From IMG/VR virus record IMGVR_UViG_3300030419_007641, positions 86,992 through 150,991 of that record: a stretch of DNA of 64,000 nucleotides; one strand, 5' to 3'. This document shows positions 1 to 64,000 of the stretch, one piece after another; position 1 is the first letter of the stretch, and each line of letters begins with the position of its first letter. The position numbers were made by a program, and so were the translations under genes. This stretch comes from a virus. The notes under the pieces were generated by a model. It searched no databases, had not been told where the DNA came from, and was given only the letters and a program-made list of their open reading frames with translations.

Positions 1-797
1 CCAACTATTTTAAGGCTATTAATGATCGTGGTGGATTTGGATTAGGGTTTACAATAACAAATGACCCCGGTGCCGCAGAACCTGGTAAGGGTACCGATTT
101 TATGATTAAATCAGCAAGAAATAATATTGACGGGGGGTTAGAAATATTAAAAATAGGAGACGCGATTCGATTTATCTTTAAGGTATTTGATAATTCTAAT
201 CAAAAAATTGCTAGTTTTGTGCATAGCTTCAATATTGATATTTTTGCAAAAAACAATTTGTTTGTAAACTTTAATGCTAAGTCAGGGGTAGGTAATTTAT
301 ATTTAAATAGTCAAAATATTTTTACTTTTAATGTTAATAAAGATCAAATGGTTTCGAAATATATACTATTTGGTGATATTAGTTGTAGTATATTAGGTGG
401 TCCCCCAGATGTTACAGGTAACGCATATACAACATCTTCACATGATATAGTGCGTGATAGTTCATCATATATTACCAATACATACATTTCACTTGAACCA
501 TTAGACGAAGAAGAAGAAATAATTGTTACTCTACAACAAAATATAGACGGGATACAAAAAATGACCATTTCATTACCCTGTGGAATGAGAAACTTATCTG
601 ATACCATTACAACCGTTAATTCAATTAATACACCTTTAAAACATAAGAGTAATGTAGTTGATATTAATATTAAAAATTTAAATATACAGGACAATAATAT
701 TACTAGAGAAATTAAAAATAATCTAATAGCTAATATTAGAACAGCTCTACCTAAAACTACAACTATTAATGATATTAATTTTATCGATTATAAATGA
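1..797 (+). CDS. Partial virion (baseplate/tail-type) protein, 5' end outside window
   Basis: The reading frame is open from the first base (first full codon at position 3), so the gene begins upstream; the ATG at 102 is internal. About 264 residues are visible. I recognise no catalytic motif. The Ile/Asn/Asp-rich, beta-strand-like sequence with a tail of alternating Ile and Asn resembles baseplate or tail-associated proteins of marine T4-like phages, but this is by context only. The stop overlaps the next gene's start by four bases (ATGA), which suggests translational coupling. It lies at the head of the plus-strand structural block. Confidence 0.6.
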   Translation, partial: NYFKAINDRGGFGLGFTITNDPGAAEPGKGTDFMIKSARNNIDGGLEILKIGDAIRFIFKVFDNSNQKIASFVHSFNIDIFAKNNLFVNFNAKSGVGNLYLNSQNIFTFNVNKDQMVSKYILFGDISCSILGGPPDVTGNAYTTSSHDIVRDSSSYITNTYISLEPLDEEEEIIVTLQQNIDGIQKMTISLPCGMRNLSDTITTVNSINTPLKHKSNVVDINIKNLNIQDNNITREIKNNLIANIRTALPKTTTINDINFIDYK

Positions 798-3700
798 AAT
801 CATATTTTAAATATACTACTGGAGAAGCATTCACCTTAGATGGGGAGGACTATTCTGGGTTTTTTACTTTATGGAAAGGTATTCCTATTACCGGAAAGAT
901 ACCTTCAGACACCTCCGGGGTATTGAGTTCTAAAGGCAATATGCTGGCTAATTCATTTTTAAATAAAAAAAACTTTGATAGAACAGCTGCGCCGGTGTCG
1001 ATGTCCAACCGGATTATAGCTCCGGAGATTTCACCTAGAGATATAATAGATCAAAGATTTTTAAATAAAAATTTAAATATATTAAATCACAATAATTTAA
1101 ATTTATTTGGGTTGAATATTATTCCTAAAACTAACCTAATTGACTTAGAAAATACTCATACAGATGGAGATAGTTACTTTTTAGGAGTATCGAGCGGCAA
1201 AACTGATACAAAAAACAACGATACAGGGTTAGCTAAAACTAATTCTAGGCCGCTACAAATTGACCCATTTGCAGCCACAAACAGACTGCCTGCGGGAATA
1301 AATGCTTTAGATAGCAAAGTAGATGGTACTCTTTTTGTCAATGATGATAAATCATATAAGTATCTCATTACAACAAATACTAACTCTTATACGTTTTCCG
1401 GAAGTTTTGCACCTAAAGGCTCTTTAACTTTAATCGATGAAGGAAAACTTCCAGCGGGTTCAAAACTAACCTATAATGACACCACCGGGGAATTAATAAA
1501 CTATGTATGTTTACATGGGCCCGTGGAGGAGAGGCTCCATGGCCTCCGCCGCGGTGGTGAGATCGAGCAGAGGGCTGATTTCTTTACACATCCCGACGAT
1601 CGGCTTCCGGGTCCGGACGCCTCCGTAGAGGAACTTCAGGAATGGCAGCGCCGGGAGGAGGAGAGAGCACGAGAGCAAAAGCGGGAGTTGGATCGACAGC
1701 TTGAAGACCTTCATGGAACATTACCGCCAGATGATTTCTTGGACCCCACTCCACCTCGAGCCGGAGCCGAGTCTACTTTAGAGCCATGGTGGTCGCGAAC
1801 TTCACCATTATTAGAAAAGTGGTTAAAGAGATATGAGGAGCAGTTGGACAGAATTGATAAACTTCCACGCCAAGGTCGCGATTGGCCATGGCCAATGGAG
1901 GGAGCCGGTGGTGCGCTGGATCTGAGGAGAGATATCAGGAGAGAGGTTGCTCTTCGGGAACTGAACAGTGCCATAGAAGCTCTTTGGAGATTAGTTAGTA
2001 ATGAGCAACGACGGCTGGCAAGGGAATGGGCGAAAAAGCAAGCGTTACTAGAAGGTCAGTACGGTACACCTCGTGACCGGAACAAAACTCCGGGAAACAG
2101 GCCAGTACCAGCTCCCCCAGGGCTACCGCCGGCTGCGGGAATGGATAGAGCTCCAGCCTTTCCACCGGATTTGCGTTTCGAACCTAGTGAATTTGGCGCT
2201 GAGAGAGGTACCCGAGAATTAGAATGGTGGGATCCGTCACGTGGTCAATGGATCCCAAAGAGTCAGGAGCCAATGCCTGATCCATGGCCCTTTTGGTGGG
2301 AAGGTGATTTACCGCAAGGGCGGCTATTAGAGCCAAATCCACCGCCGGCAGGAATTGGTCCAAGTGGAATACCAGATGTTAACATCCGGCCAGATGCCCC
2401 AGGTGGATTTGGATTACCGGGTCCAGGTGGAGGCATGCCATTACCGATGGGGGAAGACGGATTTCCGGATCATTGGCGACGAGGGCGCGGATGGGTGCCA
2501 TTACCAGCTCCTGGAGGGCCGGAGCTTGATCCAGAGTCCCCAGGATTTGGGTTAGAGGCCGGTAATAGACCTACTATAGGAGAGCCAGAACCTCCGGGTA
2601 ATAGAGAGAAAAATTTAAAAGAATGGGCGCGCCGTAAGAAAATTCTAGAAGAATATGATAGAGCTAGTGAAGAATGGAAGGAAGTAGCTACCTTTCTTAA
2701 GTACTTAATAGAAAAAATTAAAGAAGCGAAGAAGCAGGTCCTTGATAGAATGGAATTTGACATTCAAGGGCGACCGATGAACCAGCCGTCCTTGAATGAC
2801 CCGGACGTTGCAATGACAGAGGAAGAGCAAAATGAGTTAAATTTAATAGGTATAGCGGCTAACGCTACTATAGTAAATGCTGGTGCTATAGCTGACTTAG
2901 CGTATAAAGGATACTTACGCCACCCAACATTTTCTACAGTTACAACCCCAGATGTAGCATCCCTTGCGGCTAATATATTAGGAACAGAGGGATTTCATTC
3001 TCATAATGATAATGCTACATTTATGCCATGTTATACAATGGATGATTTCATGTATATAACGAATCCTGCAAAAGTACAGGAGGAAATGTCTCACGTAGCT
3101 AATAACGCTCCAAGAAAATATCTTGTTAATACATATGATTTTAGTTCATTTGCAACAACAAATGAATGTCAATTAAAAGACCAAGTCCCAGTTATAGGAA
3201 ATATTGTAGATGGTAAAATTAAAGTAGGTAAAAATATTATGGGCACTCTTCATAAAAGAGGGCAAGAAATAGAGTTATCTATTAGTAACAGGTATACAAG
3301 AAAAAACTATGTCACCATAGTTACACTAGGGATGGGAGATAAAATGGTTGACTTTGATATCCGAGATACTGATGATAATATTCTTATATTAACTCAAAAT
3401 TCGGATTCTAGTAATACATATGGTCTATATCACGTAGATACAGATAATGTCCTACAAAATAGCATTAACTTTAATGCGGATGAAAATCAAACTGGAAAGG
3501 GACGCACATGTAAATGTAAAAATGAAATTAAAGTGCATTATCTGGCACCTAATGGAAAAGATATAATGATTCCCCCAGATGATCTTAATGACATAGGCTC
3601 TATTCCTGAGGGTTGGACTATAGAATACGGGTTTAATCCCTCAGACGATCCAGAGGGGCTGTGGTGGCGTAAAGAGGGCAAACACTGTTGGTATCGGCAA

Positions 3701-5506
3701 CTATATCGAAGAGGCGATGGTGTTACTGAAATAAGATATTACTGCCGGGGTAGTGTAAATGGTAAAGACGGTCCGATAAAGCAACCGATGCCTGATAATA
3801 GAGAATGGGAATGGGATAAGGGAGATTGGGGAAGATTTCGTATGGGAGACGGGGCTGGTGGCGAAGTTGATCCTGATGCCCCCGAACAGCCGGAAGTCAT
3901 TTATACTAATCCTGCCGTGATAATAATTGGCGGTGGACTCGACGAGGGTGAAGATCAAATTTTTATCCCGACTCCGGGTGATGGTGATGAAATAATTGGG
4001 CTACCGCCTGCAAATGCTGATTGGCATAAAGAGATTGAAAATTGGGAAGAGGAATGGCCAGAGATAGAACAAGTACCAGATGGTGAAGTTATTGAAAATC
4101 TGCCGGAATTCAACTTTCCCGAGCCCGGTGATCCTGATGACCAAGAGGTCTTTGATCTTAATGACCTTGAAAGGCCCTCAGATGAAGATCTGGAAATGAT
4201 GGAAGAATCGGCAAGAGTGGCTAGAGAGTTTCAGTTAGAATTCATGCTTCAGAATCAGATACAAGAGTGGCTAGATCCAGAAGGTGAGTTACAGCTGTTT
4301 GACCCTCGAGGGCCGGCATTCGGGGAGATTCAAGAAATAATAGAAAATTTAAGGGCATTAGGTACAGATCGAGTACTGCTTGATAGTGCTAAGGGTAATA
4401 TAAATCGAATTGATACCAGTCGCACACATTCACATAAAACTAAAATTGAATTTTCAAATACAGATAGTAATGAATTTATTTTAACTGATAATGGAGTTGT
4501 ATCTAAAGGGTTTATTTCTAATCCAACCTTCCCATCTAGTATGGGTTCAAAAGCTAATCTTTTATACCCACCAGGTGCATTCTGGGGAACAACAGAAGAA
4601 GAAATATCAAATAGCCAATTAAAATGGAATACTGATTCACTAAAATCCAATAATTTTAATAATTTAAATATACATGAAGTTCAAAACCAAACGGATACAT
4701 TTACATTTATACATAATATAGGTAGAATTTATCTAGGTACAAGTAAGACATTATACAATAATCTAGTACCATTAGATCTTGATAATAATTATAGACCAAC
4801 ATTAACCCCGGAGTCGAGCTTAGGAATATCTCTTAATAGTCAACTACAGTCCATTTTAAAAGATACATTAAATGTTTTTTATAATTTAAATACGGTAATT
4901 AAACAAGATATAGTTGAAGGTATACCTATTCTCCAAAATTATGAAGCTCCTTTGTCAATTAATATTAATCTTAAAGATTTTGAATTTCATGAAAATGAAG
5001 AAATAAGTTATACTACTGTATCACGAGTTTTTAATAAGCTTTATCAATTGCAACTTGATATATATAACACTGTTTTGCGTGTAAGTCCACGTGTCCCGAC
5101 AGAAATAACGTTTCCGGTTGATGAGGTGGTATACGATACGAGCTATCCGGAGCCTAAAGACCCAGGACCGTCTTTATACGACATATACTCATCATGGACT
5201 GCACCAATAGCTCATCTGCGATATCAAAAAATGGGGCTAGCCCCGTGGCCATGGCCACCGGGAGCTGACTTATCTAAAGAAGAAAGAGTAAAAATGTTAG
5301 CAGCCCAGGCTGAAGCTGATCGAAATATGGATACCGGGCCATGGCCTCTTAGTATAAACCAAGATGCGCTAGATTATTACAGCTCTAGATCACAAGATGG
5401 TACAGCTGGCACATCAACAGGTACTATGCCAACTACAACTCCAACAGGAACTACAGATGGACCAACAACACCATCTACAGGGTACGGAGGCGGAGGGGGG
5501 TATTAA
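794..5506 (+). CDS. Large virion protein (1570 aa) with Trp/Pro/Gly-rich islands
   Basis: The N-terminus (about residues 1-235), a middle part (about 680-910) and a late part (about 1195-1425) are AT-rich, Asn/Ile-rich and look like an ordinary T4-like structural protein. Between them sit GC-richer islands (about residues 239-679 and 915-1195, plus the C-terminus from about 1430). These have very different composition: rich in Pro, Trp, Gly, Glu and Arg, with PWPWP-type motifs, predicted coiled-coil stretches (about 265-300 and 370-420) and a Cys-containing segment near 905-970. The C-terminus is a Thr/Pro linker ending in a Gly-rich tail. The frame is uninterrupted. It is probably a tail or baseplate-associated protein; no enzymatic motif was seen. 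Confidence 0.7.
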   Translation: MKSYFKYTTGEAFTLDGEDYSGFFTLWKGIPITGKIPSDTSGVLSSKGNMLANSFLNKKNFDRTAAPVSMSNRIIAPEISPRDIIDQRFLNKNLNILNHNNLNLFGLNIIPKTNLIDLENTHTDGDSYFLGVSSGKTDTKNNDTGLAKTNSRPLQIDPFAATNRLPAGINALDSKVDGTLFVNDDKSYKYLITTNTNSYTFSGSFAPKGSLTLIDEGKLPAGSKLTYNDTTGELINYVCLHGPVEERLHGLRRGGEIEQRADFFTHPDDRLPGPDASVEELQEWQRREEERAREQKRELDRQLEDLHGTLPPDDFLDPTPPRAGAESTLEPWWSRTSPLLEKWLKRYEEQLDRIDKLPRQGRDWPWPMEGAGGALDLRRDIRREVALRELNSAIEALWRLVSNEQRRLAREWAKKQALLEGQYGTPRDRNKTPGNRPVPAPPGLPPAAGMDRAPAFPPDLRFEPSEFGAERGTRELEWWDPSRGQWIPKSQEPMPDPWPFWWEGDLPQGRLLEPNPPPAGIGPSGIPDVNIRPDAPGGFGLPGPGGGMPLPMGEDGFPDHWRRGRGWVPLPAPGGPELDPESPGFGLEAGNRPTIGEPEPPGNREKNLKEWARRKKILEEYDRASEEWKEVATFLKYLIEKIKEAKKQVLDRMEFDIQGRPMNQPSLNDPDVAMTEEEQNELNLIGIAANATIVNAGAIADLAYKGYLRHPTFSTVTTPDVASLAANILGTEGFHSHNDNATFMPCYTMDDFMYITNPAKVQEEMSHVANNAPRKYLVNTYDFSSFATTNECQLKDQVPVIGNIVDGKIKVGKNIMGTLHKRGQEIELSISNRYTRKNYVTIVTLGMGDKMVDFDIRDTDDNILILTQNSDSSNTYGLYHVDTDNVLQNSINFNADENQTGKGRTCKCKNEIKVHYLAPNGKDIMIPPDDLNDIGSIPEGWTIEYGFNPSDDPEGLWWRKEGKHCWYRQLYRRGDGVTEIRYYCRGSVNGKDGPIKQPMPDNREWEWDKGDWGRFRMGDGAGGEVDPDAPEQPEVIYTNPAVIIIGGGLDEGEDQIFIPTPGDGDEIIGLPPANADWHKEIENWEEEWPEIEQVPDGEVIENLPEFNFPEPGDPDDQEVFDLNDLERPSDEDLEMMEESARVAREFQLEFMLQNQIQEWLDPEGELQLFDPRGPAFGEIQEIIENLRALGTDRVLLDSAKGNINRIDTSRTHSHKTKIEFSNTDSNEFILTDNGVVSKGFISNPTFPSSMGSKANLLYPPGAFWGTTEEEISNSQLKWNTDSLKSNNFNNLNIHEVQNQTDTFTFIHNIGRIYLGTSKTLYNNLVPLDLDNNYRPTLTPESSLGISLNSQLQSILKDTLNVFYNLNTVIKQDIVEGIPILQNYEAPLSININLKDFEFHENEEISYTTVSRVFNKLYQLQLDIYNTVLRVSPRVPTEITFPVDEVVYDTSYPEPKDPGPSLYDIYSSWTAPIAHLRYQKMGLAPWPWPPGADLSKEERVKMLAAQAEADRNMDTGPWPLSINQDALDYYSSRSQDGTAGTSTGTMPTTTPTGTTDGPTTPSTGYGGGGGY

Positions 5507-5550
5507 TAAGGAAACGTATAACAGTCTTAGATAGTATTTTAAATAAGTAG

Positions 5551-5558
5551 CATAAATA
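5551..5558 (+). promoter_or_regulatory. Late promoter box CATAAATA
   Basis: Matches the T4-type late box and lies 6 bases before the ATG at 5565. A transcript from it would begin at or very near the start codon. Confidence 0.55.
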
Positions 5559-5564
5559 ATAATA

Positions 5565-6185
5565 ATGCCAAGGAGTTTACAAAATCAATTAATCTCAAAT
5601 ACATATAGTTCTATACTGCATTTGAGTTCAAATAATTTAAAGTCTCCTGTAAATACCCTTAACGGTATATTTGACGGGGTAGGAAATGAAACAGGCATAA
5701 GTTTAAGTGGATCTAGAGTTGTAATTAATAATTATGTGCAACCTGAAGGGCCTACAGCACCAAGCGAGTGGCTGGATGCCTTTTTTCCTGTTAATTCTAT
5801 TAAATTAACTTTTGATGACACAAACCCAGGAACAAAAATTGCAAATACGACTTGGGAGTTAGTATCGCAAGGCAGATTTTTAGTTGGAGCTGGCCCTGGA
5901 ACTGATAAAAATGGCTTAGTTAAGACTTTTGAAGCTGGTTCACAGGAAGGTGAGTATGAGCATACTTTAACTACATCTGAGATACCTAAGCATTCTCATG
6001 ATATCGATGAAAAGGTTGTAGGGGGCGATAATCCGAGTGCCGCGGCAGGTAAGGGTGGAGAATTAATAGGTGGTAGGCAGCAACAAGGAGGAGTTAAATA
6101 CACCACTCTAACTACCGGTGATGGTGAGTCGCATAACAATATACCCCCGGGTTATGGAATTTACGTTTGGAGAAGAACAGCATAG
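5565..6185 (+). CDS. Collar-domain tail protein
   Basis: A 206-residue protein. The C-terminal half (about residues 90-206) has features of the phage tail-collar/microcystin-dependent fold: a TWELVSQGRFLVGAG segment, a His-rich middle (EIPKHSHD) and the ending HNNIPPGYGIYVWRR, which matches the usual collar-domain end (HNNMPPY...W.R). The N-terminal third is probably the attachment part. It is followed by two fibre proteins, so it likely belongs to the fibre/baseplate assembly. A late promoter lies immediately upstream. Confidence 0.7.
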   Translation: MPRSLQNQLISNTYSSILHLSSNNLKSPVNTLNGIFDGVGNETGISLSGSRVVINNYVQPEGPTAPSEWLDAFFPVNSIKLTFDDTNPGTKIANTTWELVSQGRFLVGAGPGTDKNGLVKTFEAGSQEGEYEHTLTTSEIPKHSHDIDEKVVGGDNPSAAAGKGGELIGGRQQQGGVKYTTLTTGDGESHNNIPPGYGIYVWRRTA

Positions 6186-6194
6186 CAATAAATT

Positions 6195-7721
6195 ATGGCA
6201 AATATTACTATAGTAAAATTAAAAGTACGTCGTGGATCTAATGCGCAAAGGCAGACCATTGTTCTCGATCAAGGGGAATTAGGATACACAATAGACACAA
6301 AAAGATTATTTGTCGGTGATGGTTCGACAACAGGTGGGCATATTGTAGGTAATAAAGGATTAGGATCGTTTACCTCTTTAGAATCATTAGGAGATGTTGT
6401 AGGTGCACAAGTCGGGGATATTGGCTATGCAAATAGCTCATTGTGGATGATATCTTCTACACCTTATGAATGGAATTCGGGTTCAGCATACTTATCTGGG
6501 TTTGCTCATATCGGTACTAAAACAGAGGGTACAGGGGCAACTATTAATTTCAACAGTGATGGCAAGGTGGCTGTTAAAAAAAGCTCTTTAGATGTACAAT
6601 ATTTTAAATCAACATTCTTTGGAGGCGGTATATTATCGGCAGCTGATGGTTCTGCTAAAATTGATTTAAATACTGTCTATTTTGAATTATCCGGGGATGC
6701 TGCTAGTTCTAAGATATCGCCTAAACAGAATTCAATAACAGAAAGAGAGATAGCTACTACGGCTCTTTCTTCTGGTTTACAAGGAGGAAATGACGTACCG
6801 GTTAAGCTGTACATAGATACCGATACATTTGGGTTTGAACCAGACGGTAAATTAATATTAACAAATACAGGATCGAAAAGCGTACAATTTTCTAGCTTTA
6901 ATCCCGATGTAATAGGCGATGGATTAAAGCTAGATGATTCTACTAGAAAATTACAAGCACTGTTTCAAAAAACAAATAATTCTTTAAGTTTGGTAGACGG
7001 TGTATTATCAATTGCTGCAGGAGTTTCTGCTGGTGATACAGAGGAAAGTCAAGCACCGGAATTGCCATTTGTAACTGTTTCAGATGGAATTGTAACTGGA
7101 TTACAAAGCTCAATATATGATACAGCATCCGCACTAGGTCTATCAGGCAACGATACAGGGTCCGATGTACCTGTTGGAACTGTATTACCTCATGCTAAGA
7201 CGTTTCCTGGCGCGCCTCCCGGGTATCTACTTTGTGACGGTAAAGCATATGATAGTACTCTTAGCGAGTACAAAGATTTATACGACGTTATAGGTACTAG
7301 TTGGAACGAAGCATATGGTGCCTCAGCGCCTGCATCTGACTTTTTTAGAGTTCCTAATTTAACAGGTGGTAACGTTATGATGTATGGTGCAAATGCTGCA
7401 GCACCGGGCTCAACTCTCTATAAATTAAGCGCTACAGACTCAACAGCGTCGCATGTACTTTCAGTACAGGGATATAACTTTATAATTCGTTATACCAAAG
7501 GTACAGGTAGTTTTGATTTATTTAACGGAGCGCCCAATCAAGTTAGTAAAGGACTATTAGGGGCATACGATCAAAAGACTTATGAGTGCATGGATTCTTC
7601 AGGAGTACATATGCAACTAAGCTCTGCTGGATTTATGTTATTTGCACTATCCGGGGATGTGAGAAAAGATACTAGTAGTGAAACGTTTGATAAATTTGCT
7701 ATCCCTGTATATAACTGGTAA
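6195..7721 (+). CDS. Tail fibre / receptor-binding protein with Mtd-like N-terminus and collar domain
   Basis: Residues about 4-55 (LKVRRGSN...GELGYTIDTKRLFVGDG) match the N-terminal domain of the Bordetella phage major tropism determinant, a virion-attachment module common in fibre proteins. A collar domain follows at about 323-400 (PVGTVLPHA..., GYLLCDGKAYD, FFRVPNLTGG). The last 90 residues are specific and probably form the tip. It is paralogous to the next gene over the Mtd-like and collar domains but has a different C-terminus. The likely role is host recognition at the fibre or baseplate. Confidence 0.8.
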   Translation: MANITIVKLKVRRGSNAQRQTIVLDQGELGYTIDTKRLFVGDGSTTGGHIVGNKGLGSFTSLESLGDVVGAQVGDIGYANSSLWMISSTPYEWNSGSAYLSGFAHIGTKTEGTGATINFNSDGKVAVKKSSLDVQYFKSTFFGGGILSAADGSAKIDLNTVYFELSGDAASSKISPKQNSITEREIATTALSSGLQGGNDVPVKLYIDTDTFGFEPDGKLILTNTGSKSVQFSSFNPDVIGDGLKLDDSTRKLQALFQKTNNSLSLVDGVLSIAAGVSAGDTEESQAPELPFVTVSDGIVTGLQSSIYDTASALGLSGNDTGSDVPVGTVLPHAKTFPGAPPGYLLCDGKAYDSTLSEYKDLYDVIGTSWNEAYGASAPASDFFRVPNLTGGNVMMYGANAAAPGSTLYKLSATDSTASHVLSVQGYNFIIRYTKGTGSFDLFNGAPNQVSKGLLGAYDQKTYECMDSSGVHMQLSSAGFMLFALSGDVRKDTSSETFDKFAIPVYNW

Positions 7722-7728
7722 TTAAATA
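7722..7728 (+). promoter_or_regulatory. Possible late promoter box TTAAATA
   Basis: A weaker late-type box that starts right after the stop of the upstream fibre gene and lies 9 bases before the ATG at 7738. Confidence 0.3.
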
Positions 7729-7737
7729 TTAAAGACA

Positions 7738-9378
7738 ATGGCTATTGAAATTTTAGAAAACACCTTATTAAAACTGTTAGTCAGGAGAGGAACAAATGTA
7801 GATAGACTACAAATAACTCTCGAAAGCGGCGAACTAGCATATACTACTGATACAAACAGATTGTACATAGGTGATGGTACAACAGCCGGGGGTATTCTAG
7901 CAGGTAACAAATACAAAGGAACAGCTGGTGATATAACCACATTAGCGCCGGCTGATGTAGGAGACTATGTATATAATTCTGATGAAAATGTCCTTTATGT
8001 ATGCACTACGAGTAATGGTTCATCTCCAGGAGATTGGTCTGCTGTATCAAATAGCTTAAGTGCGTATAACGCGACTCTAAATGTTAACAGTGGAAGTGAA
8101 ATAAAAGTTGGTGTAATTTCTGAGGGTGGTGGTCTTTCTGCAGGCAACATATCTAATTCGGCACTTGGAAATTCTTTAGTAGTAGATACATCAGATCAAG
8201 TATCTTTATGTTCCAATATTAGTACAGATGCTATCTTCCGCAGAACAACTGATGCTAATAGCTATTTATCATTACCAGGGAAATTAAAAATAAATGAAGT
8301 TAATTATGATTTTACAGGAGCATCGCCTACTGCACATTCATTCTTAGCAGCTGACGCTGCTGGTGCGCTAACTTGGGGCGTTCCAGGGCTAGTAACCTCT
8401 GGCGTAGCCCCTACTACTGCAGCATTAATTCCTGTGGGTACTATAGTACCATATGTATCAACTGCCGGGTCTCTACCTTACGGGTGGTTACCATGTGATG
8501 GTAGGTCAGTGGCTACTGCTGATTTTCCAGATCTTTCCGGGGTCATTCATTATGGTTATGGTGGGTCTGGTGCGAATTTTAATGTACCTGACCTTACTAA
8601 TAAAGCAGTATACGGAAGCGATAACCCAGAAGGTAGCACATTGTATGGATTAAGCGCTAGCGCTGGTAGCACCGGTGCTAGCATATCTGCATCAGGTATG
8701 ATGTTCATTATTAAGGCTTTCGGTGGCATTACAAGTCCTACATTTACAGTGACAAAGAATCTCGATTGCACCATTAATGGACTAGTGTCCTCGGGTTTTG
8801 AATTTAATCCATTAAGTGGGGATATTGTTATAGCTAGTTCTAAGCCTGGTACAGAAGTGTTTAATACTAATGTAGGTGGAGCGACATTTACATTCCCCGC
8901 AGGTATACATTACGTAAAATATTATGTTACCGGAGCAGGAGCTACAGGTGGTAATACTAATGGTGGTGCCGCGGCAACATGCATCGGATATTTATCTGCT
9001 TGGCCAGGCGCTGTATTTGATATAAACGTTGGATCTCCCTCTACAGTAAAAGGTGGTAATGGTGGGCTAAGTAAGATTAGTAAAGACGGTAACCTTATTG
9101 TACAGTCAAACGGGGGTCTCGTTGGTGGTTGGAAAGGGGATGGATCAATTGATGCAAGTAGTATATACACAGAAGGCGGGTATATCTTATCTGGTGGCGG
9201 TGGAGAAGTCGATACTCAAGGAACCTTCCAAGAAGCTGGAGGAACTGCATCATACTGGGGCGGTGCTGGGGCACCTGGTGCTGGTGGAAGCTCTGGAGCT
9301 GGTATCGCCACAGGTCTACCACCTGCTGGTGGAAGGAATGCAGTATCTGATGGTATTATTGTGTTTGAATGGTCATAG
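7738..9378 (+). CDS. Tail fibre / receptor-binding protein with Mtd-like N-terminus, collar domain and Gly-rich tip
   Basis: Residues about 8-60 repeat the Mtd-like attachment module (LLVRRGTN..., GELAYTTDTNRLYIGDG). A collar domain lies at about 230-300 (PVGTIVPYVS, GWLPCDGRSV, FNVPDLTNKAVYG). The C-terminal 160 residues are Gly-rich with GGNGG, GGGGE and GAGGSSGAG runs and end in IIVFEWS, as in the Gly-rich adhesin tips of T4-like fibres. It lies directly downstream of its paralogue. The different ends on a shared stem suggest modular exchange of receptor-binding tips. Confidence 0.8.
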   Translation: MAIEILENTLLKLLVRRGTNVDRLQITLESGELAYTTDTNRLYIGDGTTAGGILAGNKYKGTAGDITTLAPADVGDYVYNSDENVLYVCTTSNGSSPGDWSAVSNSLSAYNATLNVNSGSEIKVGVISEGGGLSAGNISNSALGNSLVVDTSDQVSLCSNISTDAIFRRTTDANSYLSLPGKLKINEVNYDFTGASPTAHSFLAADAAGALTWGVPGLVTSGVAPTTAALIPVGTIVPYVSTAGSLPYGWLPCDGRSVATADFPDLSGVIHYGYGGSGANFNVPDLTNKAVYGSDNPEGSTLYGLSASAGSTGASISASGMMFIIKAFGGITSPTFTVTKNLDCTINGLVSSGFEFNPLSGDIVIASSKPGTEVFNTNVGGATFTFPAGIHYVKYYVTGAGATGGNTNGGAAATCIGYLSAWPGAVFDINVGSPSTVKGGNGGLSKISKDGNLIVQSNGGLVGGWKGDGSIDASSIYTEGGYILSGGGGEVDTQGTFQEAGGTASYWGGAGAPGAGGSSGAGIATGLPPAGGRNAVSDGIIVFEWS

Positions 9379-9408
9379 TTGATATATAGTATATCAAAAC
9401 TAACTATG
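9374..9408 (+). repeat. Inverted repeat after the fibre gene
   Basis: Outer arms CATAGTT (9374-9380) and AACTATG (9402-9408) enclose inner arms GATATA (9381-9386) and TATATC (9390-9395) around TAG. The right side has a short AAAACT bulge. The hairpin spans the stop codon of the fibre gene and ends just before the next small gene. There is no T-run, so it may be an RNA processing or stability element rather than a terminator. Confidence 0.5.
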
Positions 9409-9410
9409 GT

Positions 9411-9575
9411 ATGGAAGAATTAATAGTAGAAGGTCTCGACTACGAAGATTTTGTAGCTCTAAAAGGGGTTCTAGAACACAACACAACCTTTACTACCCTA
9501 GAAAAAGAAGAATATGCTAATACTCTTATTTTAATTGAAAAGGTTAACAAAATCATAGAAGTGTTTGAAGAATAA
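9411..9575 (+). CDS. Small acidic protein (54 aa)
   Basis: A short ORF that starts with ATG directly after the hairpin and encodes an acidic, helix-prone peptide (MEELIVEGLDYEDF..., EKVNKIIEVFEE). I do not recognise it. It fills the space between the second fibre gene and the next small ORF on the same strand, which supports it being real. Its length and composition resemble small helical phage proteins, but no role can be assigned. Confidence 0.5.
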   Translation: MEELIVEGLDYEDFVALKGVLEHNTTFTTLEKEEYANTLILIEKVNKIIEVFEE

Positions 9576-9578
9576 ATA
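9571..9578 (+). promoter_or_regulatory. Late promoter box AATAAATA
   Basis: Overlaps the end of the small upstream gene and lies 5 bases before the ATG at 9584. Confidence 0.45.
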
Positions 9579-9583
9579 CTTGC

Positions 9584-9802
9584 ATGAAGGCAAGTTCTAG
9601 TTGGAGAGGCAGCTCTTTATGCGAAGAGTTCTCTGACTATGTGCTCACTGATGACGATAACAATAATAGTATTTTGGTATGTATACCAATAAAACATTTT
9701 GGCACAGTATACAGAGAATTAACAAAACTTGGATATAAAATGGTTTTTAAGACAAAAATAAAGACAAGTAATTCTCTAACTTGTACTTTTATAAAGATTT
9801 GA
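9584..9802 (+). CDS. Small hypothetical protein (72 aa)
   Basis: Not recognised. Ser-rich N-terminus, an acidic Asp/Asn stretch near residues 22-28, then a mixed alpha/beta C-terminus with a basic segment. It is preceded by a late-type box at 9571-9578 and followed by the lectin-like protein gene, so it probably belongs to the late structural block. Confidence 0.5.
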   Translation: MKASSSWRGSSLCEEFSDYVLTDDDNNNSILVCIPIKHFGTVYRELTKLGYKMVFKTKIKTSNSLTCTFIKI

Positions 9803-9806
9803 GGAA

Positions 9807-9813
9807 TTAAATA
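9807..9813 (+). promoter_or_regulatory. Possible late promoter box TTAAATA
   Basis: Lies 6 bases before the ATG at 9820, the same spacing as other late boxes in the window. Confidence 0.35.
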
Positions 9814-9819
9814 TAAGTA

Positions 9820-10719
9820 ATGGCTGTTTTTGATTTACCTGAAATTAATTTACCGGGATACGCACGTTTTTATAATTTTGCTGATACTACAAAGAAGTTT
9901 AATTCTAATTACGATATTGTATGGTCTTTTCAGTATAAAATTCCTAGTACAAGCTTTGATGCTCCTAATACTACTTCTAAAAACTACCAAGCAGGGTTTA
10001 CCACATTTTTAACTACCTTAACATCCCCTACTTCTTCTTTACCCGGGCAATATTTAGGAGATTCAGACCCCTCTGTATTATCTGGTACACCACTGCATAC
10101 AGAAGGCGGGGATGTTGTATTTACAGAAGGTTCTGATGCAATACTAGTAAATTCTACAGCTGTTAGTGGTCAATTACTTAAAATTGCTTTTGATACAACA
10201 GGGCTTTATGCAGTATCTGGAAGAAGCAATAGACCGGGAGTTTCATTACATAATGTGCACCGCGAAGCTTTTATAATCAGAGATTACCAGGACAGGGTAC
10301 TTTGTAACGTTCCACTATCTACATGTGGTACCACCTTTAGTGCTATATCTTCTGAGGAATTTAGAACCCTAAGGTTTAGATATGTAAATCTTGGGCGGAA
10401 ACTTCATATAGATTTCAGAGATAGTAATACTACTTCCTATACCAAACTAACAACTTTTGACCTAGGGTACCGAGTAGCAAACTTTGATAATTTAGATAAT
10501 GTGTTCTGTGGATTTTCATATTGCACACCCATATCCTCTTCTCGTGGAACTAACAGCTCTGCAGCAAGCGCCAATGCATTTTTCCTCAAAGAGTTTACTG
10601 CAGAGGGCTTTATCGGGGGTACTGTTACTACCCAAACTATCACTAGCGAAGCCCTTTCTTCAAATCCCAATAATAACGTCACTACTGTTACTAATGTAAG
10701 CGCTATACCTATTACATAA
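9820..10719 (+). CDS. Lectin-like virion protein
   Basis: A 299-residue, beta-rich protein. The order of segments resembles legume/L-type lectin (concanavalin-like) jelly rolls: IVWSFQYK near the N-terminus, a GFTTFLTT strand, a KIAFDTTGLYAV strand in the middle, RTLRFRYVN and KLHIDF strands, then NVFCGFSYCTP and FFLKEFTAEG. The last 30 residues are a Thr/Asn-rich tail. It may bind carbohydrate on the virion or the host surface. The fold is my inference from sequence pattern; no calcium site could be verified. Confidence 0.5.
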   Translation: MAVFDLPEINLPGYARFYNFADTTKKFNSNYDIVWSFQYKIPSTSFDAPNTTSKNYQAGFTTFLTTLTSPTSSLPGQYLGDSDPSVLSGTPLHTEGGDVVFTEGSDAILVNSTAVSGQLLKIAFDTTGLYAVSGRSNRPGVSLHNVHREAFIIRDYQDRVLCNVPLSTCGTTFSAISSEEFRTLRFRYVNLGRKLHIDFRDSNTTSYTKLTTFDLGYRVANFDNLDNVFCGFSYCTPISSSRGTNSSAASANAFFLKEFTAEGFIGGTVTTQTITSEALSSNPNNNVTTVTNVSAIPIT

Positions 10720-10720
10720 A

Positions 10721-11572
10721 ATGAGTTTAGGAATAAAATATACTTCCTATTGCAGGTTAAATATTATTACACTATTAAGTGCTGATAGTGGCGGACCAAT
10801 ATATGATATATATGACAGAAAAACTGGCAGAAAATTAGACACTGTCGTACTACCGCCTAATGATAACGTATTTCCTGTATCTATATATAAAGTAAGTAGG
10901 TATAGAGAAAGTAAAGAAAGCCCGGAATCTATAGGGCTTATTGTACAGAGTAACGGAGTAACTCAAGAAATAGTAACTCAGTGTGAGCCTATTCCTGATA
11001 TTCCACGGGCTCGAGCAATTAAAGATAATCCGTTTAATATGGAAAAGATAGATCCGGTGGAATGGAGGGAATGGTTAGATAAACAGAATAAGCCTCCTGG
11101 CTGGGTTCTTAATGATGAGGGAATGATAAGAGAGGAAGTTATAAATGCTTTCTTAAATCAACGATCAGTAGGTAATGAGGAACTAAACCGGTATACAACA
11201 GGGCGTGAGCGTTGTTGCCCGCCAACCCCTGGAGCTCACAAAAGCGGTATGTGGTTTTACAAAAGTGGTATGTCTAATTATTTAACTCCATTTAATGGTG
11301 AACCGCAAAATGGAATGGTATTTTGGCGATTTGTTGAGGACATGGCCGGTGAGGAGCCACCATGGCTTTGGCATGATCCTCAGCGTCTTCAACGAGATAA
11401 TATAGAGCGGCTCCTTAATGATCTGGGAGAAGATCCCGGAGAAAGACCCGATAATCCTGATGAGCAAATAGACTGGGGTCAAGAAATGATGAACATGTTA
11501 AATGATATAAATAAAGAACGAGAGGGTCAAGGGGAACCACCAATAGAAATTCCACGCGCGCAACAACCTTAA
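10721..11572 (+). CDS. Virion-block protein with Trp/Pro-rich C-terminal part
   Basis: The 283 residues fall in two parts. Residues 1-95 are ordinary beta-rich sequence (SADSGGPIYDIYDRKTGR...). From about residue 96 on, the protein becomes rich in Pro, Trp, Glu and Asn, with a CCPPTPG motif near residue 165 and an acidic helical end. That second part resembles in style the islands of the 1570-residue protein and the four proteins downstream. I cannot assign a function; co-location suggests one structure. The start lies one base after the previous stop. Confidence 0.5.
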   Translation: MSLGIKYTSYCRLNIITLLSADSGGPIYDIYDRKTGRKLDTVVLPPNDNVFPVSIYKVSRYRESKESPESIGLIVQSNGVTQEIVTQCEPIPDIPRARAIKDNPFNMEKIDPVEWREWLDKQNKPPGWVLNDEGMIREEVINAFLNQRSVGNEELNRYTTGRERCCPPTPGAHKSGMWFYKSGMSNYLTPFNGEPQNGMVFWRFVEDMAGEEPPWLWHDPQRLQRDNIERLLNDLGEDPGERPDNPDEQIDWGQEMMNMLNDINKEREGQGEPPIEIPRAQQP

Positions 11573-11612
11573 ATGATTTTATTGAAATGATATATGTATC
11601 GATAACAAAGGC

Positions 11613-11618
11613 AGGGGG
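11613..11618 (+). promoter_or_regulatory. Shine-Dalgarno site AGGGGG
   Basis: A purine-rich ribosome-binding site 5 bases before the ATG at 11624. It is notable because most late genes here have no such site. Confidence 0.5.
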
Positions 11619-11623
11619 ATGTA

Positions 11624-14542
11624 ATGGCATATAATGCATTATATCTAGCTGGTATGGGCTGGAATAGCCCAAATTTAATAGGAAATCCAGGTGCCATGGA
11701 ACCTGATTTCTACCAGAAGTCCGTAAATGAATCTATGTTTGGGTTCTACGGTTATTGGTGGCCATTGTTTTTAGACTACAATGAAGCAGTCGCAGCTGAT
11801 GACCCAAGTGTTCGTCAGACTGTTAGAAAGGAAGCAGTAGCGCTAGTATTCCGTGAATATAGCTATTCGAAGGGTCGACCAGGATTAAATGGCGAGACAT
11901 CGGGACTAGTAAAGTTTTATATGCCCCTAGACAAGGCAATAGAGCATCTTTTATCACCGGCTAGTGAAACACATAGATTTTGCTCTACTATAGGATGGAT
12001 GGGGAATGACATGTTTGGTTGTGTTGCTCCAGGTGATGATAACTGGCCGGACGCGTGTAACGGACAACCAATTATTCCAGAAAATGCACATTCGTACCCA
12101 TGTTCACATATGTTCTTTAAGCCAGATGGAAATCCATGGACGCGACCATTGGTTCAAATGCTTGACTACGTGCCCCCTATACCAGGAATCGATCCGCATT
12201 ACCCGGAGGGATTTGGCCAGACATTAATCCCAGAAATTGTCGACAGCACCGGTGGTAAATTTAGACCTCAATTTAGAATAGGTGAAGATCCTGGAAAATT
12301 GCCGCCTGTTCCCATAAGAGGATTCGCTGGACCCGGAGGATTGAAGGGGCATTTGTACGACCCAAATTATAATTATACATTTTTAAAACAAGATACGCAA
12401 TTTGCACGACGATGGCCAGTAGGGCTAGCGGGTAATCCAAAGCCAGGTGCCGGTGAAATATATAATGGCATTATAGAAAGTGATGATGAAACAGAGGAAG
12501 TATCCTTTTTAGGGTGGGGAAATAATGTATTGGGAAATCCGTGGTCAAATCTTCCATACCCCGGACCATGGCATTTTCTTGAACAGGAATTAAACTTTGA
12601 GCATCCGGATATAACTCGAGCGGACTGGCCGATAGGTCCTGTAGATGATAAGCTTTTTGCTATAGCTCAAAAGGTAAATCTGTGGGGCGATGGCGGGATT
12701 ACATCGGTGCTACAATATAATTATGCGGAGTGGTTAGCAGAAAGAATGTTTCAATTTATGGGGAGGCCTTTCTGGTCAGTGCCGGCACCAAACGTGGAAG
12801 ATGACCCGGGGCCCCCTCTCCCTCAGGAGTTAAGAGAACAGGCTATGAGCTTTATAAAGACAGTTCCTGTTGCGGACTATATTATAGAAGGTGATACAAT
12901 ATATGACTGGATGCAATGGGCTTCTGCGATGGCTGGTGGTTGGCCGGAGATTGGTGAACGACACCGCAGGAACAGGATTGGATTACGGGCTCATTTGGAA
13001 CGAGGTGATATTGGTCCAGATACAGTTGTTCAATGGCGTGGCAAATTATGGAGGCCCGCTGGTGATGATGAAGAGACTCGCATGGATAGTGTAAGGTGGA
13101 TTACATCCCCCCCTACAGACGTTGCTCCTGGTGTATTCGCCGGGAGTAGGCAGTTGCAAATTCATGAAGAATCTAAAGACCCGGCATTGGATATGTGGAC
13201 AACGCCTCTTCATATCGGTCGAGTGGACACCGGGGTCGGGTGGGAGACATACAAGAGATGGCGACGTTTAATACCACCCCCTGAAGTGAATAGGGAGACG
13301 TCTGAGTGGAGTAGTCGGGACATGGAACGCGGCCAGAAGGTCGGGTTTGGTCATAGTTCTATAGATTATGGAGTATTATTAGCCAGTGATCTTAAGCCAT
13401 GTCGGCCGGCCGAGTGTGAAGTCTGGTTAAAGGAGCCTATATTACATCTTTGGAATGACGGTTATGTGGGATTCGAAGGGTATAATGGTCAGATTTTTGA
13501 CGGGTATATACGCCAAGATGATATTGATCGTATTGGCGGCCCGATTCCCGAAGAATATAGAATGGTAATTAAACCAGGAAGGACAAACCGGGAATTTGTG
13601 CGGAGTAATGATCGCTGGACGTTAGATAATCAGATAAATTATGCTAATTTTCTAGAAAATCAAAATCCTGGAATATTCTTCGAAAAATTTGGTAGGCTTC
13701 CAGTATGGGAAGAGATACCTATACCTCGAGAGTCTCATTATCGCGAGTACATTAAACACTGGCCAGAAATTCCTCTTGAAGTAGTAGATGAAAATGACCC
13801 TGAAGAGCAGTGGAAAATAGATCAAATGCAAAGGTCAAAGAGGCAAATAGTTATTCCCCCGCTGTTCACAAAGTATGGTGAAATGACGGCTCCTTGGACA
13901 AACCCCGGACCGTTAAACGGGATGCGTACGACTAAGCGATCTTGGACTTATTATACTCAAACACCAAACGGTAATACTGAAGCGTTTGATCAATTATTAC
14001 TTTTAAACTGGGGCAAATCTATTAGACCTGAACTACCACCCGGTCCGACAAATGGATATGAATGGAATTATTTAGAACCTGGTGGTAATGTAGCGGGAAT
14101 ACGTTGGGGTAAACCCCGACTACGGGAAATTGTCGCGACTTCCTTCACACAAAATGAACAAGGTGCACCTGCAGGCGCCTCTGGAAATGCGCGTAATTTT
14201 CCGCCATGGGAAGGAACGCCGGTATGGTATTTAGCGTTAACAAACTATTCTCAAGATTGGAGTGTGCTGTTTCCGCCAGATAAGCCATGGGTAGCAAATC
14301 CACCACTATGGCTTATGCCAGCTCCTCCATCATATGCTAATGAGCTCATGTCTGAGCAGTGGCCTGATCCTATAATATTCGGGGGACCGGGCGCGATCGG
14401 CCCTGGCGACCTGGATGCTATTAGAGGTATCCCGGGAGCAACTGCTAGTCAAGAATTTTTAGCGTTGTTACAACAAAACACAAGATTTTTAGCTCGCCAG
14501 GTTGGTTTCCGCGGCCTGCGAGGTGTATTTTCGCCTGATTAG
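11624..14542 (+). CDS. Trp/Pro-rich virion-block protein, paralogue A (972 aa)
   Basis: No known domain is recognised. The N-terminus carries a signature shared with the next two large genes: YNALYLAG, then YWWPLFLDYNEA near residues 44-55, FREYSYS and a VKFYMPLDKAIEHL segment. A central module follows (TIYDWMQWASAMAGGWPEIGERHRR..., VVQWRGK). The C-terminus (TPVWYLALTNYS, NPPLWLMPAPPSYA, SQEFLALLQQNTRFLARQVG) is shared almost exactly with paralogue B. The middle is very rich in Trp, Pro and Gly. GC content is visibly higher than in neighbouring genes, and a clear Shine-Dalgarno site precedes it. It is probably a virion surface or whisker-like component. Confidence 0.65.
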   Translation: MAYNALYLAGMGWNSPNLIGNPGAMEPDFYQKSVNESMFGFYGYWWPLFLDYNEAVAADDPSVRQTVRKEAVALVFREYSYSKGRPGLNGETSGLVKFYMPLDKAIEHLLSPASETHRFCSTIGWMGNDMFGCVAPGDDNWPDACNGQPIIPENAHSYPCSHMFFKPDGNPWTRPLVQMLDYVPPIPGIDPHYPEGFGQTLIPEIVDSTGGKFRPQFRIGEDPGKLPPVPIRGFAGPGGLKGHLYDPNYNYTFLKQDTQFARRWPVGLAGNPKPGAGEIYNGIIESDDETEEVSFLGWGNNVLGNPWSNLPYPGPWHFLEQELNFEHPDITRADWPIGPVDDKLFAIAQKVNLWGDGGITSVLQYNYAEWLAERMFQFMGRPFWSVPAPNVEDDPGPPLPQELREQAMSFIKTVPVADYIIEGDTIYDWMQWASAMAGGWPEIGERHRRNRIGLRAHLERGDIGPDTVVQWRGKLWRPAGDDEETRMDSVRWITSPPTDVAPGVFAGSRQLQIHEESKDPALDMWTTPLHIGRVDTGVGWETYKRWRRLIPPPEVNRETSEWSSRDMERGQKVGFGHSSIDYGVLLASDLKPCRPAECEVWLKEPILHLWNDGYVGFEGYNGQIFDGYIRQDDIDRIGGPIPEEYRMVIKPGRTNREFVRSNDRWTLDNQINYANFLENQNPGIFFEKFGRLPVWEEIPIPRESHYREYIKHWPEIPLEVVDENDPEEQWKIDQMQRSKRQIVIPPLFTKYGEMTAPWTNPGPLNGMRTTKRSWTYYTQTPNGNTEAFDQLLLLNWGKSIRPELPPGPTNGYEWNYLEPGGNVAGIRWGKPRLREIVATSFTQNEQGAPAGASGNARNFPPWEGTPVWYLALTNYSQDWSVLFPPDKPWVANPPLWLMPAPPSYANELMSEQWPDPIIFGGPGAIGPGDLDAIRGIPGATASQEFLALLQQNTRFLARQVGFRGLRGVFSPD

Positions 14543-14597
14543 AATATTAACCTTATAATTATTTTATGAAAACGATACATACAGCAATAACAAAGAT

Positions 14598-14603
14598 CGG
14601 AGG
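14598..14603 (+). promoter_or_regulatory. Shine-Dalgarno site CGGAGG
   Basis: Lies 5 bases before the ATG at 14609. The same arrangement precedes paralogue A. Confidence 0.55.
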
Positions 14604-14608
14604 CAATA

Positions 14609-17383
14609 ATGGCATATAATGCATTATATCTAGCTGGTACCTGTTGGAATAATCCTCTATCTCCTCCAGAACAATTTCAAGCCCCTGGTGTACCAATTAG
14701 GACAAGATTTTTCGACCAATGGCAAGATAGAGTAAATTTTGCCTCATATGGATTTGTGGGGTATTGGTGGCCATTGTTTTTAGACTACAATGAAGCAAAA
14801 GAAGCTGATGATCCTAGTGTACGTAATACTACTACCAAAGAAGCGTTAACGCTAATGTTTCGAGAATTTAGCTATACGGAGGATCGACCCGGGTTAAATG
14901 GTGAGACATCGGGACTAGTAAAATTTTATATGCCCCTAGACAAGGCAATAAAGCATCTTTTAACAGATTGTCGGTATATGTGGTCAGTTACTGATGCTTC
15001 TGGGAACCAGAGAATACCTTTTGAAGGCGATGGCGATGAGAACGAGGAAGAAATAGTCCCAGGCATACGGGTATACCGTAGGCAATTTTTTAATGATAAA
15101 GGGGAGCCATACTTACGGCCGGCTTATCCTATGCTTAAAAACGTACCACCTCTACCGGGGTTAAACTCTAGGTATGGAACGCGGCACAGTGCCGCGCCCC
15201 GATCACAGTGGGCTAGCCCAATACTTGATGCTACTGGTGCCGTGCTCCGACCGGGATTCTCTGTTGAGTCCCAGTCATGGGCCAGAGATGCTGGGTTGTT
15301 GGATGATGATCCTAAATATGATTATACATATCTTGTACCAAATACACAATTTGCGCGGTTATGGCCAAAGGAATTGGATGGATTTACCTCACGTGTTCCG
15401 CGACATAAATTATACCTAGGTATAACAGTCGATCAACCTGATCACCTAGAACCTAGCTTTATAGGGTACGGAAACAATGTAGTAGGTAACATATGGGGCG
15501 ATCAAATAAAAGTAGAATGGCGGTTTTTAGACTTAGTTCCTCCGGTCGAGTTTGATTTAAATGAACTTCAAAGATTAGCGACACTACATAATTTGTGGGT
15601 AGCCAACCTGGACATGGATATTCCTGGACCACCTATCCAGGAAAATTGGGCAGACGCGTGGGTAAACGATATGTTCTGGCGGATAGGTGATGTACGGGAT
15701 AATTTCTGGGAATTCATCGATGATCAGTGGGTGCTTGTGAAGGGCGGACCAGAGCCTCTACCACAAGAATACCGACAAACAAGTATAGCAAGGTTTAAGG
15801 AATGCCCAGTTCCAGACTATGTAATAGAAGGTAATACAATCTATGACTGGATGCAATGGGCTTCTGCAATGGCTGGTGGTTGGCCGGAGATTGGTGAACG
15901 ACACCGCAGGGACAGGATTGGATTACGCGCTCATTTGGAACAAGGTGATATTGGTCCAGATACAGTTGTTCAATGGCGGGGAAAAAACTGGAGAGTTGCT
16001 GGTAATGATGAAGAAACACGCATGGATAATGTAAGATGGATTACAGCTCCACCTACAGACGTTGCTCCAAGCGTATGGGAGACCTGGCGTAATCGTGGTC
16101 CGTGGAGGCATCATCCATGTGCACTGGCATCTGGGGTAGGGTGGGAAACATTAAAACGGTGGAGACGTTTAATTCCCCCACCAGCTGATGGAAATGAGGG
16201 AGTTTCCGGTGCTGATTTTGGATATAATACTATAGATTATGGAATACTTTTAGCTGATAACCCTCCTTTGGTACCTGGGTATCCATGGTTCGGGCAAAAT
16301 ACTGAGCTCAAACCCATAAACCCGGGCTGGGAGGGAATCCATGGATTCCCTGAGCGCCTAGGTGGTCCTATTCCTGACGCAATTAAGGATCCGCATGGTG
16401 ACGGTGATCGTGGAGGTCTCGACTGGGGCTGGGATCAGTCTCCCGAAGACCTTGAGGCTGCTGACAATGCTCCATGGTGGCGTAAAGTAAATGATTATAA
16501 AAATTTTATAAATGAACAAAATCCGGAAATATTTTTTGAAAAATTTGGTAGGCAACCTGTATGGGAAGAAGTTTGTGCGCCTCTGATCGAATCTCCAATA
16601 TTAAATCCTGTTCGTGTTACAAATAAATGGCCTGAGGATCCCTTGAGAGTATTTAATGAAAATGACCCTAATGAGCAGTGGAAAATAGATCAGACGCGTA
16701 GGGCGAAGGGACAAATAATTATTCCACCTCTATTTGACCGGACATATCCAAGGGCCGGACCGTGGCAGGGTGATAATTCGCCACGTTTACTATTACGAAA
16801 GTGGAAGAAATGGGCCGAGGGCCTCCAGCTGGAGGATGGAGAATGGCAAAAAAAAGTTATCGAATATACATTCGATGTATGCATAAACTTCAATAAATCT
16901 ATTAGGCCGGGATTGGCGCCCGGGCCAACTGACGGAATGGACTGGGATTACCGCGATGTAAGGGGCAACGTAGCAGGAATACACTGGGGTAAGCCTCAAT
17001 TACGGGAAATTGTCGCGACTTCCTACACACAAAATGTACAAGGTGAACGTGTTGCAAATACACAGTCAGCAATCTATTACTCACCGTGGGAAGGAACGCC
17101 AGTATGGTATTTAGCGTTAACAAACTATTCTGAGATATGGGCACCTCCGTTTCCGATAAATCAGCCATGGGTAGCAAATCCACCACTATGGCTTATGCCG
17201 GCTCCTCCATCATATGCTATAGAGCTTTTAAGTGAACAGGATGATAATGATATGATCATGGGCGTTGGAGTTCCCGGGGCAATTGCTAGTCAAGAATTTT
17301 TAGCGTTGTTACAACAAAACACAAGGTTTTTAGCGCGCCAGGTTGGCTTCCGCGGCCTGCGAGGTGTATTTTCACCTGATTAG
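14609..17383 (+). CDS. Trp/Pro-rich virion-block protein, paralogue B (924 aa)
   Basis: Tandem paralogue of the gene at 11624. The same N-terminal signature (YNALYLAG, YWWPLFLDYNEA), central WMQWASAMAGGWPEIGERHRR module and C-terminal FLALLQQNTRFLARQVGF segment are nearly identical. The stretches between them (about residues 115-400 and 480-650) differ strongly in sequence and length. This mosaic of fixed and variable parts resembles exchangeable surface loops. No enzymatic motif is seen. It has a good Shine-Dalgarno site, unlike most neighbours. Confidence 0.65.
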   Translation: MAYNALYLAGTCWNNPLSPPEQFQAPGVPIRTRFFDQWQDRVNFASYGFVGYWWPLFLDYNEAKEADDPSVRNTTTKEALTLMFREFSYTEDRPGLNGETSGLVKFYMPLDKAIKHLLTDCRYMWSVTDASGNQRIPFEGDGDENEEEIVPGIRVYRRQFFNDKGEPYLRPAYPMLKNVPPLPGLNSRYGTRHSAAPRSQWASPILDATGAVLRPGFSVESQSWARDAGLLDDDPKYDYTYLVPNTQFARLWPKELDGFTSRVPRHKLYLGITVDQPDHLEPSFIGYGNNVVGNIWGDQIKVEWRFLDLVPPVEFDLNELQRLATLHNLWVANLDMDIPGPPIQENWADAWVNDMFWRIGDVRDNFWEFIDDQWVLVKGGPEPLPQEYRQTSIARFKECPVPDYVIEGNTIYDWMQWASAMAGGWPEIGERHRRDRIGLRAHLEQGDIGPDTVVQWRGKNWRVAGNDEETRMDNVRWITAPPTDVAPSVWETWRNRGPWRHHPCALASGVGWETLKRWRRLIPPPADGNEGVSGADFGYNTIDYGILLADNPPLVPGYPWFGQNTELKPINPGWEGIHGFPERLGGPIPDAIKDPHGDGDRGGLDWGWDQSPEDLEAADNAPWWRKVNDYKNFINEQNPEIFFEKFGRQPVWEEVCAPLIESPILNPVRVTNKWPEDPLRVFNENDPNEQWKIDQTRRAKGQIIIPPLFDRTYPRAGPWQGDNSPRLLLRKWKKWAEGLQLEDGEWQKKVIEYTFDVCINFNKSIRPGLAPGPTDGMDWDYRDVRGNVAGIHWGKPQLREIVATSYTQNVQGERVANTQSAIYYSPWEGTPVWYLALTNYSEIWAPPFPINQPWVANPPLWLMPAPPSYAIELLSEQDDNDMIMGVGVPGAIASQEFLALLQQNTRFLARQVGFRGLRGVFSPD

Positions 17384-17419
17384 AATATTAATCTTATAAT
17401 TGATATATATAGAACATTA

Positions 17420-17426
17420 TTAAATA
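17420..17426 (+). promoter_or_regulatory. Possible late promoter box TTAAATA
   Basis: Late-type box 11 bases before the ATG at 17438; the spacing is longer than at most other sites. Confidence 0.25.
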
Positions 17427-17437
17427 ATTAAAACATA

Positions 17438-19525
17438 ATGGACTTTAACGCACTTTATATTTACGGTACTAATGATACTAGATGGGGATTCCAATTGTTA
17501 GGTCAAGCTGGTGCACCACGAGAAGATGTTTTTAATAAATGGGGATTTTGGTGGCCGTTATTCTTATCCGAAGAAGAAGCTAACGCGGTTGATCCTGATA
17601 ATGAATCAATAGCTTTTACGTATAGAGAATACGTATATTCTGATTATGCAGAAACAATAGGACTTGGCACAGCAGGTGAAAGTGTACCATTTTATATGCC
17701 AGCGTATGCGTTTGCAGAGCCTAACAGTGAGTTGTTTAATTATATGTTAGATAATGTACCGCCTATACCTGGTGGATACGCTGGACATACACCAATTGGA
17801 GCTGCAAATTATGATCCACGTAATGCTGTGCCTGGTCAAAATTATAAATGGCTTCCTCAAATGACCAATGAATATGATATGGGATGGCCAGATGGGTTTG
17901 GATTTATAAATACCGGAAGAAGCAATGTAGTCAACCGCGCCGACTGGATTTTAGAGTTTGGCGGTGGGGATCCAAATGCAGAACCTCCACAATGGGCACA
18001 AGACCTGCCTCCAGATGATCCACTACATGTACCTGCTGGGGTTGGTCTAGGAGCGTTGGCGCAGGAACAACCACCCGGGGTAAGAAAGGGCAAAACCTTT
18101 AAACTTCAAATGGATGAACCTGTCCCTAGCTTTGTTGCTCCTATTATAGACGGTCATATGTTGGGATTTGGAATTGGCGCGCCGCCATTGGGTCTAAATC
18201 CGTTTAGAACTATCCGGGAAGCGCGTTGGTTTTTTGCCTTGCAGGCAATATGGATGGGTCACATTCGACCTGGAGGAACCTTTGATGAGCAGATAGCGCG
18301 CAGACCGCGTTGGAATCAACGTCATTGCAGGATTAACCCTTCTGTAGGTGATTCCCGGGTTGGCTGCTGGGTAGGCCCGCTTCCGGATGAAGGAAATTTT
18401 ATACGCCCAATATTGCGAATTCGCGATCCGAATGGCGTTATAATATCCAGTGAAGATATGTTTCCTGAAGGAATAGGACCAAATCATGAACTTCGGCTTA
18501 ATTTTCCAGAATATCTGGGCATGAATGCATCATCAGTAGAAGAAGTTGAGGCTAATATTGACCGGCAGCTATCACCACCAAGATTTGCTCGTTATTGGGC
18601 AGAAGATATTGAGGATGCGCATCAACAAGCTGTAGAAAGAGAAAGAATAGTGAGCTCTTTAAATAGCGTGGTAATACCTAATTACGTAATTGGCGAAGGG
18701 TATACCCGTGAAGGTTTTGATCCACGTGTATGGCCAGGGGGCAAAGCGTATGGTAGCTGGTCAACATACCAACAATGGGTGCTTACTATGGCAGATTCAG
18801 CCTGGGATGGCCCACGACCGCCTAATATTCCAGATATTGATTATGATACGGTAATTAAGTGGGAATCCCCATATTCTGGATCCAAATCCCGATTACCAAC
18901 TACAGAAGAGGTAGAAGCCGAAAAAAATGAATTAGTATACGCTGGTGTAAACTCTGCTGACGCAGAATTACAAGCACATAGTTGGCGATTTTTCCCGAAA
19001 AAACCTCAATGTTTTAGACTTAGAGGGGCAACTCTGGGACCAGAAAGCGGAGAGATAATGTTAGATCAAAGCTTAAATGCAATTAAAACAGCTGAATTTA
19101 CTGCTGCGTGGTGGACCGTGCCACCGGGATACGGTATTGATTTTAAAAAGGGCCACGGTAATTGGGTGTGGGACCCTAATTTACCTTTCCCGGGAATTTG
19201 TAGAATGGGTGTGGATCCGATATGTAATGCAGGTTGGAAACCGGGATTTGGAATGGGGCCATGGCAACCATGGGAAGAAGCAGGAGAAGCTGCACCTACT
19301 GGGTGGCCAGTAACACCTCTTAGAGGTAATTTTGATAATGTTAAATTTACTAAAGGCCAACCACAATATATATGGGCTCCGGGTAGAAATTGGGCTTTTG
19401 AATTTAATGTCCCATTTGATGAATTAGGTATGATGGTAGGTGAAAACGTAACACAAACAGTGCTTTTAGGTGAGGGTGAAACTAACCCCGGGTTGGACTT
19501 CCCGTCTCGCTTGGGACAAATTTAA
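17438..19525 (+). CDS. Trp/Pro-rich virion-block protein, diverged paralogue C (695 aa)
   Basis: The N-terminus (FNALYIYG, FWWPLFLSEEEANA, FTYREYVYSD, VPFYMPAYAFAE) aligns by eye with the first 100 residues of paralogues A and B. A later part (PNYVIGEGYTREGFD..., STYQQWVLTMAD, DTVIKWES) corresponds to their central module. The remainder is distinct but equally rich in Trp, Pro and Gly (FGMGPWQPWEE, YIWAPGRNWAFEF). It is therefore a third, older family member. The function is unknown and location implies a structural role. Confidence 0.6.
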   Translation: MDFNALYIYGTNDTRWGFQLLGQAGAPREDVFNKWGFWWPLFLSEEEANAVDPDNESIAFTYREYVYSDYAETIGLGTAGESVPFYMPAYAFAEPNSELFNYMLDNVPPIPGGYAGHTPIGAANYDPRNAVPGQNYKWLPQMTNEYDMGWPDGFGFINTGRSNVVNRADWILEFGGGDPNAEPPQWAQDLPPDDPLHVPAGVGLGALAQEQPPGVRKGKTFKLQMDEPVPSFVAPIIDGHMLGFGIGAPPLGLNPFRTIREARWFFALQAIWMGHIRPGGTFDEQIARRPRWNQRHCRINPSVGDSRVGCWVGPLPDEGNFIRPILRIRDPNGVIISSEDMFPEGIGPNHELRLNFPEYLGMNASSVEEVEANIDRQLSPPRFARYWAEDIEDAHQQAVERERIVSSLNSVVIPNYVIGEGYTREGFDPRVWPGGKAYGSWSTYQQWVLTMADSAWDGPRPPNIPDIDYDTVIKWESPYSGSKSRLPTTEEVEAEKNELVYAGVNSADAELQAHSWRFFPKKPQCFRLRGATLGPESGEIMLDQSLNAIKTAEFTAAWWTVPPGYGIDFKKGHGNWVWDPNLPFPGICRMGVDPICNAGWKPGFGMGPWQPWEEAGEAAPTGWPVTPLRGNFDNVKFTKGQPQYIWAPGRNWAFEFNVPFDELGMMVGENVTQTVLLGEGETNPGLDFPSRLGQI

Positions 19526-19536
19526 TTAAAAATAAT

Positions 19537-21906
19537 ATGCTTATTCAAGATCTTATAATATCATGGGGAAGAAATAATAGGTACCGAAGAGAGTCGCGAT
19601 TTGGTTTAATTCCAAGAAAAGAGAGCACAGCAACCAGTGATCTTGGCCTGGATGGTGAGGCTTTGCAAATTTTACAGGAAGGCCTTGATGAAGTATTATT
19701 AATTCCAGCAAATGTCGGTGATATTATTGAGCCCATAATGGCATTTATACCTCAAAATAATAATATACCTCTTCCAATACCCGGGCAACCTCTTCCCTGG
19801 GATAATCAACCTGGAGGGGATCCAGAGCTACCGGTACCTCCTAACGAATTGGAGGAATGGATGGACCGTGGTGGGCATATCCGCCGCGGCCGCCGCTTTG
19901 AAGTTGAGTCGTCAACTGGTGGTCAACACCCACATGGTGACCCTGATGCAACTAAACATGGATTAAGCCGACACCGAGTGTGTTTTACTATTCATGATGC
20001 TGAATGGGTAGCACAAAACAAAGATGTTCCTCCTGAAGAGGATACGTATGCCAATGCTTTTGGAATAGGATCGGATTTTTGGAATAGACTTCCCGATGAG
20101 GCTAAAATTAATCCAGACACAGGAGACACGTGGACTGAAGAAGAGTGGGTATCGCACTTAATTTCTACTTCCGGGGAGCCACTATCTGATAGGTTTGGTC
20201 CACATCTTCAAATAGGTGCAAAAGGTAAAGGGTGGGAAGTATGTGAATGCTGTAATTGTTGCCCTCCAATTGCTTGTGATGCTTATTGGTATTGGGAGAG
20301 ATTAGAGCAAACCGTTGCTGGTACATGGGAAGTACAAACTTGGCCAATGTGTCAGCTGCCTGTACCCGGACCAATGTGCGATTTTCCACTTGAGGAACGT
20401 ATTATTTTTCCTCAAGATCTGCTCCCGGAACGTGGTGCTCAGCGGTTAGCTTTAGCTGATCTGTTTCAAGCCGGGGATATCTTACCTGGACCAATAGTGT
20501 TTCGTGGTGTGGATGATTGGGCTATTTTGAATCGTCACGTTGAGATGATGGATGGGCCTACCGGGGTACTGGATAGACTACCTAGTATGCCGTTAGGCGG
20601 CAAAATACAGGGTGAAGATGTTAAAGACGAATTTTTCAACAACCCTGATATTAATATCGATGAGGCTAGTAAGCGCATGCGTGATCTTCAAGTACTATGG
20701 AACAAATATAATAGTAGCTTTAGCAACATTTATATTGATCTCGACTTCAGTCGACCAGATCTAGAGTTACTTGGAGACTTTAATAATCTAGATGCACCAA
20801 TTAATAGACAAAATACTCCGCTGATAGCGGAGATTCCTGGGAGGAGAGCTCTAAAAGCTCTACAAAGGGGTAAAGGGAGTGAGGTTAATAAATTTATTAA
20901 GCCTTTTGCTGGTTTAGTATTAAAATATATGCCAGAGAACCCAAATATTGTATTTAGGCGACTGTGGAATGGGCAAATTAGATTAAACTTTATAGATCCT
21001 GCGGGAGCTCAACAGATGGAAAACATTTTACGAGTCGCGAGGCAAATATTAGAAATAATGGATTGGGCAGGTTTGATAAGAGAGGGCCCGGGAGATGGAT
21101 TCGAACCCCGTCGAGAAGGCCAGGAAATAGATGAGATAATGGAACTACTGAGAGCGGACTGGAACGCGCATTTTGCAAGAAATGGCATGGACAATATACC
21201 AGCTAATACACCAGTTATTGAAACCATGGCCTGGGGTGGAAAATACGTAGTACGAGCGGATTTTGATGCCGGGTTTGGTGGCACTATGTTTCCTGATGTA
21301 CATAACGGCCCTCATCGATGTTTTTATGTTACAGATCCAGTATGGGTAGCTACCTGGCCGGAGGTTAATCCAGCGGTCGATATATTATCAATGGCTCATG
21401 ATAGAGATAAACAGTATGTTCAAGACCTTGAAGTTGGAGATATAGGAAACGGGTGGGGTGTGTGTGCAGGGTGCCCTTGCCCAGATGACAGTGACAACTT
21501 TAAACCTCTAAATAGGGGCGAGCTTAAAAAAAATCTAAACTATGCTGAGAGATGGTTGAAAGCAGCTCCTAAGGCTCTCATACCACAAGGAGAAGCTGGT
21601 GATCCCGGTGAGCCTGGTGAACCTGGTGCACCAGGTGAGATTGAAGGCGAAGAGGTATTTATGGAAATTAAAAAAGCAGCTGGACAGGTAAGGCAGGTAA
21701 AAGAGCAACCTAATTTCCCAACGCCGTTTGGTGCACCCAATGTCCCGGAACCCAAAAACCCTAAAGAAGCGCGAAAGGAATTAGATAAAGCATTAAAGCA
21801 AGATCCTGTAGCTGCTAAAGAAGCAATTAAACGTATACAAAGACTCGTGCCTGATGAAATGAACGCATTTCTTAAGCGCGCTGAAAATAAAAAACTTAAC
21901 CCCTAG
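19537..21906 (+). CDS. Cys-cluster, collagen-like virion-block protein (789 aa)
   Basis: Not recognised as a whole. It contains two related modules. At about residues 110-245 a HRVCFTIHDAEWVAQ segment leads to GWEVCECCNCCPP. At about 560-650 HRCFYVTDPVWVATWP leads to GWGVCAGCPCPDD. Each therefore ends in a Cys cluster that could bind metal or form disulphides. Around residues 688-702 there is a short collagen-like Gly-x-y run (GDPGEPGEPGAPG), and the C-terminal 90 residues are Lys/Glu/Pro-rich and helical. It closes the plus-strand structural block and meets a minus-strand gene tail to tail. Confidence 0.55.
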   Translation: MLIQDLIISWGRNNRYRRESRFGLIPRKESTATSDLGLDGEALQILQEGLDEVLLIPANVGDIIEPIMAFIPQNNNIPLPIPGQPLPWDNQPGGDPELPVPPNELEEWMDRGGHIRRGRRFEVESSTGGQHPHGDPDATKHGLSRHRVCFTIHDAEWVAQNKDVPPEEDTYANAFGIGSDFWNRLPDEAKINPDTGDTWTEEEWVSHLISTSGEPLSDRFGPHLQIGAKGKGWEVCECCNCCPPIACDAYWYWERLEQTVAGTWEVQTWPMCQLPVPGPMCDFPLEERIIFPQDLLPERGAQRLALADLFQAGDILPGPIVFRGVDDWAILNRHVEMMDGPTGVLDRLPSMPLGGKIQGEDVKDEFFNNPDINIDEASKRMRDLQVLWNKYNSSFSNIYIDLDFSRPDLELLGDFNNLDAPINRQNTPLIAEIPGRRALKALQRGKGSEVNKFIKPFAGLVLKYMPENPNIVFRRLWNGQIRLNFIDPAGAQQMENILRVARQILEIMDWAGLIREGPGDGFEPRREGQEIDEIMELLRADWNAHFARNGMDNIPANTPVIETMAWGGKYVVRADFDAGFGGTMFPDVHNGPHRCFYVTDPVWVATWPEVNPAVDILSMAHDRDKQYVQDLEVGDIGNGWGVCAGCPCPDDSDNFKPLNRGELKKNLNYAERWLKAAPKALIPQGEAGDPGEPGEPGAPGEIEGEEVFMEIKKAAGQVRQVKEQPNFPTPFGAPNVPEPKNPKEARKELDKALKQDPVAAKEAIKRIQRLVPDEMNAFLKRAENKKLNP

Positions 21907-22133
21907 AGGCGCCCTAGGGCAACTTCTACTTTAAGATCATGCTTCATTGAATGAAATCGCTCACTGATATATTTCTGAAAAGCTAGCGGCTTTACCCATT
22001 TATTATCATTACAGCTATCTACCTTACCGCCTACTACTTCTAACGCCTCAATTAAACAAGCCCACCTCACAAATTCATCAAATTTCATAGTTTTTGTATT
22101 ACCATCTTTTAAGTTAAAAGTAAATTGTTTCAT
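21903..22133 (-). CDS. Hypothetical protein (76 aa)
   Basis: A small soluble protein with an N-terminal beta hairpin (MKQFTFNLKDGNTKTMKFDEF) and a helical remainder. I do not recognise it. It is the last gene of a three-gene minus-strand group (22933 to 21903) and overlaps the stop of the convergent large plus-strand gene by four bases. Confidence 0.5.
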   Translation of the reverse strand: MKQFTFNLKDGNTKTMKFDEFVRWACLIEALEVVGGKVDSCNDNKWVKPLAFQKYISERFHSMKHDLKVEVALGRL

Positions 22134-22151
22134 ATTATTTTTCTAATTATA

Positions 22152-22610
22152 TTATAGTTCCGTTCCTTTAGTATACTCTTGCTTAGTAAACGAAACATCT
22201 GTCGTGGACTCAGACTCTTCAGTAATATTTTGAAACTGCTTACTTACATCCATGGGCGTTGTAAGCAGCGTCGGTGTAAGGGACACATCTATTCTAAAAT
22301 CATTATTACATTTTTCACATGTATAAATATTTTCTAAATTTAGAAAGATATTACCTGTATGTGTATAATTTCCACATGGGCAGACTACAGAGCCTTCGCT
22401 AAGGCTTAAAAGTTGTTCTAATTCCCCTTCAAATTCTGCTGTTAGTGTTGTATTTTTATTAATTCTAAAAGAAGAATAAATAAACGCGACAATAAATTGT
22501 GTTACAAAAGCTAAAGCAGAAGCTTCCCAAAAACCAAAGACATTTTTAAGCCCAAATCCAAATAATATAGCTACCGCTGAGGCGATTAAAAGAGATCTAA
22601 TAATGATCAT
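22152..22610 (-). CDS. Membrane protein with Zn-ribbon-like Cys pairs (152 aa)
   Basis: Residues about 1-48 form two hydrophobic segments (LLIASAVAILFGFGL and ALAFVTQFIVAFIYSSF), consistent with a membrane hairpin. The soluble part has a CPCG motif near residue 78 and CEKC near residue 98. Such a paired-Cys ribbon occurs in unnamed proteins of marine T4-like phages. The start overlaps the stop of the upstream gene (ATGA). The function is unknown; it could be a membrane-anchored regulator or an envelope-acting factor. Confidence 0.55.
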   Translation of the reverse strand: MIIIRSLLIASAVAILFGFGLKNVFGFWEASALAFVTQFIVAFIYSSFRINKNTTLTAEFEGELEQLLSLSEGSVVCPCGNYTHTGNIFLNLENIYTCEKCNNDFRIDVSLTPTLLTTPMDVSKQFQNITEESESTTDVSFTKQEYTKGTEL

Positions 22611-22933
22611 ATATCTATTTTAGATAAATCATCGGGAATATCAAGGATTAACTTATTAATATTGTCAATCTTAGTAACTAAATTAGTAAGCGCCGCTTTA
22701 TTTATTTCCGGGCTTTTAGACGCATTAGCTAACATAGTTCTCAATTCTGCCAAACAAGTAAAAGTATCACCTAGTACCTTAATAAGATTATCTAATTCAA
22801 ATGGTAAAATAGGAGGAGCTTTTTGGATTTTTTCATCGTCCTTATATTTTATAATTTGATCCTGGACATTCATATGAAAATTAATAGGCTTGTCCTCAGG
22901 CTTGGTACTATACGGAAATTCTCCACTATTCAT
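22607..22933 (-). CDS. Hypothetical protein (108 aa)
   Basis: Pro-rich N-terminal half, then two amphipathic helices (FELDNLIKVLGDTFTCLAEL and NLVTKIDNINKLIL). I do not recognise it. A CATAAATA box lies 7 bases before its start on the minus strand, so unlike most minus-strand neighbours it is probably expressed late. Confidence 0.5.
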   Translation of the reverse strand: MNSGEFPYSTKPEDKPINFHMNVQDQIIKYKDDEKIQKAPPILPFELDNLIKVLGDTFTCLAELRTMLANASKSPEINKAALTNLVTKIDNINKLILDIPDDLSKIDI

Positions 22934-22940
22934 TTGTAAT

Positions 22941-22948
22941 TATTTATG
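22941..22948 (-). promoter_or_regulatory. Late promoter box CATAAATA, minus strand
   Basis: Lies 7 bases before the minus-strand start at 22933 and back to back with the plus-strand box at 22956-22962. Confidence 0.5.
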
Positions 22949-22955
22949 CTAGAGA

Positions 22956-22962
22956 CTAAATA
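22956..22962 (+). promoter_or_regulatory. Late promoter box CTAAATA
   Basis: Lies 5 bases before the ATG at 22968. CTAAATA is the core late motif described for marine T4-like phages, and the same GACTAAATA context recurs at 54544-54552. Confidence 0.55.
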
Positions 22963-22967
22963 ATTTT

Positions 22968-23402
22968 ATGGCCAGATTTGAAAACAGATTTTTTAAGGTT
23001 CTTAAAGAGCAAGACGAAGAAAGAGAGGCATTTCAAGCAACTCTAGATGATGATACCGCTGCAGAAGATTTTGATGTAGATGTTGAAGTTGATGAGACTG
23101 TTGTTGAAGATGACCCTAATGTAGCAGCTGCTCGAGCAGTAGAAGAGCGTAATGAAGCTATGAGAATTACATTACAGGGGTGGATTGAGGAGATGAAGAA
23201 TTTTTTAACATTCTTAAATAGTCAAGATCCGGCGTCTATTCAGTCAGCATTAAGTAATGCTGAGCCTGATACCATCTTTGATAGGATGAAGGATTCAGAG
23301 CAGCGTAAAATTGCTCGAGTTGCATCTGACTTAGCTTCGCTTCAGCAAGGATTTGAAGGTTACCTCGCTCAATCTGCAAATCCTCAGTTTAAATACGTAT
23401 AA
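22968..23402 (+). CDS. Probable internal head protein with capsid-targeting-like leader (144 aa)
   Basis: The N-terminus MARFENRFFKVLKEQ has a Phe-rich leader ending in Leu12-Lys13-Glu14, which fits the L-x-E cleavage rule of the T4 prohead protease. The FFKVLKE segment is identical to one in the protein at 46108. A strongly acidic stretch follows (about residues 25-55) and then a helical domain with a WIEEMKNFLTFLN motif. I infer packaging into the head; no enzymatic motif is seen. A late promoter precedes the gene and a strong terminator lies 33 bases after the stop, so it is an isolated late unit amid minus-strand early genes. Confidence 0.65.
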   Translation: MARFENRFFKVLKEQDEEREAFQATLDDDTAAEDFDVDVEVDETVVEDDPNVAAARAVEERNEAMRITLQGWIEEMKNFLTFLNSQDPASIQSALSNAEPDTIFDRMKDSEQRKIARVASDLASLQQGFEGYLAQSANPQFKYV

Positions 23403-24439
23403 TTTTTATACTTTTTTATTTCAGATAACCTCACAATACCTTCGAGCCCTTCGAAGGTATTTTTTTGTATAAAGTCCCATTTTATTTCATCTACTTTGCA
23501 TGTAATTGCAATATCATTAAAGTCTTTAAATTTCTTACCAAATTTTTCAGGCCATATAAACACCTGTTCCCCTTGGTTAAGTAAAGCTTCTGACTTTACT
23601 AAGGAAGCTTGGTCAACCCACTGAGAATCAAGGATCCACACCCTCTGATACCATTTTAAAGTACCATCTAGTTGTTGTTGCTGTCTTGATGTAAATGACT
23701 TACCTCGTTCTGTAATACCTGCAACTGCTACAGAGTTTTTAGTAAAAAACGCATTAATAGGTCCCTCAAAAATATATACATTTTCGTGATCATTACTGAC
23801 CTTATCAATATTGAACAACGTTTTCTCGGCATTTACCCTCCCTAGATATTTTGGTTTCGTTTTTTTATCTCTATTTAACAGCGTCCTACTTTGATAAAAT
23901 TCAATGTCTTTATTCTCATTAACAAAAGGAACTATTAGTCTATTTTTATGAACCTTATCAACAAATGACAAGTATAAACTGTCTGGTCTATTTACTGCGG
24001 TATCTAATCGCCTATTCTTAATAGTTTGCAATGCTGTTCGTAGTACATCATTTCCTTTATAAAAATCTACTTGAGTACTATCGGATAAATTAATACTATC
24101 TTTTGGAAGCGTTTCAGTAGTATATTTTTTAACTTCGAGCTCCGTGTCTATCGTTTCAATGTCAGGAACATGTTCTTTTAGTTCTTTAATAACATCGGCA
24201 TCACTACCCCCGGATATTTCTTTAATCCACTTTAAAGGCTTACTTGACCAACCACAATTATGACAAAAGATATTATCATTTTTAGGAATATAATAACACC
24301 GTCTCTTCTTTCCTAGGGACCTGCCCTCTTTGCAAATTGGACAGCTGCACTGATAAACATTGTTAAATTTGTTATACTTTGGGTAATAACCTAGTTCATA
24401 AAACTTAAGTATAACAAAGTCTTCAGGCAAAGAGATCAT
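23384..24439 (-). CDS. 61: DNA primase, T4 gp61-like
   Basis: A 351-residue primase. The N-terminal zinc-binding domain has Cys31, Cys33, Cys36 and then Cys59-His60-x-Cys62. The TOPRIM-type catalytic part includes YIFEGPINAFF near residue 220 and GITERG shortly after, with acidic residues for metal binding. It makes RNA primers for lagging-strand synthesis with the gp41 helicase. The start overlaps the 3' end of the RNase H gene, so the two are probably coupled. Its own 3' end overlaps the convergent gene at 22968, and the plus-strand terminator of that gene lies inside this coding sequence. Confidence 0.85.
   Translation of the reverse strand: MISLPEDFVILKFYELGYYPKYNKFNNVYQCSCPICKEGRSLGKKRRCYYIPKNDNIFCHNCGWSSKPLKWIKEISGGSDADVIKELKEHVPDIETIDTELEVKKYTTETLPKDSINLSDSTQVDFYKGNDVLRTALQTIKNRRLDTAVNRPDSLYLSFVDKVHKNRLIVPFVNENKDIEFYQSRTLLNRDKKTKPKYLGRVNAEKTLFNIDKVSNDHENVYIFEGPINAFFTKNSVAVAGITERGKSFTSRQQQQLDGTLKWYQRVWILDSQWVDQASLVKSEALLNQGEQVFIWPEKFGKKFKDFNDIAITCKVDEIKWDFIQKNTFEGLEGIVRLSEIKKYKNYTYLN
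23435..23466 (+). terminator. Intrinsic terminator for the gene at 22968, inside the antisense primase gene
   Basis: A perfect 11-base stem, AATACCTTCGA (23435-23445) and TCGAAGGTATT (23451-23461), with a GCCCT loop, is followed by a T-run on the plus strand. No comparable T-run follows on the minus strand. It would stop late plus-strand transcription before it reads through the early region. Confidence 0.8.
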
Positions 24440-25304
24440 CTAATTTATTATAGAGAGATTTCATAAAAAATAAACTATACCATTTTTCCTTATTGTCAAG
24501 AATTCTGTTAAAGTTATATTCTTCGCAAAACGCTATAAATACCTGGTAGTCCGGGTTAACTGTTTTGGCGAGTTGTTGCTTGTAATAGTCGTCCTCTGCT
24601 TTAATGCTTTTGTATTTATCCAAAGAAAAAATTTCCTCATTTCTCTCAAAAATTTCTGTCTGTTCTGCGGTGAGCTTAATATCATTATTTAAATAGCTAT
24701 TTACTTTTGCTTTACCAAATCCTGGTATACCAGGCACATTATCTGACTTGTCACCTGTTAAGCATTTAGCAGTAAACCAATCTGAAACATTTTTATAACC
24801 TGTGGACTCCTGAAAGTTCGAATCCTCAAAGAATATCTTTCTTATGGGATCATACAACGTAACATCTTCATTTATTAGCTGTATAAAATCTCTATCTACA
24901 GAGACTATTACCTTCTTACCTTCATCCTCCTTACATATATATGCAACAATATCATCAGCTTCTAACTGGCTAGGAAAAATAGAGTTAATGCCCAAGGAAA
25001 GCAATATTGACTTAATTACTTCATTGTTTTCATGCGGCGACGTGTCTTTAGATCTATTGCCTTTATAGTCCTCAAACACCTTTTTACGTTCATTTACTTT
25101 ATACTCCTTCTTTTCATCCCATACGACAATGGTTGTATGTGGAACAAACTGCTTAACATAAGAATTTATGGCATTAAGGGTAAAGTAGATATGTAAATTA
25201 CTGACCTGATCAGGTGTATCAGTCTTTGTCCTCTTCGACTGCTGTTTCGCTGTATGATATGTTCGGTGTATTAAATTGTTTCCGTCTATTATCAGAGTTT
25301 TCAT
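24423..25304 (-). CDS. rnh: RNase H / 5'-3' exonuclease (FEN family)
   Basis: A 293-residue member of the 5' nuclease family, matching T4 RNase H. Metal-binding acidic residues are visible: Asp7 (LIIDGNN), Glu115-Ala-Asp117-Asp118, Asp137-Arg-Asp139, and Asp185 and Asp188 in GDKSDNVPG. A helix-hairpin-helix DNA-binding motif (PGIPGFGKAK) follows. It removes RNA primers and flaps during lagging-strand processing. Its start lies inside the 3' end of the upstream gene (86-base overlap) and its stop overlaps the primase start. Confidence 0.85.
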   Translation of the reverse strand: MKTLIIDGNNLIHRTYHTAKQQSKRTKTDTPDQVSNLHIYFTLNAINSYVKQFVPHTTIVVWDEKKEYKVNERKKVFEDYKGNRSKDTSPHENNEVIKSILLSLGINSIFPSQLEADDIVAYICKEDEGKKVIVSVDRDFIQLINEDVTLYDPIRKIFFEDSNFQESTGYKNVSDWFTAKCLTGDKSDNVPGIPGFGKAKVNSYLNNDIKLTAEQTEIFERNEEIFSLDKYKSIKAEDDYYKQQLAKTVNPDYQVFIAFCEEYNFNRILDNKEKWYSLFFMKSLYNKLDDLFA

Positions 25305-25548
25305 TTTTAAAGTATTGCGCCTCGGACACTTTAAACACAGCCCGGGGAAGTTTCTCTACATATTTTATTATATCATTGTTCCTTGCATGTTCAAATGCAT
25401 CTACAGGAACTTTAACATTTTCCATAGTTGGAATGGATAAACATCCCACAGACTCTTTATTAGGCTCAACAATAATAAACATTTGACCGGCATAATCTCC
25501 GGTCTGTACAGCATATACTTGCTTTTTAGAAAATTGGATCTTGGCCAT
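25219..25548 (-). CDS. Conserved phage protein of unknown function (109 aa)
   Basis: A small protein with a beta-rich N-terminus (VYAVQTGDYAGQMFIIVEPN) and a VEKLPRAVFKV motif. This pattern resembles an unnamed protein encoded near the clamp and clamp-loader genes of marine T4-like phages. It overlaps the genes on both sides in the same direction (86 bases with RNase H, 23 bases with the upstream gene). The last 30 residues, encoded in the RNase H overlap, are less constrained-looking. I assign no function. Confidence 0.6.
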   Translation of the reverse strand: MAKIQFSKKQVYAVQTGDYAGQMFIIVEPNKESVGCLSIPTMENVKVPVDAFEHARNNDIIKYVEKLPRAVFKVSEAQYFKNENSDNRRKQFNTPNISYSETAVEEDKD

Positions 25549-25846
25549 TTGGATCGCTTTTAAATTGCTGCGCCTCTACAGCAAAGTACTTAATTAAAAA
25601 AGAATTGAGAGCTTCAGCTTGCATGGGTGTACTGGCAGACTTTATGTCTATATGTCTACCGTCGAAATCATATCCTAATAATATATAACTATCTAAATAC
25701 TCACTAAGTATACTCCCGAGTCTAGCGGCTAAGTCCTTCCTCTTCTTAAACGTCTTTTTTTCTCGAATATTAAATTTTAGAGCTTCTTCTATAATGTCTC
25801 TAAGTTCATCATCTTCGGGAGAATTAACGCTATCACTTTCTTCCAT
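25526..25846 (-). CDS. Conserved phage protein of unknown function (106 aa)
   Basis: Acidic N-terminus, then a helical region (ELRDIIEEALKFNI) and a YILLGYDFDG segment typical of an unnamed family in the replication clusters of marine T4-like phages. It lies between the clamp gene group and RNase H, with close spacing, so it is probably co-transcribed with replication genes. No catalytic motif is seen. Confidence 0.6.
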   Translation of the reverse strand: MEESDSVNSPEDDELRDIIEEALKFNIREKKTFKKRKDLAARLGSILSEYLDSYILLGYDFDGRHIDIKSASTPMQAEALNSFLIKYFAVEAQQFKSDPNGQDPIF

Positions 25847-25850
25847 ATAA

Positions 25851-26189
25851 CTATTTAGTCAAAAATTTACTATTCGTTTTTTGACCAACATTATTGCTTA
25901 ATAATCTCTGAACTACTACCTCTATAGAATCTGTCCTTAAACTAAAATTACCCTTAAAATTTTGATTACCGTCATCAAAGTTAAAAAGGTATTCTCCCTT
26001 AAATGGGGTGTTTTCAAAACATGTAATAAATACAGACGCTCCAGAAGGATCTACTAATACCGTCCATTTTCTAGGATCTGCTTCTGTATATTTATCAAAA
26101 ATTCTTAACGTTACAAATCCGTTATCTTTAAGTCTTTTAATAAAATAACCTGCGGTTTTTAATTTATTTTTTTTATGTAAATGTGTCAT
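25851..26189 (-). CDS. Small protein downstream of the sliding clamp (112 aa)
   Basis: Basic N-terminus (HLHKKNKLKTAGYFIKRLKD) followed by an alternating beta region with aromatic residues. Its start overlaps the clamp stop by four bases (ATGA), so the two are probably coupled in translation. In T4 other clamp-linked regulators occupy nearby positions, but I see no clear match and leave the function open. Confidence 0.55.
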   Translation of the reverse strand: MTHLHKKNKLKTAGYFIKRLKDNGFVTLRIFDKYTEADPRKWTVLVDPSGASVFITCFENTPFKGEYLFNFDDGNQNFKGNFSLRTDSIEVVVQRLLSNNVGQKTNSKFLTK

Positions 26190-26905
26190 TGAGTTAATGC
26201 TGAAATTATATACTTCAATTTAATACCATCTGCTTCAATTTCAAATACAACTACACCATACTCTGTATTTATTTTAACTTTAAACTCATTACTAATTGAT
26301 GTTAGTAATCTTATATTATCAAAGTTTATAGGTGTCGGTTTGAGTGTAAAATTGACAGGTCCTAGAGATATAGTAAAATTATCTGTATTATGTCGAGCTC
26401 GATCAGTTAGCTCAGCCATTAATTCCCCGTCCTCAATATAAAAATAAATTTTATTTGTTTCAGACGCAAATGTACTACCTTTAAAAATTCGTTGTAATAA
26501 TGGCTTATCTAAAGTAAACTCAACATCAAATTCAAATTTATTAATTTTATCTAAATTAATACTCGGATTAGTTAAAAAGCCTTCCTCAAATAAATGATAT
26601 TGAAACTTTACATTAGAACCACTATACTCAATATTATTAGAATTAATTTTTAATGTAATATCATCAGTTTCTAGTGTATCTAGAACACGAGATAATTTTT
26701 TAATATCAGGTATATTTAATGTATCTTCAAAACTCGAAGGTACTGTATATTCTGAATAGAGTATAAGCGTATTATCTATACTAGATACTAAACTTGTTAG
26801 TTTATCTTCTCGAACATTAAAGATTGCACTATCGCTTATTTTTGAAACAGCGTCCAAAAACGTTAAAAATTCACCCCTTCTTGGTAGATTTAGCTCCTTT
26901 TCCAT
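26186..26905 (-). CDS. 45: Sliding clamp, T4 gp45-like
   Basis: A 239-residue protein with the length and strand pattern of the T4 trimeric clamp. The N-terminal part (FLTFLDAVSKISDSAIF...) and the second half (FKGSTFASETNKIYFYIEDGELMAELTDR) match clamp proteins of this group. In T4, gp45 tethers the gp43 polymerase to DNA and also activates late transcription with gp55, which is encoded in this window. The gene overlaps the upstream ORF by 35 bases. The clamp-loader genes (gp44/gp62) are not in this window. Confidence 0.85.
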   Translation of the reverse strand: MEKELNLPRRGEFLTFLDAVSKISDSAIFNVREDKLTSLVSSIDNTLILYSEYTVPSSFEDTLNIPDIKKLSRVLDTLETDDITLKINSNNIEYSGSNVKFQYHLFEEGFLTNPSINLDKINKFEFDVEFTLDKPLLQRIFKGSTFASETNKIYFYIEDGELMAELTDRARHNTDNFTISLGPVNFTLKPTPINFDNIRLLTSISNEFKVKINTEYGVVVFEIEADGIKLKYIISALTQ

Positions 26906-27359
26906 TATCTAATTTTAAGCTAATTTTTTTTAATAGCAAATTTTGTTCTTTAATTAAATCAATTAGCTTATCTATCTTCGATGGTTCAGATAAATCAAAC
27001 TCTAATTGGTTAGAACTATCGGGTTTAGTGGTAACAGCAGGAGGTGCTGCAGCAGGAGGTGCTGACTGGGCTTGCGCAGCTGCTAATTCTTGCGCAGCTT
27101 GCCGCACATCAACTTCTACCACAGGCGAGGCAGCCGGCTCCTGTACAGGAGCCGGTGCCGGCGCGTTTTGTTGCTGTGCGGCAATATATTGCTGCTGTTC
27201 AGTAGGTGTCCGGATCACCTCTTCGAAACGTTGTTTCATAACGTGGGAGCTAGGTTGAAGATTACCGGATTGCCCAATTAGCATTTGATCTTGCTTATGG
27301 GCATCACCATAAACTGTTCCCATAAACTGTAAAACAGCTTGTTTTTCTTCGTTAGTCAT
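26871..27359 (-). CDS. Ala/Pro/Gln-rich linker protein (162 aa)
   Basis: A helical N-terminus (EEKQAVLQFMGTVYGDAHKQ), a long low-complexity middle of Ala, Pro and Gln (about residues 50-110), and a C-terminal coiled coil (IDKLIDLIKEQNLLLKKISL) with a Lys-rich end. It lies between gp32 and gp45 on the same strand. It could be a flexible adaptor in the replication machinery, but this rests on position and composition only. Confidence 0.55.
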   Translation of the reverse strand: MTNEEKQAVLQFMGTVYGDAHKQDQMLIGQSGNLQPSSHVMKQRFEEVIRTPTEQQQYIAAQQQNAPAPAPVQEPAASPVVEVDVRQAAQELAAAQAQSAPPAAAPPAVTTKPDSSNQLEFDLSEPSKIDKLIDLIKEQNLLLKKISLKLDNGKGAKSTKKG

Positions 27360-27361
27360 TT

Positions 27362-28204
27362 TTAAAGGTCCTTAAGAAGATCATCAATATCATCTTCAAC
27401 AGAATCTCCACTAGTTGTAGTAGAGGCTAACTCAGGTTCAGGCTCAATAGGAGTTACATCCACTGCGGGGTCAGGTAGAGCTGGTGTACTATCTTCCGTT
27501 TTACAGTAGTAATGCTCATTAAGCATTTCTTTAAGCTCATCAAATGTCTTTAAAGTAAATACTTCACTTAAATTAAAAACGTTATCATAAATATCTTTTT
27601 GCTCATCTTCTGAAAGATCGATTTTACCCGCAGTAGTGAACCGGGAAGAAACATAAGTTGGATAATCTCCTTGCTGCTCAACTTTAATCTTAAAGTTTAC
27701 ACCTTCTGATCCAAGATCAAAAATACGAGCACCAAACTCTTCAGCATCTTCACCTTCAATAGCCTCGGTAATAATTTTTTGAAGCTGTTTACCATAACGA
27801 AGGAGCTTAACTTTACCGTTATTTTCAGGATTGGAAGGATCATCTACAACATACACATTTACCAACCACTTTTCAAGTCGGCGAACTGCACTCATTTTTT
27901 CCTTTTCCTCTTCTGTACCGGTGCGAAGAACGCGAAAACGCTCTTCAGCAATTGGATCACGATCTCCAAAGGTTTGCGGACTTAAAGTCTGAACATATTG
28001 TCCTGTTGCATAAGATACCCATCCATGGTTGTAAAAATGAAAAAAGGTTTTACTTGGATCTTTGGCATATGGCAATAATCTTACCGTGTAAGTATTACCA
28101 GGCTTGGTCTGCATAATTTCGTTAAACGTTGCTGACCCTTTACTCTCGGAACTTGCTAAAGCATCCTTAATTGACTGAAACATTGATGTATTAAACGCAC
28201 TCAT
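27362..28204 (-). CDS. 32: Single-stranded DNA-binding protein, T4 gp32-like
   Basis: A 280-residue protein with the gp32 core: TYTVRLLPYAKDP, FHFYNHGW and a YVVDDPSNPENNGKVKLLRYGKQL segment that aligns with the T4 OB-fold. It ends in the acidic tail (VEDDIDDLLKDL) that recruits partner proteins. It coats single-stranded DNA during replication, repair and recombination with UvsX/UvsY. Oddly, the place where relatives have a Cys-Pro-x-Cys zinc site reads RDPIAEE; the only Cys in the protein is near the C-terminus, so the zinc site is missing. TATAAT lies 6 bases before the start. Confidence 0.9.
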   Translation of the reverse strand: MSAFNTSMFQSIKDALASSESKGSATFNEIMQTKPGNTYTVRLLPYAKDPSKTFFHFYNHGWVSYATGQYVQTLSPQTFGDRDPIAEERFRVLRTGTEEEKEKMSAVRRLEKWLVNVYVVDDPSNPENNGKVKLLRYGKQLQKIITEAIEGEDAEEFGARIFDLGSEGVNFKIKVEQQGDYPTYVSSRFTTAGKIDLSEDEQKDIYDNVFNLSEVFTLKTFDELKEMLNEHYYCKTEDSTPALPDPAVDVTPIEPEPELASTTTSGDSVEDDIDDLLKDL

Positions 28205-28210
28205 ATCTTA

Positions 28211-28216
28211 ATTATA
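28211..28216 (-). promoter_or_regulatory. TATAAT box before gp32
   Basis: A consensus -10 element on the minus strand, 6 bases before the start at 28204. The same arrangement precedes several other minus-strand genes. Confidence 0.45.
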
Positions 28217-28247
28217 GGTACATACAAAACTAATTCAACGGTTTTTT

Positions 28248-28544
28248 TCATAACTTTATATTTGAGTTAGAATTTAAAAATTTTGTAATATATTTTGATT
28301 TTGTAATAGATGGTTCAAAATCTATGAATAATTTGATCATTTCATAGTTGCTTTCGAGAGTTAAAAGCTCTTTTAAAATAGCTCTTAATTTTTTTTCTTG
28401 TAAAACTAGAATAAATATGTTCTGTAATGAAAGCTTTTTGCCTTTAAGCATAGTACAGAACGTACAAAAACATAATAGTAGATGCTCTGTTTCATCATGT
28501 ATTAGAGTTTTAGACGGGTTAGGAGATATATTACTTATTAACAC
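28248..28544 (-). CDS. Small hypothetical protein, GTG start (98 aa)
   Basis: Starts with GTG at 28544 and overlaps the stop of the upstream DHH gene by seven bases. It has a Cys-rich patch (LLLCFCTFCTML, about residues 22-33), then helical Leu/Lys-rich sequence. I do not recognise it. Low complexity and an unusual start make it one of the weaker gene calls, but it fills the gap between two core genes on the same strand. Confidence 0.4.
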   Translation of the reverse strand: MLISNISPNPSKTLIHDETEHLLLCFCTFCTMLKGKKLSLQNIFILVLQEKKLRAILKELLTLESNYEMIKLFIDFEPSITKSKYITKFLNSNSNIKL

Positions 28545-29410
28545 GGTAAAAATGTTTTGGTTAAGTTAGCAAATTGTTCAGTAAGCGCTCCTCCACCAGC
28601 TGCGGCATAGCCACCGCCATTACATAGATTTTTAGCCAGTATACTTACATCGACATCACATTGTTTATGTCTTCTAAATGAAACTGTCTTTGCTTTAGTA
28701 TTTACAACAATACCAATATCAGCAGCATGCTTATTAATTAAAAAATGAGCTACCTCGTTAACTGCATAATCACCAAACGTTGCAATCACATTATAATTTT
28801 TAATTTTACCTTTAAATACTTGAGCATTTTGTATTTGCTCCTTGAACTTTTTAAAGAATAACTTTACAGAATTTTTTTCTAAAACAGTATACTCCCTAAA
28901 CCCGGTAAAAAAAGAGTCTATAAATTTTTCAGCTTTTGGATTGTTTAGACCTCTATGTATAGCGTTTAACTTTAAAGAATCAATATTGTGGATATTGTAA
29001 GCATCATACTCATTAATAATATTAACTAATTGCTGCTGTTTGTTACTTAAGTTAAGCGCTGCTTCAAATTTTTTGCAAACTAGTCCCGTACAAGAAGAAA
29101 ATTCCTCTATAATAGGTTTTGCATTTTTATATAAATGCTTATTTTTGACGTGAGCTATATGATGGTCAATTACAACTACGTTTGATTTATCAACTACCTC
29201 AATAACTTCCGGTGTAAGATCTAAATCTAGAATAAAAATTTTATCGTAATGATCGAGTGTTCCTAATACCCCTTTAAACTTACCAGATATCGTTGATTCA
29301 GAAACTTCATTGATTAAAAATGTTTTAGCTTTAGAGCCATATAACCATTTTATAATTAATGCCGCACCAGTACCATCCAGATCATTATCAGTCCATACTA
29401 ATATATTCAC
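28538..29410 (-). CDS. DHH-family phosphoesterase
   Basis: A 290-residue protein with DHH-family motifs in order: Asp8-Asn-Asp10-Leu-Asp12-Gly (motif I), Asp62-Leu-Asp64 (motif II), VIDHH with Asp82-His83-His84 (motif III), and a C-terminal GGGYAAAGGG run as in the DHHA1 substrate-binding domain. Relatives include RecJ exonucleases and oligoribonuclease/cyclic-dinucleotide phosphodiesterases. At this size a nanoRNase or cyclic-dinucleotide hydrolase is as plausible as a DNA exonuclease. It has a GTG start and sits between gp41 and gp32. Confidence 0.8.
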   Translation of the reverse strand: MNILVWTDNDLDGTGAALIIKWLYGSKAKTFLINEVSESTISGKFKGVLGTLDHYDKIFILDLDLTPEVIEVVDKSNVVVIDHHIAHVKNKHLYKNAKPIIEEFSSCTGLVCKKFEAALNLSNKQQQLVNIINEYDAYNIHNIDSLKLNAIHRGLNNPKAEKFIDSFFTGFREYTVLEKNSVKLFFKKFKEQIQNAQVFKGKIKNYNVIATFGDYAVNEVAHFLINKHAADIGIVVNTKAKTVSFRRHKQCDVDVSILAKNLCNGGGYAAAGGGALTEQFANLTKTFLPC

Positions 29411-29418
29411 TTTTATCC

Positions 29419-29426
29419 TATTTATA
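29419..29426 (-). promoter_or_regulatory. TATAAATA box before the DHH gene
   Basis: A perfect late-type box on the minus strand, 8 bases before the GTG at 29410. The intervening AGGATAAAA could also act as a ribosome-binding site. Confidence 0.4.
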
Positions 29427-29435
29427 AGGAACTAT

Positions 29436-30743
29436 TTATGTTGCAAGCCCGGCTAACATATTAAGGGTGTCATCCATACCCTCATCAATTTCAATATCAT
29501 CAGCTTGATCAATAGTAAGAGTAGAATAATCAATTCTCATTGCCTGTGTTATTCCTCTCGGACCATATCGATTTTTCATCATACCTAACCGTATAATTCC
29601 AATTCCTCTATCTTCTTCATTTTGAAAAATCGATATGATAGCATCAGCAGTAGCTGCTAATCCAATGGATTCTGAAATAGTTGCTAAGTCAGGGTTATCA
29701 GTGTCAAATCCTGCTCTATTTAACTGCGTAGCTGAAATAATGGGGCAGTTAAACAAGTAGCTCATTGCGCGCACTTGTTCAGTTACATGCTTAATACGCT
29801 CATATGAGTTATTACCTACTGAAGAATGCATTAAGTTAAGGTAGTCTAGTACAATTGCATCTAGCTTAATGCCCTGCTCTTCAAATTTTTTTACAAATGC
29901 TTTTAATTGATTAGCGGTAATAGTAGCTGGAGGAAACTCCTTAATAAATATTTTACCTCCTTGATTATTCATAGCCTGTTTAATACTTGGTGTATTATCA
30001 GCCATTTGTTTCATTGGGATTTTTGTTACATTACTACAAATGCGCCGGGCATATAGTAACTCAGACATCTCAAGTGTAACTAACAAGACATTTTTACCTT
30101 GCTCAGCTATATTACTAGCAATATTACCGAGAAAAATAGACTTACCAATATTAGTCTCCCCAGCAAATACATATAAAGCTTTCCCGGCTTCTAAAAACCC
30201 TCCACCTAAACTATTATCTAGCCATTCCCATTTACTTGGTACATATCTTTCAACAGAGTTAAGATCATCGATAAGCTTATCAACATCGCCATATAATTCT
30301 AGCCCTAAATCAGTTACCAAATTTATGTTACATGACTTTTCAAATTTATCTAAAACAACAGATGTATCAACTTCACCACTTGATACATCTTCAGCGACAT
30401 TTAGCATTGTATGATATACAGCTTTCTCTTTTAGAAAGCGTTCCGTATTATCATAAAGCTCTTCTTTATCTAAATTTTTATCAATATCATTAAATGACTT
30501 AACTAAACCTTTAAACGATTCCTTTTGCTCGTCTGATACCAAATACGACTTAATTTCCGTAGTTGTAGGTAGTTTATTTCGCTTTTCGGTAAAGTCTTTA
30601 ATTATATCAAAAATACTAGCAATTGCTTTATCCTTAAAATATTCAGGCTTAACAAAGTCGGCAATAGAAGCAAGGTACCCACTATCCGTAAGAGACTTAT
30701 AAATAAGAATATTTTCGAAATAATCTAAGTCTAACTTACTCAC
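29436..30743 (-). CDS. 41: Replicative DNA helicase, T4 gp41-like (DnaB family)
   Basis: A 435-residue helicase. The N-terminal part (about 1-140) is helical, as in DnaB. The RecA-like motor has Walker A GETNIGKS at residues 195-202, a VTLEMSE motif, a Walker B-like AIVLDYLNLM and a later SATQLNR motif. The hexamer unwinds the fork ahead of gp43 and recruits the gp61 primase. It starts with GTG. It is not tied by overlap to the neighbouring glycosyltransferase gene (18-base gap). Confidence 0.9.
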   Translation of the reverse strand: MSKLDLDYFENILIYKSLTDSGYLASIADFVKPEYFKDKAIASIFDIIKDFTEKRNKLPTTTEIKSYLVSDEQKESFKGLVKSFNDIDKNLDKEELYDNTERFLKEKAVYHTMLNVAEDVSSGEVDTSVVLDKFEKSCNINLVTDLGLELYGDVDKLIDDLNSVERYVPSKWEWLDNSLGGGFLEAGKALYVFAGETNIGKSIFLGNIASNIAEQGKNVLLVTLEMSELLYARRICSNVTKIPMKQMADNTPSIKQAMNNQGGKIFIKEFPPATITANQLKAFVKKFEEQGIKLDAIVLDYLNLMHSSVGNNSYERIKHVTEQVRAMSYLFNCPIISATQLNRAGFDTDNPDLATISESIGLAATADAIISIFQNEEDRGIGIIRLGMMKNRYGPRGITQAMRIDYSTLTIDQADDIEIDEGMDDTLNMLAGLAT

Positions 30744-30761
30744 ACCTTATAGTATATTATT

Positions 30762-31415
30762 TTATTTTGATTTCCACTTATTAAGAAACCATTCCTGCCC
30801 TTTATTAAATTCATCAGTAAAAGATGTCAATCCGGGTGAATTATGAGTAACTAAAATATCACCAACACCCAATTTAAAGCCGGCTTTATGACACTGCATA
30901 GAATAGTCTAAATCGTAAAAGTGCCATTTTGAAGGACAGCTTTCATCAAATCGTATCTTTTCAAATACCTTTCTTTTTATAGCGAGAAATACCCCATCTA
31001 GTAATACCACGCGTTTAGGGTAGGGGCCAAATGCAGTCATGTGCTTTTCATCTGTATCACCGTGTGCTACTGCTCCAAACAAATTACCAGAACCAAAGCC
31101 ACCACCCATTAAATGCCACAGCGCGGGTTTTTCAAGCTTTACCTCCGTCGTACCAGCACACCCCACTACATCAAATTTTTGTAACTGTTGTTCTAATCGT
31201 TCTTCTGAAAAATTCTCTAAAATTACGTCATCATGAACAAGTACTAAATTATCTATCTCATTCTCTAACGCAAAATCGATAGCTTTGTTGTAAGTTTTAT
31301 GTAGAGACTCTTTATTACCCTCCTTAATAAAAAATGGAGTTTTACCATCATCTGTTTTATATAAAAGGGACTCCCCCTTTTTACTAGGCGTCGCTGAAAA
31401 AATAAATGTTTTCAT
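30762..31415 (-). CDS. Glycosyltransferase, GT-A fold
   Basis: A 217-residue GT2-like protein. It shows an N-terminal beta-alpha pattern, then NLVLVHDDVIL with a paired-Asp metal-binding site. Later come LLDGVFLAIKRKVFEKI and a FYDLDYSMQCHKAGFKLGV segment, as in nucleotide-sugar transferases with a catalytic acidic residue. It may glycosylate DNA, a virion protein or the host surface. It is embedded between helicase and amidotransferase genes and overlaps the latter by four bases (ATGA), so it is expressed with replication genes. Confidence 0.75.
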   Translation of the reverse strand: MKTFIFSATPSKKGESLLYKTDDGKTPFFIKEGNKESLHKTYNKAIDFALENEIDNLVLVHDDVILENFSEERLEQQLQKFDVVGCAGTTEVKLEKPALWHLMGGGFGSGNLFGAVAHGDTDEKHMTAFGPYPKRVVLLDGVFLAIKRKVFEKIRFDESCPSKWHFYDLDYSMQCHKAGFKLGVGDILVTHNSPGLTSFTDEFNKGQEWFLNKWKSK

Positions 31416-32074
31416 ACAAATGCAAATGGCGAGTTATATTCAAAGGTCCCGGCTTTATTCCACCTTTTTGTTTTCTTATTTAACTTCATAATAACCCCTT
31501 CAGGTAGTAATTTGTACCCAGCGCCGGGCATTGTAGAGTAATTCCCTTTATTATTATAGTGAAGTAATGATCCAGACCTGGCTATATAAATGTCATTAGT
31601 GAAACAATGTAACATACTTAAAGCATATGTACCTTTTAACAGTTGCAATGATTGCTTAATAATTGCCACCGGGTCTTTATTTGAACGAGTAAATTTTTCA
31701 AGCAGCTCTACTATAACTGCAGTATCAACCGGATTTTCTAGGAACTTTGCTTCTTTCCTTCTTAGTTTTTTATCATTTGTCAATACACCATTATGACTAA
31801 CTAGCCACGTCATAGATTCAAATGGATGAGACGTATTATAGCTCCACTCTCTCTTAGCTGACGTAGGTGCCTGTACATGCCCAAGAAGATATTCCACATT
31901 ATCTTTACCGGCGTAATTAAATTTATCAAAATTTATGTCACCTTCTTGTTTTGCAACAAACTGATCTTCATCTGCTAAGCATACAACACTGCTAGCAAAG
32001 TTGCCCCGTTCTTTGTTAGCTTCATATAAAACCTCAAACATCGTTTTGTCAAATGATCCAAAAATAGCGCACAT
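31412..32074 (-). CDS. Class II glutamine amidotransferase (Ntn hydrolase)
   Basis: A 220-residue stand-alone glutaminase domain. Cys2 directly after the initiator Met is the expected N-terminal nucleophile (MCAIFGSFD). Further class II signatures are GHVQAPTSAK, a SHNGVLTN loop and the mid-protein LLKGTYALSML strand. Such domains release ammonia from glutamine for a partner synthase. Phages are known to carry Gat-QueC fusions that convert preQ0 to an amidine form; here QueC is encoded nearby at 33825, so a two-protein equivalent is possible (inference). TATACT lies 7 bases before the start. Confidence 0.8.
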   Translation of the reverse strand: MCAIFGSFDKTMFEVLYEANKERGNFASSVVCLADEDQFVAKQEGDINFDKFNYAGKDNVEYLLGHVQAPTSAKREWSYNTSHPFESMTWLVSHNGVLTNDKKLRRKEAKFLENPVDTAVIVELLEKFTRSNKDPVAIIKQSLQLLKGTYALSMLHCFTNDIYIARSGSLLHYNNKGNYSTMPGAGYKLLPEGVIMKLNKKTKRWNKAGTFEYNSPFAFV

Positions 32075-32081
32075 ATAATGT

Positions 32082-32087
32082 AGTATA
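32082..32087 (-). promoter_or_regulatory. TATACT box before the amidotransferase
   Basis: A -10-like element on the minus strand, 7 bases before the start at 32074. It is divergent from the late box at 32129. Confidence 0.4.
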
Positions 32088-32128
32088 AGGTATAAGAGGG
32101 AATAATCTATATATTTTGGCCTCTAAGA

Positions 32129-32136
32129 TATAAATA
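32129..32136 (+). promoter_or_regulatory. Late promoter box TATAAATA
   Basis: An exact match to the T4 late consensus, 6 bases before the ATG at 32143. Confidence 0.65.
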
Positions 32137-32142
32137 TATTAT

Positions 32143-33828
32143 ATGGGTTCTTTTGATTATAGCGACGATTATAGTAGTTTTGATAATTTATTAAATCGGA
32201 CAACTTTATTAACTGAAGGTGGTAGGGGTCTAGGAGGTTATCACCCCGGGTTCGGTAGATCCTTAACGAGTAGATTAAAAGATGCGGGATCAGAAGCATT
32301 TACTAGAGACTCACGTAAATTTGTTGTGCATATATTATATGGGGCTAACATTCTTACAGACGAAGAAGAGAGTATGTTACGATCAGCTGGGCCTGCAGGG
32401 GGAAAAAATTACAGGTTGACCTTAGTACAAATTTTAGATAATCATAAGGATGAAATTATCGAGAGAGCAGATGAAATTAGTGATGCAATAGAGGAAAGAT
32501 TTCCAGCACTAGCAAATGAGATTTTAGGTAGGGATCCTGAAAGAATAAAAAATAATATAAGTAAAAGAAAGGTAAAATTAGCCAATAAGGAAATTGAGAA
32601 AGGAATAAAAAGTGGAGAGGACCCGGTTGATGTTATCACTGATGAGATGGAAAAGGTTTTAGCTAATGCTGCTGTATATACAGCTTTAACTAATGCACAA
32701 CGTAAGGTATCAGATAGGGCATTAGATGCAGTTGAAAAATATGCGATAGAGTATGTTAATAGTTTTAGTGATTTAGATAAATTAATTAACAACTTAAAAA
32801 CCAAATTTGATGACGAGGACTTTAATATGTTAGCGGATGAGCTATCCAATAGTTTATCGAGTATAAGGAGTAATGCTGGTATTGGTGAAGATAATGAAGA
32901 GCCGGAAGAAGATCCTGATGAGCCGGATGAAGAGTTTGCAAACGCACCAGGAGGCACGCCTGGGTCTTATGCTAGGGGTGAAGAAGGAAATGAAACAACT
33001 TCCATAGTGGATAGCTTAAATAATGATATGCGGAAAAAAAGATTGCTTGTTGAAAAAAGGAAAAATTGGGGTAAGTTTAGGTCTAATAGAAGACAAAAAT
33101 TGGTTGTTGAAAAAGATCTCAATGCTGCTGAAAGAAGGGCACTTCCTGATAGTGATTTTGCACTTCCTGGGAAGGGTAAAGGCCCTGAAGGTAAGCAAGC
33201 AGGTGCTTATCCTATTAATGATGAAGACCATGCACGTAATGCACTAGCAAGGGTGGCACAGCATGGTACCCCGGAGGAAAAGAAAAAGGTTCGTGCTGCT
33301 GTTGCAAGAAAATACCCTGATATTACACAGGAAGAAGAAGAATTTAACCCCAGAAGAGATGCTCCGGAACATAAAGAAGGAGATCCACACCCTGCAACAC
33401 GCGCTGGAGAAGAACTTATTGGTACAATGGTAAAATTTTGGCGAGATGGACCAATGTTCGGAGAAGTTGTTGATGTAGATGTAGAACAAGGTTTTGCAGT
33501 AGTTGAAACCGGTTTAGGGCATATGCGGGTGGGTCCGTCGGAAAAGTGGGTTGTTGAATTAGGTGAGCTCACTAAAGCTATTCGCCGCAAGCCGCGATCC
33601 ACCCAAACGCGGTTCCCGGAAACCAGGCCCGGCCGGCCAGGATTTCGCCCGGCTGAAGACAATAAAGAAAACACTCATAAAGAGTCCTACACTAGCAACT
33701 ACTTAAGTGAACAAAAGAGCAGTGATAAGCGCAATATTAAGCCAAGAACTGAAAATCAGTCTTTTAAAGAGAGATACAAGCCAAAGACACATTGGCAGTT
33801 AGAAGAGCTTAGACGAATGGGCCTTTAA
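32143..33828 (+). CDS. Probable head-associated protein with DUF6582-like segment (561 aa)
   Basis: The N-terminus has a leader ending in Leu23-Thr24-Glu25-Gly, fitting the prohead protease rule. Helical sequence with many Asp/Glu/Lys residues follows to about 250. Next come an acidic linker and, near residues 340-395, a segment (FALPGKG..., DHARNALARVAQHGTPEEKK, VRAAVARKYPDI) that I associate with phage proteins carrying DUF6582. A small beta domain (VKFWRDGPMFGEVVDVDV) and a basic tail complete the protein. An exact late promoter precedes it and it is flanked by minus-strand genes. A packaged or head-assembly role is inferred. Confidence 0.6.
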   Translation: MGSFDYSDDYSSFDNLLNRTTLLTEGGRGLGGYHPGFGRSLTSRLKDAGSEAFTRDSRKFVVHILYGANILTDEEESMLRSAGPAGGKNYRLTLVQILDNHKDEIIERADEISDAIEERFPALANEILGRDPERIKNNISKRKVKLANKEIEKGIKSGEDPVDVITDEMEKVLANAAVYTALTNAQRKVSDRALDAVEKYAIEYVNSFSDLDKLINNLKTKFDDEDFNMLADELSNSLSSIRSNAGIGEDNEEPEEDPDEPDEEFANAPGGTPGSYARGEEGNETTSIVDSLNNDMRKKRLLVEKRKNWGKFRSNRRQKLVVEKDLNAAERRALPDSDFALPGKGKGPEGKQAGAYPINDEDHARNALARVAQHGTPEEKKKVRAAVARKYPDITQEEEEFNPRRDAPEHKEGDPHPATRAGEELIGTMVKFWRDGPMFGEVVDVDVEQGFAVVETGLGHMRVGPSEKWVVELGELTKAIRRKPRSTQTRFPETRPGRPGFRPAEDNKENTHKESYTSNYLSEQKSSDKRNIKPRTENQSFKERYKPKTHWQLEELRRMGL

Positions 33829-34592
33829 GCGCACTTTTTGCACTTATTTTCTTTATAAAGCTTATCTAACTTTTCTTGTTGGACATACTGGATAGGATCT
33901 TCAAATCCAGCATCAATAAACCCCTTAACTCTCATACTACTTGATGGAGTTGTAGCATCAGCTAATTTATCTTCTCTGTTGGAGTAGCATGTCCATGTAT
34001 CCTCATATTTAACTCCTAATTTAATTCCCTTTTTAACAATTGCAGCCTTACACATACTTAACAAGGGGGCTTCGATCTCAATTCTCTTTTCTCTGTTCAA
34101 ATCTGTTAACTTGTTAATACAATTAACAAACTGTGAACTACCATCCCAATATCCAGCTAATGAATCAACTTGAGCGGCACCATACCAGACTGTATGACAT
34201 CCAATACCCTCAGCATATGAAGCGCAAATTGACAAAAACATCATATTACGAAATGGTACATATGATACCGGTTGCGCATCACCTGCCATTTCACTAATAT
34301 CCGGATTGTCAATACTAGTATTAGTTAAAGATGAAGTTGGAGCAATATCTTTAATATAACTTACATCTAATACCTTATTAGTAACATTTATATAATTAAA
34401 TTTACTATATTTGTCACGAAAATTACTAATTTGTTTTTGAACACACTCTAATTCTCTCTTATGCCTCTGCCCGTAATCAAAAGTTACAGTATGTATATCA
34501 TTGAATCCTTGATCCGCTGCCATATACAGCAAAACTGCAGAATCCATTCCCCCACTAAGCGTTAATACTATTTTTTTCTTTCTTGTTGCCAT
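33825..34592 (-). CDS. queC: QueC-like 7-cyano-7-deazaguanine synthase with altered Cys site
   Basis: A 255-residue PP-loop ATPase. SGGMDS (residues 13-18) is the ATP-binding loop, and the YVPFRNMMFLSICASYAE segment is typical of QueC, which makes preQ0 from CDG. The usual zinc site is unusual here. Cys202 (TWTCYSN) is kept, but the following CGxCxxC region reads ADATTPSSSMR (211-221) with no Cys. Instead Cys251 and Cys254 occur at the extreme C-terminus (CKKCA). It could be a normal QueC with relocated ligands or a diverged enzyme. It lies next to uvsX, with the class II amidotransferase one gene away. Confidence 0.8.
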   Translation of the reverse strand: MATRKKKIVLTLSGGMDSAVLLYMAADQGFNDIHTVTFDYGQRHKRELECVQKQISNFRDKYSKFNYINVTNKVLDVSYIKDIAPTSSLTNTSIDNPDISEMAGDAQPVSYVPFRNMMFLSICASYAEGIGCHTVWYGAAQVDSLAGYWDGSSQFVNCINKLTDLNREKRIEIEAPLLSMCKAAIVKKGIKLGVKYEDTWTCYSNREDKLADATTPSSSMRVKGFIDAGFEDPIQYVQQEKLDKLYKENKCKKCA

Positions 34593-34594
34593 AT

Positions 34595-35695
34595 TTAAAT
34601 TTCTAATGCTGGTTCTTCTTCTGGTATTTCTTGTTCTTCATCATTGCTATAAGACCATTCCCTTTTAATACGCTCTTCTACTTTAGGTAAAATAGTTTCT
34701 TCCCAAAGTTTTTCGTCTTTGCGCCACTTTTTATAATAACCTAACTTCTTACCATCTTCAAGCTGATAAGTTGCCCCAGTTTGAATTACTGCACCAACAC
34801 CTACAGCAAGATCAACTAACCCATAATAACGATCAAGCCCAGACGCAAATGAAAGGTACATTTCACCTTCAAGGTACTGTTTAATAAATCGGTTTTTACG
34901 AGTTAGTGCTCTAATTATAATACCTGCATACTTTTTCTGACCGACTGCCAACTCTCCATCAACTGTCTTACCTCCATCCGACTTCATTGGCTTACGAGCT
35001 AGCTGTACTGTTACAGATGGAAGGTAAATGCATGATTTACCACCGGGCATATTCTTTTCAATAGAAGGAAACAATGCCGTTGGATCATCATAAACATGAT
35101 TAGTGCAAAGAATTGTTGTTTGAGTAACAGATCCAAGATTAGTGCATGTCTGCATTAATGTCTTCATTGCACGTGCCTTTGTACCCATATCAGAACTAGT
35201 ACTATCTTTACCCATACGTGATAATTCAAGTTCAGATTGAAGATTAGCCAAAGAATCAATTGCTATAATAAACTTACCCTCTAATCCCTTATCCTTTACT
35301 GACATAAGGAACTTATATAACGAGTTACGTGTTTGCTCAATACTTGTACAAGGAACATACTTGACCTTACTAATATCTAATCCTAATCTTTCAGCACCCT
35401 CTGGATCAATGGCATTTTCTGTATCAAAGATAACAGGGACTAGCCCTTCCTCCTGGGCCTTAGCTAAGATTTTTTGAACAAAAAGTGATTTACCTGTCAT
35501 TGACTCACCGGCCAGCATTGTTACTCTGCCTTTAGGAATTCCACCGTGAATTGACCCAGAAATAATTGCATTTAGCACATAAGACCCCGTATCAATCCAT
35601 TCTCCTACCCGGCTCAAGGTATTACTATTGAGATAAGTTGCGAAAGGGTTGACAGAATCGATAGAATCTAATGCACTAGTGATATCTTTATCCAT
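34595..35695 (-). CDS. uvsX: RecA-like recombinase UvsX
   Basis: A 366-residue strand-exchange protein. Walker A is GESMTGKS (residues 63-70). The VIFDTENAID segment, a FIIAIDSLANL Walker B strand, and a QTTILCTNHVYDDP segment match the UvsX/RecA family. The C-terminus is acidic. It pairs homologous DNA during recombination-dependent replication with UvsY, gp32 and gp46/gp47, all encoded here. TATAAT lies 7 bases before the start and a strong terminator lies just upstream, so transcription restarts at this gene. Confidence 0.9.
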   Translation of the reverse strand: MDKDITSALDSIDSVNPFATYLNSNTLSRVGEWIDTGSYVLNAIISGSIHGGIPKGRVTMLAGESMTGKSLFVQKILAKAQEEGLVPVIFDTENAIDPEGAERLGLDISKVKYVPCTSIEQTRNSLYKFLMSVKDKGLEGKFIIAIDSLANLQSELELSRMGKDSTSSDMGTKARAMKTLMQTCTNLGSVTQTTILCTNHVYDDPTALFPSIEKNMPGGKSCIYLPSVTVQLARKPMKSDGGKTVDGELAVGQKKYAGIIIRALTRKNRFIKQYLEGEMYLSFASGLDRYYGLVDLAVGVGAVIQTGATYQLEDGKKLGYYKKWRKDEKLWEETILPKVEERIKREWSYSNDEEQEIPEEEPALEI

Positions 35696-35702
35696 ATAAC
35701 GG

Positions 35703-35708
35703 ATTATA
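35703..35708 (-). promoter_or_regulatory. TATAAT box before uvsX
   Basis: A -10-like element on the minus strand, 7 bases before the start at 35695. It lies between the terminator and the gene. Confidence 0.5.
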
Positions 35709-35735
35709 AAGTATATAGTAGTAATTTCAACAAAA

Positions 35736-35759
35736 AAAAAGCCCCTTTCGGGGCTTTTT
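35736..35759 (-). terminator. Strong intrinsic terminator upstream of uvsX
   Basis: A stem of AAAAAGCCCC (35736-35745) and GGGGCTTTTT (35750-35759) with loop TTTC. On the minus strand it is followed by a long T-run (the A-run at 35732-35740). It also has T residues on the plus side, so it may act both ways. It ends transcription from the hsp20 side. Confidence 0.9.
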
Positions 35760-35950
35760 AAAAAGATGTGAGGGAGGATTTGCTTTTTACCTCCAACTTT
35801 TGAGCCTAACTAGTTTCTACTGTTACTCTACTCGAACTCCTCTCTCTTTGCTCATCCATTTGGACATTGCTCAAGACGGGATACCTTATACGGCTAGGAA
35901 CATCGTATTATTCGCGTCACTCACAAGGAGGGCGATCAACCCTCCCCTAA
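35760..35950 (-). ncRNA. Candidate structured small RNA between hsp20 and uvsX
   Basis: About 190 bases with no convincing gene, GC-richer than flanking spacers and ending in the terminator at 35736-35759. Stems are visible: GGAGGG/CCCTCC (35926-35931 with 35939-35944) and GGAGG/CCTCC (35774-35778 with 35791-35795). It could be a small RNA made from the hsp20 transcript or from its own promoter, or a 3' untranslated region. Only very short ORFs are present on the minus strand (for example 14 codons). No tRNA fold could be formed. Confidence 0.35.
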
Positions 35951-35952
35951 AT

Positions 35953-36363
35953 TTATACTTTATATGTTTTAATATATTCTTCTTTCTTCCTACGAGGTAC
36001 ATCTACCTCGAGGACCCCATTAACATAAGAGAAATTAATCTTATTGAGATCAAACTCTCTTCCAACAGAGAACGACCTATTGTAGGTTTGTTCCTTTTCC
36101 CCGTCATGTGCTTTTACTTTACGCTTTGCCTTAATATAGACTTCGCGCTGATCAGTGTCTGTAGAAAGATCTAAATTATCTTTCGTAACTCCAGGTAGAT
36201 CAATTTGAACGCTTAGTGCATCTTCATCAGATGCGAATCGAACTTGATCTCCTGTTTTATAGACTTCTTCCAACTGGTGGAAGACCGGTGTCAGATTGAA
36301 AAAACCATCAAAGGCTTTTTCGATTTCTGCGATTGGGTTGTGTGTGTATTTAGTTAGTTTCAT
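35953..36363 (-). CDS. hsp20: Small heat-shock protein, Hsp20 family
   Basis: A 136-residue protein with an alpha-crystallin domain at about residues 42-130. The DLPGVTKDNLDLS segment, the FDLNKINFSYVNGVLEV segment (with the conserved G-V-L) and a basic end match Hsp20/IbpA chaperones, which hold unfolding proteins during infection or capsid assembly. Hsp20 genes are common in marine T4-like phages. A TATAAATA box lies 8 bases upstream, so it may be expressed late. Confidence 0.88.
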   Translation of the reverse strand: MKLTKYTHNPIAEIEKAFDGFFNLTPVFHQLEEVYKTGDQVRFASDEDALSVQIDLPGVTKDNLDLSTDTDQREVYIKAKRKVKAHDGEKEQTYNRSFSVGREFDLNKINFSYVNGVLEVDVPRRKKEEYIKTYKV

Positions 36364-36371
36364 AGTAAAAA

Positions 36372-36379
36372 TATTTATA
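36372..36379 (-). promoter_or_regulatory. Late-type box TATAAATA before hsp20
   Basis: An exact late consensus on the minus strand, 8 bases before the start at 36363. Confidence 0.5.
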
Positions 36380-36405
36380 ACACTAGATATAAATCCTACC
36401 GCTGT

Positions 36406-36765
36406 TTAATCATCAAAAAGTTTAATGACTTCAGGCTCTTCTTCTGGGGTAACGATTGGTGAAGCTGGTTTATTAATGTTTTCGTACTGTGTAATAATAC
36501 GATCGTCAAGATCTACATCAGATACTGCTATAGCACTCTTAGTAAACGTCCAGTTATTTTTTTCCTTATCTCCTTTAATAAATTCCATAAAAAGATATGG
36601 AAAGGACTGTACTTGCAATTGACCGGATTGTGGATCAGGCTGGACATGAATAATAACAGGATTGTGCAGAGTAAGAGTTTTGGTATCTTCCTTTACCACT
36701 TGGCCTACAACTGTTCTTCCAATATGATCAACAATCGTTTTGATTTCTTTATTTTTATCTGACAT
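36406..36765 (-). CDS. Conserved phage protein, possibly Sm-like fold (119 aa)
   Basis: Strand-rich sequence (HIGRTVVGQVVKEDTKTLTLHNPVII, then QVQSFPYLFMEFI) with the spacing of a small beta-barrel. A similar unnamed protein with an NPxxIHVQP pattern is common beside gp43 in marine T4-like phages. The C-terminus is acidic (EEEPEVIKLFDD). An LSm/Hfq-like RNA-binding fold is a guess from the strand pattern. TATAAT lies 3 bases before the start. Confidence 0.55.
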   Translation of the reverse strand: MSDKNKEIKTIVDHIGRTVVGQVVKEDTKTLTLHNPVIIHVQPDPQSGQLQVQSFPYLFMEFIKGDKEKNNWTFTKSAIAVSDVDLDDRIITQYENINKPASPIVTPEEEPEVIKLFDD

Positions 36766-36768
36766 ATA

Positions 36769-36774
36769 ATTATA
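36769..36774 (-). promoter_or_regulatory. TATAAT box
   Basis: A -10-like element 3 bases before the minus-strand start at 36765. Confidence 0.3.
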
Positions 36775-36799
36775 TTAATTTAAATTTATAATAAGGCCA

Positions 36800-37117
36800 C
36801 TATTTTTTTTGATATCTTAGTGTATTAGCTACTGTTACAGCTTCATGAAGAGCTTCTTTAGCTGGTTTAGAAAGGTATGTTGATTTATCAGAAGCGTGAT
36901 CTAAAGCCTCTCTCATAATAACAATTGATCTTCTAATTTTTTCAATTTCGGGAGAATTAATAGTTCCTGAACCATCATCTACTCCTGTAATAACGTCTTT
37001 AAAGATTGCTAATGTTTCTAATATACCTTGAACTTTACCCCTCTTAAATGCTGGATGTGCATTATGGGTGTTATCGTCTTGAGGCCTATCTAAATATCCA
37101 CCTGTTTGTACTGCCAT
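36800..37117 (-). CDS. Conserved phage protein of unknown function (105 aa)
   Basis: A GYLDRPQDDNTHNAHPAFKRGKVQGI segment is shared with an unnamed protein found near the polymerase gene in marine T4-like phages (the motif is near residues 7-30). A helical remainder follows. I chose the second possible start (ATG at 37117): the first (37141) lies inside the end of gp43, and a TAAATA box falls 5 bases before 37117. The function is unknown. Confidence 0.6.
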   Translation of the reverse strand: MAVQTGGYLDRPQDDNTHNAHPAFKRGKVQGILETLAIFKDVITGVDDGSGTINSPEIEKIRRSIVIMREALDHASDKSTYLSKPAKEALHEAVTVANTLRYQKK

Positions 37118-37121
37118 ATGT

Positions 37122-39698
37122 CTATTTACTAAATAGATCAAATAATTCTACTGTAACATTTTCAGATGGTTTTCTTATTTTCCATCCCACATTATCATAA
37201 AATCTTTCTATTGCTTGAAATAGAATCTTTTCAAACATTTTGTCGTAGTCTGGTTTAAATAGATCGCTAAATTCTTTAGGGTAATCATATTTAAAACCAA
37301 TGCTTTCCAAGCCGAACTTATTAGGTTGTTCAATGTACATATAACGGACCTTATCACCTGTTCCAATTGCTTCATATTTGTTTTTTGTGTTTAGTTTATC
37401 TAGAAGTAGATTATAAAAATATGCTGACTTTACATGAATAGGCATTCCTTTTGCTGTTGTAAATTCGTTACATTGCACAGAGTATTTTTCATATCCCTTA
37501 ACACCCATTACAAAAGCAAGCTCTTGCGGATCTAACTTCTTAAAAATTTCATATGTCTCATTTAACAATTCATTAGTTTTACCTAATGATTGTGTATTAA
37601 GCATTGTTTCTATAATTTTCTTAGCGTATGGCTTAATGGCATTAGGCATAGTAGTCCTAACAACCTCCACACCAGTATATTTAAATTTATTTTCTTTAAT
37701 ACCCTCATCATCCAAAATATGCATAACGTACCGCTTCTTTTGCAAGAACACGCCCACATCAGCTATACATTCACGCTTAAAAATAAACCTATTATCTTTA
37801 GATAAGAGCGCCTTTTTAGCCCATTCACTAACCCCTTTATTTAAGTGATCCTCAATTTGTTGAATTTTATCAAATGTTTCTTTGTGAATATCTTCACCAT
37901 CTAAAAAATTTAAGCCCTTATTAACAAGAGGAGTAATAGAAACATAGGATGAGTCCGTATCATTATAAATAATGCAATCCTCAAGTTGCTTATCAGAGAT
38001 ATCTGGTACCTCGTTTTTAATAAATTCCTTGATAAGCTCATTTGAGTATTTAATAACAGCTTGCCCAGTCAACGTGACTGAAGATGCAATATCATCATCA
38101 CCAATCGGGGCATGCTTATTTCCCATGTAGCCATAACACGAGTTAATAAGAATCTTAATAACCATTTGCGATGTATTAAGTCTTTCGACCTCATACTTAG
38201 CATCAATATATTCAGATGTATTTTTCTTTAGCTTTTTAAGTTTTTGTTTTGCTTTATATAAGTCCTTTTTAATAACAACGCGCTTATTGTAATAATATTC
38301 CAAGAATTCCGGAATAATGCCCCTTTTCTTCTGTGAAAATAAAAATCCAGCTTTAGATAAAGCACAGTCTTCAGTTTTTAGAAATTTTGCAAATGCTGGT
38401 TTATCTAATTCAAACAATTTACCGGATACATGCTGTATTATTATCTTATCATTAGTACTTCTCTCAATCTTACCTACTTTAGTTTCCGGGGAAGTATTAA
38501 GAGATATCATTACATTAGGATACAGAGAGTTTGCATCGAAAGAAACAATATGATTCTTAAATCCGGACTTAGGTTCCGCTACATACGCACCGGGATTTTT
38601 ACCTGTATCAGCATTTCTAACAAATGTAGAAATAATTTCACCTCTATTACGAGCTCTAATACAAAGTGCGCCATTAATAACCTGAATTGTGCCCATAGCC
38701 CCTTCTAGTGTAGTCAACCCAACATAAGACAACATTCTAAGAAGAGGAAAATATTGAAGTTTTTCTTCTAACCTAACTAGAAGGTTAACGTCTTGAATGT
38801 TGTAGTCAATAAACTTATTCCAATCTTCATCAGACAAAGTAGCAAGATTGCTATCACCATAGTCAATCTTACGCTGACCTAACTCTACCTCTCCAATAGC
38901 ATCAAGCTTGTATGATTCTCTTAATTTTAAGCAAAACCGTTTATACACATCTAAGTAGTCTAAACAAGCAACCCCCTCTATATAAAATCGCTTTTGCTCT
39001 CTACCGAATTGCCCCCTAATAAGTCTAGAATATACTCTACCTAATGGAGATAACCTATTAACATACTCCTGGCCAAGTATATGCTCTATTCGACCAACAA
39101 TATAAGGAATATCAAAAAATTCTGAGTTCCAACCACTTAAAATATCCGGGTAATCACTTTCAAGATACTCCAAAAATTTAATAAACATATCACGCTCATC
39201 TCTACAGTGAACATAATTTAAATCAGGTCGACCCTTACCGGTATATGGCTTAATTCCAAAGGTATGAAACTTTTTTGTAAAGTTATCATAACACGTAATT
39301 ACGTTTACTACATGATTAGGATTGTCTACATCTGGAAAAGAATCAGGTGAATATGTCTCAATATCAATTAAGCATACTCTCAGTGGATGTGTATTAAATT
39401 CTGGCTTCTCATTTTCCTGCCAATACAAATCTAATAAGAATTGTTGTTGAGGTGGAGCATTTTCAAATACTCGTTTTATCCCTGAGTCAGATAGAAATCT
39501 AGATCGATTAAATCTGTTATTAAATTTTTTCTTCTTAACCTTAGTACCGTAAATAGAAGTTTTATCGCCCCTATTATCTTCAATATAAAGATAGGGCTCA
39601 AATGAACAGGTGTGCATTATCCGGTTACCATCCTTATCCCAAGTAAATAGATTAATGCACTGATCCCTGTTGTTATAAACAACGTTACGATATGACAT
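37122..39698 (-). CDS. 43: DNA polymerase, T4 gp43-like (family B)
   Basis: An 858-residue replicative polymerase, close to the T4 length, with no intein. Exonuclease motif I is Asp112-Ile-Glu114 (CLIDIETYSPDS). Polymerase motif A is DANSLYP (388-394), motif B is KILINSCYGYMGNK (515-528) and motif C is YNDTDS (578-583), with Asp580 and Asp582 as the metal-binding pair. It works with clamp gp45 and helicase gp41. TATAAT lies 8 bases before the start. It is the central gene of the early minus-strand block. Confidence 0.95.
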   Translation of the reverse strand: MSYRNVVYNNRDQCINLFTWDKDGNRIMHTCSFEPYLYIEDNRGDKTSIYGTKVKKKKFNNRFNRSRFLSDSGIKRVFENAPPQQQFLLDLYWQENEKPEFNTHPLRVCLIDIETYSPDSFPDVDNPNHVVNVITCYDNFTKKFHTFGIKPYTGKGRPDLNYVHCRDERDMFIKFLEYLESDYPDILSGWNSEFFDIPYIVGRIEHILGQEYVNRLSPLGRVYSRLIRGQFGREQKRFYIEGVACLDYLDVYKRFCLKLRESYKLDAIGEVELGQRKIDYGDSNLATLSDEDWNKFIDYNIQDVNLLVRLEEKLQYFPLLRMLSYVGLTTLEGAMGTIQVINGALCIRARNRGEIISTFVRNADTGKNPGAYVAEPKSGFKNHIVSFDANSLYPNVMISLNTSPETKVGKIERSTNDKIIIQHVSGKLFELDKPAFAKFLKTEDCALSKAGFLFSQKKRGIIPEFLEYYYNKRVVIKKDLYKAKQKLKKLKKNTSEYIDAKYEVERLNTSQMVIKILINSCYGYMGNKHAPIGDDDIASSVTLTGQAVIKYSNELIKEFIKNEVPDISDKQLEDCIIYNDTDSSYVSITPLVNKGLNFLDGEDIHKETFDKIQQIEDHLNKGVSEWAKKALLSKDNRFIFKRECIADVGVFLQKKRYVMHILDDEGIKENKFKYTGVEVVRTTMPNAIKPYAKKIIETMLNTQSLGKTNELLNETYEIFKKLDPQELAFVMGVKGYEKYSVQCNEFTTAKGMPIHVKSAYFYNLLLDKLNTKNKYEAIGTGDKVRYMYIEQPNKFGLESIGFKYDYPKEFSDLFKPDYDKMFEKILFQAIERFYDNVGWKIRKPSENVTVELFDLFSK

Positions 39699-39706
39699 CT
39701 ACATCT

Positions 39707-39712
39707 ATTATA
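39707..39712 (-). promoter_or_regulatory. TATAAT box before gp43
   Basis: A -10-like element on the minus strand, 8 bases before the start at 39698. Confidence 0.45.
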
Positions 39713-39724
39713 ATAATGTAGTTC

Positions 39725-40942
39725 CTAATTCCACTCTTTTAGGAATTTTCTCTCATTACTACCCCATGGGGTATTTAGTGCCTCTAGATGAGCTCCTATA
39801 TTTTGATCAAGCTCTAAAATTCTCTTTAACCCTATCTGTCTAAGCTTATGAATATTTTGAAAATATCTATTTCTTTTTTTCCAATTTAATATTCGCTCTA
39901 TTTTATGTTCAAATTCTTCTATTGTTGTAAACCTTAGCTGCTCCGGAGCTGTATGATAAGTTTCCATATCCTGACAGAGACAGGGCAGCCCTAATATACA
40001 TGCTTCAATAAATTTAATATCAGATTTAGATCGATTAAAATCATTTACCTGTAATGGAGCTACCATTAACTGAGCGTTTAAATTAGCAATAAATTGTGGA
40101 TATTGTAAAAGTGTTTGCCACGGGTAAAATTCAATTTGCCTGCTCTGCACCAAATCTTGAAGTGGTGGAGGAAACGCGCCCACAAAAACCCATTGGTATT
40201 TATTAACTGTAGCTCTTATAAAATCTCTTACTTCTGATAGATCGTCCTTTCCTCCAGTTTTATTATCTACATCATAATGGGCTCCGGAGCCGGTATATAA
40301 AATACGTGGCTTTCTTCTATTATTTTCAAATTCACGCTCTATTTTTCGTGGGTCAAACAAATACCCCATCCACCCAGTTGGGACAAAGTTTGGAATTACA
40401 GTAATTTTTTGTTGACCCGTTTTTTCTTGATATAATCTTCTCATAAAGTCGCATGTCACTGTTACTTCATCTACCATATTAATAATATCAACACAATTTT
40501 GTCGAATTTCTTCAGTATCAAACGCAAACTTAAACTTATTATAATCAGGTATACATTCTTTAAATACAACATCATCTACCTCATAGATAATTTTAAAGTC
40601 GTGGCTTTGCTGTACTTGCTTTAAATACTTAACAAATTCTTTTTGCTGTGAAGAAGCTTGTCGCTGAACCTTAACGCACTTAACACCGGTATACCAATTT
40701 GGATCTGCAACCATAGCTGTTGTTGATTGTGACATTCCGTCTCCTCTTGCGTTAATTACAGCTTCAGGCCACAATATTCTCCAATGTCCACATCCAGAAT
40801 AATCCGCAAGATAGTTTATATATCTCGGTAGAGAGTGCTCAACAGGCTGTTGTTGTTGTGGTGGTGGTTGCGAATTTGCATCTAACTGTACCCCGACAAT
40901 TGGAGAAGCTAAAGGCTGTGGAAAGGGTGATGCGCCAATCAT
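39725..40942 (-). CDS. Glycosyltransferase, GT-B type (group 1-like)
   Basis: A 405-residue protein. After a Pro/Gln-rich N-terminus it shows a GT-B pattern: KIIYEVDDVVF, VTVTCDFMRRLYQE, KITVIPNFVP (typical of GT4), RKPRILYTGSG at the start of the second domain, and DIKFIEACILGLPCLC as the nucleotide-sugar binding helix (E-x7-E type, partly altered). It sits between gp43 and gp46 on the same strand. It may modify phage DNA or virion glycans; the acceptor cannot be read from sequence. Confidence 0.75.
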   Translation of the reverse strand: MIGASPFPQPLASPIVGVQLDANSQPPPQQQQPVEHSLPRYINYLADYSGCGHWRILWPEAVINARGDGMSQSTTAMVADPNWYTGVKCVKVQRQASSQQKEFVKYLKQVQQSHDFKIIYEVDDVVFKECIPDYNKFKFAFDTEEIRQNCVDIINMVDEVTVTCDFMRRLYQEKTGQQKITVIPNFVPTGWMGYLFDPRKIEREFENNRRKPRILYTGSGAHYDVDNKTGGKDDLSEVRDFIRATVNKYQWVFVGAFPPPLQDLVQSRQIEFYPWQTLLQYPQFIANLNAQLMVAPLQVNDFNRSKSDIKFIEACILGLPCLCQDMETYHTAPEQLRFTTIEEFEHKIERILNWKKRNRYFQNIHKLRQIGLKRILELDQNIGAHLEALNTPWGSNERKFLKEWN

Positions 40943-40955
40943 TTTTATATATAGT

Positions 40956-42761
40956 TTAAATTTCTGTATAATCTACACGTCGTGTAATACCATTTTCCTT
41001 TTCTAAGAAAATAACATCTCCAGTGACAGCTTTAATTGATTCTTTTCTATGTGAAATAACTATAGAGCATTCATTTAGCTCTTCTACTCTATCTTGTAAA
41101 ATTTGTGTTATTAGCTCAATACCCTTTTCATCAAACGAAGAATCAAACAATTCATCATAAATTGCAATATTATATTGAACGCCTCCTTGTAGTCTTCTTA
41201 TATCTGAAAATGTAAATAGGCATGCCAGGTCAATTGACTTACGCTCTGCACCCGAAAAATTAAAATAGGAACAGACCTTATTTTTTTCATTTAAAATTTC
41301 TTCTTCAAAATACTCATTAAAGATACAAATGGAATTAGAGTCTAAACGCTTAAGATAGTGTAATAGCTTGCTATTTAGAAGCTCTAGCAGCTTATTTACA
41401 ATATACGACTTTACACCCTCTTCCGAAACCACATATTTTACAATATCTAGCTTAGCTAACTGATCTCTAAACTTGTTAACTTTTTTCTCAAGCTTATCTA
41501 CACGTTGTTTTGTTTCTATAATAAGTGAATCAAATTCTGTTTCTGTTGATTCAATAGCCTCTAAATCACCTTTTAGTTCATCTTGCCATTTATCTAATTG
41601 ATCGATGCGCTGTAATGTATTTTCTTTTTTTTGTTGTTGTAGTTTTGCCTCAGATAGTTTATTTTGACGTGAATTAATTGCTGTTTGAATCTTGTTTTTT
41701 TTATCTCTAAGGGTTTGAAGATCCGCCGTTAGAACACGTATGTCTTCAACCATACTCTCAATACTCTTTTTAAGTTTATCCTTTTCTTCTGCAATATAAT
41801 CTACATCATGGTCCTCGATACTTCGAAGACACACCGGGCACTTCTCTTCATTTGTACCTATTTTTTGATATATATCTTTTCTATACTTGACCTTTGCCTT
41901 TTTTTGTGCAACACCTTCTAGACTAGCTTCAATTTTAACACCGCACCCTTCAAGCCCTTCTTCGAGATCTGAAATTGTACTTTGTACCTCTTCAACATTT
42001 ACCTCTTGTATGCCTTGAAGTTCTTTTTTAAGTTTTTCTTTTTCTTTGGTATTATTCGCTTGACGTGAGAGGTATTTTTGCTTTTTTTCTTTTCTTGTTC
42101 GAAGAATTCGCTGCTTTTGATCTTCATAATTTTTATATGCCTTCTCAATCTCTTCTAATTTAGTTAATTGTGTATCATGATCACGTGATATTTCATTATA
42201 TTCATTACGTAAAGCAGTCAACATCGTACTAAATATTTCCATTCCAAAAATGTCCTCAATAAACTTTCGTTTTTCAATTTTATTTTTAGCCATAAAAGGA
42301 ACTGCATTGTTTACTGTCATAATAACACAGTTTTGAAAGATAGAGGGGGATGCGCTTAATACCTGATTTATATATAATGTAGTATTTTTAATACTATCAC
42401 GAGTTCTATCTACACCGTCTTTAAAAATTAAAACTTTGGAAGGTGATAGTGTACGAATAATCTTATAGTTATTTTTGCCTTTAGGTGAATCTAATTCGAA
42501 GTCTAGTTCAATATGAGTCTTACCGTTCGTAAGGTTATTAGGTATAAGGTCTTTTTTAAGTTCGCGTAATGTCTCGCCGAAAATAGCAAAATATAAAGCG
42601 TCAGCTATAGTACTCTTACCAATAGCATTTCTTCGATCAGGCTTATCTTTATTTTTACCTGTAATAACATGAAGACCCTTATCAAACTTAATTGTAACCG
42701 GGTCCTCACCTACAGATAAAAAATTTACTATACTAAGCTTCTTAAAGTTTACTTTTTTCAT
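40956..42761 (-). CDS. 46: Recombination endonuclease subunit, T4 gp46-like (SbcC/Rad50 family)
   Basis: About 601 residues. An N-terminal ATPase lobe has Walker A spanning GKNKDKPDRRNAIGKST (residues 35-51). Long coiled coils surround a zinc-hook CPVC (308-311). The C-terminal lobe contains the signature FSGAERKSIDLA and a Walker B-like YNIAIYDELFDSS. With gp47 it resects DNA ends for recombination-dependent replication. I prefer the ATG at 42761 over a TTG nine bases upstream. The start lies inside the 3' end of gp47, so the pair is coupled. Confidence 0.9.
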   Translation of the reverse strand: MKKVNFKKLSIVNFLSVGEDPVTIKFDKGLHVITGKNKDKPDRRNAIGKSTIADALYFAIFGETLRELKKDLIPNNLTNGKTHIELDFELDSPKGKNNYKIIRTLSPSKVLIFKDGVDRTRDSIKNTTLYINQVLSASPSIFQNCVIMTVNNAVPFMAKNKIEKRKFIEDIFGMEIFSTMLTALRNEYNEISRDHDTQLTKLEEIEKAYKNYEDQKQRILRTRKEKKQKYLSRQANNTKEKEKLKKELQGIQEVNVEEVQSTISDLEEGLEGCGVKIEASLEGVAQKKAKVKYRKDIYQKIGTNEEKCPVCLRSIEDHDVDYIAEEKDKLKKSIESMVEDIRVLTADLQTLRDKKNKIQTAINSRQNKLSEAKLQQQKKENTLQRIDQLDKWQDELKGDLEAIESTETEFDSLIIETKQRVDKLEKKVNKFRDQLAKLDIVKYVVSEEGVKSYIVNKLLELLNSKLLHYLKRLDSNSICIFNEYFEEEILNEKNKVCSYFNFSGAERKSIDLACLFTFSDIRRLQGGVQYNIAIYDELFDSSFDEKGIELITQILQDRVEELNECSIVISHRKESIKAVTGDVIFLEKENGITRRVDYTEI

Positions 42762-43806
42762 ATAAACCAAGAGTATATTTTATTATCTCTTTTTTGTTCT
42801 TAATTTCAAGGAGATTTACAAACTCTTCTATAGCTTGAGGTATGTCAATCCCAGATAGGTCTTCTTTATCTTGTGTATCATCAATTAATCTATTAAAATT
42901 TATGTCATAATCTACAGTTAATGATTCCGGGCGCAATAAAGAAAGCTTTTTAAGAAGAATATCCATATCTTGTTGAGATATATTCATGTCTACTTTTAAT
43001 TTTACTATATTATTAGTAAAAAGACTTACTACGCGTTGTGTAATATTACCCTCTCTTACTAACTCACTTAGTGAGATCTTTTTATAATTCGGTGATACAT
43101 TATTTGGAAAAAAATCATATTCCAAATCGTCTAAATTAAGAACATAATATCCTTTTGTATTATTTGTGTCACCAAAATCCATTTGAAAGGGATTACCAAC
43201 ATACAAAATAGTACCCTTTCCAAACTTTTTTAAGTGTCGAGTATGAAAATGTCCTGATATAATTAAGCTGCTCTTTCTAAGTAAGTCCTTTACTTTAAGG
43301 CCATCTTCACATACCTTATAAGAGTTCATTTTAAATGTTTCTATTTCAAAATGACCGAATAATATGTCGCTTTTTGGAATATCCTTAACATTAGTATTCC
43401 ACGGACAAAAAGTAATAGTACGGTCAAATGCTTCTATGGTTTCTGGATCATTTAAAATAGTTACATTTTTACGCTTTTTAAAAATAGATAAGGAATTAAC
43501 ATCAGTTCTATGTTTATAGTACATATCATGATTACCTGTTATAGCTATAATATTAAAGTCTGCTAAAATATCTAAAATATCAGCAGATACCTGTAGCGTG
43601 TTAACAGAAATTTCACTGCGATTATGGTGCCAATCACCGCAAAATATTATATCCTTAATATTTTTCTTCTTACATTCATCTTTAAACCAATTTGCCCATT
43701 CAATAGCATAATTATGCCAGTCTGAGCTGTTTGAATGTACACCGAGATGAAGATCTGAAAAGATAGCTATTTTCGGGCTATTAAGTTTAGTAATCATTCT
43801 CCTCAT
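42742..43806 (-). CDS. 47: Recombination nuclease subunit, T4 gp47-like (SbcD/Mre11 family)
   Basis: A 354-residue calcineurin-like phosphoesterase. Metal motifs are visible: SDLH (Asp18, His20), CGDWHHN, ITGNHD and SGHFHTRH. It forms a complex with gp46. The start could be 43806 or 43797; an AGGAG stretch lies between them and is too close to serve the second. The 5' end overlaps gp55, and the 3' end overlaps gp46. Confidence 0.9.
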   Translation of the reverse strand: MRRMITKLNSPKIAIFSDLHLGVHSNSSDWHNYAIEWANWFKDECKKKNIKDIIFCGDWHHNRSEISVNTLQVSADILDILADFNIIAITGNHDMYYKHRTDVNSLSIFKKRKNVTILNDPETIEAFDRTITFCPWNTNVKDIPKSDILFGHFEIETFKMNSYKVCEDGLKVKDLLRKSSLIISGHFHTRHLKKFGKGTILYVGNPFQMDFGDTNNTKGYYVLNLDDLEYDFFPNNVSPNYKKISLSELVREGNITQRVVSLFTNNIVKLKVDMNISQQDMDILLKKLSLLRPESLTVDYDINFNRLIDDTQDKEDLSGIDIPQAIEEFVNLLEIKNKKEIIKYTLGLYEKSKL

Positions 43807-44242
43807 CAGGGGGCTTTACATACACATGCCCATGTGTATTTTCTGGATCTGACATATATTCATCATACATCTGCTCCCTATAGCTTGTTATAGCAGCGTG
43901 GTGCTTTTTTTCCTTCTTTATACGATTTATAAACGCGTGATAAGCAATAGTGGTAAAATATGAGAAGGGATTTGAGCCAGTATCAAAATTAAATTTTTTA
44001 TTCTTTAGAGCAGAGTACATTTTAATTAAAGCATCACCAATCATATCATCTTTGTATGTATAATTGATAAATGAAGCATTGTAACTTAATCCATATGCAA
44101 TTTTTTTAATGTTTTCCGCTAAGTCGTCGGTTAAATTATCAGTATCATAATATTTTTGTAATGATTCTCTAAAAACCTTAGGCTCTATATAATAGGGCTT
44201 TTTTTCCTTTTTTGATTTGGCTTTTTTCTTTTTTGTCGACAT
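43787..44242 (-). CDS. 55: Late-transcription sigma factor, T4 gp55-like
   Basis: A 151-residue protein with a Lys-rich start and a sigma region 2-like core: DMIGDALIKMYSALKNK, then FNFDTGSNPFSYFTTIAYHAFINRIKKEKK, which matches gp55. It directs host RNA polymerase to late boxes such as TATAAATA and is coupled to replication through clamp gp45. Its presence explains the late boxes noted in this window. TATAAT lies 7 bases before its start. Confidence 0.88.
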   Translation of the reverse strand: MSTKKKKAKSKKEKKPYYIEPKVFRESLQKYYDTDNLTDDLAENIKKIAYGLSYNASFINYTYKDDMIGDALIKMYSALKNKKFNFDTGSNPFSYFTTIAYHAFINRIKKEKKHHAAITSYREQMYDEYMSDPENTHGHVYVKPPDEENDY

Positions 44243-44249
44243 TTTTATG

Positions 44250-44255
44250 ATTATA
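44250..44255 (-). promoter_or_regulatory. TATAAT box before gp55
   Basis: A -10-like element on the minus strand, 7 bases before the start at 44242. Confidence 0.45.
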
Positions 44256-44266
44256 GTATGTTATTA

Positions 44267-45688
44267 TTACTTTTCAATAATATTTGTTTCGGTAAACTTA
44301 ATTTTTTCTTTTTCATATATTTCTTTTCGCTTTTCACAATGTCTAATTCCGTATCTCAGCCTATCGCAAATATCAAATATAATTAATTTTGATTTTAGGT
44401 TATGTTTTCGTAATCCTCGACCAATTGATTGCACAGTTCGTATAAAAGACTTGCCACCAGACGCAAAAATAATGTTATGGAGATTTTTAATGTTAACTCC
44501 TGTGGAAAAGATAGCGCTTATCGCCACACACACAACATTTGTATCTGTTTCCATTATTTTCTTAATTTTATCACGTTCTTCAACGTCTACCTCACCTCTA
44601 ATAAAGTATATCTGTTTATTTTCCAGTATATCTAGGTATTCTTTTAGTAACTCCCCATGTTTAATGTGATTTACAAGAATTAATGTATTATTGTCAAGCT
44701 TATCACACAGTTTAGTGAGGAATTCGTTCCTAAACGGGCTTTCATAAATAAAATCCAGCTCTCCACGGTAGTGATCATCAGTATCATACCTTGGAACCGT
44801 GTCATACTCTAAATTTAGCACTTTTACAGCTACATTAGCTAAATAATCTTCTATTCTTAGTTCGTAACTTGTTTTCTCATATATAACTGGTCCCAGTTTC
44901 CCTATGATTGACCACTTATCTAGGTTATTTTCAGGTAGTGTACCTGTAAATCCGTATTTGTTAGGTGTTCTTATCCTAGATACTATTTTACTAATCTTAT
45001 TTGATGCTTTTATCTTATGACACTCATCAACAATAAGTAGATCTATGTGTTTTAACCAGTCATTCTGTTCAAAACGACTTTGAACAATGCCAATATTGCA
45101 AATTATAACATTTGCTGTGAGATCCGGCTTAGTTTTACCTGTCCACTTAGTTATTTTAAAGGTAGTACCACAATTTAAGAACTCATCATATGTTTGAGTC
45201 ACTAATCCCAAGTCAGGCACAAGCACTATACACTTAAATGTGTCTTTATCACTACTATCTCTAAAGTAATTCTCAATTAATGCCGCGGTTGTAAAGGTTT
45301 TACCGGCTCCAGTACCCAAAACACATGTGCCTCTACCTATTTTAAGTGCTTTATTAACAACATCTTCCTGATATTCTCTTAAATCAAACGCAAAGTCCTT
45401 ATAAAGATCTATATCTTTACCTACTTTTAGTACCTTTTGAAGTTTATCACTAGTAGCTGTCTCTTTTTTACCTAAAAACTTTTTTATCTCCCAATATAGA
45501 CCTATTTCACATGCACCTGCACTAGTAATAGCATATTTTCTAGGTGGTATGTATCGACCATATCGCCTGCCATAGCGCGCTGCATCATTTACAATGCTAA
45601 AATGCTCTCTTACACGGTTAAATAGATCTAAATCTTCTGTCTTTAATAGAAGCTTACGCGTAGATGGGTTATAATCGAAGGTTAGCAT
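44267..45688 (-). CDS. uvsW: UvsW-like helicase (superfamily 2)
   Basis: A 473-residue helicase. Walker A is GTGAGKT (125-131), the DEAD-box equivalent is DECH (221-224), followed by GFTGTLPENN (motif III) and late motifs including FIRTVQSIGRGLRKH (motif VI). In T4, UvsW remodels branched DNA and unwinds R-loops, switching replication from origin-driven to recombination-driven. The N-terminal 110 residues resemble the UvsW substrate-recognition domain. Its start overlaps the uvsY stop by one base. Confidence 0.9.
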   Translation of the reverse strand: MLTFDYNPSTRKLLLKTEDLDLFNRVREHFSIVNDAARYGRRYGRYIPPRKYAITSAGACEIGLYWEIKKFLGKKETATSDKLQKVLKVGKDIDLYKDFAFDLREYQEDVVNKALKIGRGTCVLGTGAGKTFTTAALIENYFRDSSDKDTFKCIVLVPDLGLVTQTYDEFLNCGTTFKITKWTGKTKPDLTANVIICNIGIVQSRFEQNDWLKHIDLLIVDECHKIKASNKISKIVSRIRTPNKYGFTGTLPENNLDKWSIIGKLGPVIYEKTSYELRIEDYLANVAVKVLNLEYDTVPRYDTDDHYRGELDFIYESPFRNEFLTKLCDKLDNNTLILVNHIKHGELLKEYLDILENKQIYFIRGEVDVEERDKIKKIMETDTNVVCVAISAIFSTGVNIKNLHNIIFASGGKSFIRTVQSIGRGLRKHNLKSKLIIFDICDRLRYGIRHCEKRKEIYEKEKIKFTETNIIEK

Positions 45689-46083
45689 TAATATTGCTCC
45701 ATTTTGTTCATATCTATAACGTTTTTAATCTCCCAATGCATGTTGCTAAGAATCTTTTCCACCTTTTCCAAATATTCTATAATAGTATCTTGCTCTTTTA
45801 TACTATTATTAAGCTTAACTACAGATTCATACCGCTCGGCAGCAGATTCTGCAGATGTTTGATTAATGCGAACAGGGGAATCTTCAATTACCTTCTTAAC
45901 TAGATCCTTTTTAAGCTTTCGCTTTTCAGTAATAAGATCGTTTCTTTTAATTTTGGCCTCTACTAGTCTCCCTACCCAAAAATGCTTACGAGCCGGGAGT
46001 CTTTGCTGTTGTTGTTTAAGGTTTAAATCATTGAGTACTAGATCTTCTCCGATCTCTTCCATGTACTTTTTTAGCAATTTCAC
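45688..46083 (-). CDS. uvsY: Recombination mediator UvsY-like protein
   Basis: A 131-residue helical protein with central basic segments and a C-terminal region (IKEQDTIIEYLEKVEKIL...HWEIKNVIDMNKMEQ) that matches the UvsY pattern. It loads UvsX onto gp32-coated single-stranded DNA. The position next to uvsW agrees with T4. I keep the GTG start at 46083: its length before EDLVLND matches T4 UvsY, and TATAAT lies 6 bases upstream of it. Confidence 0.75.
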   Translation of the reverse strand: MKLLKKYMEEIGEDLVLNDLNLKQQQQRLPARKHFWVGRLVEAKIKRNDLITEKRKLKKDLVKKVIEDSPVRINQTSAESAAERYESVVKLNNSIKEQDTIIEYLEKVEKILSNMHWEIKNVIDMNKMEQY

Positions 46084-46089
46084 AATATT

Positions 46090-46099
46090 ATTATAAATA
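46090..46099. promoter_or_regulatory. Overlapping divergent promoters: TATAAT (minus) and TATAAATA (plus)
   Basis: On the minus strand TATAAT (46090-46095) lies 6 bases before uvsY. On the plus strand TATAAATA (46092-46099) lies 8 bases before the gene at 46108. The two share four bases inside a near-palindrome at 46082-46106, so early and late polymerase forms would compete for the same DNA. Confidence 0.55.
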
Positions 46100-46107
46100 T
46101 TATTGTA

Positions 46108-46500
46108 ATGGAATCAAGAGGCAGATTTGAACAGTTATTCTTTAAAGTGTTAAAAGAGAACAATACCGCGGGGGCAGGTGGGTCTTTAGGTGAACCTGAC
46201 GTACCGTATGCTAATGATGATGCGAGAATACCTAAATTATTAGGACAAGGTAAGGTTCAAACACGTAAAGGATCCACTGGTGGTAAAAAGAATAAAAAGA
46301 AAAAAACTGATGGTTTAGATGAGGTGTATCTAACAGGGAAAGAAAATGAAGAAGGTGTCCCCGAGGAAGATGCTGAAAAAAAGAAAGCTGATAGATGTAA
46401 GCGTAAAGCAGACTCCGTTTATGGTAAAAAGACGTCTGCTTATAAGTCTGGTGCTATTGTAAGGTGTAGGCAAGGTAAAATCTGGAAGAAAAAGAAGTGA
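46108..46500 (+). CDS. Basic, probable internal head protein (130 aa)
   Basis: The leader ends in FFKVLKE (Leu15-Lys16-Glu17), identical to that of the protein at 22968 and fitting the prohead protease rule. Then come a Lys-rich linker, an acidic stretch, and a C-terminal segment (CKRKADSVYGKKTSAYKSGAIVRCRQGKIWKKK, about residues 98-130) with two Cys, resembling short basic domains of marine phage proteins. It probably binds DNA in the head. It is the first gene of the plus-strand late group. Confidence 0.6.
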   Translation: MESRGRFEQLFFKVLKENNTAGAGGSLGEPDVPYANDDARIPKLLGQGKVQTRKGSTGGKKNKKKKTDGLDEVYLTGKENEEGVPEEDAEKKKADRCKRKADSVYGKKTSAYKSGAIVRCRQGKIWKKKK

Positions 46501-46502
46501 GC

Positions 46503-46928
46503 ATGTCCCAAAGAGAAGTTCTTGAAGCTAGTGATTCGTTACGTCAGTGGTTTGATAGAGGTGGTACCGATCCTAAGACTGGTAAGAAGTTTAAAGGGTG
46601 GATAAATTGCAAGACAGGGGGCCCTTGTGGTCGTAAATCTAAAAAATCTGGTGGTAGTTACCCGGCTTGTCGACCGACTAAAGCAGCTTGCAAGAGTATT
46701 AAGGGTAAGATGTATAAGAAGAAGGGACCGAAGCGGGTTGACTGGAAGAAAAAAAAGAAAAAGAGCGAAAACGCTGAAGATGTACACAAGCCTGTTAAGC
46801 CTGGTATCTTAAAAAAGAGATTAGGTAAGTTATCTTGCAGTAAAGTGAGGGGCGCAAAGGGTAAGTTAAAGGATAAAGGCACTCATTACGCAAAAGCACT
46901 ACAGCGCTATTTAAATTATCACTGTTAA
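46503..46928 (+). CDS. Lys/Cys-rich basic protein, DUF5872-like (141 aa)
   Basis: The segment LRQWFDRGG...WINCKTGGPCGRKSKKSGGSYPACRP (about residues 13-58) resembles the DUF5872 pattern in phage proteins. A second Cys-containing basic segment ends in HYAKALQRYLNYHC. It is very rich in Lys and Cys and may bind DNA or zinc. I prefer the ATG at 46503 to the GTG at 46497, which overlaps the previous stop. No protease-type leader is seen. Confidence 0.55.
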   Translation: MSQREVLEASDSLRQWFDRGGTDPKTGKKFKGWINCKTGGPCGRKSKKSGGSYPACRPTKAACKSIKGKMYKKKGPKRVDWKKKKKKSENAEDVHKPVKPGILKKRLGKLSCSKVRGAKGKLKDKGTHYAKALQRYLNYHC

Positions 46929-46936
46929 CATAAATA
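46929..46936 (+). promoter_or_regulatory. Late promoter box CATAAATA
   Basis: Starts directly after the stop of the upstream gene and lies 5 bases before the ATG at 46942. Confidence 0.55.
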
Positions 46937-46941
46937 TTGTT

Positions 46942-47406
46942 ATGCAATTCGACGAATTAGTACAACGGCTTTTAAAAGAAAATTGGAAAAAGGGTACATC
47001 AAAAGCTCCGAAGGGTGATTCATATGATATGGCTAGAGGAGGCGCGCCTAGTCGAGTAGATGCAGCTAGTGACGGTAGCGGTGGTAGATATAGACGTACA
47101 CGCCCGCCAAGCGCACCGTCAAAGAAGACTCATGGGGAGATGGAAGAGATTCCTGCTGAAGATGCTGAAAAAGTCGATAAAGATCGCATGAAATGTAACA
47201 GTCCTCGTCGTACTTCAGGTGGTTCTAAGAAGTTTGTTGTTAAGGCTTGTAAAGACGGTAAAGAAAAGATTGTTCGCTTCGGTGATCCAAACATGAGAAT
47301 CAAGAAGAGTAATCCTAAGCGTCGTAAGTCTTTCCGCGCTCGTCATAAGTGTGATCAAAAGAAGGATAAGTTCTCTGCTGGTTATTGGTCTTGTAAGAAG
47401 TGGTAG
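46942..47406 (+). CDS. Basic, probable internal head protein (154 aa)
   Basis: The leader MQFDELVQRLLKE ends in Leu11-Lys12-Glu13. The C-terminal 50 residues (IVRFGDPNMRIKKSNPKRRKSF, RARHKCDQKK, YWSCKKW) match a recurring domain in marine phage proteins. The middle is Arg/Ser/Pro-rich. I infer a DNA-binding protein of the capsid interior. A late promoter precedes it. Confidence 0.6.
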   Translation: MQFDELVQRLLKENWKKGTSKAPKGDSYDMARGGAPSRVDAASDGSGGRYRRTRPPSAPSKKTHGEMEEIPAEDAEKVDKDRMKCNSPRRTSGGSKKFVVKACKDGKEKIVRFGDPNMRIKKSNPKRRKSFRARHKCDQKKDKFSAGYWSCKKW

Positions 47407-47801
47407 ATTTAGGTCATTGGAAGGGAGTCCTCGAAGAGAGCGTAGACTTACCTTACGGATTCATTTATAAGATAACAAATCTTACTAATGACAAGAAGTA
47501 TATCGGTAAAAAGCAGTGCCAGACTGTTAAAAAACGACCACCATTAAAGGGTCGAAAGAATAAGCGACACGAAACCGTAGAAACTGACTGGAAAACCTAC
47601 ACTTCTTCTTCAAACGAACTCAATGAACATATAAGAGTACACGGAAAAAATAATTTTAAGTTTGAAATCTTGAGATGGTGTGATTCAAAATGGGAGTTGA
47701 GTTATTATGAAGCTAAGCTACAATTTGAAGAAGAAGTATTGTTAAAAGATGACTACTATAATGGAATCATCAACCTTAGAATCGGTAAACGACGAAACTA
47801 G
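47400..47801 (+). CDS. GIY-YIG family endonuclease-like protein
   Basis: A 133-residue protein with the GIY-YIG signature as GFIYKITN (Gly20-Phe-Ile-Tyr23) and KKYIGKK (Tyr34-Ile-Gly36). An Arg/Lys-rich loop and a Glu-containing helix (YYEAKLQFEEEVL) follow. Members cut or nick DNA; many in T4-like phages are homing enzymes, others are packaging- or repair-linked. The start is a GTG overlapping the previous gene, because no ATG precedes the motif. Confidence 0.7.
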   Translation: MVDLGHWKGVLEESVDLPYGFIYKITNLTNDKKYIGKKQCQTVKKRPPLKGRKNKRHETVETDWKTYTSSSNELNEHIRVHGKNNFKFEILRWCDSKWELSYYEAKLQFEEEVLLKDDYYNGIINLRIGKRRN

Positions 47802-48261
47802 TCATATATATGTGCCGAATATTCACAAAACTATCATTAATCTTAATTATTTCTTAGCTAAATCTTTCAAAGAGTATAATTATCATCTTGTCGAAAATGA
47901 TTTAAAGTTAAAACGCCATGATAAAAATAAGCTTGGTATACATTTTATCTTAAAACAAGTAATTGAGGCAGTTAATACTGATAAAGAGCATAAAAAGCTG
48001 TTTTATTATAGAATGGATAAAAAATATCTGGAATATCAGCTTGTAAAGCGCATCTTTAACGTGTTACCAAGTATAATTAAGTATGGAAAAGTAGCATTTA
48101 GACAGTTTATTAAGGAACAAGACTATGAAGTATGGAAAAGTCCTTCTACTGCTAAGTTATCCTTCCAAAACTTCCGAAATTTTCTTAAGAGGTATGATTT
48201 AAAGCATTTAGAAAAAGAGTTTCTTGCAGATGTAAATATAAAACTTTCATTACTTCCATAA
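47761..48261 (+). CDS. Hypothetical helical protein (166 aa)
   Basis: Not recognised. Mostly helical, Lys-rich sequence (LNYFLAKSFKEYNYHL, KLGIHFILKQVIEAVN, YLEYQLVKRIFNVLP). It overlaps the end of the GIY-YIG gene. An in-frame ATG at 47749 would add four residues. It has no protease-type leader, unlike several neighbours. Confidence 0.5.
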   Translation: MESSTLESVNDETSHIYVPNIHKTIINLNYFLAKSFKEYNYHLVENDLKLKRHDKNKLGIHFILKQVIEAVNTDKEHKKLFYYRMDKKYLEYQLVKRIFNVLPSIIKYGKVAFRQFIKEQDYEVWKSPSTAKLSFQNFRNFLKRYDLKHLEKEFLADVNIKLSLLP

Positions 48262-48264
48262 ATA
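48257..48264 (+). promoter_or_regulatory. Late promoter box CATAAATA
   Basis: Overlaps the stop of the upstream gene and lies 5 bases before the ATG at 48270. Confidence 0.55.
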
Positions 48265-48269
48265 TATAC

Positions 48270-48725
48270 ATGAGTAAGTTTCTTGAATTGGTAGAAGAAA
48301 ACAATCCCGAAAAAGATATTGACGCCCTTACAGATGCTAAAAGATCTTTACAGCGACTTTTATTAAAGAGTAAAATTGAAGCACACGGAAAGGCTTTTGA
48401 AGATATAATACGTGTAAGGCTAGATGACGGTCGAGTTGTTGAGCTAGAGGTTAAAGATGTTCAACACCCAGTTGAAGATCAGGAAGTGACAATAGATAAA
48501 GGAAATACTGAATTTAATGTAGATGATGCTGTTGAGGGTCTTGGAGCTAAGGCAGCAACGGGACTAAAGGGGTTTGGCGCCAAAATACTTGGTACTGCAG
48601 CGCAAAACGCAAAGGCTGCTGTAGAGGAGCGTGAAAAGTTGGGTAAAGATGCCACAGGATTATATAAAGCTAAAAATAGACAGTTTAAGAAAGCTATACA
48701 GGACGAAAAAAAGGGTGGATATTAA
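48270..48725 (+). CDS. Probable internal head protein (151 aa)
   Basis: The short leader MSKFLELVEENN contains Leu7-Val-Glu9, fitting the prohead protease rule. A helical region, a small beta hairpin (IIRVRLDDGRVVELEVKD) and an Ala/Lys-rich C-terminal helix follow. The function is unknown. It begins a run of closely spaced genes to 52846. Confidence 0.5.
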   Translation: MSKFLELVEENNPEKDIDALTDAKRSLQRLLLKSKIEAHGKAFEDIIRVRLDDGRVVELEVKDVQHPVEDQEVTIDKGNTEFNVDDAVEGLGAKAATGLKGFGAKILGTAAQNAKAAVEEREKLGKDATGLYKAKNRQFKKAIQDEKKGGY

Positions 48726-48729
48726 CAGT

Positions 48730-49305
48730 ATGAAGACCTTAAGATTAATAGAGCGTTACATGAGACTGCTCGAGCAAGATGATGCTGAAGTAGAAAAAGT
48801 TGATGTTGTAGAAACTGAGCCAGAGCCAGTTGATCCAGGTCAGCAGGCAATTGCTGAGTTGATAGCTGCTGCGTTTGCGTATCCTCCGACAAATGATGAT
48901 TCGGCTACAATTGAAGAGATAGAGGAATTAATAGTGGGTACACATAATCAAGCGCCGAATACATCAGATACAAATCCAAGAGAATTAATTATTAGTATAA
49001 TAGGCAAATTACCGGAAAAATTACAAAAAATATATACTGTAGGCCCTGCAGAAGGAGCAAACCCTTATATTACACCTGAGTCGGAGATACCGTTATCCCA
49101 ATTATTAGCTAATGCATTTAAATACAGGCCAACTACACATGAAGGTCTTATAGCTACAGCTGTTGTTAACCAGTATCTCGGACCTGGTATTGAGGATGAG
49201 GATCGAGATCCTCAAAAAGTTATCGAGACAATACAAAGACTTCTAGAATTTACAGACGAGCCTCTGGAAGATGAACTCCTAGCTATGAATTTAGACGAAA
49301 AATAA
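48730..49305 (+). CDS. Probable internal head protein, acidic (191 aa)
   Basis: I start it at the ATG 48730, just after the previous stop. The leader MKTLRLIERYMRLLEQDD ends in Leu13-Leu14-Glu15. The rest is acidic and shows two similar segments (AELIAAAFAYPPTNDD near 40-55 and SQLLANAFKYRPTTHE near 128-143), an internal repeat. No enzymatic motif is seen. Four bases separate it from the nuclease-like gene downstream. Confidence 0.5.
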   Translation: MKTLRLIERYMRLLEQDDAEVEKVDVVETEPEPVDPGQQAIAELIAAAFAYPPTNDDSATIEEIEELIVGTHNQAPNTSDTNPRELIISIIGKLPEKLQKIYTVGPAEGANPYITPESEIPLSQLLANAFKYRPTTHEGLIATAVVNQYLGPGIEDEDRDPQKVIETIQRLLEFTDEPLEDELLAMNLDEK

Positions 49306-49309
49306 TATT

Positions 49310-50656
49310 ATGGACTGGTCATTAGAAAAGATATATAGCCAACAAGTACGTGGTAATATTCCACCGCGTAGACATCTCCATGTGTTGAGTGAGCAAGACG
49401 GGGACGAAAATACTCCGCAAGAGCAGAGGCAAGTAGAGCATACTGTCGATAAGATAAAGGATTTAATTGATGATATCGATATAGATCAGAGCGACCCTGA
49501 TCAAATGAAAAAGCTTTTTAATATTATTTCTGGGTTTGAAGGTTATAGGCCCATTAAACGTACATTAGAGGGTAAGGGGTTTAATCCTAAAGTATTAAAG
49601 AAATATTCTAATGAAATACTATCTTTAATAGTAGATTTACCTAGAGAGGAAAAACAACAATTTTTTGAATTTTTAGAAAGAGGGAGTGATGTTCAGTTCC
49701 CGGAAGCTGAAGATGGTAATTTATATGATTTATTAACTGATGTGGCAGGGGTATCACGTGGTGTTGCTGAAGAGATTATGAAACACACCGGACAAGATGC
49801 TGCTAAGCGGGGTGTTGGAATGGGTGAGTTGGCATTAGCTTTATTATTTTCGAATATAGATTCTGCTGGCGGAGTTAAGAGTAAAGAAGTCGCTGCAGCG
49901 GAAGGTGAAAGAGTTAATTATAGCGCTTCAACTATGAGGACGGGATCTAAAAATTATGATCAACGCGCGGTCGATGCATGGAAGCAAAGTAAAGCGAGAC
50001 TAGAAGCAGCAAAAAAATTAGGTATAAAGGGTGATCTTGAATTAAATGGAAAAGAATTTGAAATTAAAGGAGAAAATGCATCTCTCGGACCAACATCTGA
50101 TGCTATACAGCCGGCAAAAACCAAACCAGCTGCTTTACAGTTCTTAACAGATAGAATGGGTATAACTGTCACAGGTAACGGTTATGAGGTTGGTGGAAAG
50201 CCTGCTGGTAGTCAATTAGGTCATTTTCCAATAGCAGTATCTGAAGCTTATAAGTTAGCTTCAAATGAAGGAAAGGCTCGAGAGTTTGAACAGTCTTTTA
50301 AAGACTATTTAAAACAATTTGGCAAGTTTGATGATGATGTATTGAATAGTAGTGTATATAATACAATCAATTTATCTAATCCAGGTACTATTCAGAGAGG
50401 TATTGCTGTTTTAAATTTATATAGATACACTAAAGAAGAGGGATTTCCATATTTTATGGCTCATGATGTGGGAGCCGGGGGTGCAGGTACAGGTAACTAT
50501 GTATTTGCTGCTGGTGAAACTCCGGAAGAAATAGCTCGTAAAATATATAATAACAGAAAAGTAAAATTCGAAAAAGTAGCCTATAACGGATTGAGACCGA
50601 GAATCGGATTTTTACCTACATTTGTTGAGGATAATGAAATTGTTGAAAAGTTATGA
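49310..50656 (+). CDS. PD-(D/E)XK nuclease-like protein with head-targeting leader (448 aa)
   Basis: The N-terminus carries Leu26-Ser27-Glu28-Gln, a possible protease site. A nuclease-like core follows: GMGELALALLF (Glu173), then GDLELNGKEFEIKG (241-254) with Asp242 and Glu251-x-Lys253 spaced as in PD-(D/E)XK enzymes. Its stop overlaps the start of the ligase-like gene (ATGA), so the two are translationally coupled. I infer a DNA-cutting enzyme that may be carried in the head. Alternatives are a structural protein with a degenerate fold, or a packaging-related nuclease. Confidence 0.55.
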   Translation: MDWSLEKIYSQQVRGNIPPRRHLHVLSEQDGDENTPQEQRQVEHTVDKIKDLIDDIDIDQSDPDQMKKLFNIISGFEGYRPIKRTLEGKGFNPKVLKKYSNEILSLIVDLPREEKQQFFEFLERGSDVQFPEAEDGNLYDLLTDVAGVSRGVAEEIMKHTGQDAAKRGVGMGELALALLFSNIDSAGGVKSKEVAAAEGERVNYSASTMRTGSKNYDQRAVDAWKQSKARLEAAKKLGIKGDLELNGKEFEIKGENASLGPTSDAIQPAKTKPAALQFLTDRMGITVTGNGYEVGGKPAGSQLGHFPIAVSEAYKLASNEGKAREFEQSFKDYLKQFGKFDDDVLNSSVYNTINLSNPGTIQRGIAVLNLYRYTKEEGFPYFMAHDVGAGGAGTGNYVFAAGETPEEIARKIYNNRKVKFEKVAYNGLRPRIGFLPTFVEDNEIVEKL

Positions 50657-51861
50657 AGAGCTTTAAACTATATTTCGAACATTACTTAGAGCTTCTAGAA
50701 GAAGGTAAGGCTAATACGCACCTTACACACTTAGAGGAACTGATTCTTACAAGAGGTAAGGGTGGTTACGACCAGGCTAAGGGCTTTTTAACCAATTTAC
50801 TTGGTCATTTACAAGGAAAGAGCAAGAGAAAGATCGGTACTACGGTAAAATGGGATGGGGCCCCTGCTATTTTTGTTGGAAAACACCCCGATAACGGTAA
50901 ATTCTTTGTTGGTACCAAGTCTATCTTTAATAAAGAGCCTAAAATTAACTATACTGAACAAGATATAGAGGTTAATCACGGACATGCACCTGGTTTAGCG
51001 GACAAGCTTAAAAAAGCTTTAAAAAATTTACGTAAGCTAGGTATTAAGAACATAATGCAGGGTGATTTTATGTTTGATTCATCTTCGGTTAAGAAAGAGA
51101 ACATAGACGACGAGGAACATTATACATTTCAGCCTAATACGATCAAATATGCTGTAGAAGCTGACTCGGATCTTGGAAGACAAATAGCTAACTCTGTATT
51201 TGGTATCATATTTCATACAGAATATGATGGTTTAGATAGCCCCGCATCATTTGGTGCTAAAGTTAACCGATTAAACAAGGTTCCAGGTGTTTGGTTTGAC
51301 GATGCTTACTTTAAAGATGATACTGGTGTTGTAAATTTAACAGATGACGAGGGAAAGCAGGTTAAAGACTTAATAAAAACTGCTGATTCCATTAAAATAG
51401 ATTACAAGGACTTACCTTCTGATCTTCTCAACCCTTATATTAATACGGAGATTCGAGAAGGTAAGTTCTTAAACGATCCAGAAGAGTCTTATAGGAACTT
51501 TATTGAGTGGTATAACACTCGCATCAATAAAGAGATAGATAAGAGAAAATCTGTAGCTGGAAAGCAAAGATTAGAAGAAACTCTTAAGCAGAAGACGGCG
51601 CAGTTTGAAGCTCAGAAGGATGACATAGTTAATTTGTTTAAGGTTAGTAGCTTATTGTCACAAGCTAAGCAGATCTTTATTAACAAGTATAATAATGCTG
51701 TATATAACACTAAGCACTTCATCGATGAAGGTGAGGGAGTGTTAAGAGTAACTGCTCCTGAGGGATATGTTGCAGTTGATAGGGATGGTAATGCTGTTAA
51801 ACTGGTTAACAGATTAGATTTTAGTTCAGCTAACTTTCAAAAAGATAAACCCGGGTCATGA
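50653..51861 (+). CDS. Ligase-like nucleotidyltransferase (KxDG family) with head-targeting leader (402 aa)
   Basis: The leader MKSFKLYFEHYLELLEEG has Leu-x-Glu sites. The core has motif I Lys66-Trp-Asp-Gly69 (VKWDGAPAIF), a GTKSIF segment (87-92), QGDFMF near 136 (motif III-like), SVFGIIFHTEYDG near 181 (motif IIIa-like), and a C-terminal PEGYVAV...VKLVN pattern like motifs IV/V. These are marks of the DNA/RNA ligase and capping superfamily; the overall type resembles phage proteins with DUF6267. It should form a lysine-nucleotide adduct. It is coupled by ATGA overlaps to the nuclease-like gene before and the TxGH gene after. Confidence 0.6.
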   Translation: MKSFKLYFEHYLELLEEGKANTHLTHLEELILTRGKGGYDQAKGFLTNLLGHLQGKSKRKIGTTVKWDGAPAIFVGKHPDNGKFFVGTKSIFNKEPKINYTEQDIEVNHGHAPGLADKLKKALKNLRKLGIKNIMQGDFMFDSSSVKKENIDDEEHYTFQPNTIKYAVEADSDLGRQIANSVFGIIFHTEYDGLDSPASFGAKVNRLNKVPGVWFDDAYFKDDTGVVNLTDDEGKQVKDLIKTADSIKIDYKDLPSDLLNPYINTEIREGKFLNDPEESYRNFIEWYNTRINKEIDKRKSVAGKQRLEETLKQKTAQFEAQKDDIVNLFKVSSLLSQAKQIFINKYNNAVYNTKHFIDEGEGVLRVTAPEGYVAVDRDGNAVKLVNRLDFSSANFQKDKPGS

Positions 51862-52430
51862 GAACATTTAGAGAGTATTTTGAAGATATGGAGACAAGAG
51901 TTGAGCGAATCGCTCTTCTCCCCGGTGGCTTTAAACCACCTACAAAGGGTCACTTTAATGCTTTAAGGTATTTGCTTGATGACGCAGATAAGGGTATTGT
52001 TTTTATTGGTGGTAAGGTACGTGACGGTATTACACCTGAACAATCAGAAAAAATATGGAACATATATGCAAAGTATTTTGATAAGCCTGTTAAGGTTGTA
52101 AGTGTACCAAACCCGGTAAAGGCAGTTTATGACTTTGCTGATGAGCATTTAGACACTACATTGAAGGTTGGTGCTGGCGGCCCTCGTGAAAATGAAGACG
52201 GTACAGTTGACGAAGGTGACATTAAACGTTACAAGTACTTTGAAGATAATGTTGAAAAATATCCATATGTTAATGTAGTTCAAATACCAAGTCAAGAGAA
52301 AGGCATGCGTGGATCTACAGTTCGAAAAGAGATTGAGAAAGATATTGAGCAGGGCTTGGATTATTTTGTACCAGAAGAGGTTTCTATTGAAGATAAGGAA
52401 TCTATAGAAGAAATATTAACAGGCAATTAA
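51858..52430 (+). CDS. Nucleotidylyltransferase, TxGH family (190 aa)
   Basis: PGGFKPPTKGHF (residues 22-33) holds Thr29-x-Gly31-His32 of the cytidylyl/adenylyltransferase superfamily, and MRGSTVRKE near 150-158 matches the second nucleotide-binding motif (G/S-S-T-x-x-R). Relatives include NMN adenylyltransferase (NadM) and CTP:phosphocholine-type enzymes; the substrate is unknown. The leader MRTFREYFED resembles the T4 internal-protein leader, but the Glu follows Tyr-Phe rather than Leu-x. Its start overlaps the ligase-like stop by four bases. Confidence 0.7.
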   Translation: MRTFREYFEDMETRVERIALLPGGFKPPTKGHFNALRYLLDDADKGIVFIGGKVRDGITPEQSEKIWNIYAKYFDKPVKVVSVPNPVKAVYDFADEHLDTTLKVGAGGPRENEDGTVDEGDIKRYKYFEDNVEKYPYVNVVQIPSQEKGMRGSTVRKEIEKDIEQGLDYFVPEEVSIEDKESIEEILTGN

Positions 52431-52433
52431 ATA
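52427..52433 (+). promoter_or_regulatory. Possible late promoter box TTAAATA
   Basis: Overlaps the stop of the upstream gene and lies 5 bases before the ATG at 52439. Confidence 0.35.
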
Positions 52434-52438
52434 ATAAT

Positions 52439-52846
52439 ATGAGAGATCAGAAGCGTAGAGAACAAGCTTTAATGGAGGAGGCTTATCAACAGGTAAATGA
52501 AAACTGTATGGGGCCTGGTGTAATGGTTACACAAGAGCCGATACAGGCAGTTGATATAGATACAGAAAAATGTGGTGAATATGATCAATCAGAAATTGAT
52601 ATGGCAGGTAGAGACTTACTAAAAGCACAAGAATATGCTGCTAAGTTAAGCGAAATCGTTCAACAACTACCTGGTCTAGATGGATGGGTTGCTTCTAAAA
52701 TTACAAAAGCAGCAGATTATCTCTCTTCTGTGTTTCATTACTTGGATTATGAAGAAAATGAAAAAGAAGTTGCGGTAGATGTACAAGAAATTGAATTACC
52801 GATAGGTCAATTTAACACGGGATACGAAAACGTAGAGGAGACTTGA
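52439..52846 (+). CDS. Conserved marine-phage protein of unknown function (135 aa)
   Basis: The segment AAKLSEIVQQLPGLDGWVASKITKAADYLSSVFHYLDYE (about residues 67-105) follows a pattern widely found in marine phage proteins (W-V-x-x-K-I-T-K-A-x-D-Y). It is mostly helical with an acidic C-terminus. Near the N-terminus ALMEEA (residues 10-15) could be a protease site, but this is weak. No function is known. Confidence 0.6.
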   Translation: MRDQKRREQALMEEAYQQVNENCMGPGVMVTQEPIQAVDIDTEKCGEYDQSEIDMAGRDLLKAQEYAAKLSEIVQQLPGLDGWVASKITKAADYLSSVFHYLDYEENEKEVAVDVQEIELPIGQFNTGYENVEET

Positions 52847-52853
52847 CCTTTCT

Positions 52854-52861
52854 CTTAAATA
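52854..52861 (+). promoter_or_regulatory. Possible late promoter box CTTAAATA
   Basis: Lies 9 bases before the ATG at 52871. Confidence 0.35.
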
Positions 52862-52870
52862 GCAGTTGCT

Positions 52871-53311
52871 ATGAAGAAATTTAAACAGTTTTTTGTTGAA
52901 AAGCAGGTATTAGGCCTCATTGAGTTCTTTGACTTAGATGAGGTAGGTAAGATACCTGCTAAACTTGATTCAGGTAACGGTGCTTACAATGTCATAAACG
53001 GTCAAGACATACAAATTCAAGGAAATAAGGTGTTTTTTAGGACGGAAAACGGTAAAACTCTCTTAAAGGACAAAAAAGGCGACATTGATATTAACTATGG
53101 TGAGGGTAAAATAACGACGAGACCTGTTGTAGAGTTTGATTTTAAAATTGGTAAAAAGGAATTTAAAGGAATTCCATTTAGTATCGCTGATAGATCAACA
53201 AATCTGTATAAAATACTTGTCGGTAAGGACTTTATTGAGAATCATCTTGATGCTCTTATAGATGTCAGCCAAGAAAACATTGCTGACGAGGATTATGAAG
53301 CAGAATACTAA
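52871..53311 (+). CDS. Retropepsin-like / RimK-associated aspartic protease-like protein (146 aa)
   Basis: After the leader MKKFKQFFVEK, the sequence KIPAKLDSGNGAYNVI places Asp33-Ser-Gly where retropepsins have D-T/S-G. The C-terminal part FSIADRSTNLYKILVGKDFI matches the ADRS...VLLGRD pattern of the RimK-associated (ATP-dependent zinc) protease family. Retropepsin-like enzymes act as dimers. A role in processing virion or host proteins is possible; the leader suggests packaging. The gene is convergent with the next gene and overlaps it by four bases. Confidence 0.6.
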   Translation: MKKFKQFFVEKQVLGLIEFFDLDEVGKIPAKLDSGNGAYNVINGQDIQIQGNKVFFRTENGKTLLKDKKGDIDINYGEGKITTRPVVEFDFKIGKKEFKGIPFSIADRSTNLYKILVGKDFIENHLDALIDVSQENIADEDYEAEY

Positions 53312-53838
53312 TACCAGGTAGGTTTCCAGCGCAATGTCCACGTAGCAAAGTCCTTATCATGCCGAATATACTCTCTATATTTGTCGATAGTTGAAAGATT
53401 ATCAAAACCTTCTACTTTTCTACAATCACAATCATCACTAATAGCTATAGCAAATGGAGTTAGCCCTATTTTTGATGTTAGAATGTTATGACTATTGTCT
53501 TTACACCATAAAATAAACTTTTCGGTAAAATGGTCGTTAGAATCAGGCCATCTATACATCCTTTCCCTAAACATTTCTAAAGTATGGTCGACTAACCACA
53601 TAAAGTTATCTTTAGTTTCACGTGCCCATATAGAGCATTGATGTTTAAAGTAACCTTTGCCCCTTTTTCGTGGTTTTCCTGTAGAAGTCCTAGGTGTTGA
53701 CGGGTGATTTAACGTTTCTTGATCAAAAGCATGCGCTAACATAATAGCGCCTTCGATTTGCATCTTAGATCTCACATGTTGATCACATAAATTATGTGTA
53801 GACTTAATAGGATCCTCGTCAGTTACAAAAATATTCAC
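53308..53838 (-). CDS. Pyrimidine-dimer glycosylase-like family protein (176 aa)
   Basis: The N-terminus MNIFVTDEDPIKSTHNLCDQHV and the HQCSIWARETKDNFMWLVDHT segment match a family of phage proteins annotated by similarity to pyrimidine-dimer DNA glycosylases. It starts with GTG (53838), which restores the family N-terminus exactly. Function is by family resemblance only; it may repair UV damage, which would suit a marine phage. It precedes nothing else on its strand until the convergent protease-like gene. Confidence 0.55.
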   Translation of the reverse strand: MNIFVTDEDPIKSTHNLCDQHVRSKMQIEGAIMLAHAFDQETLNHPSTPRTSTGKPRKRGKGYFKHQCSIWARETKDNFMWLVDHTLEMFRERMYRWPDSNDHFTEKFILWCKDNSHNILTSKIGLTPFAIAISDDCDCRKVEGFDNLSTIDKYREYIRHDKDFATWTLRWKPTWY

Positions 53839-53860
53839 ACTTTATTGTGGTAATGTTCCT

Positions 53861-54508
53861 TTATTTTTGCCAATCATTTACGAATTGATAAAATTCACCT
53901 CTTGTAGCTACATCACCTAAGAAGTCTTCACTCAATCTACTTGTCTTCATTTCACAACCGTCATGTTTAATACCTCTAAGACAAGCGCAAGTGTGAGTAG
54001 CAGATATCATAACAGCAACTCCTTTGTTACCTTCACAGATTTCGTCAATAGCTTTATGAATTTGCATTGTAAGACCTTCTTGAATTTGTGGCCTTCTACC
54101 ATAATGCTCAACAATGCGGTTAAGCTTACTTAATCCAATAACTTTACCTTCCTTAGATGGAATATAAGCTACATGAGCTCTACCGGTAAATGGTAAGTGA
54201 TGATGTGAGCAAAAAGACTTAACAGGAATACCACCTTGAAAGACCATTCCATCGTAACCGTCAGAAGGAAAAGCAGTTACATTAGGTAAATCATTATAAC
54301 ACCCAGCAGCTAAGTCATTTACAAAGGCTTTAGCTACACGTTTAGGGGTATTACTGCTATTAGGATCATTTCGCCAATCGATTCGTAGAGCATCGAGATA
54401 TTTCTCATAAGCTGTAGCTGCATCTTCAATTACTTTAAGTTTTTCTTCTTCTGTTAAAGGCATGTTACCATTTGCGGTGGGTAATTTTGTAATTATAGTA
54501 CGATCCAT
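53861..54508 (-). CDS. folE: GTP cyclohydrolase I
   Basis: A 215-residue FolE. Zinc ligands fit Cys100 and His103 (FCSHHHLPF) and Cys174 (THTCACLRG). GKVIGLSKLNRIVEHY and RRPQIQEGLT match the active site and oligomer core. It converts GTP to dihydroneopterin triphosphate, the first step of 7-deazaguanine synthesis. QueD and QueE lie close by and QueC is at 33825, so the preQ0 route appears complete in this window. TATAAT lies 8 bases before the start. Confidence 0.92.
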   Translation of the reverse strand: MDRTIITKLPTANGNMPLTEEEKLKVIEDAATAYEKYLDALRIDWRNDPNSSNTPKRVAKAFVNDLAAGCYNDLPNVTAFPSDGYDGMVFQGGIPVKSFCSHHHLPFTGRAHVAYIPSKEGKVIGLSKLNRIVEHYGRRPQIQEGLTMQIHKAIDEICEGNKGVAVMISATHTCACLRGIKHDGCEMKTSRLSEDFLGDVATRGEFYQFVNDWQK

Positions 54509-54516
54509 ATAATATA

Positions 54517-54522
54517 ATTATA
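54517..54522 (-). promoter_or_regulatory. TATAAT box before folE
   Basis: A -10-like element on the minus strand, 8 bases before the start at 54508. Confidence 0.45.
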
Positions 54523-54545
54523 TATTCAAATATTAATGTTCAAGA

Positions 54546-54552
54546 CTAAATA
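54546..54552 (+). promoter_or_regulatory. Late promoter box CTAAATA
   Basis: The same GACTAAATA context as at 22954-22962, 6 bases before the ATG at 54559. It is divergent from folE. Confidence 0.55.
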
Positions 54553-54558
54553 TTATAT

Positions 54559-55131
54559 ATGTCAAGGCTATCCCAAAAAAAATTATTAGAAGAGGGTATA
54601 GGGTCTGTACTTAAGGGTGTAGGGCGCGGTGCACTTGCTGGTGCTGGTGCTGCTTTCGATTATTTAGCTCCTCAAGAAGTTAAAACAGAGCTAGGTAGAT
54701 TAAAAGATATAGGCAGTAAAATCGCGAGAGGTTATACGAAGGGAGCTGGTTCTACTCTTAAAAATCTAGATAAAGCTTTAGCGAATGTGGGGTTAATACG
54801 TACCGGTAAGCCTCGTGGTGACATTAAAAAACAAGCTGATGTATCTGTTGCTAGGTTGATCCATGATCCCAATACTAAAAAAGCAATACCTGGGCAAGCT
54901 TTAAAAGACCCGGCTATATTCAAATTTGAAAACGGTGAATACCGGATAATAAAAGCGCCAGGTGTAAGGGTTGATCAAAGACAGCAAAGACAGCAAAAAC
55001 AGCAAAAACAACAACCAGCATCAACTCCAGCTCCAACCCCAGCTCCAACCCCGACACCGGCACCTGGTGTTGTTACATCTAGCTTCTCTCAAAAAGATCT
55101 GCTAAGACAGTTGCAAATAGTCAGAGGCTAA
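54559..55131 (+). CDS. Probable internal head protein with Gly/Ala and Pro/Gln tracts (190 aa)
   Basis: The leader MSRLSQKKLLEEG contains Leu10-Glu-Glu12-Gly, fitting the prohead protease rule. A Gly/Ala-rich stretch (GVGRGALAGAGAAF) follows, then basic helical sequence, a Gln/Arg-rich run near residue 150 and a Pro/Ala/Thr repeat (about 157-175). The function is unknown. A late promoter precedes it, divergent from folE. Confidence 0.55.
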   Translation: MSRLSQKKLLEEGIGSVLKGVGRGALAGAGAAFDYLAPQEVKTELGRLKDIGSKIARGYTKGAGSTLKNLDKALANVGLIRTGKPRGDIKKQADVSVARLIHDPNTKKAIPGQALKDPAIFKFENGEYRIIKAPGVRVDQRQQRQQKQQKQQPASTPAPTPAPTPTPAPGVVTSSFSQKDLLRQLQIVRG

Positions 55132-55220
55132 TTAACTATCCGAGAGAGGGACGAGGGAATCATTTTAAAATCTTCATACTAGTTGATTTTTTTGCAAAAC
55201 CTATTAATATATAATTACGT

Positions 55221-55865
55221 ATGAGCGCTTACACTTCATCAAAACAATTCGAATTAGGATCAACAGCATTTCGTCAATGGAAAGCGGATCATAGTCACTG
55301 CAAATATATTCATGGATATCAACTCAAAACACAACTAACATTTGGTTGCCACAGTCTAGACGATAAAAATTGGTGTGTTGATTTTGGTGGTTTAGATACA
55401 CTTAAAAAAACTCTAAGAAATCAATTTGATCATACTGTCGTTGTTGCTGGAGATGATCCTGCTTTAGAGGCATTTGAGGAATTAAGTGAAAAGGGTATTA
55501 TACAACTTCGAATAATGGTTGAAGGAGTAGGTGTTGAAAAATTTGCAGAATTCGTATTTAAGACAGCTGATGCATTTGTTGATGAAGCTTCAGAAGGTAG
55601 GTGTTTTGTTGTAAAGGCCAAAGTGACGGAGCATGAAGATAATTGGGCTGAATATACAAAAGAGGACAAAGAGGCAGCTAGTAACCATGAATGTTGCCAA
55701 GATACTACAGATACTACAAAACAAGAAACAGATCCAGCACCAGTACCCGAAAATCAGTCTAAGCCGAATAATCCACATCCACAGGCAGGTCGTCAAGGAG
55801 CTAATGTAGGTCCAAATGTAACGCCTGGTAAAGGTAACTGGTTTGCTGGTACATCCTGGGGTTAA
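55221..55865 (+). CDS. queD: QueD-like 6-carboxytetrahydropterin synthase
   Basis: Residues 1-145 match the QueD/PTPS family in the form common in phages: AFRQWKADHSHCKYIHGY holds Cys27 and His31. Later DFGGLDTLKKTL and NQFDHTVVV contain the conserved Asp and His. One expected zinc ligand is changed: the usual HGH reads HGY (31-33). The last 60 residues are a Pro/Asn/Gln-rich tail not needed for the fold. It converts dihydroneopterin triphosphate to 6-carboxytetrahydropterin, between FolE and QueE. Confidence 0.8.
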   Translation: MSAYTSSKQFELGSTAFRQWKADHSHCKYIHGYQLKTQLTFGCHSLDDKNWCVDFGGLDTLKKTLRNQFDHTVVVAGDDPALEAFEELSEKGIIQLRIMVEGVGVEKFAEFVFKTADAFVDEASEGRCFVVKAKVTEHEDNWAEYTKEDKEAASNHECCQDTTDTTKQETDPAPVPENQSKPNNPHPQAGRQGANVGPNVTPGKGNWFAGTSWG

Positions 55866-56594
55866 TTAAGTCCCAAGTACTTTACATATAAATCTTAATA
55901 TTTTACTTCGAGCAATTTCGGAAGTACCGAAGTCAAAAGTGTGTATATTTACCTCTTCACACTTTTTATCATTAAACTTGTTAAAGATATTTCTATAACC
56001 TGATAACTTAATATCAACCTGGTTACAGTCTCCGCAAACAATATATTTGGAATCTCTACCAAATCTAGTTAAAATTGTTGTTAGCTCACCAGCTGATAAA
56101 TTTTGTGCTTCATCAACTATTACTAAGGTTTTATTAAAAGTTAAACCTCTAACGAAATTAACCGGTATGGCATCAATCATTCCTTTATGCTTGAGCATCA
56201 TTGTTGTACCTTGGTTAGTAATTTCTGTAACTTTTTCAAGCAGGGGTATAGCATAAGGAGAGAATTTATCGTCTACCTCACCAGGTAAGGACCCCAAACT
56301 TTTCTCTGCAGATTCCACTATAGATCTTATATAAACTAGTCTATCATATTGTTCATCCTTTAAGAGCTCTAGACCAGCATATACGGCTATATATGTTTTC
56401 ATACTTCCTGCAGGACCATCAACAAAAGCTATTTTTGTATCTTTATGTTTTATACATCGATAAAACTCCTTATGTTTAGGATTAAAATAAAAGGGCTTTT
56501 TAATATGAAAGTCTAAAAGCCAATTATCCTGAAATGTTTCATCGAGGTTATCTACAGTAACCTCCCGACGCCTTCGGGCCGTTTTAGTACTCAT
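55866..56594 (-). CDS. phoH: PhoH-like ATPase
   Basis: A 242-residue P-loop ATPase. Walker A is GPAGSMKT (60-67), where most relatives have GxAGTGKT, and Walker B is VIVDEAQN (158-165). The VYIRSIVESAEKSLGSLPGE segment and a late CGDCNQVDIK segment are typical of PhoH. PhoH genes are common in marine phages; the role is uncertain (RNA metabolism or phosphate response). It is convergent with queD, with no gap, and its start faces queE. Confidence 0.88.
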   Translation of the reverse strand: MSTKTARRRREVTVDNLDETFQDNWLLDFHIKKPFYFNPKHKEFYRCIKHKDTKIAFVDGPAGSMKTYIAVYAGLELLKDEQYDRLVYIRSIVESAEKSLGSLPGEVDDKFSPYAIPLLEKVTEITNQGTTMMLKHKGMIDAIPVNFVRGLTFNKTLVIVDEAQNLSAGELTTILTRFGRDSKYIVCGDCNQVDIKLSGYRNIFNKFNDKKCEEVNIHTFDFGTSEIARSKILRFICKVLGT

Positions 56595-56629
56595 GTATTA
56601 TTATTTAGTTGAAAAACACCATTATTAGC

Positions 56630-56635
56630 TATAAT
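56630..56635 (+). promoter_or_regulatory. TATAAT box before queE
   Basis: A -10-like element 6 bases before the ATG at 56642. This spacing matches other TATAAT sites here and supports that start. Confidence 0.4.
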
Positions 56636-56641
56636 ATGTTA

Positions 56642-57397
56642 ATGGATTGTGATAAAGAAACTTTAATAGTATCTGATGATAAGGCATTTTATACACTAGA
56701 AGGTGAAGGTGAATATGTAGGTGAACCTTCTGTGTTTTTTAGATTGTCTATGTGTAATCTAACATGTCAAGGGTTTGCTTCAGAAGATTCGCCTTATGGA
56801 TGTGATTCATATATTTCTTGGTCTGTTAAAAACAAAATGACTTTTAACGAAATATTTGAATTCATGAAAGAAAACAAATTTATTGAAAAACTTAAAGCTA
56901 ATGCAATTCTAAAAATAACAGGTGGCGAGCCACTAATTCAACAAAAACAATTACTAAAATTTATAGAAGTATTTATCGATAAATATTGTTTTATTCCACG
57001 AATTGATTTTGAAACTAATGCTACATTAATGCCGGATAAGAGGTGGAAAGAAGAATATAGAGCTACATTTACTACATCACCAAAATTAACTACCAATGGA
57101 GATCCTGAAGAAAGATCTTATAAGCCTGAAGTATTAAAGTGGCATTCTGATAATGGATCCGGATTTAAGTTTGTTATTGCTACATCTGAAGACATAGAGG
57201 AAATTTGGCGCAAATATGTCGAAGATGATAAGGGTATTAATGTACCTTTAGATCGTATTTGGTTTATGCCATGTTGTGGTAGCAGGAAAGAACATGTAGA
57301 GAAGGCAGTTGCAGTAGCAGAGTATGCTAAAGCTATGAATGTAAAATTCTCACCCAGATTGCATCTGTTAATTTGGGATATGGCATTAAAAGTTTAA
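56642..57397 (+). CDS. queE: QueE-like 7-carboxy-7-deazaguanine synthase (radical SAM)
   Basis: About 251 residues. Cys38 and Cys42 (SMCNLTCQG) and a third Cys54 after an inserted loop would bind the iron-sulphur cluster. GGEPL (94-98) is the SAM-binding motif, and DFETNATLMP and TTSPKL match QueE. The third step of preQ0 synthesis converts 6-carboxytetrahydropterin to CDG. The Cys spacing (x3 then x11) differs from the usual x3, x2 but resembles other phage forms. I chose ATG 56642; ATG 56636 or TTG 56609 are alternatives. Confidence 0.85.
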   Translation: MDCDKETLIVSDDKAFYTLEGEGEYVGEPSVFFRLSMCNLTCQGFASEDSPYGCDSYISWSVKNKMTFNEIFEFMKENKFIEKLKANAILKITGGEPLIQQKQLLKFIEVFIDKYCFIPRIDFETNATLMPDKRWKEEYRATFTTSPKLTTNGDPEERSYKPEVLKWHSDNGSGFKFVIATSEDIEEIWRKYVEDDKGINVPLDRIWFMPCCGSRKEHVEKAVAVAEYAKAMNVKFSPRLHLLIWDMALKV

Positions 57398-57398
57398 A

Positions 57399-58202
57399 AT
57401 GAATGAGTTTGATATAGTTATTGCAGTTGGTCCAAATGATGTTGATTATGTACACAATCAAATTAAGTGTACCAAAAAAAATATTGTTGGTTATAGGAAT
57501 ATTTACCTTATTCCCTATGATCCTACTTTTAAAATAGAGGGCTGCACTACTATTGCAGAGATAGAATTTCCATTTTCTAAGCAAACAGTAGCTCAATATC
57601 ACGGTAAATTAGAACGTAATGGTTGGTACTTGCAGCAATTGCTAAAGCTTTATGCAGGTATTATAATTCCAGGTATACTAGATAGGTATTTAGTTATTGA
57701 TAGCGATACATACTTTGTAAAACCAACTTCATTTATTACTAGTGATAATAAATGTTTATATTCACATGGTAGTGATATTCATGGTCCATATTTTGATCAT
57801 ATGAAGCGGTTACATCCCTCTCTAAAGAGAGTAAATTACTCTGGTATATGTCATCATATGATGTTTGAAACAAAATATGTAGAGGAAATGTTCAGCTTAA
57901 TTGAGGGTAATAAATCATCAGTACCATTTTATAAAATATTTTTAGAATGTGTAGATAAGGATGATTTTACATTATCCGGAGCCTCTGAATATGAAATATA
58001 TCTTAACTATATGTTATTATATCACCCGGAATCTATTGAGATACGCTTTTTACCGAACGTGGAAGCTCGATTTAATAGAAACGGTAATCAAGATCCGGAT
58101 TGGAAAAAAAAGGCTCGCTTAACGTTAGGTGAAGATCTTGCAAATAGCCCCCCTAAAGAATGTGAAGGTCATAATTTTATCTCTTGCCATTGGTATAACT
58201 AA
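57399..58202 (+). CDS. Glycosyltransferase-like protein (DxD type)
   Basis: A 267-residue protein with a GT-A pattern: DIVIAVGPNDVDYV at the N-terminus and DRYLVIDSDTYFVKPTSF near residue 100, where Asp-Ser-Asp would bind metal and nucleotide sugar. Later, SGASEYEIYLNYML and an aromatic HNFISCHWYN end follow. It resembles DUF6492-type glycosyltransferases. It is the first gene of the right-hand glycan cassette and starts one base after queE stops. Confidence 0.7.
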   Translation: MNEFDIVIAVGPNDVDYVHNQIKCTKKNIVGYRNIYLIPYDPTFKIEGCTTIAEIEFPFSKQTVAQYHGKLERNGWYLQQLLKLYAGIIIPGILDRYLVIDSDTYFVKPTSFITSDNKCLYSHGSDIHGPYFDHMKRLHPSLKRVNYSGICHHMMFETKYVEEMFSLIEGNKSSVPFYKIFLECVDKDDFTLSGASEYEIYLNYMLLYHPESIEIRFLPNVEARFNRNGNQDPDWKKKARLTLGEDLANSPPKECEGHNFISCHWYN

Positions 58203-58218
58203 CACATATATATATATT

Positions 58219-58977
58219 ATGAGAATTGCATTTTCAGGGACTGGTAATAGTGGTAAATCAACTCTTTTAAAGAGCTTTATGTATACTTGGGATAATTATA
58301 CCACTCCTAAAGAAACATATAGAGACGTTATTACTGAGGAAAATTTACAGCATTCATCTAACACTACAACAGATACCCAAGAAAAAATCCTAAATTTTAT
58401 GATTGATCAGCTTCAATTAAATGATAAGGATGATAAAATAGCTTATGATAGATGCCCATTAGATAATATTGCTTATTCAATGTGGTGTCATGATAAAGGC
58501 ATTAAAGGATTTACAAAACAATTTGTAACTAAACAAATTGCTCTTATGAGAGAGTCAATGAGACATCTAGATATTGTTTTTTTATGTAGATTTGATGAAA
58601 AGCAAGCCGTTGAAGATGATGGATTTAGAGACACTGATATTAACTTTATTAAAGAGGTAGATAATATTTTTTATTCTTTATATAATCAATATATTCAAAA
58701 TCCAGAAGCAGATATATTTTTCCCTGCTGGTGATACCCCTTGTATATTACCGTTGCCAAATGATCAGCAACAACGTATTGATTTAATTGCAGAGTATATT
58801 GCACCGGGTGGTGACTTAATTAGTGATGAAGAATCAATTCTAAATCCTAATAATTTAAACGAATTGGAGGCATTAGTTAGGGAGCAAAAGGCTGCACTCG
58901 AACAAGAAGAACGTGAAAAGGAATTGCAAAGAAAGTTTGGACTACCTGATGGAGGTTATCCACCAATAACGTTATGA
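58219..58977 (+). CDS. P-loop nucleotide/nucleoside kinase-like protein (252 aa)
   Basis: Walker A is GTGNSGKST (residues 7-15). A DRCPLDNIAYSMW segment near 85 and IVFLCRFDEK near 125 are typical of deoxynucleoside/nucleotide kinases and NadR-type ribosylnicotinamide kinases. The C-terminal 45 residues form a charged coiled coil (ELEALVREQKAALEQEERE). I start it at the ATG 58219 rather than an in-frame codon inside the previous gene. The substrate is not readable from sequence. Confidence 0.7.
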   Translation: MRIAFSGTGNSGKSTLLKSFMYTWDNYTTPKETYRDVITEENLQHSSNTTTDTQEKILNFMIDQLQLNDKDDKIAYDRCPLDNIAYSMWCHDKGIKGFTKQFVTKQIALMRESMRHLDIVFLCRFDEKQAVEDDGFRDTDINFIKEVDNIFYSLYNQYIQNPEADIFFPAGDTPCILPLPNDQQQRIDLIAEYIAPGGDLISDEESILNPNNLNELEALVREQKAALEQEEREKELQRKFGLPDGGYPPITL

Positions 58978-59807
58978 GTGAGAGTATAGGTATAGGAATT
59001 ATTACCTGTGATCGGCCTGATTTTTTTACAAAATGTAGGGATTCTATAGATGATAATTCCTATAATCATATTGTTGTCGTAAATGATGGTAATGATGATG
59101 TGGTTAATCCTAGAGCACCAGTTATTAAAACCGGGGGTAGAGAAGGAGTAGGTAAGGGTAAAAATAAAATTTTAAAGTATCTATATGAAAAGGGGTGCGA
59201 TTATATGTTCTTATTAGAGGATGATATGATAATGCTAGATAATTCTGTTTTTACAAAATACATACAAGCACATAAGGCATCCGGAATACATCATTTTAAC
59301 TATGGGCCCGGCTCCCCGTTTAATAGAAAGCAAACTATTGAAAATTTTGACCTACACAACAGACACGAGTTAGATCAACATTCAGAACCAAATCCTCGTT
59401 TAATTGTAGATTATAAAGATATAAAAATTTCTTTATTTACACATACTGTGGCTATGTTTTCCTTTTTTACAAGAGAAGTAATAGATAAAGCAGGTTATAT
59501 TGACGAAGAATTTTATAATGCCTGGGAACATGTAGATCATACATACAGAATAATTAAAGAGCAAATGCATCCACCTTTTTGGTATTTTGCTGATATATAT
59601 GACAGTCATAAGTATATGACTGAAGCTCCAGATGCTATTGATAAGTCTTCTATTGCTGGTGACTCTGAACAATGGAAAAAGAATGTATATGGGGGTAGAG
59701 AAATTTATAAACGAAAACATGGACACTATCCTAATATGCCCCCGCATACAACTAAAGAAGAAGTTTTACAAACCTTAAAACAGATTAAAAATGATTATTC
59801 CAAATAG
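58974..59807 (+). CDS. Glycosyltransferase, GT2-like (277 aa)
   Basis: IGIGIITCDRPDFFTKC at the N-terminus, HIVVVNDGND, GVGKGKNKILKYLYEKGCDYMFLLEDDMIML (near residues 58-88, with an acidic metal site) and a late NAWEHVDHTYRI acidic catalytic region identify a GT2-type enzyme. The start overlaps the kinase stop by four bases. It probably adds a sugar to a phage or host glycan. Confidence 0.75.
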   Translation: MSESIGIGIITCDRPDFFTKCRDSIDDNSYNHIVVVNDGNDDVVNPRAPVIKTGGREGVGKGKNKILKYLYEKGCDYMFLLEDDMIMLDNSVFTKYIQAHKASGIHHFNYGPGSPFNRKQTIENFDLHNRHELDQHSEPNPRLIVDYKDIKISLFTHTVAMFSFFTREVIDKAGYIDEEFYNAWEHVDHTYRIIKEQMHPPFWYFADIYDSHKYMTEAPDAIDKSSIAGDSEQWKKNVYGGREIYKRKHGHYPNMPPHTTKEEVLQTLKQIKNDYSK

Positions 59808-60561
59808 CTGTATATTTTATTTAGTAAATGACCAAGAAATACATATTAAAAGGCTAGAAGATAGCCTAAGATGTCTTAAGAACAATTTTTTAAGACAGTA
59901 TCCATATCCTGTTGTATTTGGTCATGAAGGTATTTCCAGCCCAACTAAGGCTAGAATTCGAAACGCTGCTCCGGAAAATTGTTATTTTCATAAAGTAAAC
60001 TTTTCCTTACCATCTTATAGTCAAGATATAAAAGATAAAATTCCAGAAAAGTTTAAAGGTCATTGGGATGATAATGCATTTTTCTCAATGGGATATAGGC
60101 ATATGTGTAGATTATTTTCCGGAGGACTCTACGAGGATAAATTTTTTAATAACGTTAAATACCTAATGCGTCTAGATTGTGATTCATATATTACCAGTGA
60201 AGTTTCAGTAGACCCATTTAAAGTTATGGCAGATAAGCAAGGTATTTATGGTTATGTTGGGGAAGAGGAAGATATGGATTATGTTATTGAAGGACTATTT
60301 GACTTTGTAGAAAAAGTTTTACCAACAGATAAAAATCTTCAATATAATAAAATGTATCAAACACATTTTTTTATTGAAGACTGTGAATGGTTTCGATCAG
60401 ATCCATATATGAGCTATTTTAAAGAAATAGACAAAACAGGTAACATTTATATTAAAAGATGGGGTGATGCACCTATAAAATATCAAGGTGTTATGAGACT
60501 AGTACCAAAAGAAAAGCGCATCAAATTTCATTTACCATATAGACACGGAGGTGATTTATGA
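59791..60561 (+). CDS. GT15-like (Kre2/Mnt1-type) mannosyltransferase homologue (256 aa)
   Basis: The central segment FFSMGYRHMCRLFSG followed by a KYLMRLDCDSYIT segment matches the pattern of fungal alpha-1,2-mannosyltransferases of family GT15 (GYRHMCRF...SG; E/D-x-D metal site). IYGYVGEEEDMDYVIEGL also fits. The family is best known from fungi. It overlaps the previous gene by 17 bases and the next by four, so it is an integral part of the operon. Confidence 0.65.
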   Translation: MIIPNSCIFYLVNDQEIHIKRLEDSLRCLKNNFLRQYPYPVVFGHEGISSPTKARIRNAAPENCYFHKVNFSLPSYSQDIKDKIPEKFKGHWDDNAFFSMGYRHMCRLFSGGLYEDKFFNNVKYLMRLDCDSYITSEVSVDPFKVMADKQGIYGYVGEEEDMDYVIEGLFDFVEKVLPTDKNLQYNKMYQTHFFIEDCEWFRSDPYMSYFKEIDKTGNIYIKRWGDAPIKYQGVMRLVPKEKRIKFHLPYRHGGDL

Positions 60562-61301
60562 AAATAGCTGTGTTGGTTCCTACAAGAGAGAGAATGAATA
60601 ACAGACTTACTCTGTTATTTTCTATATTAACTACTGTCAACAATATTGATAATGTTAATATATATTATGGTGTAGATAAGGATGATCCTACGTTAGATAC
60701 TATTAAAAGAGTTGCATCAGCTATACCAGCTCTTAAAATTGTAGAAATTGATAATAAAAATAAGTTTTTGGGCCTGGGTATATTATGGAATAAGTTAGTA
60801 AAGGCTTCTAATGAGGAAATTATATCTATGATAGGTGATGATATGGTATTTAAAACGCCTGGATGGGATACAATGCTACTTGAAGAATTTAATAACATGC
60901 CCAAAGATAAAATTCAAGCTATACATTGCAATGATGACTACCATGGTGCAAAATTAGCTGTTAATTTATTCTGTCATAGAAAATATGTTGATGTGCTGGG
61001 TTATTTTATGAGAGAGGAATTTTTAATCAATTGGGTTGATCAATGGCTACATCAAACGTTTTCTGCATTTGGCAGATTAAAATATAGAGATGATATTATG
61101 ATCGAGCACAGACACTGGGTATTTGGTAAAACCCCTAGAGATAATACAGCTGAAAGAATGAATAATGCTAATGGTGGGAGCGAGGTAATAAGTGATAAAT
61201 TATGGCACGAATTAGTAGATGAGAGAATTAGCGATGTTAAAAAACTTAGTAAATATTTAAACATGGAACCCGACTGGGGTAAGGTTGATACTGGGACGTA
61301 A
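60558..61301 (+). CDS. Glycosyltransferase, GT2-like (247 aa)
   Basis: KIAVLVPTRERMNNRL at the N-terminus, YYGVDKDDPTLDTI and IISMIGDDMVFKTPGWD (paired Asp near residue 95) mark a GT-A enzyme. A NWVDQWLHQTFSAFGRL segment provides the later acidic residue, followed by IMIEHRHWVFGKTPRD. It overlaps the GT15-like gene by four bases. The acceptor is unknown. Confidence 0.75.
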   Translation: MKIAVLVPTRERMNNRLTLLFSILTTVNNIDNVNIYYGVDKDDPTLDTIKRVASAIPALKIVEIDNKNKFLGLGILWNKLVKASNEEIISMIGDDMVFKTPGWDTMLLEEFNNMPKDKIQAIHCNDDYHGAKLAVNLFCHRKYVDVLGYFMREEFLINWVDQWLHQTFSAFGRLKYRDDIMIEHRHWVFGKTPRDNTAERMNNANGGSEVISDKLWHELVDERISDVKKLSKYLNMEPDWGKVDTGT

Positions 61302-61303
61302 AA

Positions 61304-62044
61304 ATGGGTGAAATAACCACACAAGATAAGCTAGGTGCATCTATTTCACATTTAGTAAAGGAACTTAAGTTAAAGGTAAATCTCGAAATAGGGTCTTGGG
61401 ATGGTACTGGCGCTACTAGATGTTTTATAGATGCTATGAAAGATTTTTCTAGAAAATCTCTAACATGTTTAGAAATAGACAAGAAAAAATTTAACAGTTT
61501 AGTTAAAAATGTAGGAGATTATTCATGGGTTAAGTGCTATAATAGATCGTCCATAAATTGTAATAAACTAATTGATTTCGGGTTTGATAGAATTTGGAAC
61601 TCGCTTTTTAATCCACTAGTACATTTTACAGATACTAAAAAAGAAACTGTGGAGGAGTGGTACACCGGTGATGTAAATTTAATGAAAAAATATCCGCAGG
61701 GATTTTTAGAGGAAGATCATACAATATACGATGCAGTTTTAATTGACGGTGGTGAATTTACAGGTTATTTTGAATTTGAACTTTTAAAAAATCGAACAAA
61801 CGTGTTCTTTTTAGACGATTCTTTTAGATCATACAAAACAAATAAAGCAGCTATTTTATTATCAGAAGATTTAGAGTGGGATTGCTTGGCGTATGAAAAG
61901 AGTGTTGAAGGGCTAGATTGGGGATTAAGTTCTTATGTAGAAAAGGAAGAAGAGGTACCACAGCATATCTTAGAGGCAATGATGGAACATCGAAAAAAGG
62001 TAAGAAACGGATTTGCTATCTTTAAAAGAAAAAAATTTATATAA
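61304..62044 (+). CDS. SAM-dependent methyltransferase-like protein (246 aa)
   Basis: VNLEIGSWDGTGATRCFIDAM (near residues 30-50) is a Rossmann motif I, SLTCLEIDKKKF is the acidic end of the second strand, and YDAVLIDGGEF near 142 is a motif IV-like strand. A sugar or glycan O-methylation role is plausible from the neighbours, but the fold could also serve another purpose. Two bases separate it from the previous gene. Confidence 0.55.
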   Translation: MGEITTQDKLGASISHLVKELKLKVNLEIGSWDGTGATRCFIDAMKDFSRKSLTCLEIDKKKFNSLVKNVGDYSWVKCYNRSSINCNKLIDFGFDRIWNSLFNPLVHFTDTKKETVEEWYTGDVNLMKKYPQGFLEEDHTIYDAVLIDGGEFTGYFEFELLKNRTNVFFLDDSFRSYKTNKAAILLSEDLEWDCLAYEKSVEGLDWGLSSYVEKEEEVPQHILEAMMEHRKKVRNGFAIFKRKKFI

Positions 62045-62045
62045 T

Positions 62046-62756
62046 ATGGATAGTAATTCCTTAGGTATAATTCAGCCTGGTAAATTAGGAGATTTAATTA
62101 TAGTATTACCTGCTGCAAAATATTTGTATGATAAGGGCTATACAATATATTGGCCCGTATACGAGCAATTTGCTAATATGTTCAACGAAGTTGTTGATTA
62201 TGTTAATTTTATTCCTGTAACCGATAATGTTTATAAATGTGTTGAAGAATCTTATAAAAAATTACATGATCTAAACGTAACTAATATTAAAGATATTGCA
62301 GCAACTTTTCCAGGTAGTACATCGACAGACGAATATGTAGAGTTAGGTGACGGTAAGATACAGCCTTTTGATGTTTTTAAATATGATAAGCTAGGAGTAC
62401 CTATAGAAGAAAAATGGAATATAACAGTTAACAGAAATTACCAAGAAGAAGAAAAACTCTATAAAAAATTGGTAAACAACGAAAAATATGCAGTAGTATG
62501 TTTACGGCATTCTAGAGGGGAATTAAATGTTAAATTTAATGAATCCGACGGGCAAATTATTCACATAACAGATGATTATAATATTTTTTATTGGCTAAAA
62601 ATTTTAGAAAACGCACATACAATAGCATTAGTTGAAAGCAGTATGTCTAACTTGGTAGAACAATTTAGCTTCGATTGTAAAAAGATATTGTTTCGAAAGA
62701 TTGATAATTATTTTATGAAATTACCGGTCATGAAAAATAAGTGGAAAATAGTATGA
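62046..62756 (+). CDS. GT9-like (heptosyltransferase-type) glycosyltransferase (236 aa)
   Basis: LGIIQPGKLGDLIIVLPAAKYL resembles the N-terminus of heptosyltransferase-type GT-B enzymes, followed by YTIYWPVYEQFANMF. The C-terminal lobe (IFYWLKILENAHTIALVESSMSNLVEQF) matches their nucleotide-sugar side. It is shorter than typical members. I start it at 62046, one base after the previous stop. Confidence 0.6.
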   Translation: MDSNSLGIIQPGKLGDLIIVLPAAKYLYDKGYTIYWPVYEQFANMFNEVVDYVNFIPVTDNVYKCVEESYKKLHDLNVTNIKDIAATFPGSTSTDEYVELGDGKIQPFDVFKYDKLGVPIEEKWNITVNRNYQEEEKLYKKLVNNEKYAVVCLRHSRGELNVKFNESDGQIIHITDDYNIFYWLKILENAHTIALVESSMSNLVEQFSFDCKKILFRKIDNYFMKLPVMKNKWKIV

Positions 62757-63538
62757 CAAGAGTAGCATTTACAATAATATTAAACGGCTATAAACACTTA
62801 GTTCATAACAATTACTATGAAACGATGTGTAAAAATTTTGATTTATGGGTAATAGTCGAAGGGGTAGCTAATCCTGGTGGATCAACAGAGTGGTGCAATA
62901 AGCTTAGTGATACCTTTCATAATAATTTTATATCAAACGACGGTACTTCTGAATTTTTAGATAAAAATAAAAAAGAAAACGTTATTATTGTTCGACCTAA
63001 TGACAGACCATGGCATAGTAAAGATGAGCAAGTTAATGCTGCTATTAAACATATTAAACAAAGAGTTAAAGAATGTTTTTTATGGCAAATAGATATAGAC
63101 GAACAATGGGAATTAGAGCAGCTAAAAACAGCAGAGACAAAGCTTATTGAAAATAATGGAAAAACTGGTTGCTTTTTTTGTAATTATTTTGTAGGTCCTA
63201 ATCAACAGGTATTTGGAGAATGGGGCGAGGGTAGAAATGAACCATATAGAAGACTATGGCACTGGTGCGGTGAAAATTTTAAAACACACGAGCCACCACA
63301 ATTAGATGGCAAAAATGGTCCCGGTCTATTTTTACCAGTTAGATTTAATCATTACGCATATTATTTTAAGGAAGATGTAAAATTTAAAGAACAGTATTAC
63401 GGTAACTATGATGGGTTATATGATAGGTGGAAAGCTGTACAAACAAATAGAGACATTATTCCAATTAGTCAGTTATTAGGTCCAAACTTAAGGTGGAGTT
63501 ATACAAATACTATTATAAAATATACTAATGATTATTGA
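62753..63538 (+). CDS. Glycosyltransferase-like protein, possibly GT17-type (261 aa)
   Basis: RVAFTIILNGYKHL and DLWVIVEGVANPGG at the N-terminus, then CFLWQIDIDEQWELEQL near residue 115, where acidic residues would bind metal, recall GT17-type enzymes. Late Trp/His-rich sequence (RRLWHWCGENF) follows. I prefer the ATG at 62753, which overlaps the previous stop by four bases, over an in-frame ATG 12 bases upstream. Confidence 0.55.
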   Translation: MTRVAFTIILNGYKHLVHNNYYETMCKNFDLWVIVEGVANPGGSTEWCNKLSDTFHNNFISNDGTSEFLDKNKKENVIIVRPNDRPWHSKDEQVNAAIKHIKQRVKECFLWQIDIDEQWELEQLKTAETKLIENNGKTGCFFCNYFVGPNQQVFGEWGEGRNEPYRRLWHWCGENFKTHEPPQLDGKNGPGLFLPVRFNHYAYYFKEDVKFKEQYYGNYDGLYDRWKAVQTNRDIIPISQLLGPNLRWSYTNTIIKYTNDY

Positions 63539-64000
63539 CGGAAATAATTTAATAGGTCATTATCTTAAAAAAAATAAGCCGTTTGCTGCTGGTAAGATAG
63601 GAGGTAACGAACTTCAAATTCTATATTACTCAATAGTTAAGGCTAATCCTTGGGGACCTCAATTTATAAAAGAGGTTGAAGATGTAGCAGGGATGTATCC
63701 AATGAATGAAGAAACTGCGGACTGGTTTACAGAAACTCTCTTAAATGATATTAAGGACTTAGATCTAATACCCAAGTGGAATAGAGTAATACCAGATTTT
63801 GAAAAATATATATTCGAGAGATACTGCCCGGGCACACATGTTACAAAATTACAGCATTTAGAACCTTATTTTTTTGATAAGCCATGGACACGTTATTTGG
63901 AGGGGAAGCGTGTAGCAGTCTTTTCACCTTTTGCTAGCTCTATAAAGAAAAATTTTAAAAATTTAGACAAAATTTGGAATAATAAAATTCAGCCTAATTT
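63528..64000 (+). CDS. Glycosyltransferase-like protein (GT-D-type), 3' end outside window
   Basis: Starts with ATG at 63528, overlapping the previous stop by 11 bases, and is open to the end of the window (157 residues visible). The N-terminus PFAAGKIGGNELQIL resembles the RIGDGE/RxGGxE opening of GT-D fold glycosyltransferases. RVAVFSPFASSIKKNF follows. The cassette therefore continues to the right. Confidence 0.5.
   Translation, partial: MIIDGNNLIGHYLKKNKPFAAGKIGGNELQILYYSIVKANPWGPQFIKEVEDVAGMYPMNEETADWFTETLLNDIKDLDLIPKWNRVIPDFEKYIFERYCPGTHVTKLQHLEPYFFDKPWTRYLEGKRVAVFSPFASSIKKNFKNLDKIWNNKIQPN

Follow-up and report, generated by a model that had tools for sequence, protein, structure and literature searches.

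The stretch of DNA analysed here (64,000 nucleotides, hereafter the window) comprises bases 86,992 to 150,991 of a 196,877-base IMG/VR virus record. The genome is that of a T4-like myovirus, with a major capsid protein approximately 34% identical to cyanophage gp23. Three open reading frames in the window, termed A, B, and C here, follow one another with four-base overlaps at 50653–50656 (A/B) and 51858–51861 (B/C), as described in an earlier sequence-only reading of the locus (Table 1). That reading suggested that the three genes cooperate and called for a survey of their adjacency. The order A-B-C was found to be kept in dozens of loci and fusions of the B and C domains were many, implying that the association is more than chance and lending weight to cooperation. 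Genes for QueC, a PTPS/QueD-like protein, and GTP cyclohydrolase I surround the trio. A search of the genome for TGT and DpdA turned up neither, and the idea of 7-deazaguanine self-protection is therefore kept here as speculation.

Table 1. Features of the A-B-C locus and of the gene downstream, in window coordinates.
Feature	Position	Strand	Assignment and basis
Gene A	49310..50656	+	448 aa; PD-(D/E)XK-type nuclease candidate in a hypervariable slot (ORF list, invariant residues, AlphaFold2)
Leader of A	49310..49393	+	28 residues with a VL(S/G)E end; conserved in relatives; putative capsid-targeting/prohead-protease site
Exchanged payload of A	49405..50651	+	No DNA match to contig L009; flanks 80–96% identical
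Glu173 codon of A	49826..49828	+	Helix Glu of the putative PD-(D/E)XK core; invariant
Asp242...Glu251-x-Lys253 of A	50033..50068	+	Putative catalytic GDL...ExK stretch; invariant; model strands 243–245 and 248–253
Gene B	50653..51861	+	402 aa; DUF6267 (PF19782), RNA-ligase/capping-superfamily-like (Pfam, invariant motifs, BFVD)
Leader of B	50653..50703	+	MKSFKLYFEHYLELLEE; T4 internal-protein-like (leader profile)
KxDG of B (Lys66–Gly69)	50848..50859	+	Motif I; invariant
Glu370-Gly371...Lys383 of B	51760..51801	+	Motif IV/V-like; invariant in deep alignment
Gene C	51858..52430	+	190 aa; HIGH-superfamily nucleotidyltransferase, NMNAT/PPAT/CTP_transf-like (PDB profile match)
Leader of C	51858..51893	+	MRTFREYFEDME; B-like type (leader profile)
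TKGH motif of C (residues 29–32)	51942..51953	+	(H/T)xGH type
GSTVR motif of C (residues 152–156)	52311..52325	+	SGTxxR-type, as in relatives
Downstream gene	52871..53311	+	B/C-type leader; domain resembling aspartic/'ATP-dependent zinc' proteases; may be further cargo

Judged by its residues, gene A has the PD-(D/E)XK nuclease signature, and this signature holds across a divergent family. An alignment of 38 sequences, which were the ORFs upstream of a related B in IMG/VR loci, had a mean identity of 18%, and its sole invariant columns were Tyr9, Gly170, Glu173, Gly241, Asp242, Glu251, and Lys253. The four residues singled out from the sequence beforehand (Glu173, Asp242, and Glu251-x-Lys253) are all among them, and provide the D...(D/E)xK arrangement with a helix Glu ahead by which PD-(D/E)XK membership is recognised. 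An AlphaFold2 model of A (pLDDT 80, pTM 0.74) has Glu173 within a helix (residues 171–179), Asp242 and Glu251-x-Lys253 at adjoining strands, and a further helix at residues 269–283; the leader is a low-confidence region of the model. Signature and secondary structure are in keeping with those of restriction-like PD-(D/E)XK nucleases. However, the N- and C-terminal regions of A are unlike those of known members, and Foldseek against the PDB gave no significant match, with NaeI and DXO among the weak neighbours. Moreover, A matched no family in Pfam, PHROG, or PADLOC, and tblastn against 50,697 phage records returned no relative. We consider it very probable that the fold of A is PD-(D/E)XK.

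Comparison with related contigs revealed the main feature of the locus, one that could not be seen from a single sequence: A is a hypervariable, exchangeable cassette, swapped independently of B. Between the window and contig L009, both flanks were 91–96% identical in DNA and the leader region (49217–49404) was 80% identical, with no match across the payload and breakpoints near 49404 and 50652. For the proteins, identity was 93% over the leader of A, 20% over the rest of A, and 98% for both B and C. The comparison with L075 gave the reverse case (A 99%, C 97%, and B 60% identical). Alleles of A and B therefore move independently while the A-B-C order is kept. Free shuffling of the three genes, which the sequence-only reading had named as counting against it, was accordingly seen for alleles only and not for gene order. 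Among relatives with the nearest B, the A leader was mostly 68–100% identical and the payload just ~20–25%.

We asked what kind of gene pair could behave in this way. A toxin-immunity pair, with A as toxin nuclease and B as its allele-specific immunity partner, would fit the overlap of the two genes and the combination of a conserved leader with a variable payload, which is like that of polymorphic toxins. We rejected this pairing because the allele of A changes without that of B, and vice versa, neither the L009 nor the L075 comparison showing allele matching; B also has an enzyme-like invariant motif set, and such a pair is very improbable indeed. A homing or selfish endonuclease cassette ahead of an unrelated B-C operon would likewise account for the exchange of A between close relatives, and a homing-type GIY-YIG gene lies near the trio (47400–47801). 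However, no empty slot was seen among unfused close relatives with upstream sequence, the payload of A is in frame behind a conserved leader, and the families filling the slot are not homing endonuclease families. We regard a homing origin of the cassette as quite improbable.

The slot occupied by A is variable well beyond the relatives of the window. In 16 isolated phages (cyano-, pelagi-, and methylophages), the ORF directly before DUF6267, the family of B, could be sorted into eight or more groups with no relationship to one another; six of these groups are PHROGs without an assigned function. For three A-slot families, 41 loci extended far enough to be judged, and DUF6267 came next in every one of them; in a fourth family C lay directly after A, with B absent. 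A (P)D-(n)-(E/S)xK pattern was found in 14 of 16 cyanophage A-slot proteins, compared with 3 of 33 window ORFs and 10% of shuffles; this count is post hoc, since the pattern was set after viewing the sequences, and the regular expression sometimes struck another stretch than the one judged by eye. The stretch sits in the best-conserved part of the HTVC008M family. We take the count as a suggestive sign of nucleases in the A slot; searches of the cyanophage A-slot proteins against Pfam, PHROG, and PADLOC gave no nuclease family. A fixed slot, adjoining DUF6267 and a nucleotidyltransferase, for unrelated proteins that appear nuclease-like would be new, being undescribed in the literature searched (which included few subscription journals). 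A itself is a candidate arms-race nuclease, a role that we hold to be evenly balanced.

Gene B is a full-length member of DUF6267 (PF19782, also phrog_455 and T4-GC 71), matching 376 of 376 model positions (E = 5.6e-97; 325.9 bits against a cut-off of 27). DUF6267 is present in 407 phage records, mostly of cyanophages; it has no described function and went unnamed in the literature searched, few subscription journals being covered. A deep alignment spanning pelagi-, methylo-, cyano-, and Stenotrophomonas phages left K66, D68, G69, K89, D138, E370, G371, and K383 invariant, and motif I (Lys66-Trp-Asp-Gly) is kept as far as the cyanophage homologues. The KxDG at Lys66 and the further ligase/capping-superfamily motifs proposed from the sequence are thus present and conserved.

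B has motifs I, III, IV (EG), and V (K) in the order known from capping enzymes and ligases, with an extended helical region in between. B shares KxDG, an acidic motif III, EG, and K with RNA ligases (Rnl1/Rnl2, Atu_ph07) and capping enzymes, but differs from them in a helical insertion of ~120 residues and in an N-terminal H23xxH26xE28 motif. In a search of BFVD, the first named neighbour outside the family was the Atu_ph07 RNA ligase (E = 2.5e-3, prob 0.93, TM-score ~0.25), with further RNA ligases and one capping enzyme as weaker matches below it, all with low TM-scores. A fold search of B against the PDB found nothing significant, and hhalign against T4 Rnl2 homologues gave no match. We propose, on the basis of these motifs and with modest fold support, that B is probably ligase-like, with a covalent nucleotidyltransferase fold. 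Both this ligase-like motif set and the adjoining nuclease slot are proposals made here for DUF6267.

For C, a profile of homologues matched the archaeal NMNAT MJ0541 (E = 1e-4) and the PPAT 3nd5 (E = 1.6e-4) in the PDB. Of the two motifs expected from the sequence, TxGH is present as TKGH; a literal STxxR is absent, with Gly-Ser-Thr-Val-Arg at the right position, where relatives have SGTxxR. Given both motifs and the profile match, C is almost certainly a HIGH-superfamily nucleotidyltransferase in fold, nearest to NMNAT/PPAT; no substrate-specific family was matched. C resembles the cyanophage T4-GC190 'cytitidyltransferase' and NMNAT-like virion proteins in its superfamily and in its placement after DUF6267, but is shorter (190 aa) and too distant from them for a direct tblastn match.

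Fusion of a CTP_transf_like domain to DUF6267, at either the N or the C terminus, is seen in many IMG/VR contigs, and PF01467 was matched in fused C homologues with E-values down to 1.6e-10. A pattern search for a nuclease domain within the fused proteins found none; they sometimes carry HAD-like sequence there (judged by eye, with weak Pfam matches). As B and C are often fused, we lean towards a common pathway for the two, probably one of nucleotidyl transfer. The three products could instead be loosely linked cargo or auxiliary enzymes that share packaging and an operon but not a substrate, with C raising NAD+ as an NMNAT after injection, B repairing broken RNAs (tRNA) in the manner of RNA ligases, and A acting as a separate nuclease. 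The nearest solved relatives of C are indeed NMNAT and PPAT, virion NMNAT-like proteins have been read as NAD+ boosters (PMC9602691, PMC10665884), alleles of A and B exchange independently, and NAD and RNA-repair systems are separate in jumbo phages (PMC7824862). However, B-C fusions in both orders and in many phages favour one pathway, and the A slot stays beside B or C even in very distant phages. We consider loosely linked enzymes to be rather unlikely.

The N-termini of the three proteins point to packaging. The leaders of B and C both follow M-[KR]-x-F-[KR]-x-Y-[FY]-E, a likeness limited to the first dozen residues, and these leaders are missing where the domain is inside, or begins, a fused protein; fused homologues starting MEKIALLPGG, for example, lack the C leader. 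The leader of A is of its own type, just the LxE ending being shared. The Leu-x-Glu endings noticed earlier in A and B are present (...VLSE and ...LLEE, respectively), and C is without LxE. Several cyanophage A-slot proteins are without a typical T4-like leader.

Scored against 65 T4 proteins, the marine B/C-leader profile gave its top three places to ipI, ipIII, and ipII, in that order; the window-clade profile alone placed ipI first by a wide margin, with ipIII and ipII fifth and sixth. Within the window, the top scores of the same leader profile went to B and C (by construction), and then to the downstream gene in third place, whose protease-like match (PF05618, E = 1e-4) was below the cut-off. 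A hydrophobic-hydrophobic-x-Glu motif in residues 6–32 occurred in 10 of 16 plus-strand genes compared with 5 of 30 minus-strand genes between 22 and 56 kb (p = 0.003, post hoc). The same genome has an S77 prohead protease gene, and both A and B have candidate cleavage sites.

Published virion proteins bear on the same question. The virion proteome of S-SM1 includes a C-type T4-GC190 protein (SSM1_190), directly after SSM1_189 (T4-GC71/DUF6267), and mass spectrometry of S-SZBM1 virions found the C-type _140, directly after the DUF6267 protein _141. C-type enzymes are also contained in S-CREM2 and S-SCSM1 virions, with the caution from the S-CREM2 authors that such proteins may contaminate CsCl-purified particles. 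A (_142) and B (_141) are absent from the published S-SZBM1 virion list. The earlier suggestion of carriage in the virion is therefore strengthened by the T4 internal-protein-like leaders and the virion homologues of C, but not by the S-SZBM1 list for A and B. Overall, we judge packaging of the module in the capsid to be likely.

An unpackaged intracellular module for replication, recombination, and repair, with A as a resolvase-like nuclease and B as a ligase, would suit the setting of the trio, which adjoins uvsX-gp41-mazG in cyanophages and comes after uvsX and gp41 in HTVC008M; phages also have PD-(D/E)XK resolvases (PMC7824862). However, hypervariable cassettes are not a trait of core repair enzymes, the leaders match those of T4 internal proteins, and C has been seen in virions, making such a module improbable.

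Delivery of packaged proteins is already known from T4, and the parts of the trio each fall within known superfamilies, as new members or variants. The T4 internal proteins IPI, IPII, and IPIII, as well as Alt, resemble the trio in having a short N-terminal signal, ipI, ipIII, and ipII being the best leader-profile matches. T4 Alt is an ADP-ribosyltransferase. Like A, the internal proteins have highly diverse payloads behind a conserved signal; unlike theirs, the 28-residue leader of A is its own type. The cargo also differs: T4 IPI* is a small restriction-enzyme inhibitor, whereas the genes of the trio keep a fixed order and are predicted to encode a nuclease, an enzyme resembling ligases, and a nucleotidyltransferase of the HIGH superfamily.

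Our best explanation, in which confidence and doubt weigh about the same, is that A-B-C is a conserved enzyme module that marine T4-like phages deliver from the capsid and use for counter-defence or competition. A short N-terminal signal would steer each of the three proteins into the prohead core, and the S77 prohead protease would probably remove these signals; by this route of targeting and cleavage, the mature enzymes would accompany the DNA and be the first to reach the cell interior. A would be a PD-(D/E)XK endonuclease facing a changing target, such as the nucleic acid (DNA or RNA) of the host, a plasmid, a defence system, or a competing phage, and the fast evolution of its payload, swapped as a cassette, would be expected of an arms race over what A cuts. 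B, through a lysine-nucleotidylated intermediate, would together with C form the constant part, performing nucleotidyl transfer on nucleic-acid ends or NAD-type cofactors, with a role in repair or counter-defence.

A more specific version of this explanation is offered tentatively, as a possibility on the unlikely side. Most marine T4-like phages would carry a capsid-delivered 'restriction' module, in which a nuclease cartridge from many unrelated PD-(D/E)XK families is joined to a constant ligase-like/nucleotidyltransferase pair. Once injected, the module would cleave non-self nucleic acid, whether from the host, a plasmid, or a rival phage, and the phage's own DNA would be spared or resealed.

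DUF6267 and the adjoining NMNAT/cytidylyltransferase are found in hundreds of cyanophage records, in addition to pelagi- and methylophages, and both have been annotated as hypothetical or metabolic. Should they prove to form the constant half of such a packaged module, with a swappable nuclease as the variable half, this widespread ocean-myovirus locus would become a testable system of counter-defence or competition, and findings of a 'virion NMNAT' would gain a new reading.

The genes flanking the trio (A, a PD-(D/E)XK-type nuclease candidate; B, DUF6267; C, a HIGH-superfamily nucleotidyltransferase) include QueC, GTP cyclohydrolase I, PTPS/QueD-like and radical-SAM/QueE-like genes, which by sequence constitute the preQ0 (7-deazaguanine) pathway. 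Neither TGT nor DpdA was found in the whole viral genome. A row of ~250-aa ORFs resembling, by eye, glycosyltransferases or other sugar enzymes spans 57-63.5 kb of the window and 151-157 kb of the genome.

Features surrounding the trio and in one relative (window coordinates unless stated)
Feature	Coordinates	Strand	Match
QueC	33825-34592	-	E=5.9e-53
Three consecutive small, very basic proteins	46108-47406	+	
SegE-type GIY-YIG endonuclease	47400-47801	+	PF19835 E=3.9e-32
ORF as called	48631-49305	+	
Retropepsin/'ATP-dependent zinc protease'-like domain protein	52871-53311	+	PF05618 E=1e-4, below cut-off
GTP cyclohydrolase I	53861-54508	-	E=8.8e-46
PTPS/QueD-like	55221-55865	+	E=6.9e-16
Radical-SAM/QueE-like 4Fe-4S protein	56609-57397	+	
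Additional ORF in L075	6263-6781 (contig L075)		

Among relatives of the locus, single chains of 1000-1300 aa on contigs L076, L082 and L088 join the nucleotidyltransferase and DUF6267 domains through a HAD-phosphatase-like stretch (seen by eye; Pfam weak), which recalls end-healing enzymes. Elsewhere (L031, L033, L036, L038, L041, L100 and L075) an additional ORF of ~165-172 aa, in two mutually unrelated versions, lies between B and C and carries its own MKTFREYFEE-type leader, a putative capsid-targeting signal.

Leaders also occur beside the trio. The three small basic proteins upstream, two of them with leaders ending VLKE/LLKE, are candidates for internal head proteins that condense DNA. 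A leader-like VLEE occurs in the SegE-type endonuclease shortly upstream of the trio; this endonuclease could represent either a homing gene or cargo. The ORF called at 48631-49305 probably starts at Met34 (48730), which removes its overlap with the preceding gene and gives an N-terminal leader, MKTLRLIERYMRLLEQ. Downstream, the retropepsin-like product (domain motif AKLDSGN) begins with a leader of the type seen in B and C, and may be another packaged enzyme.
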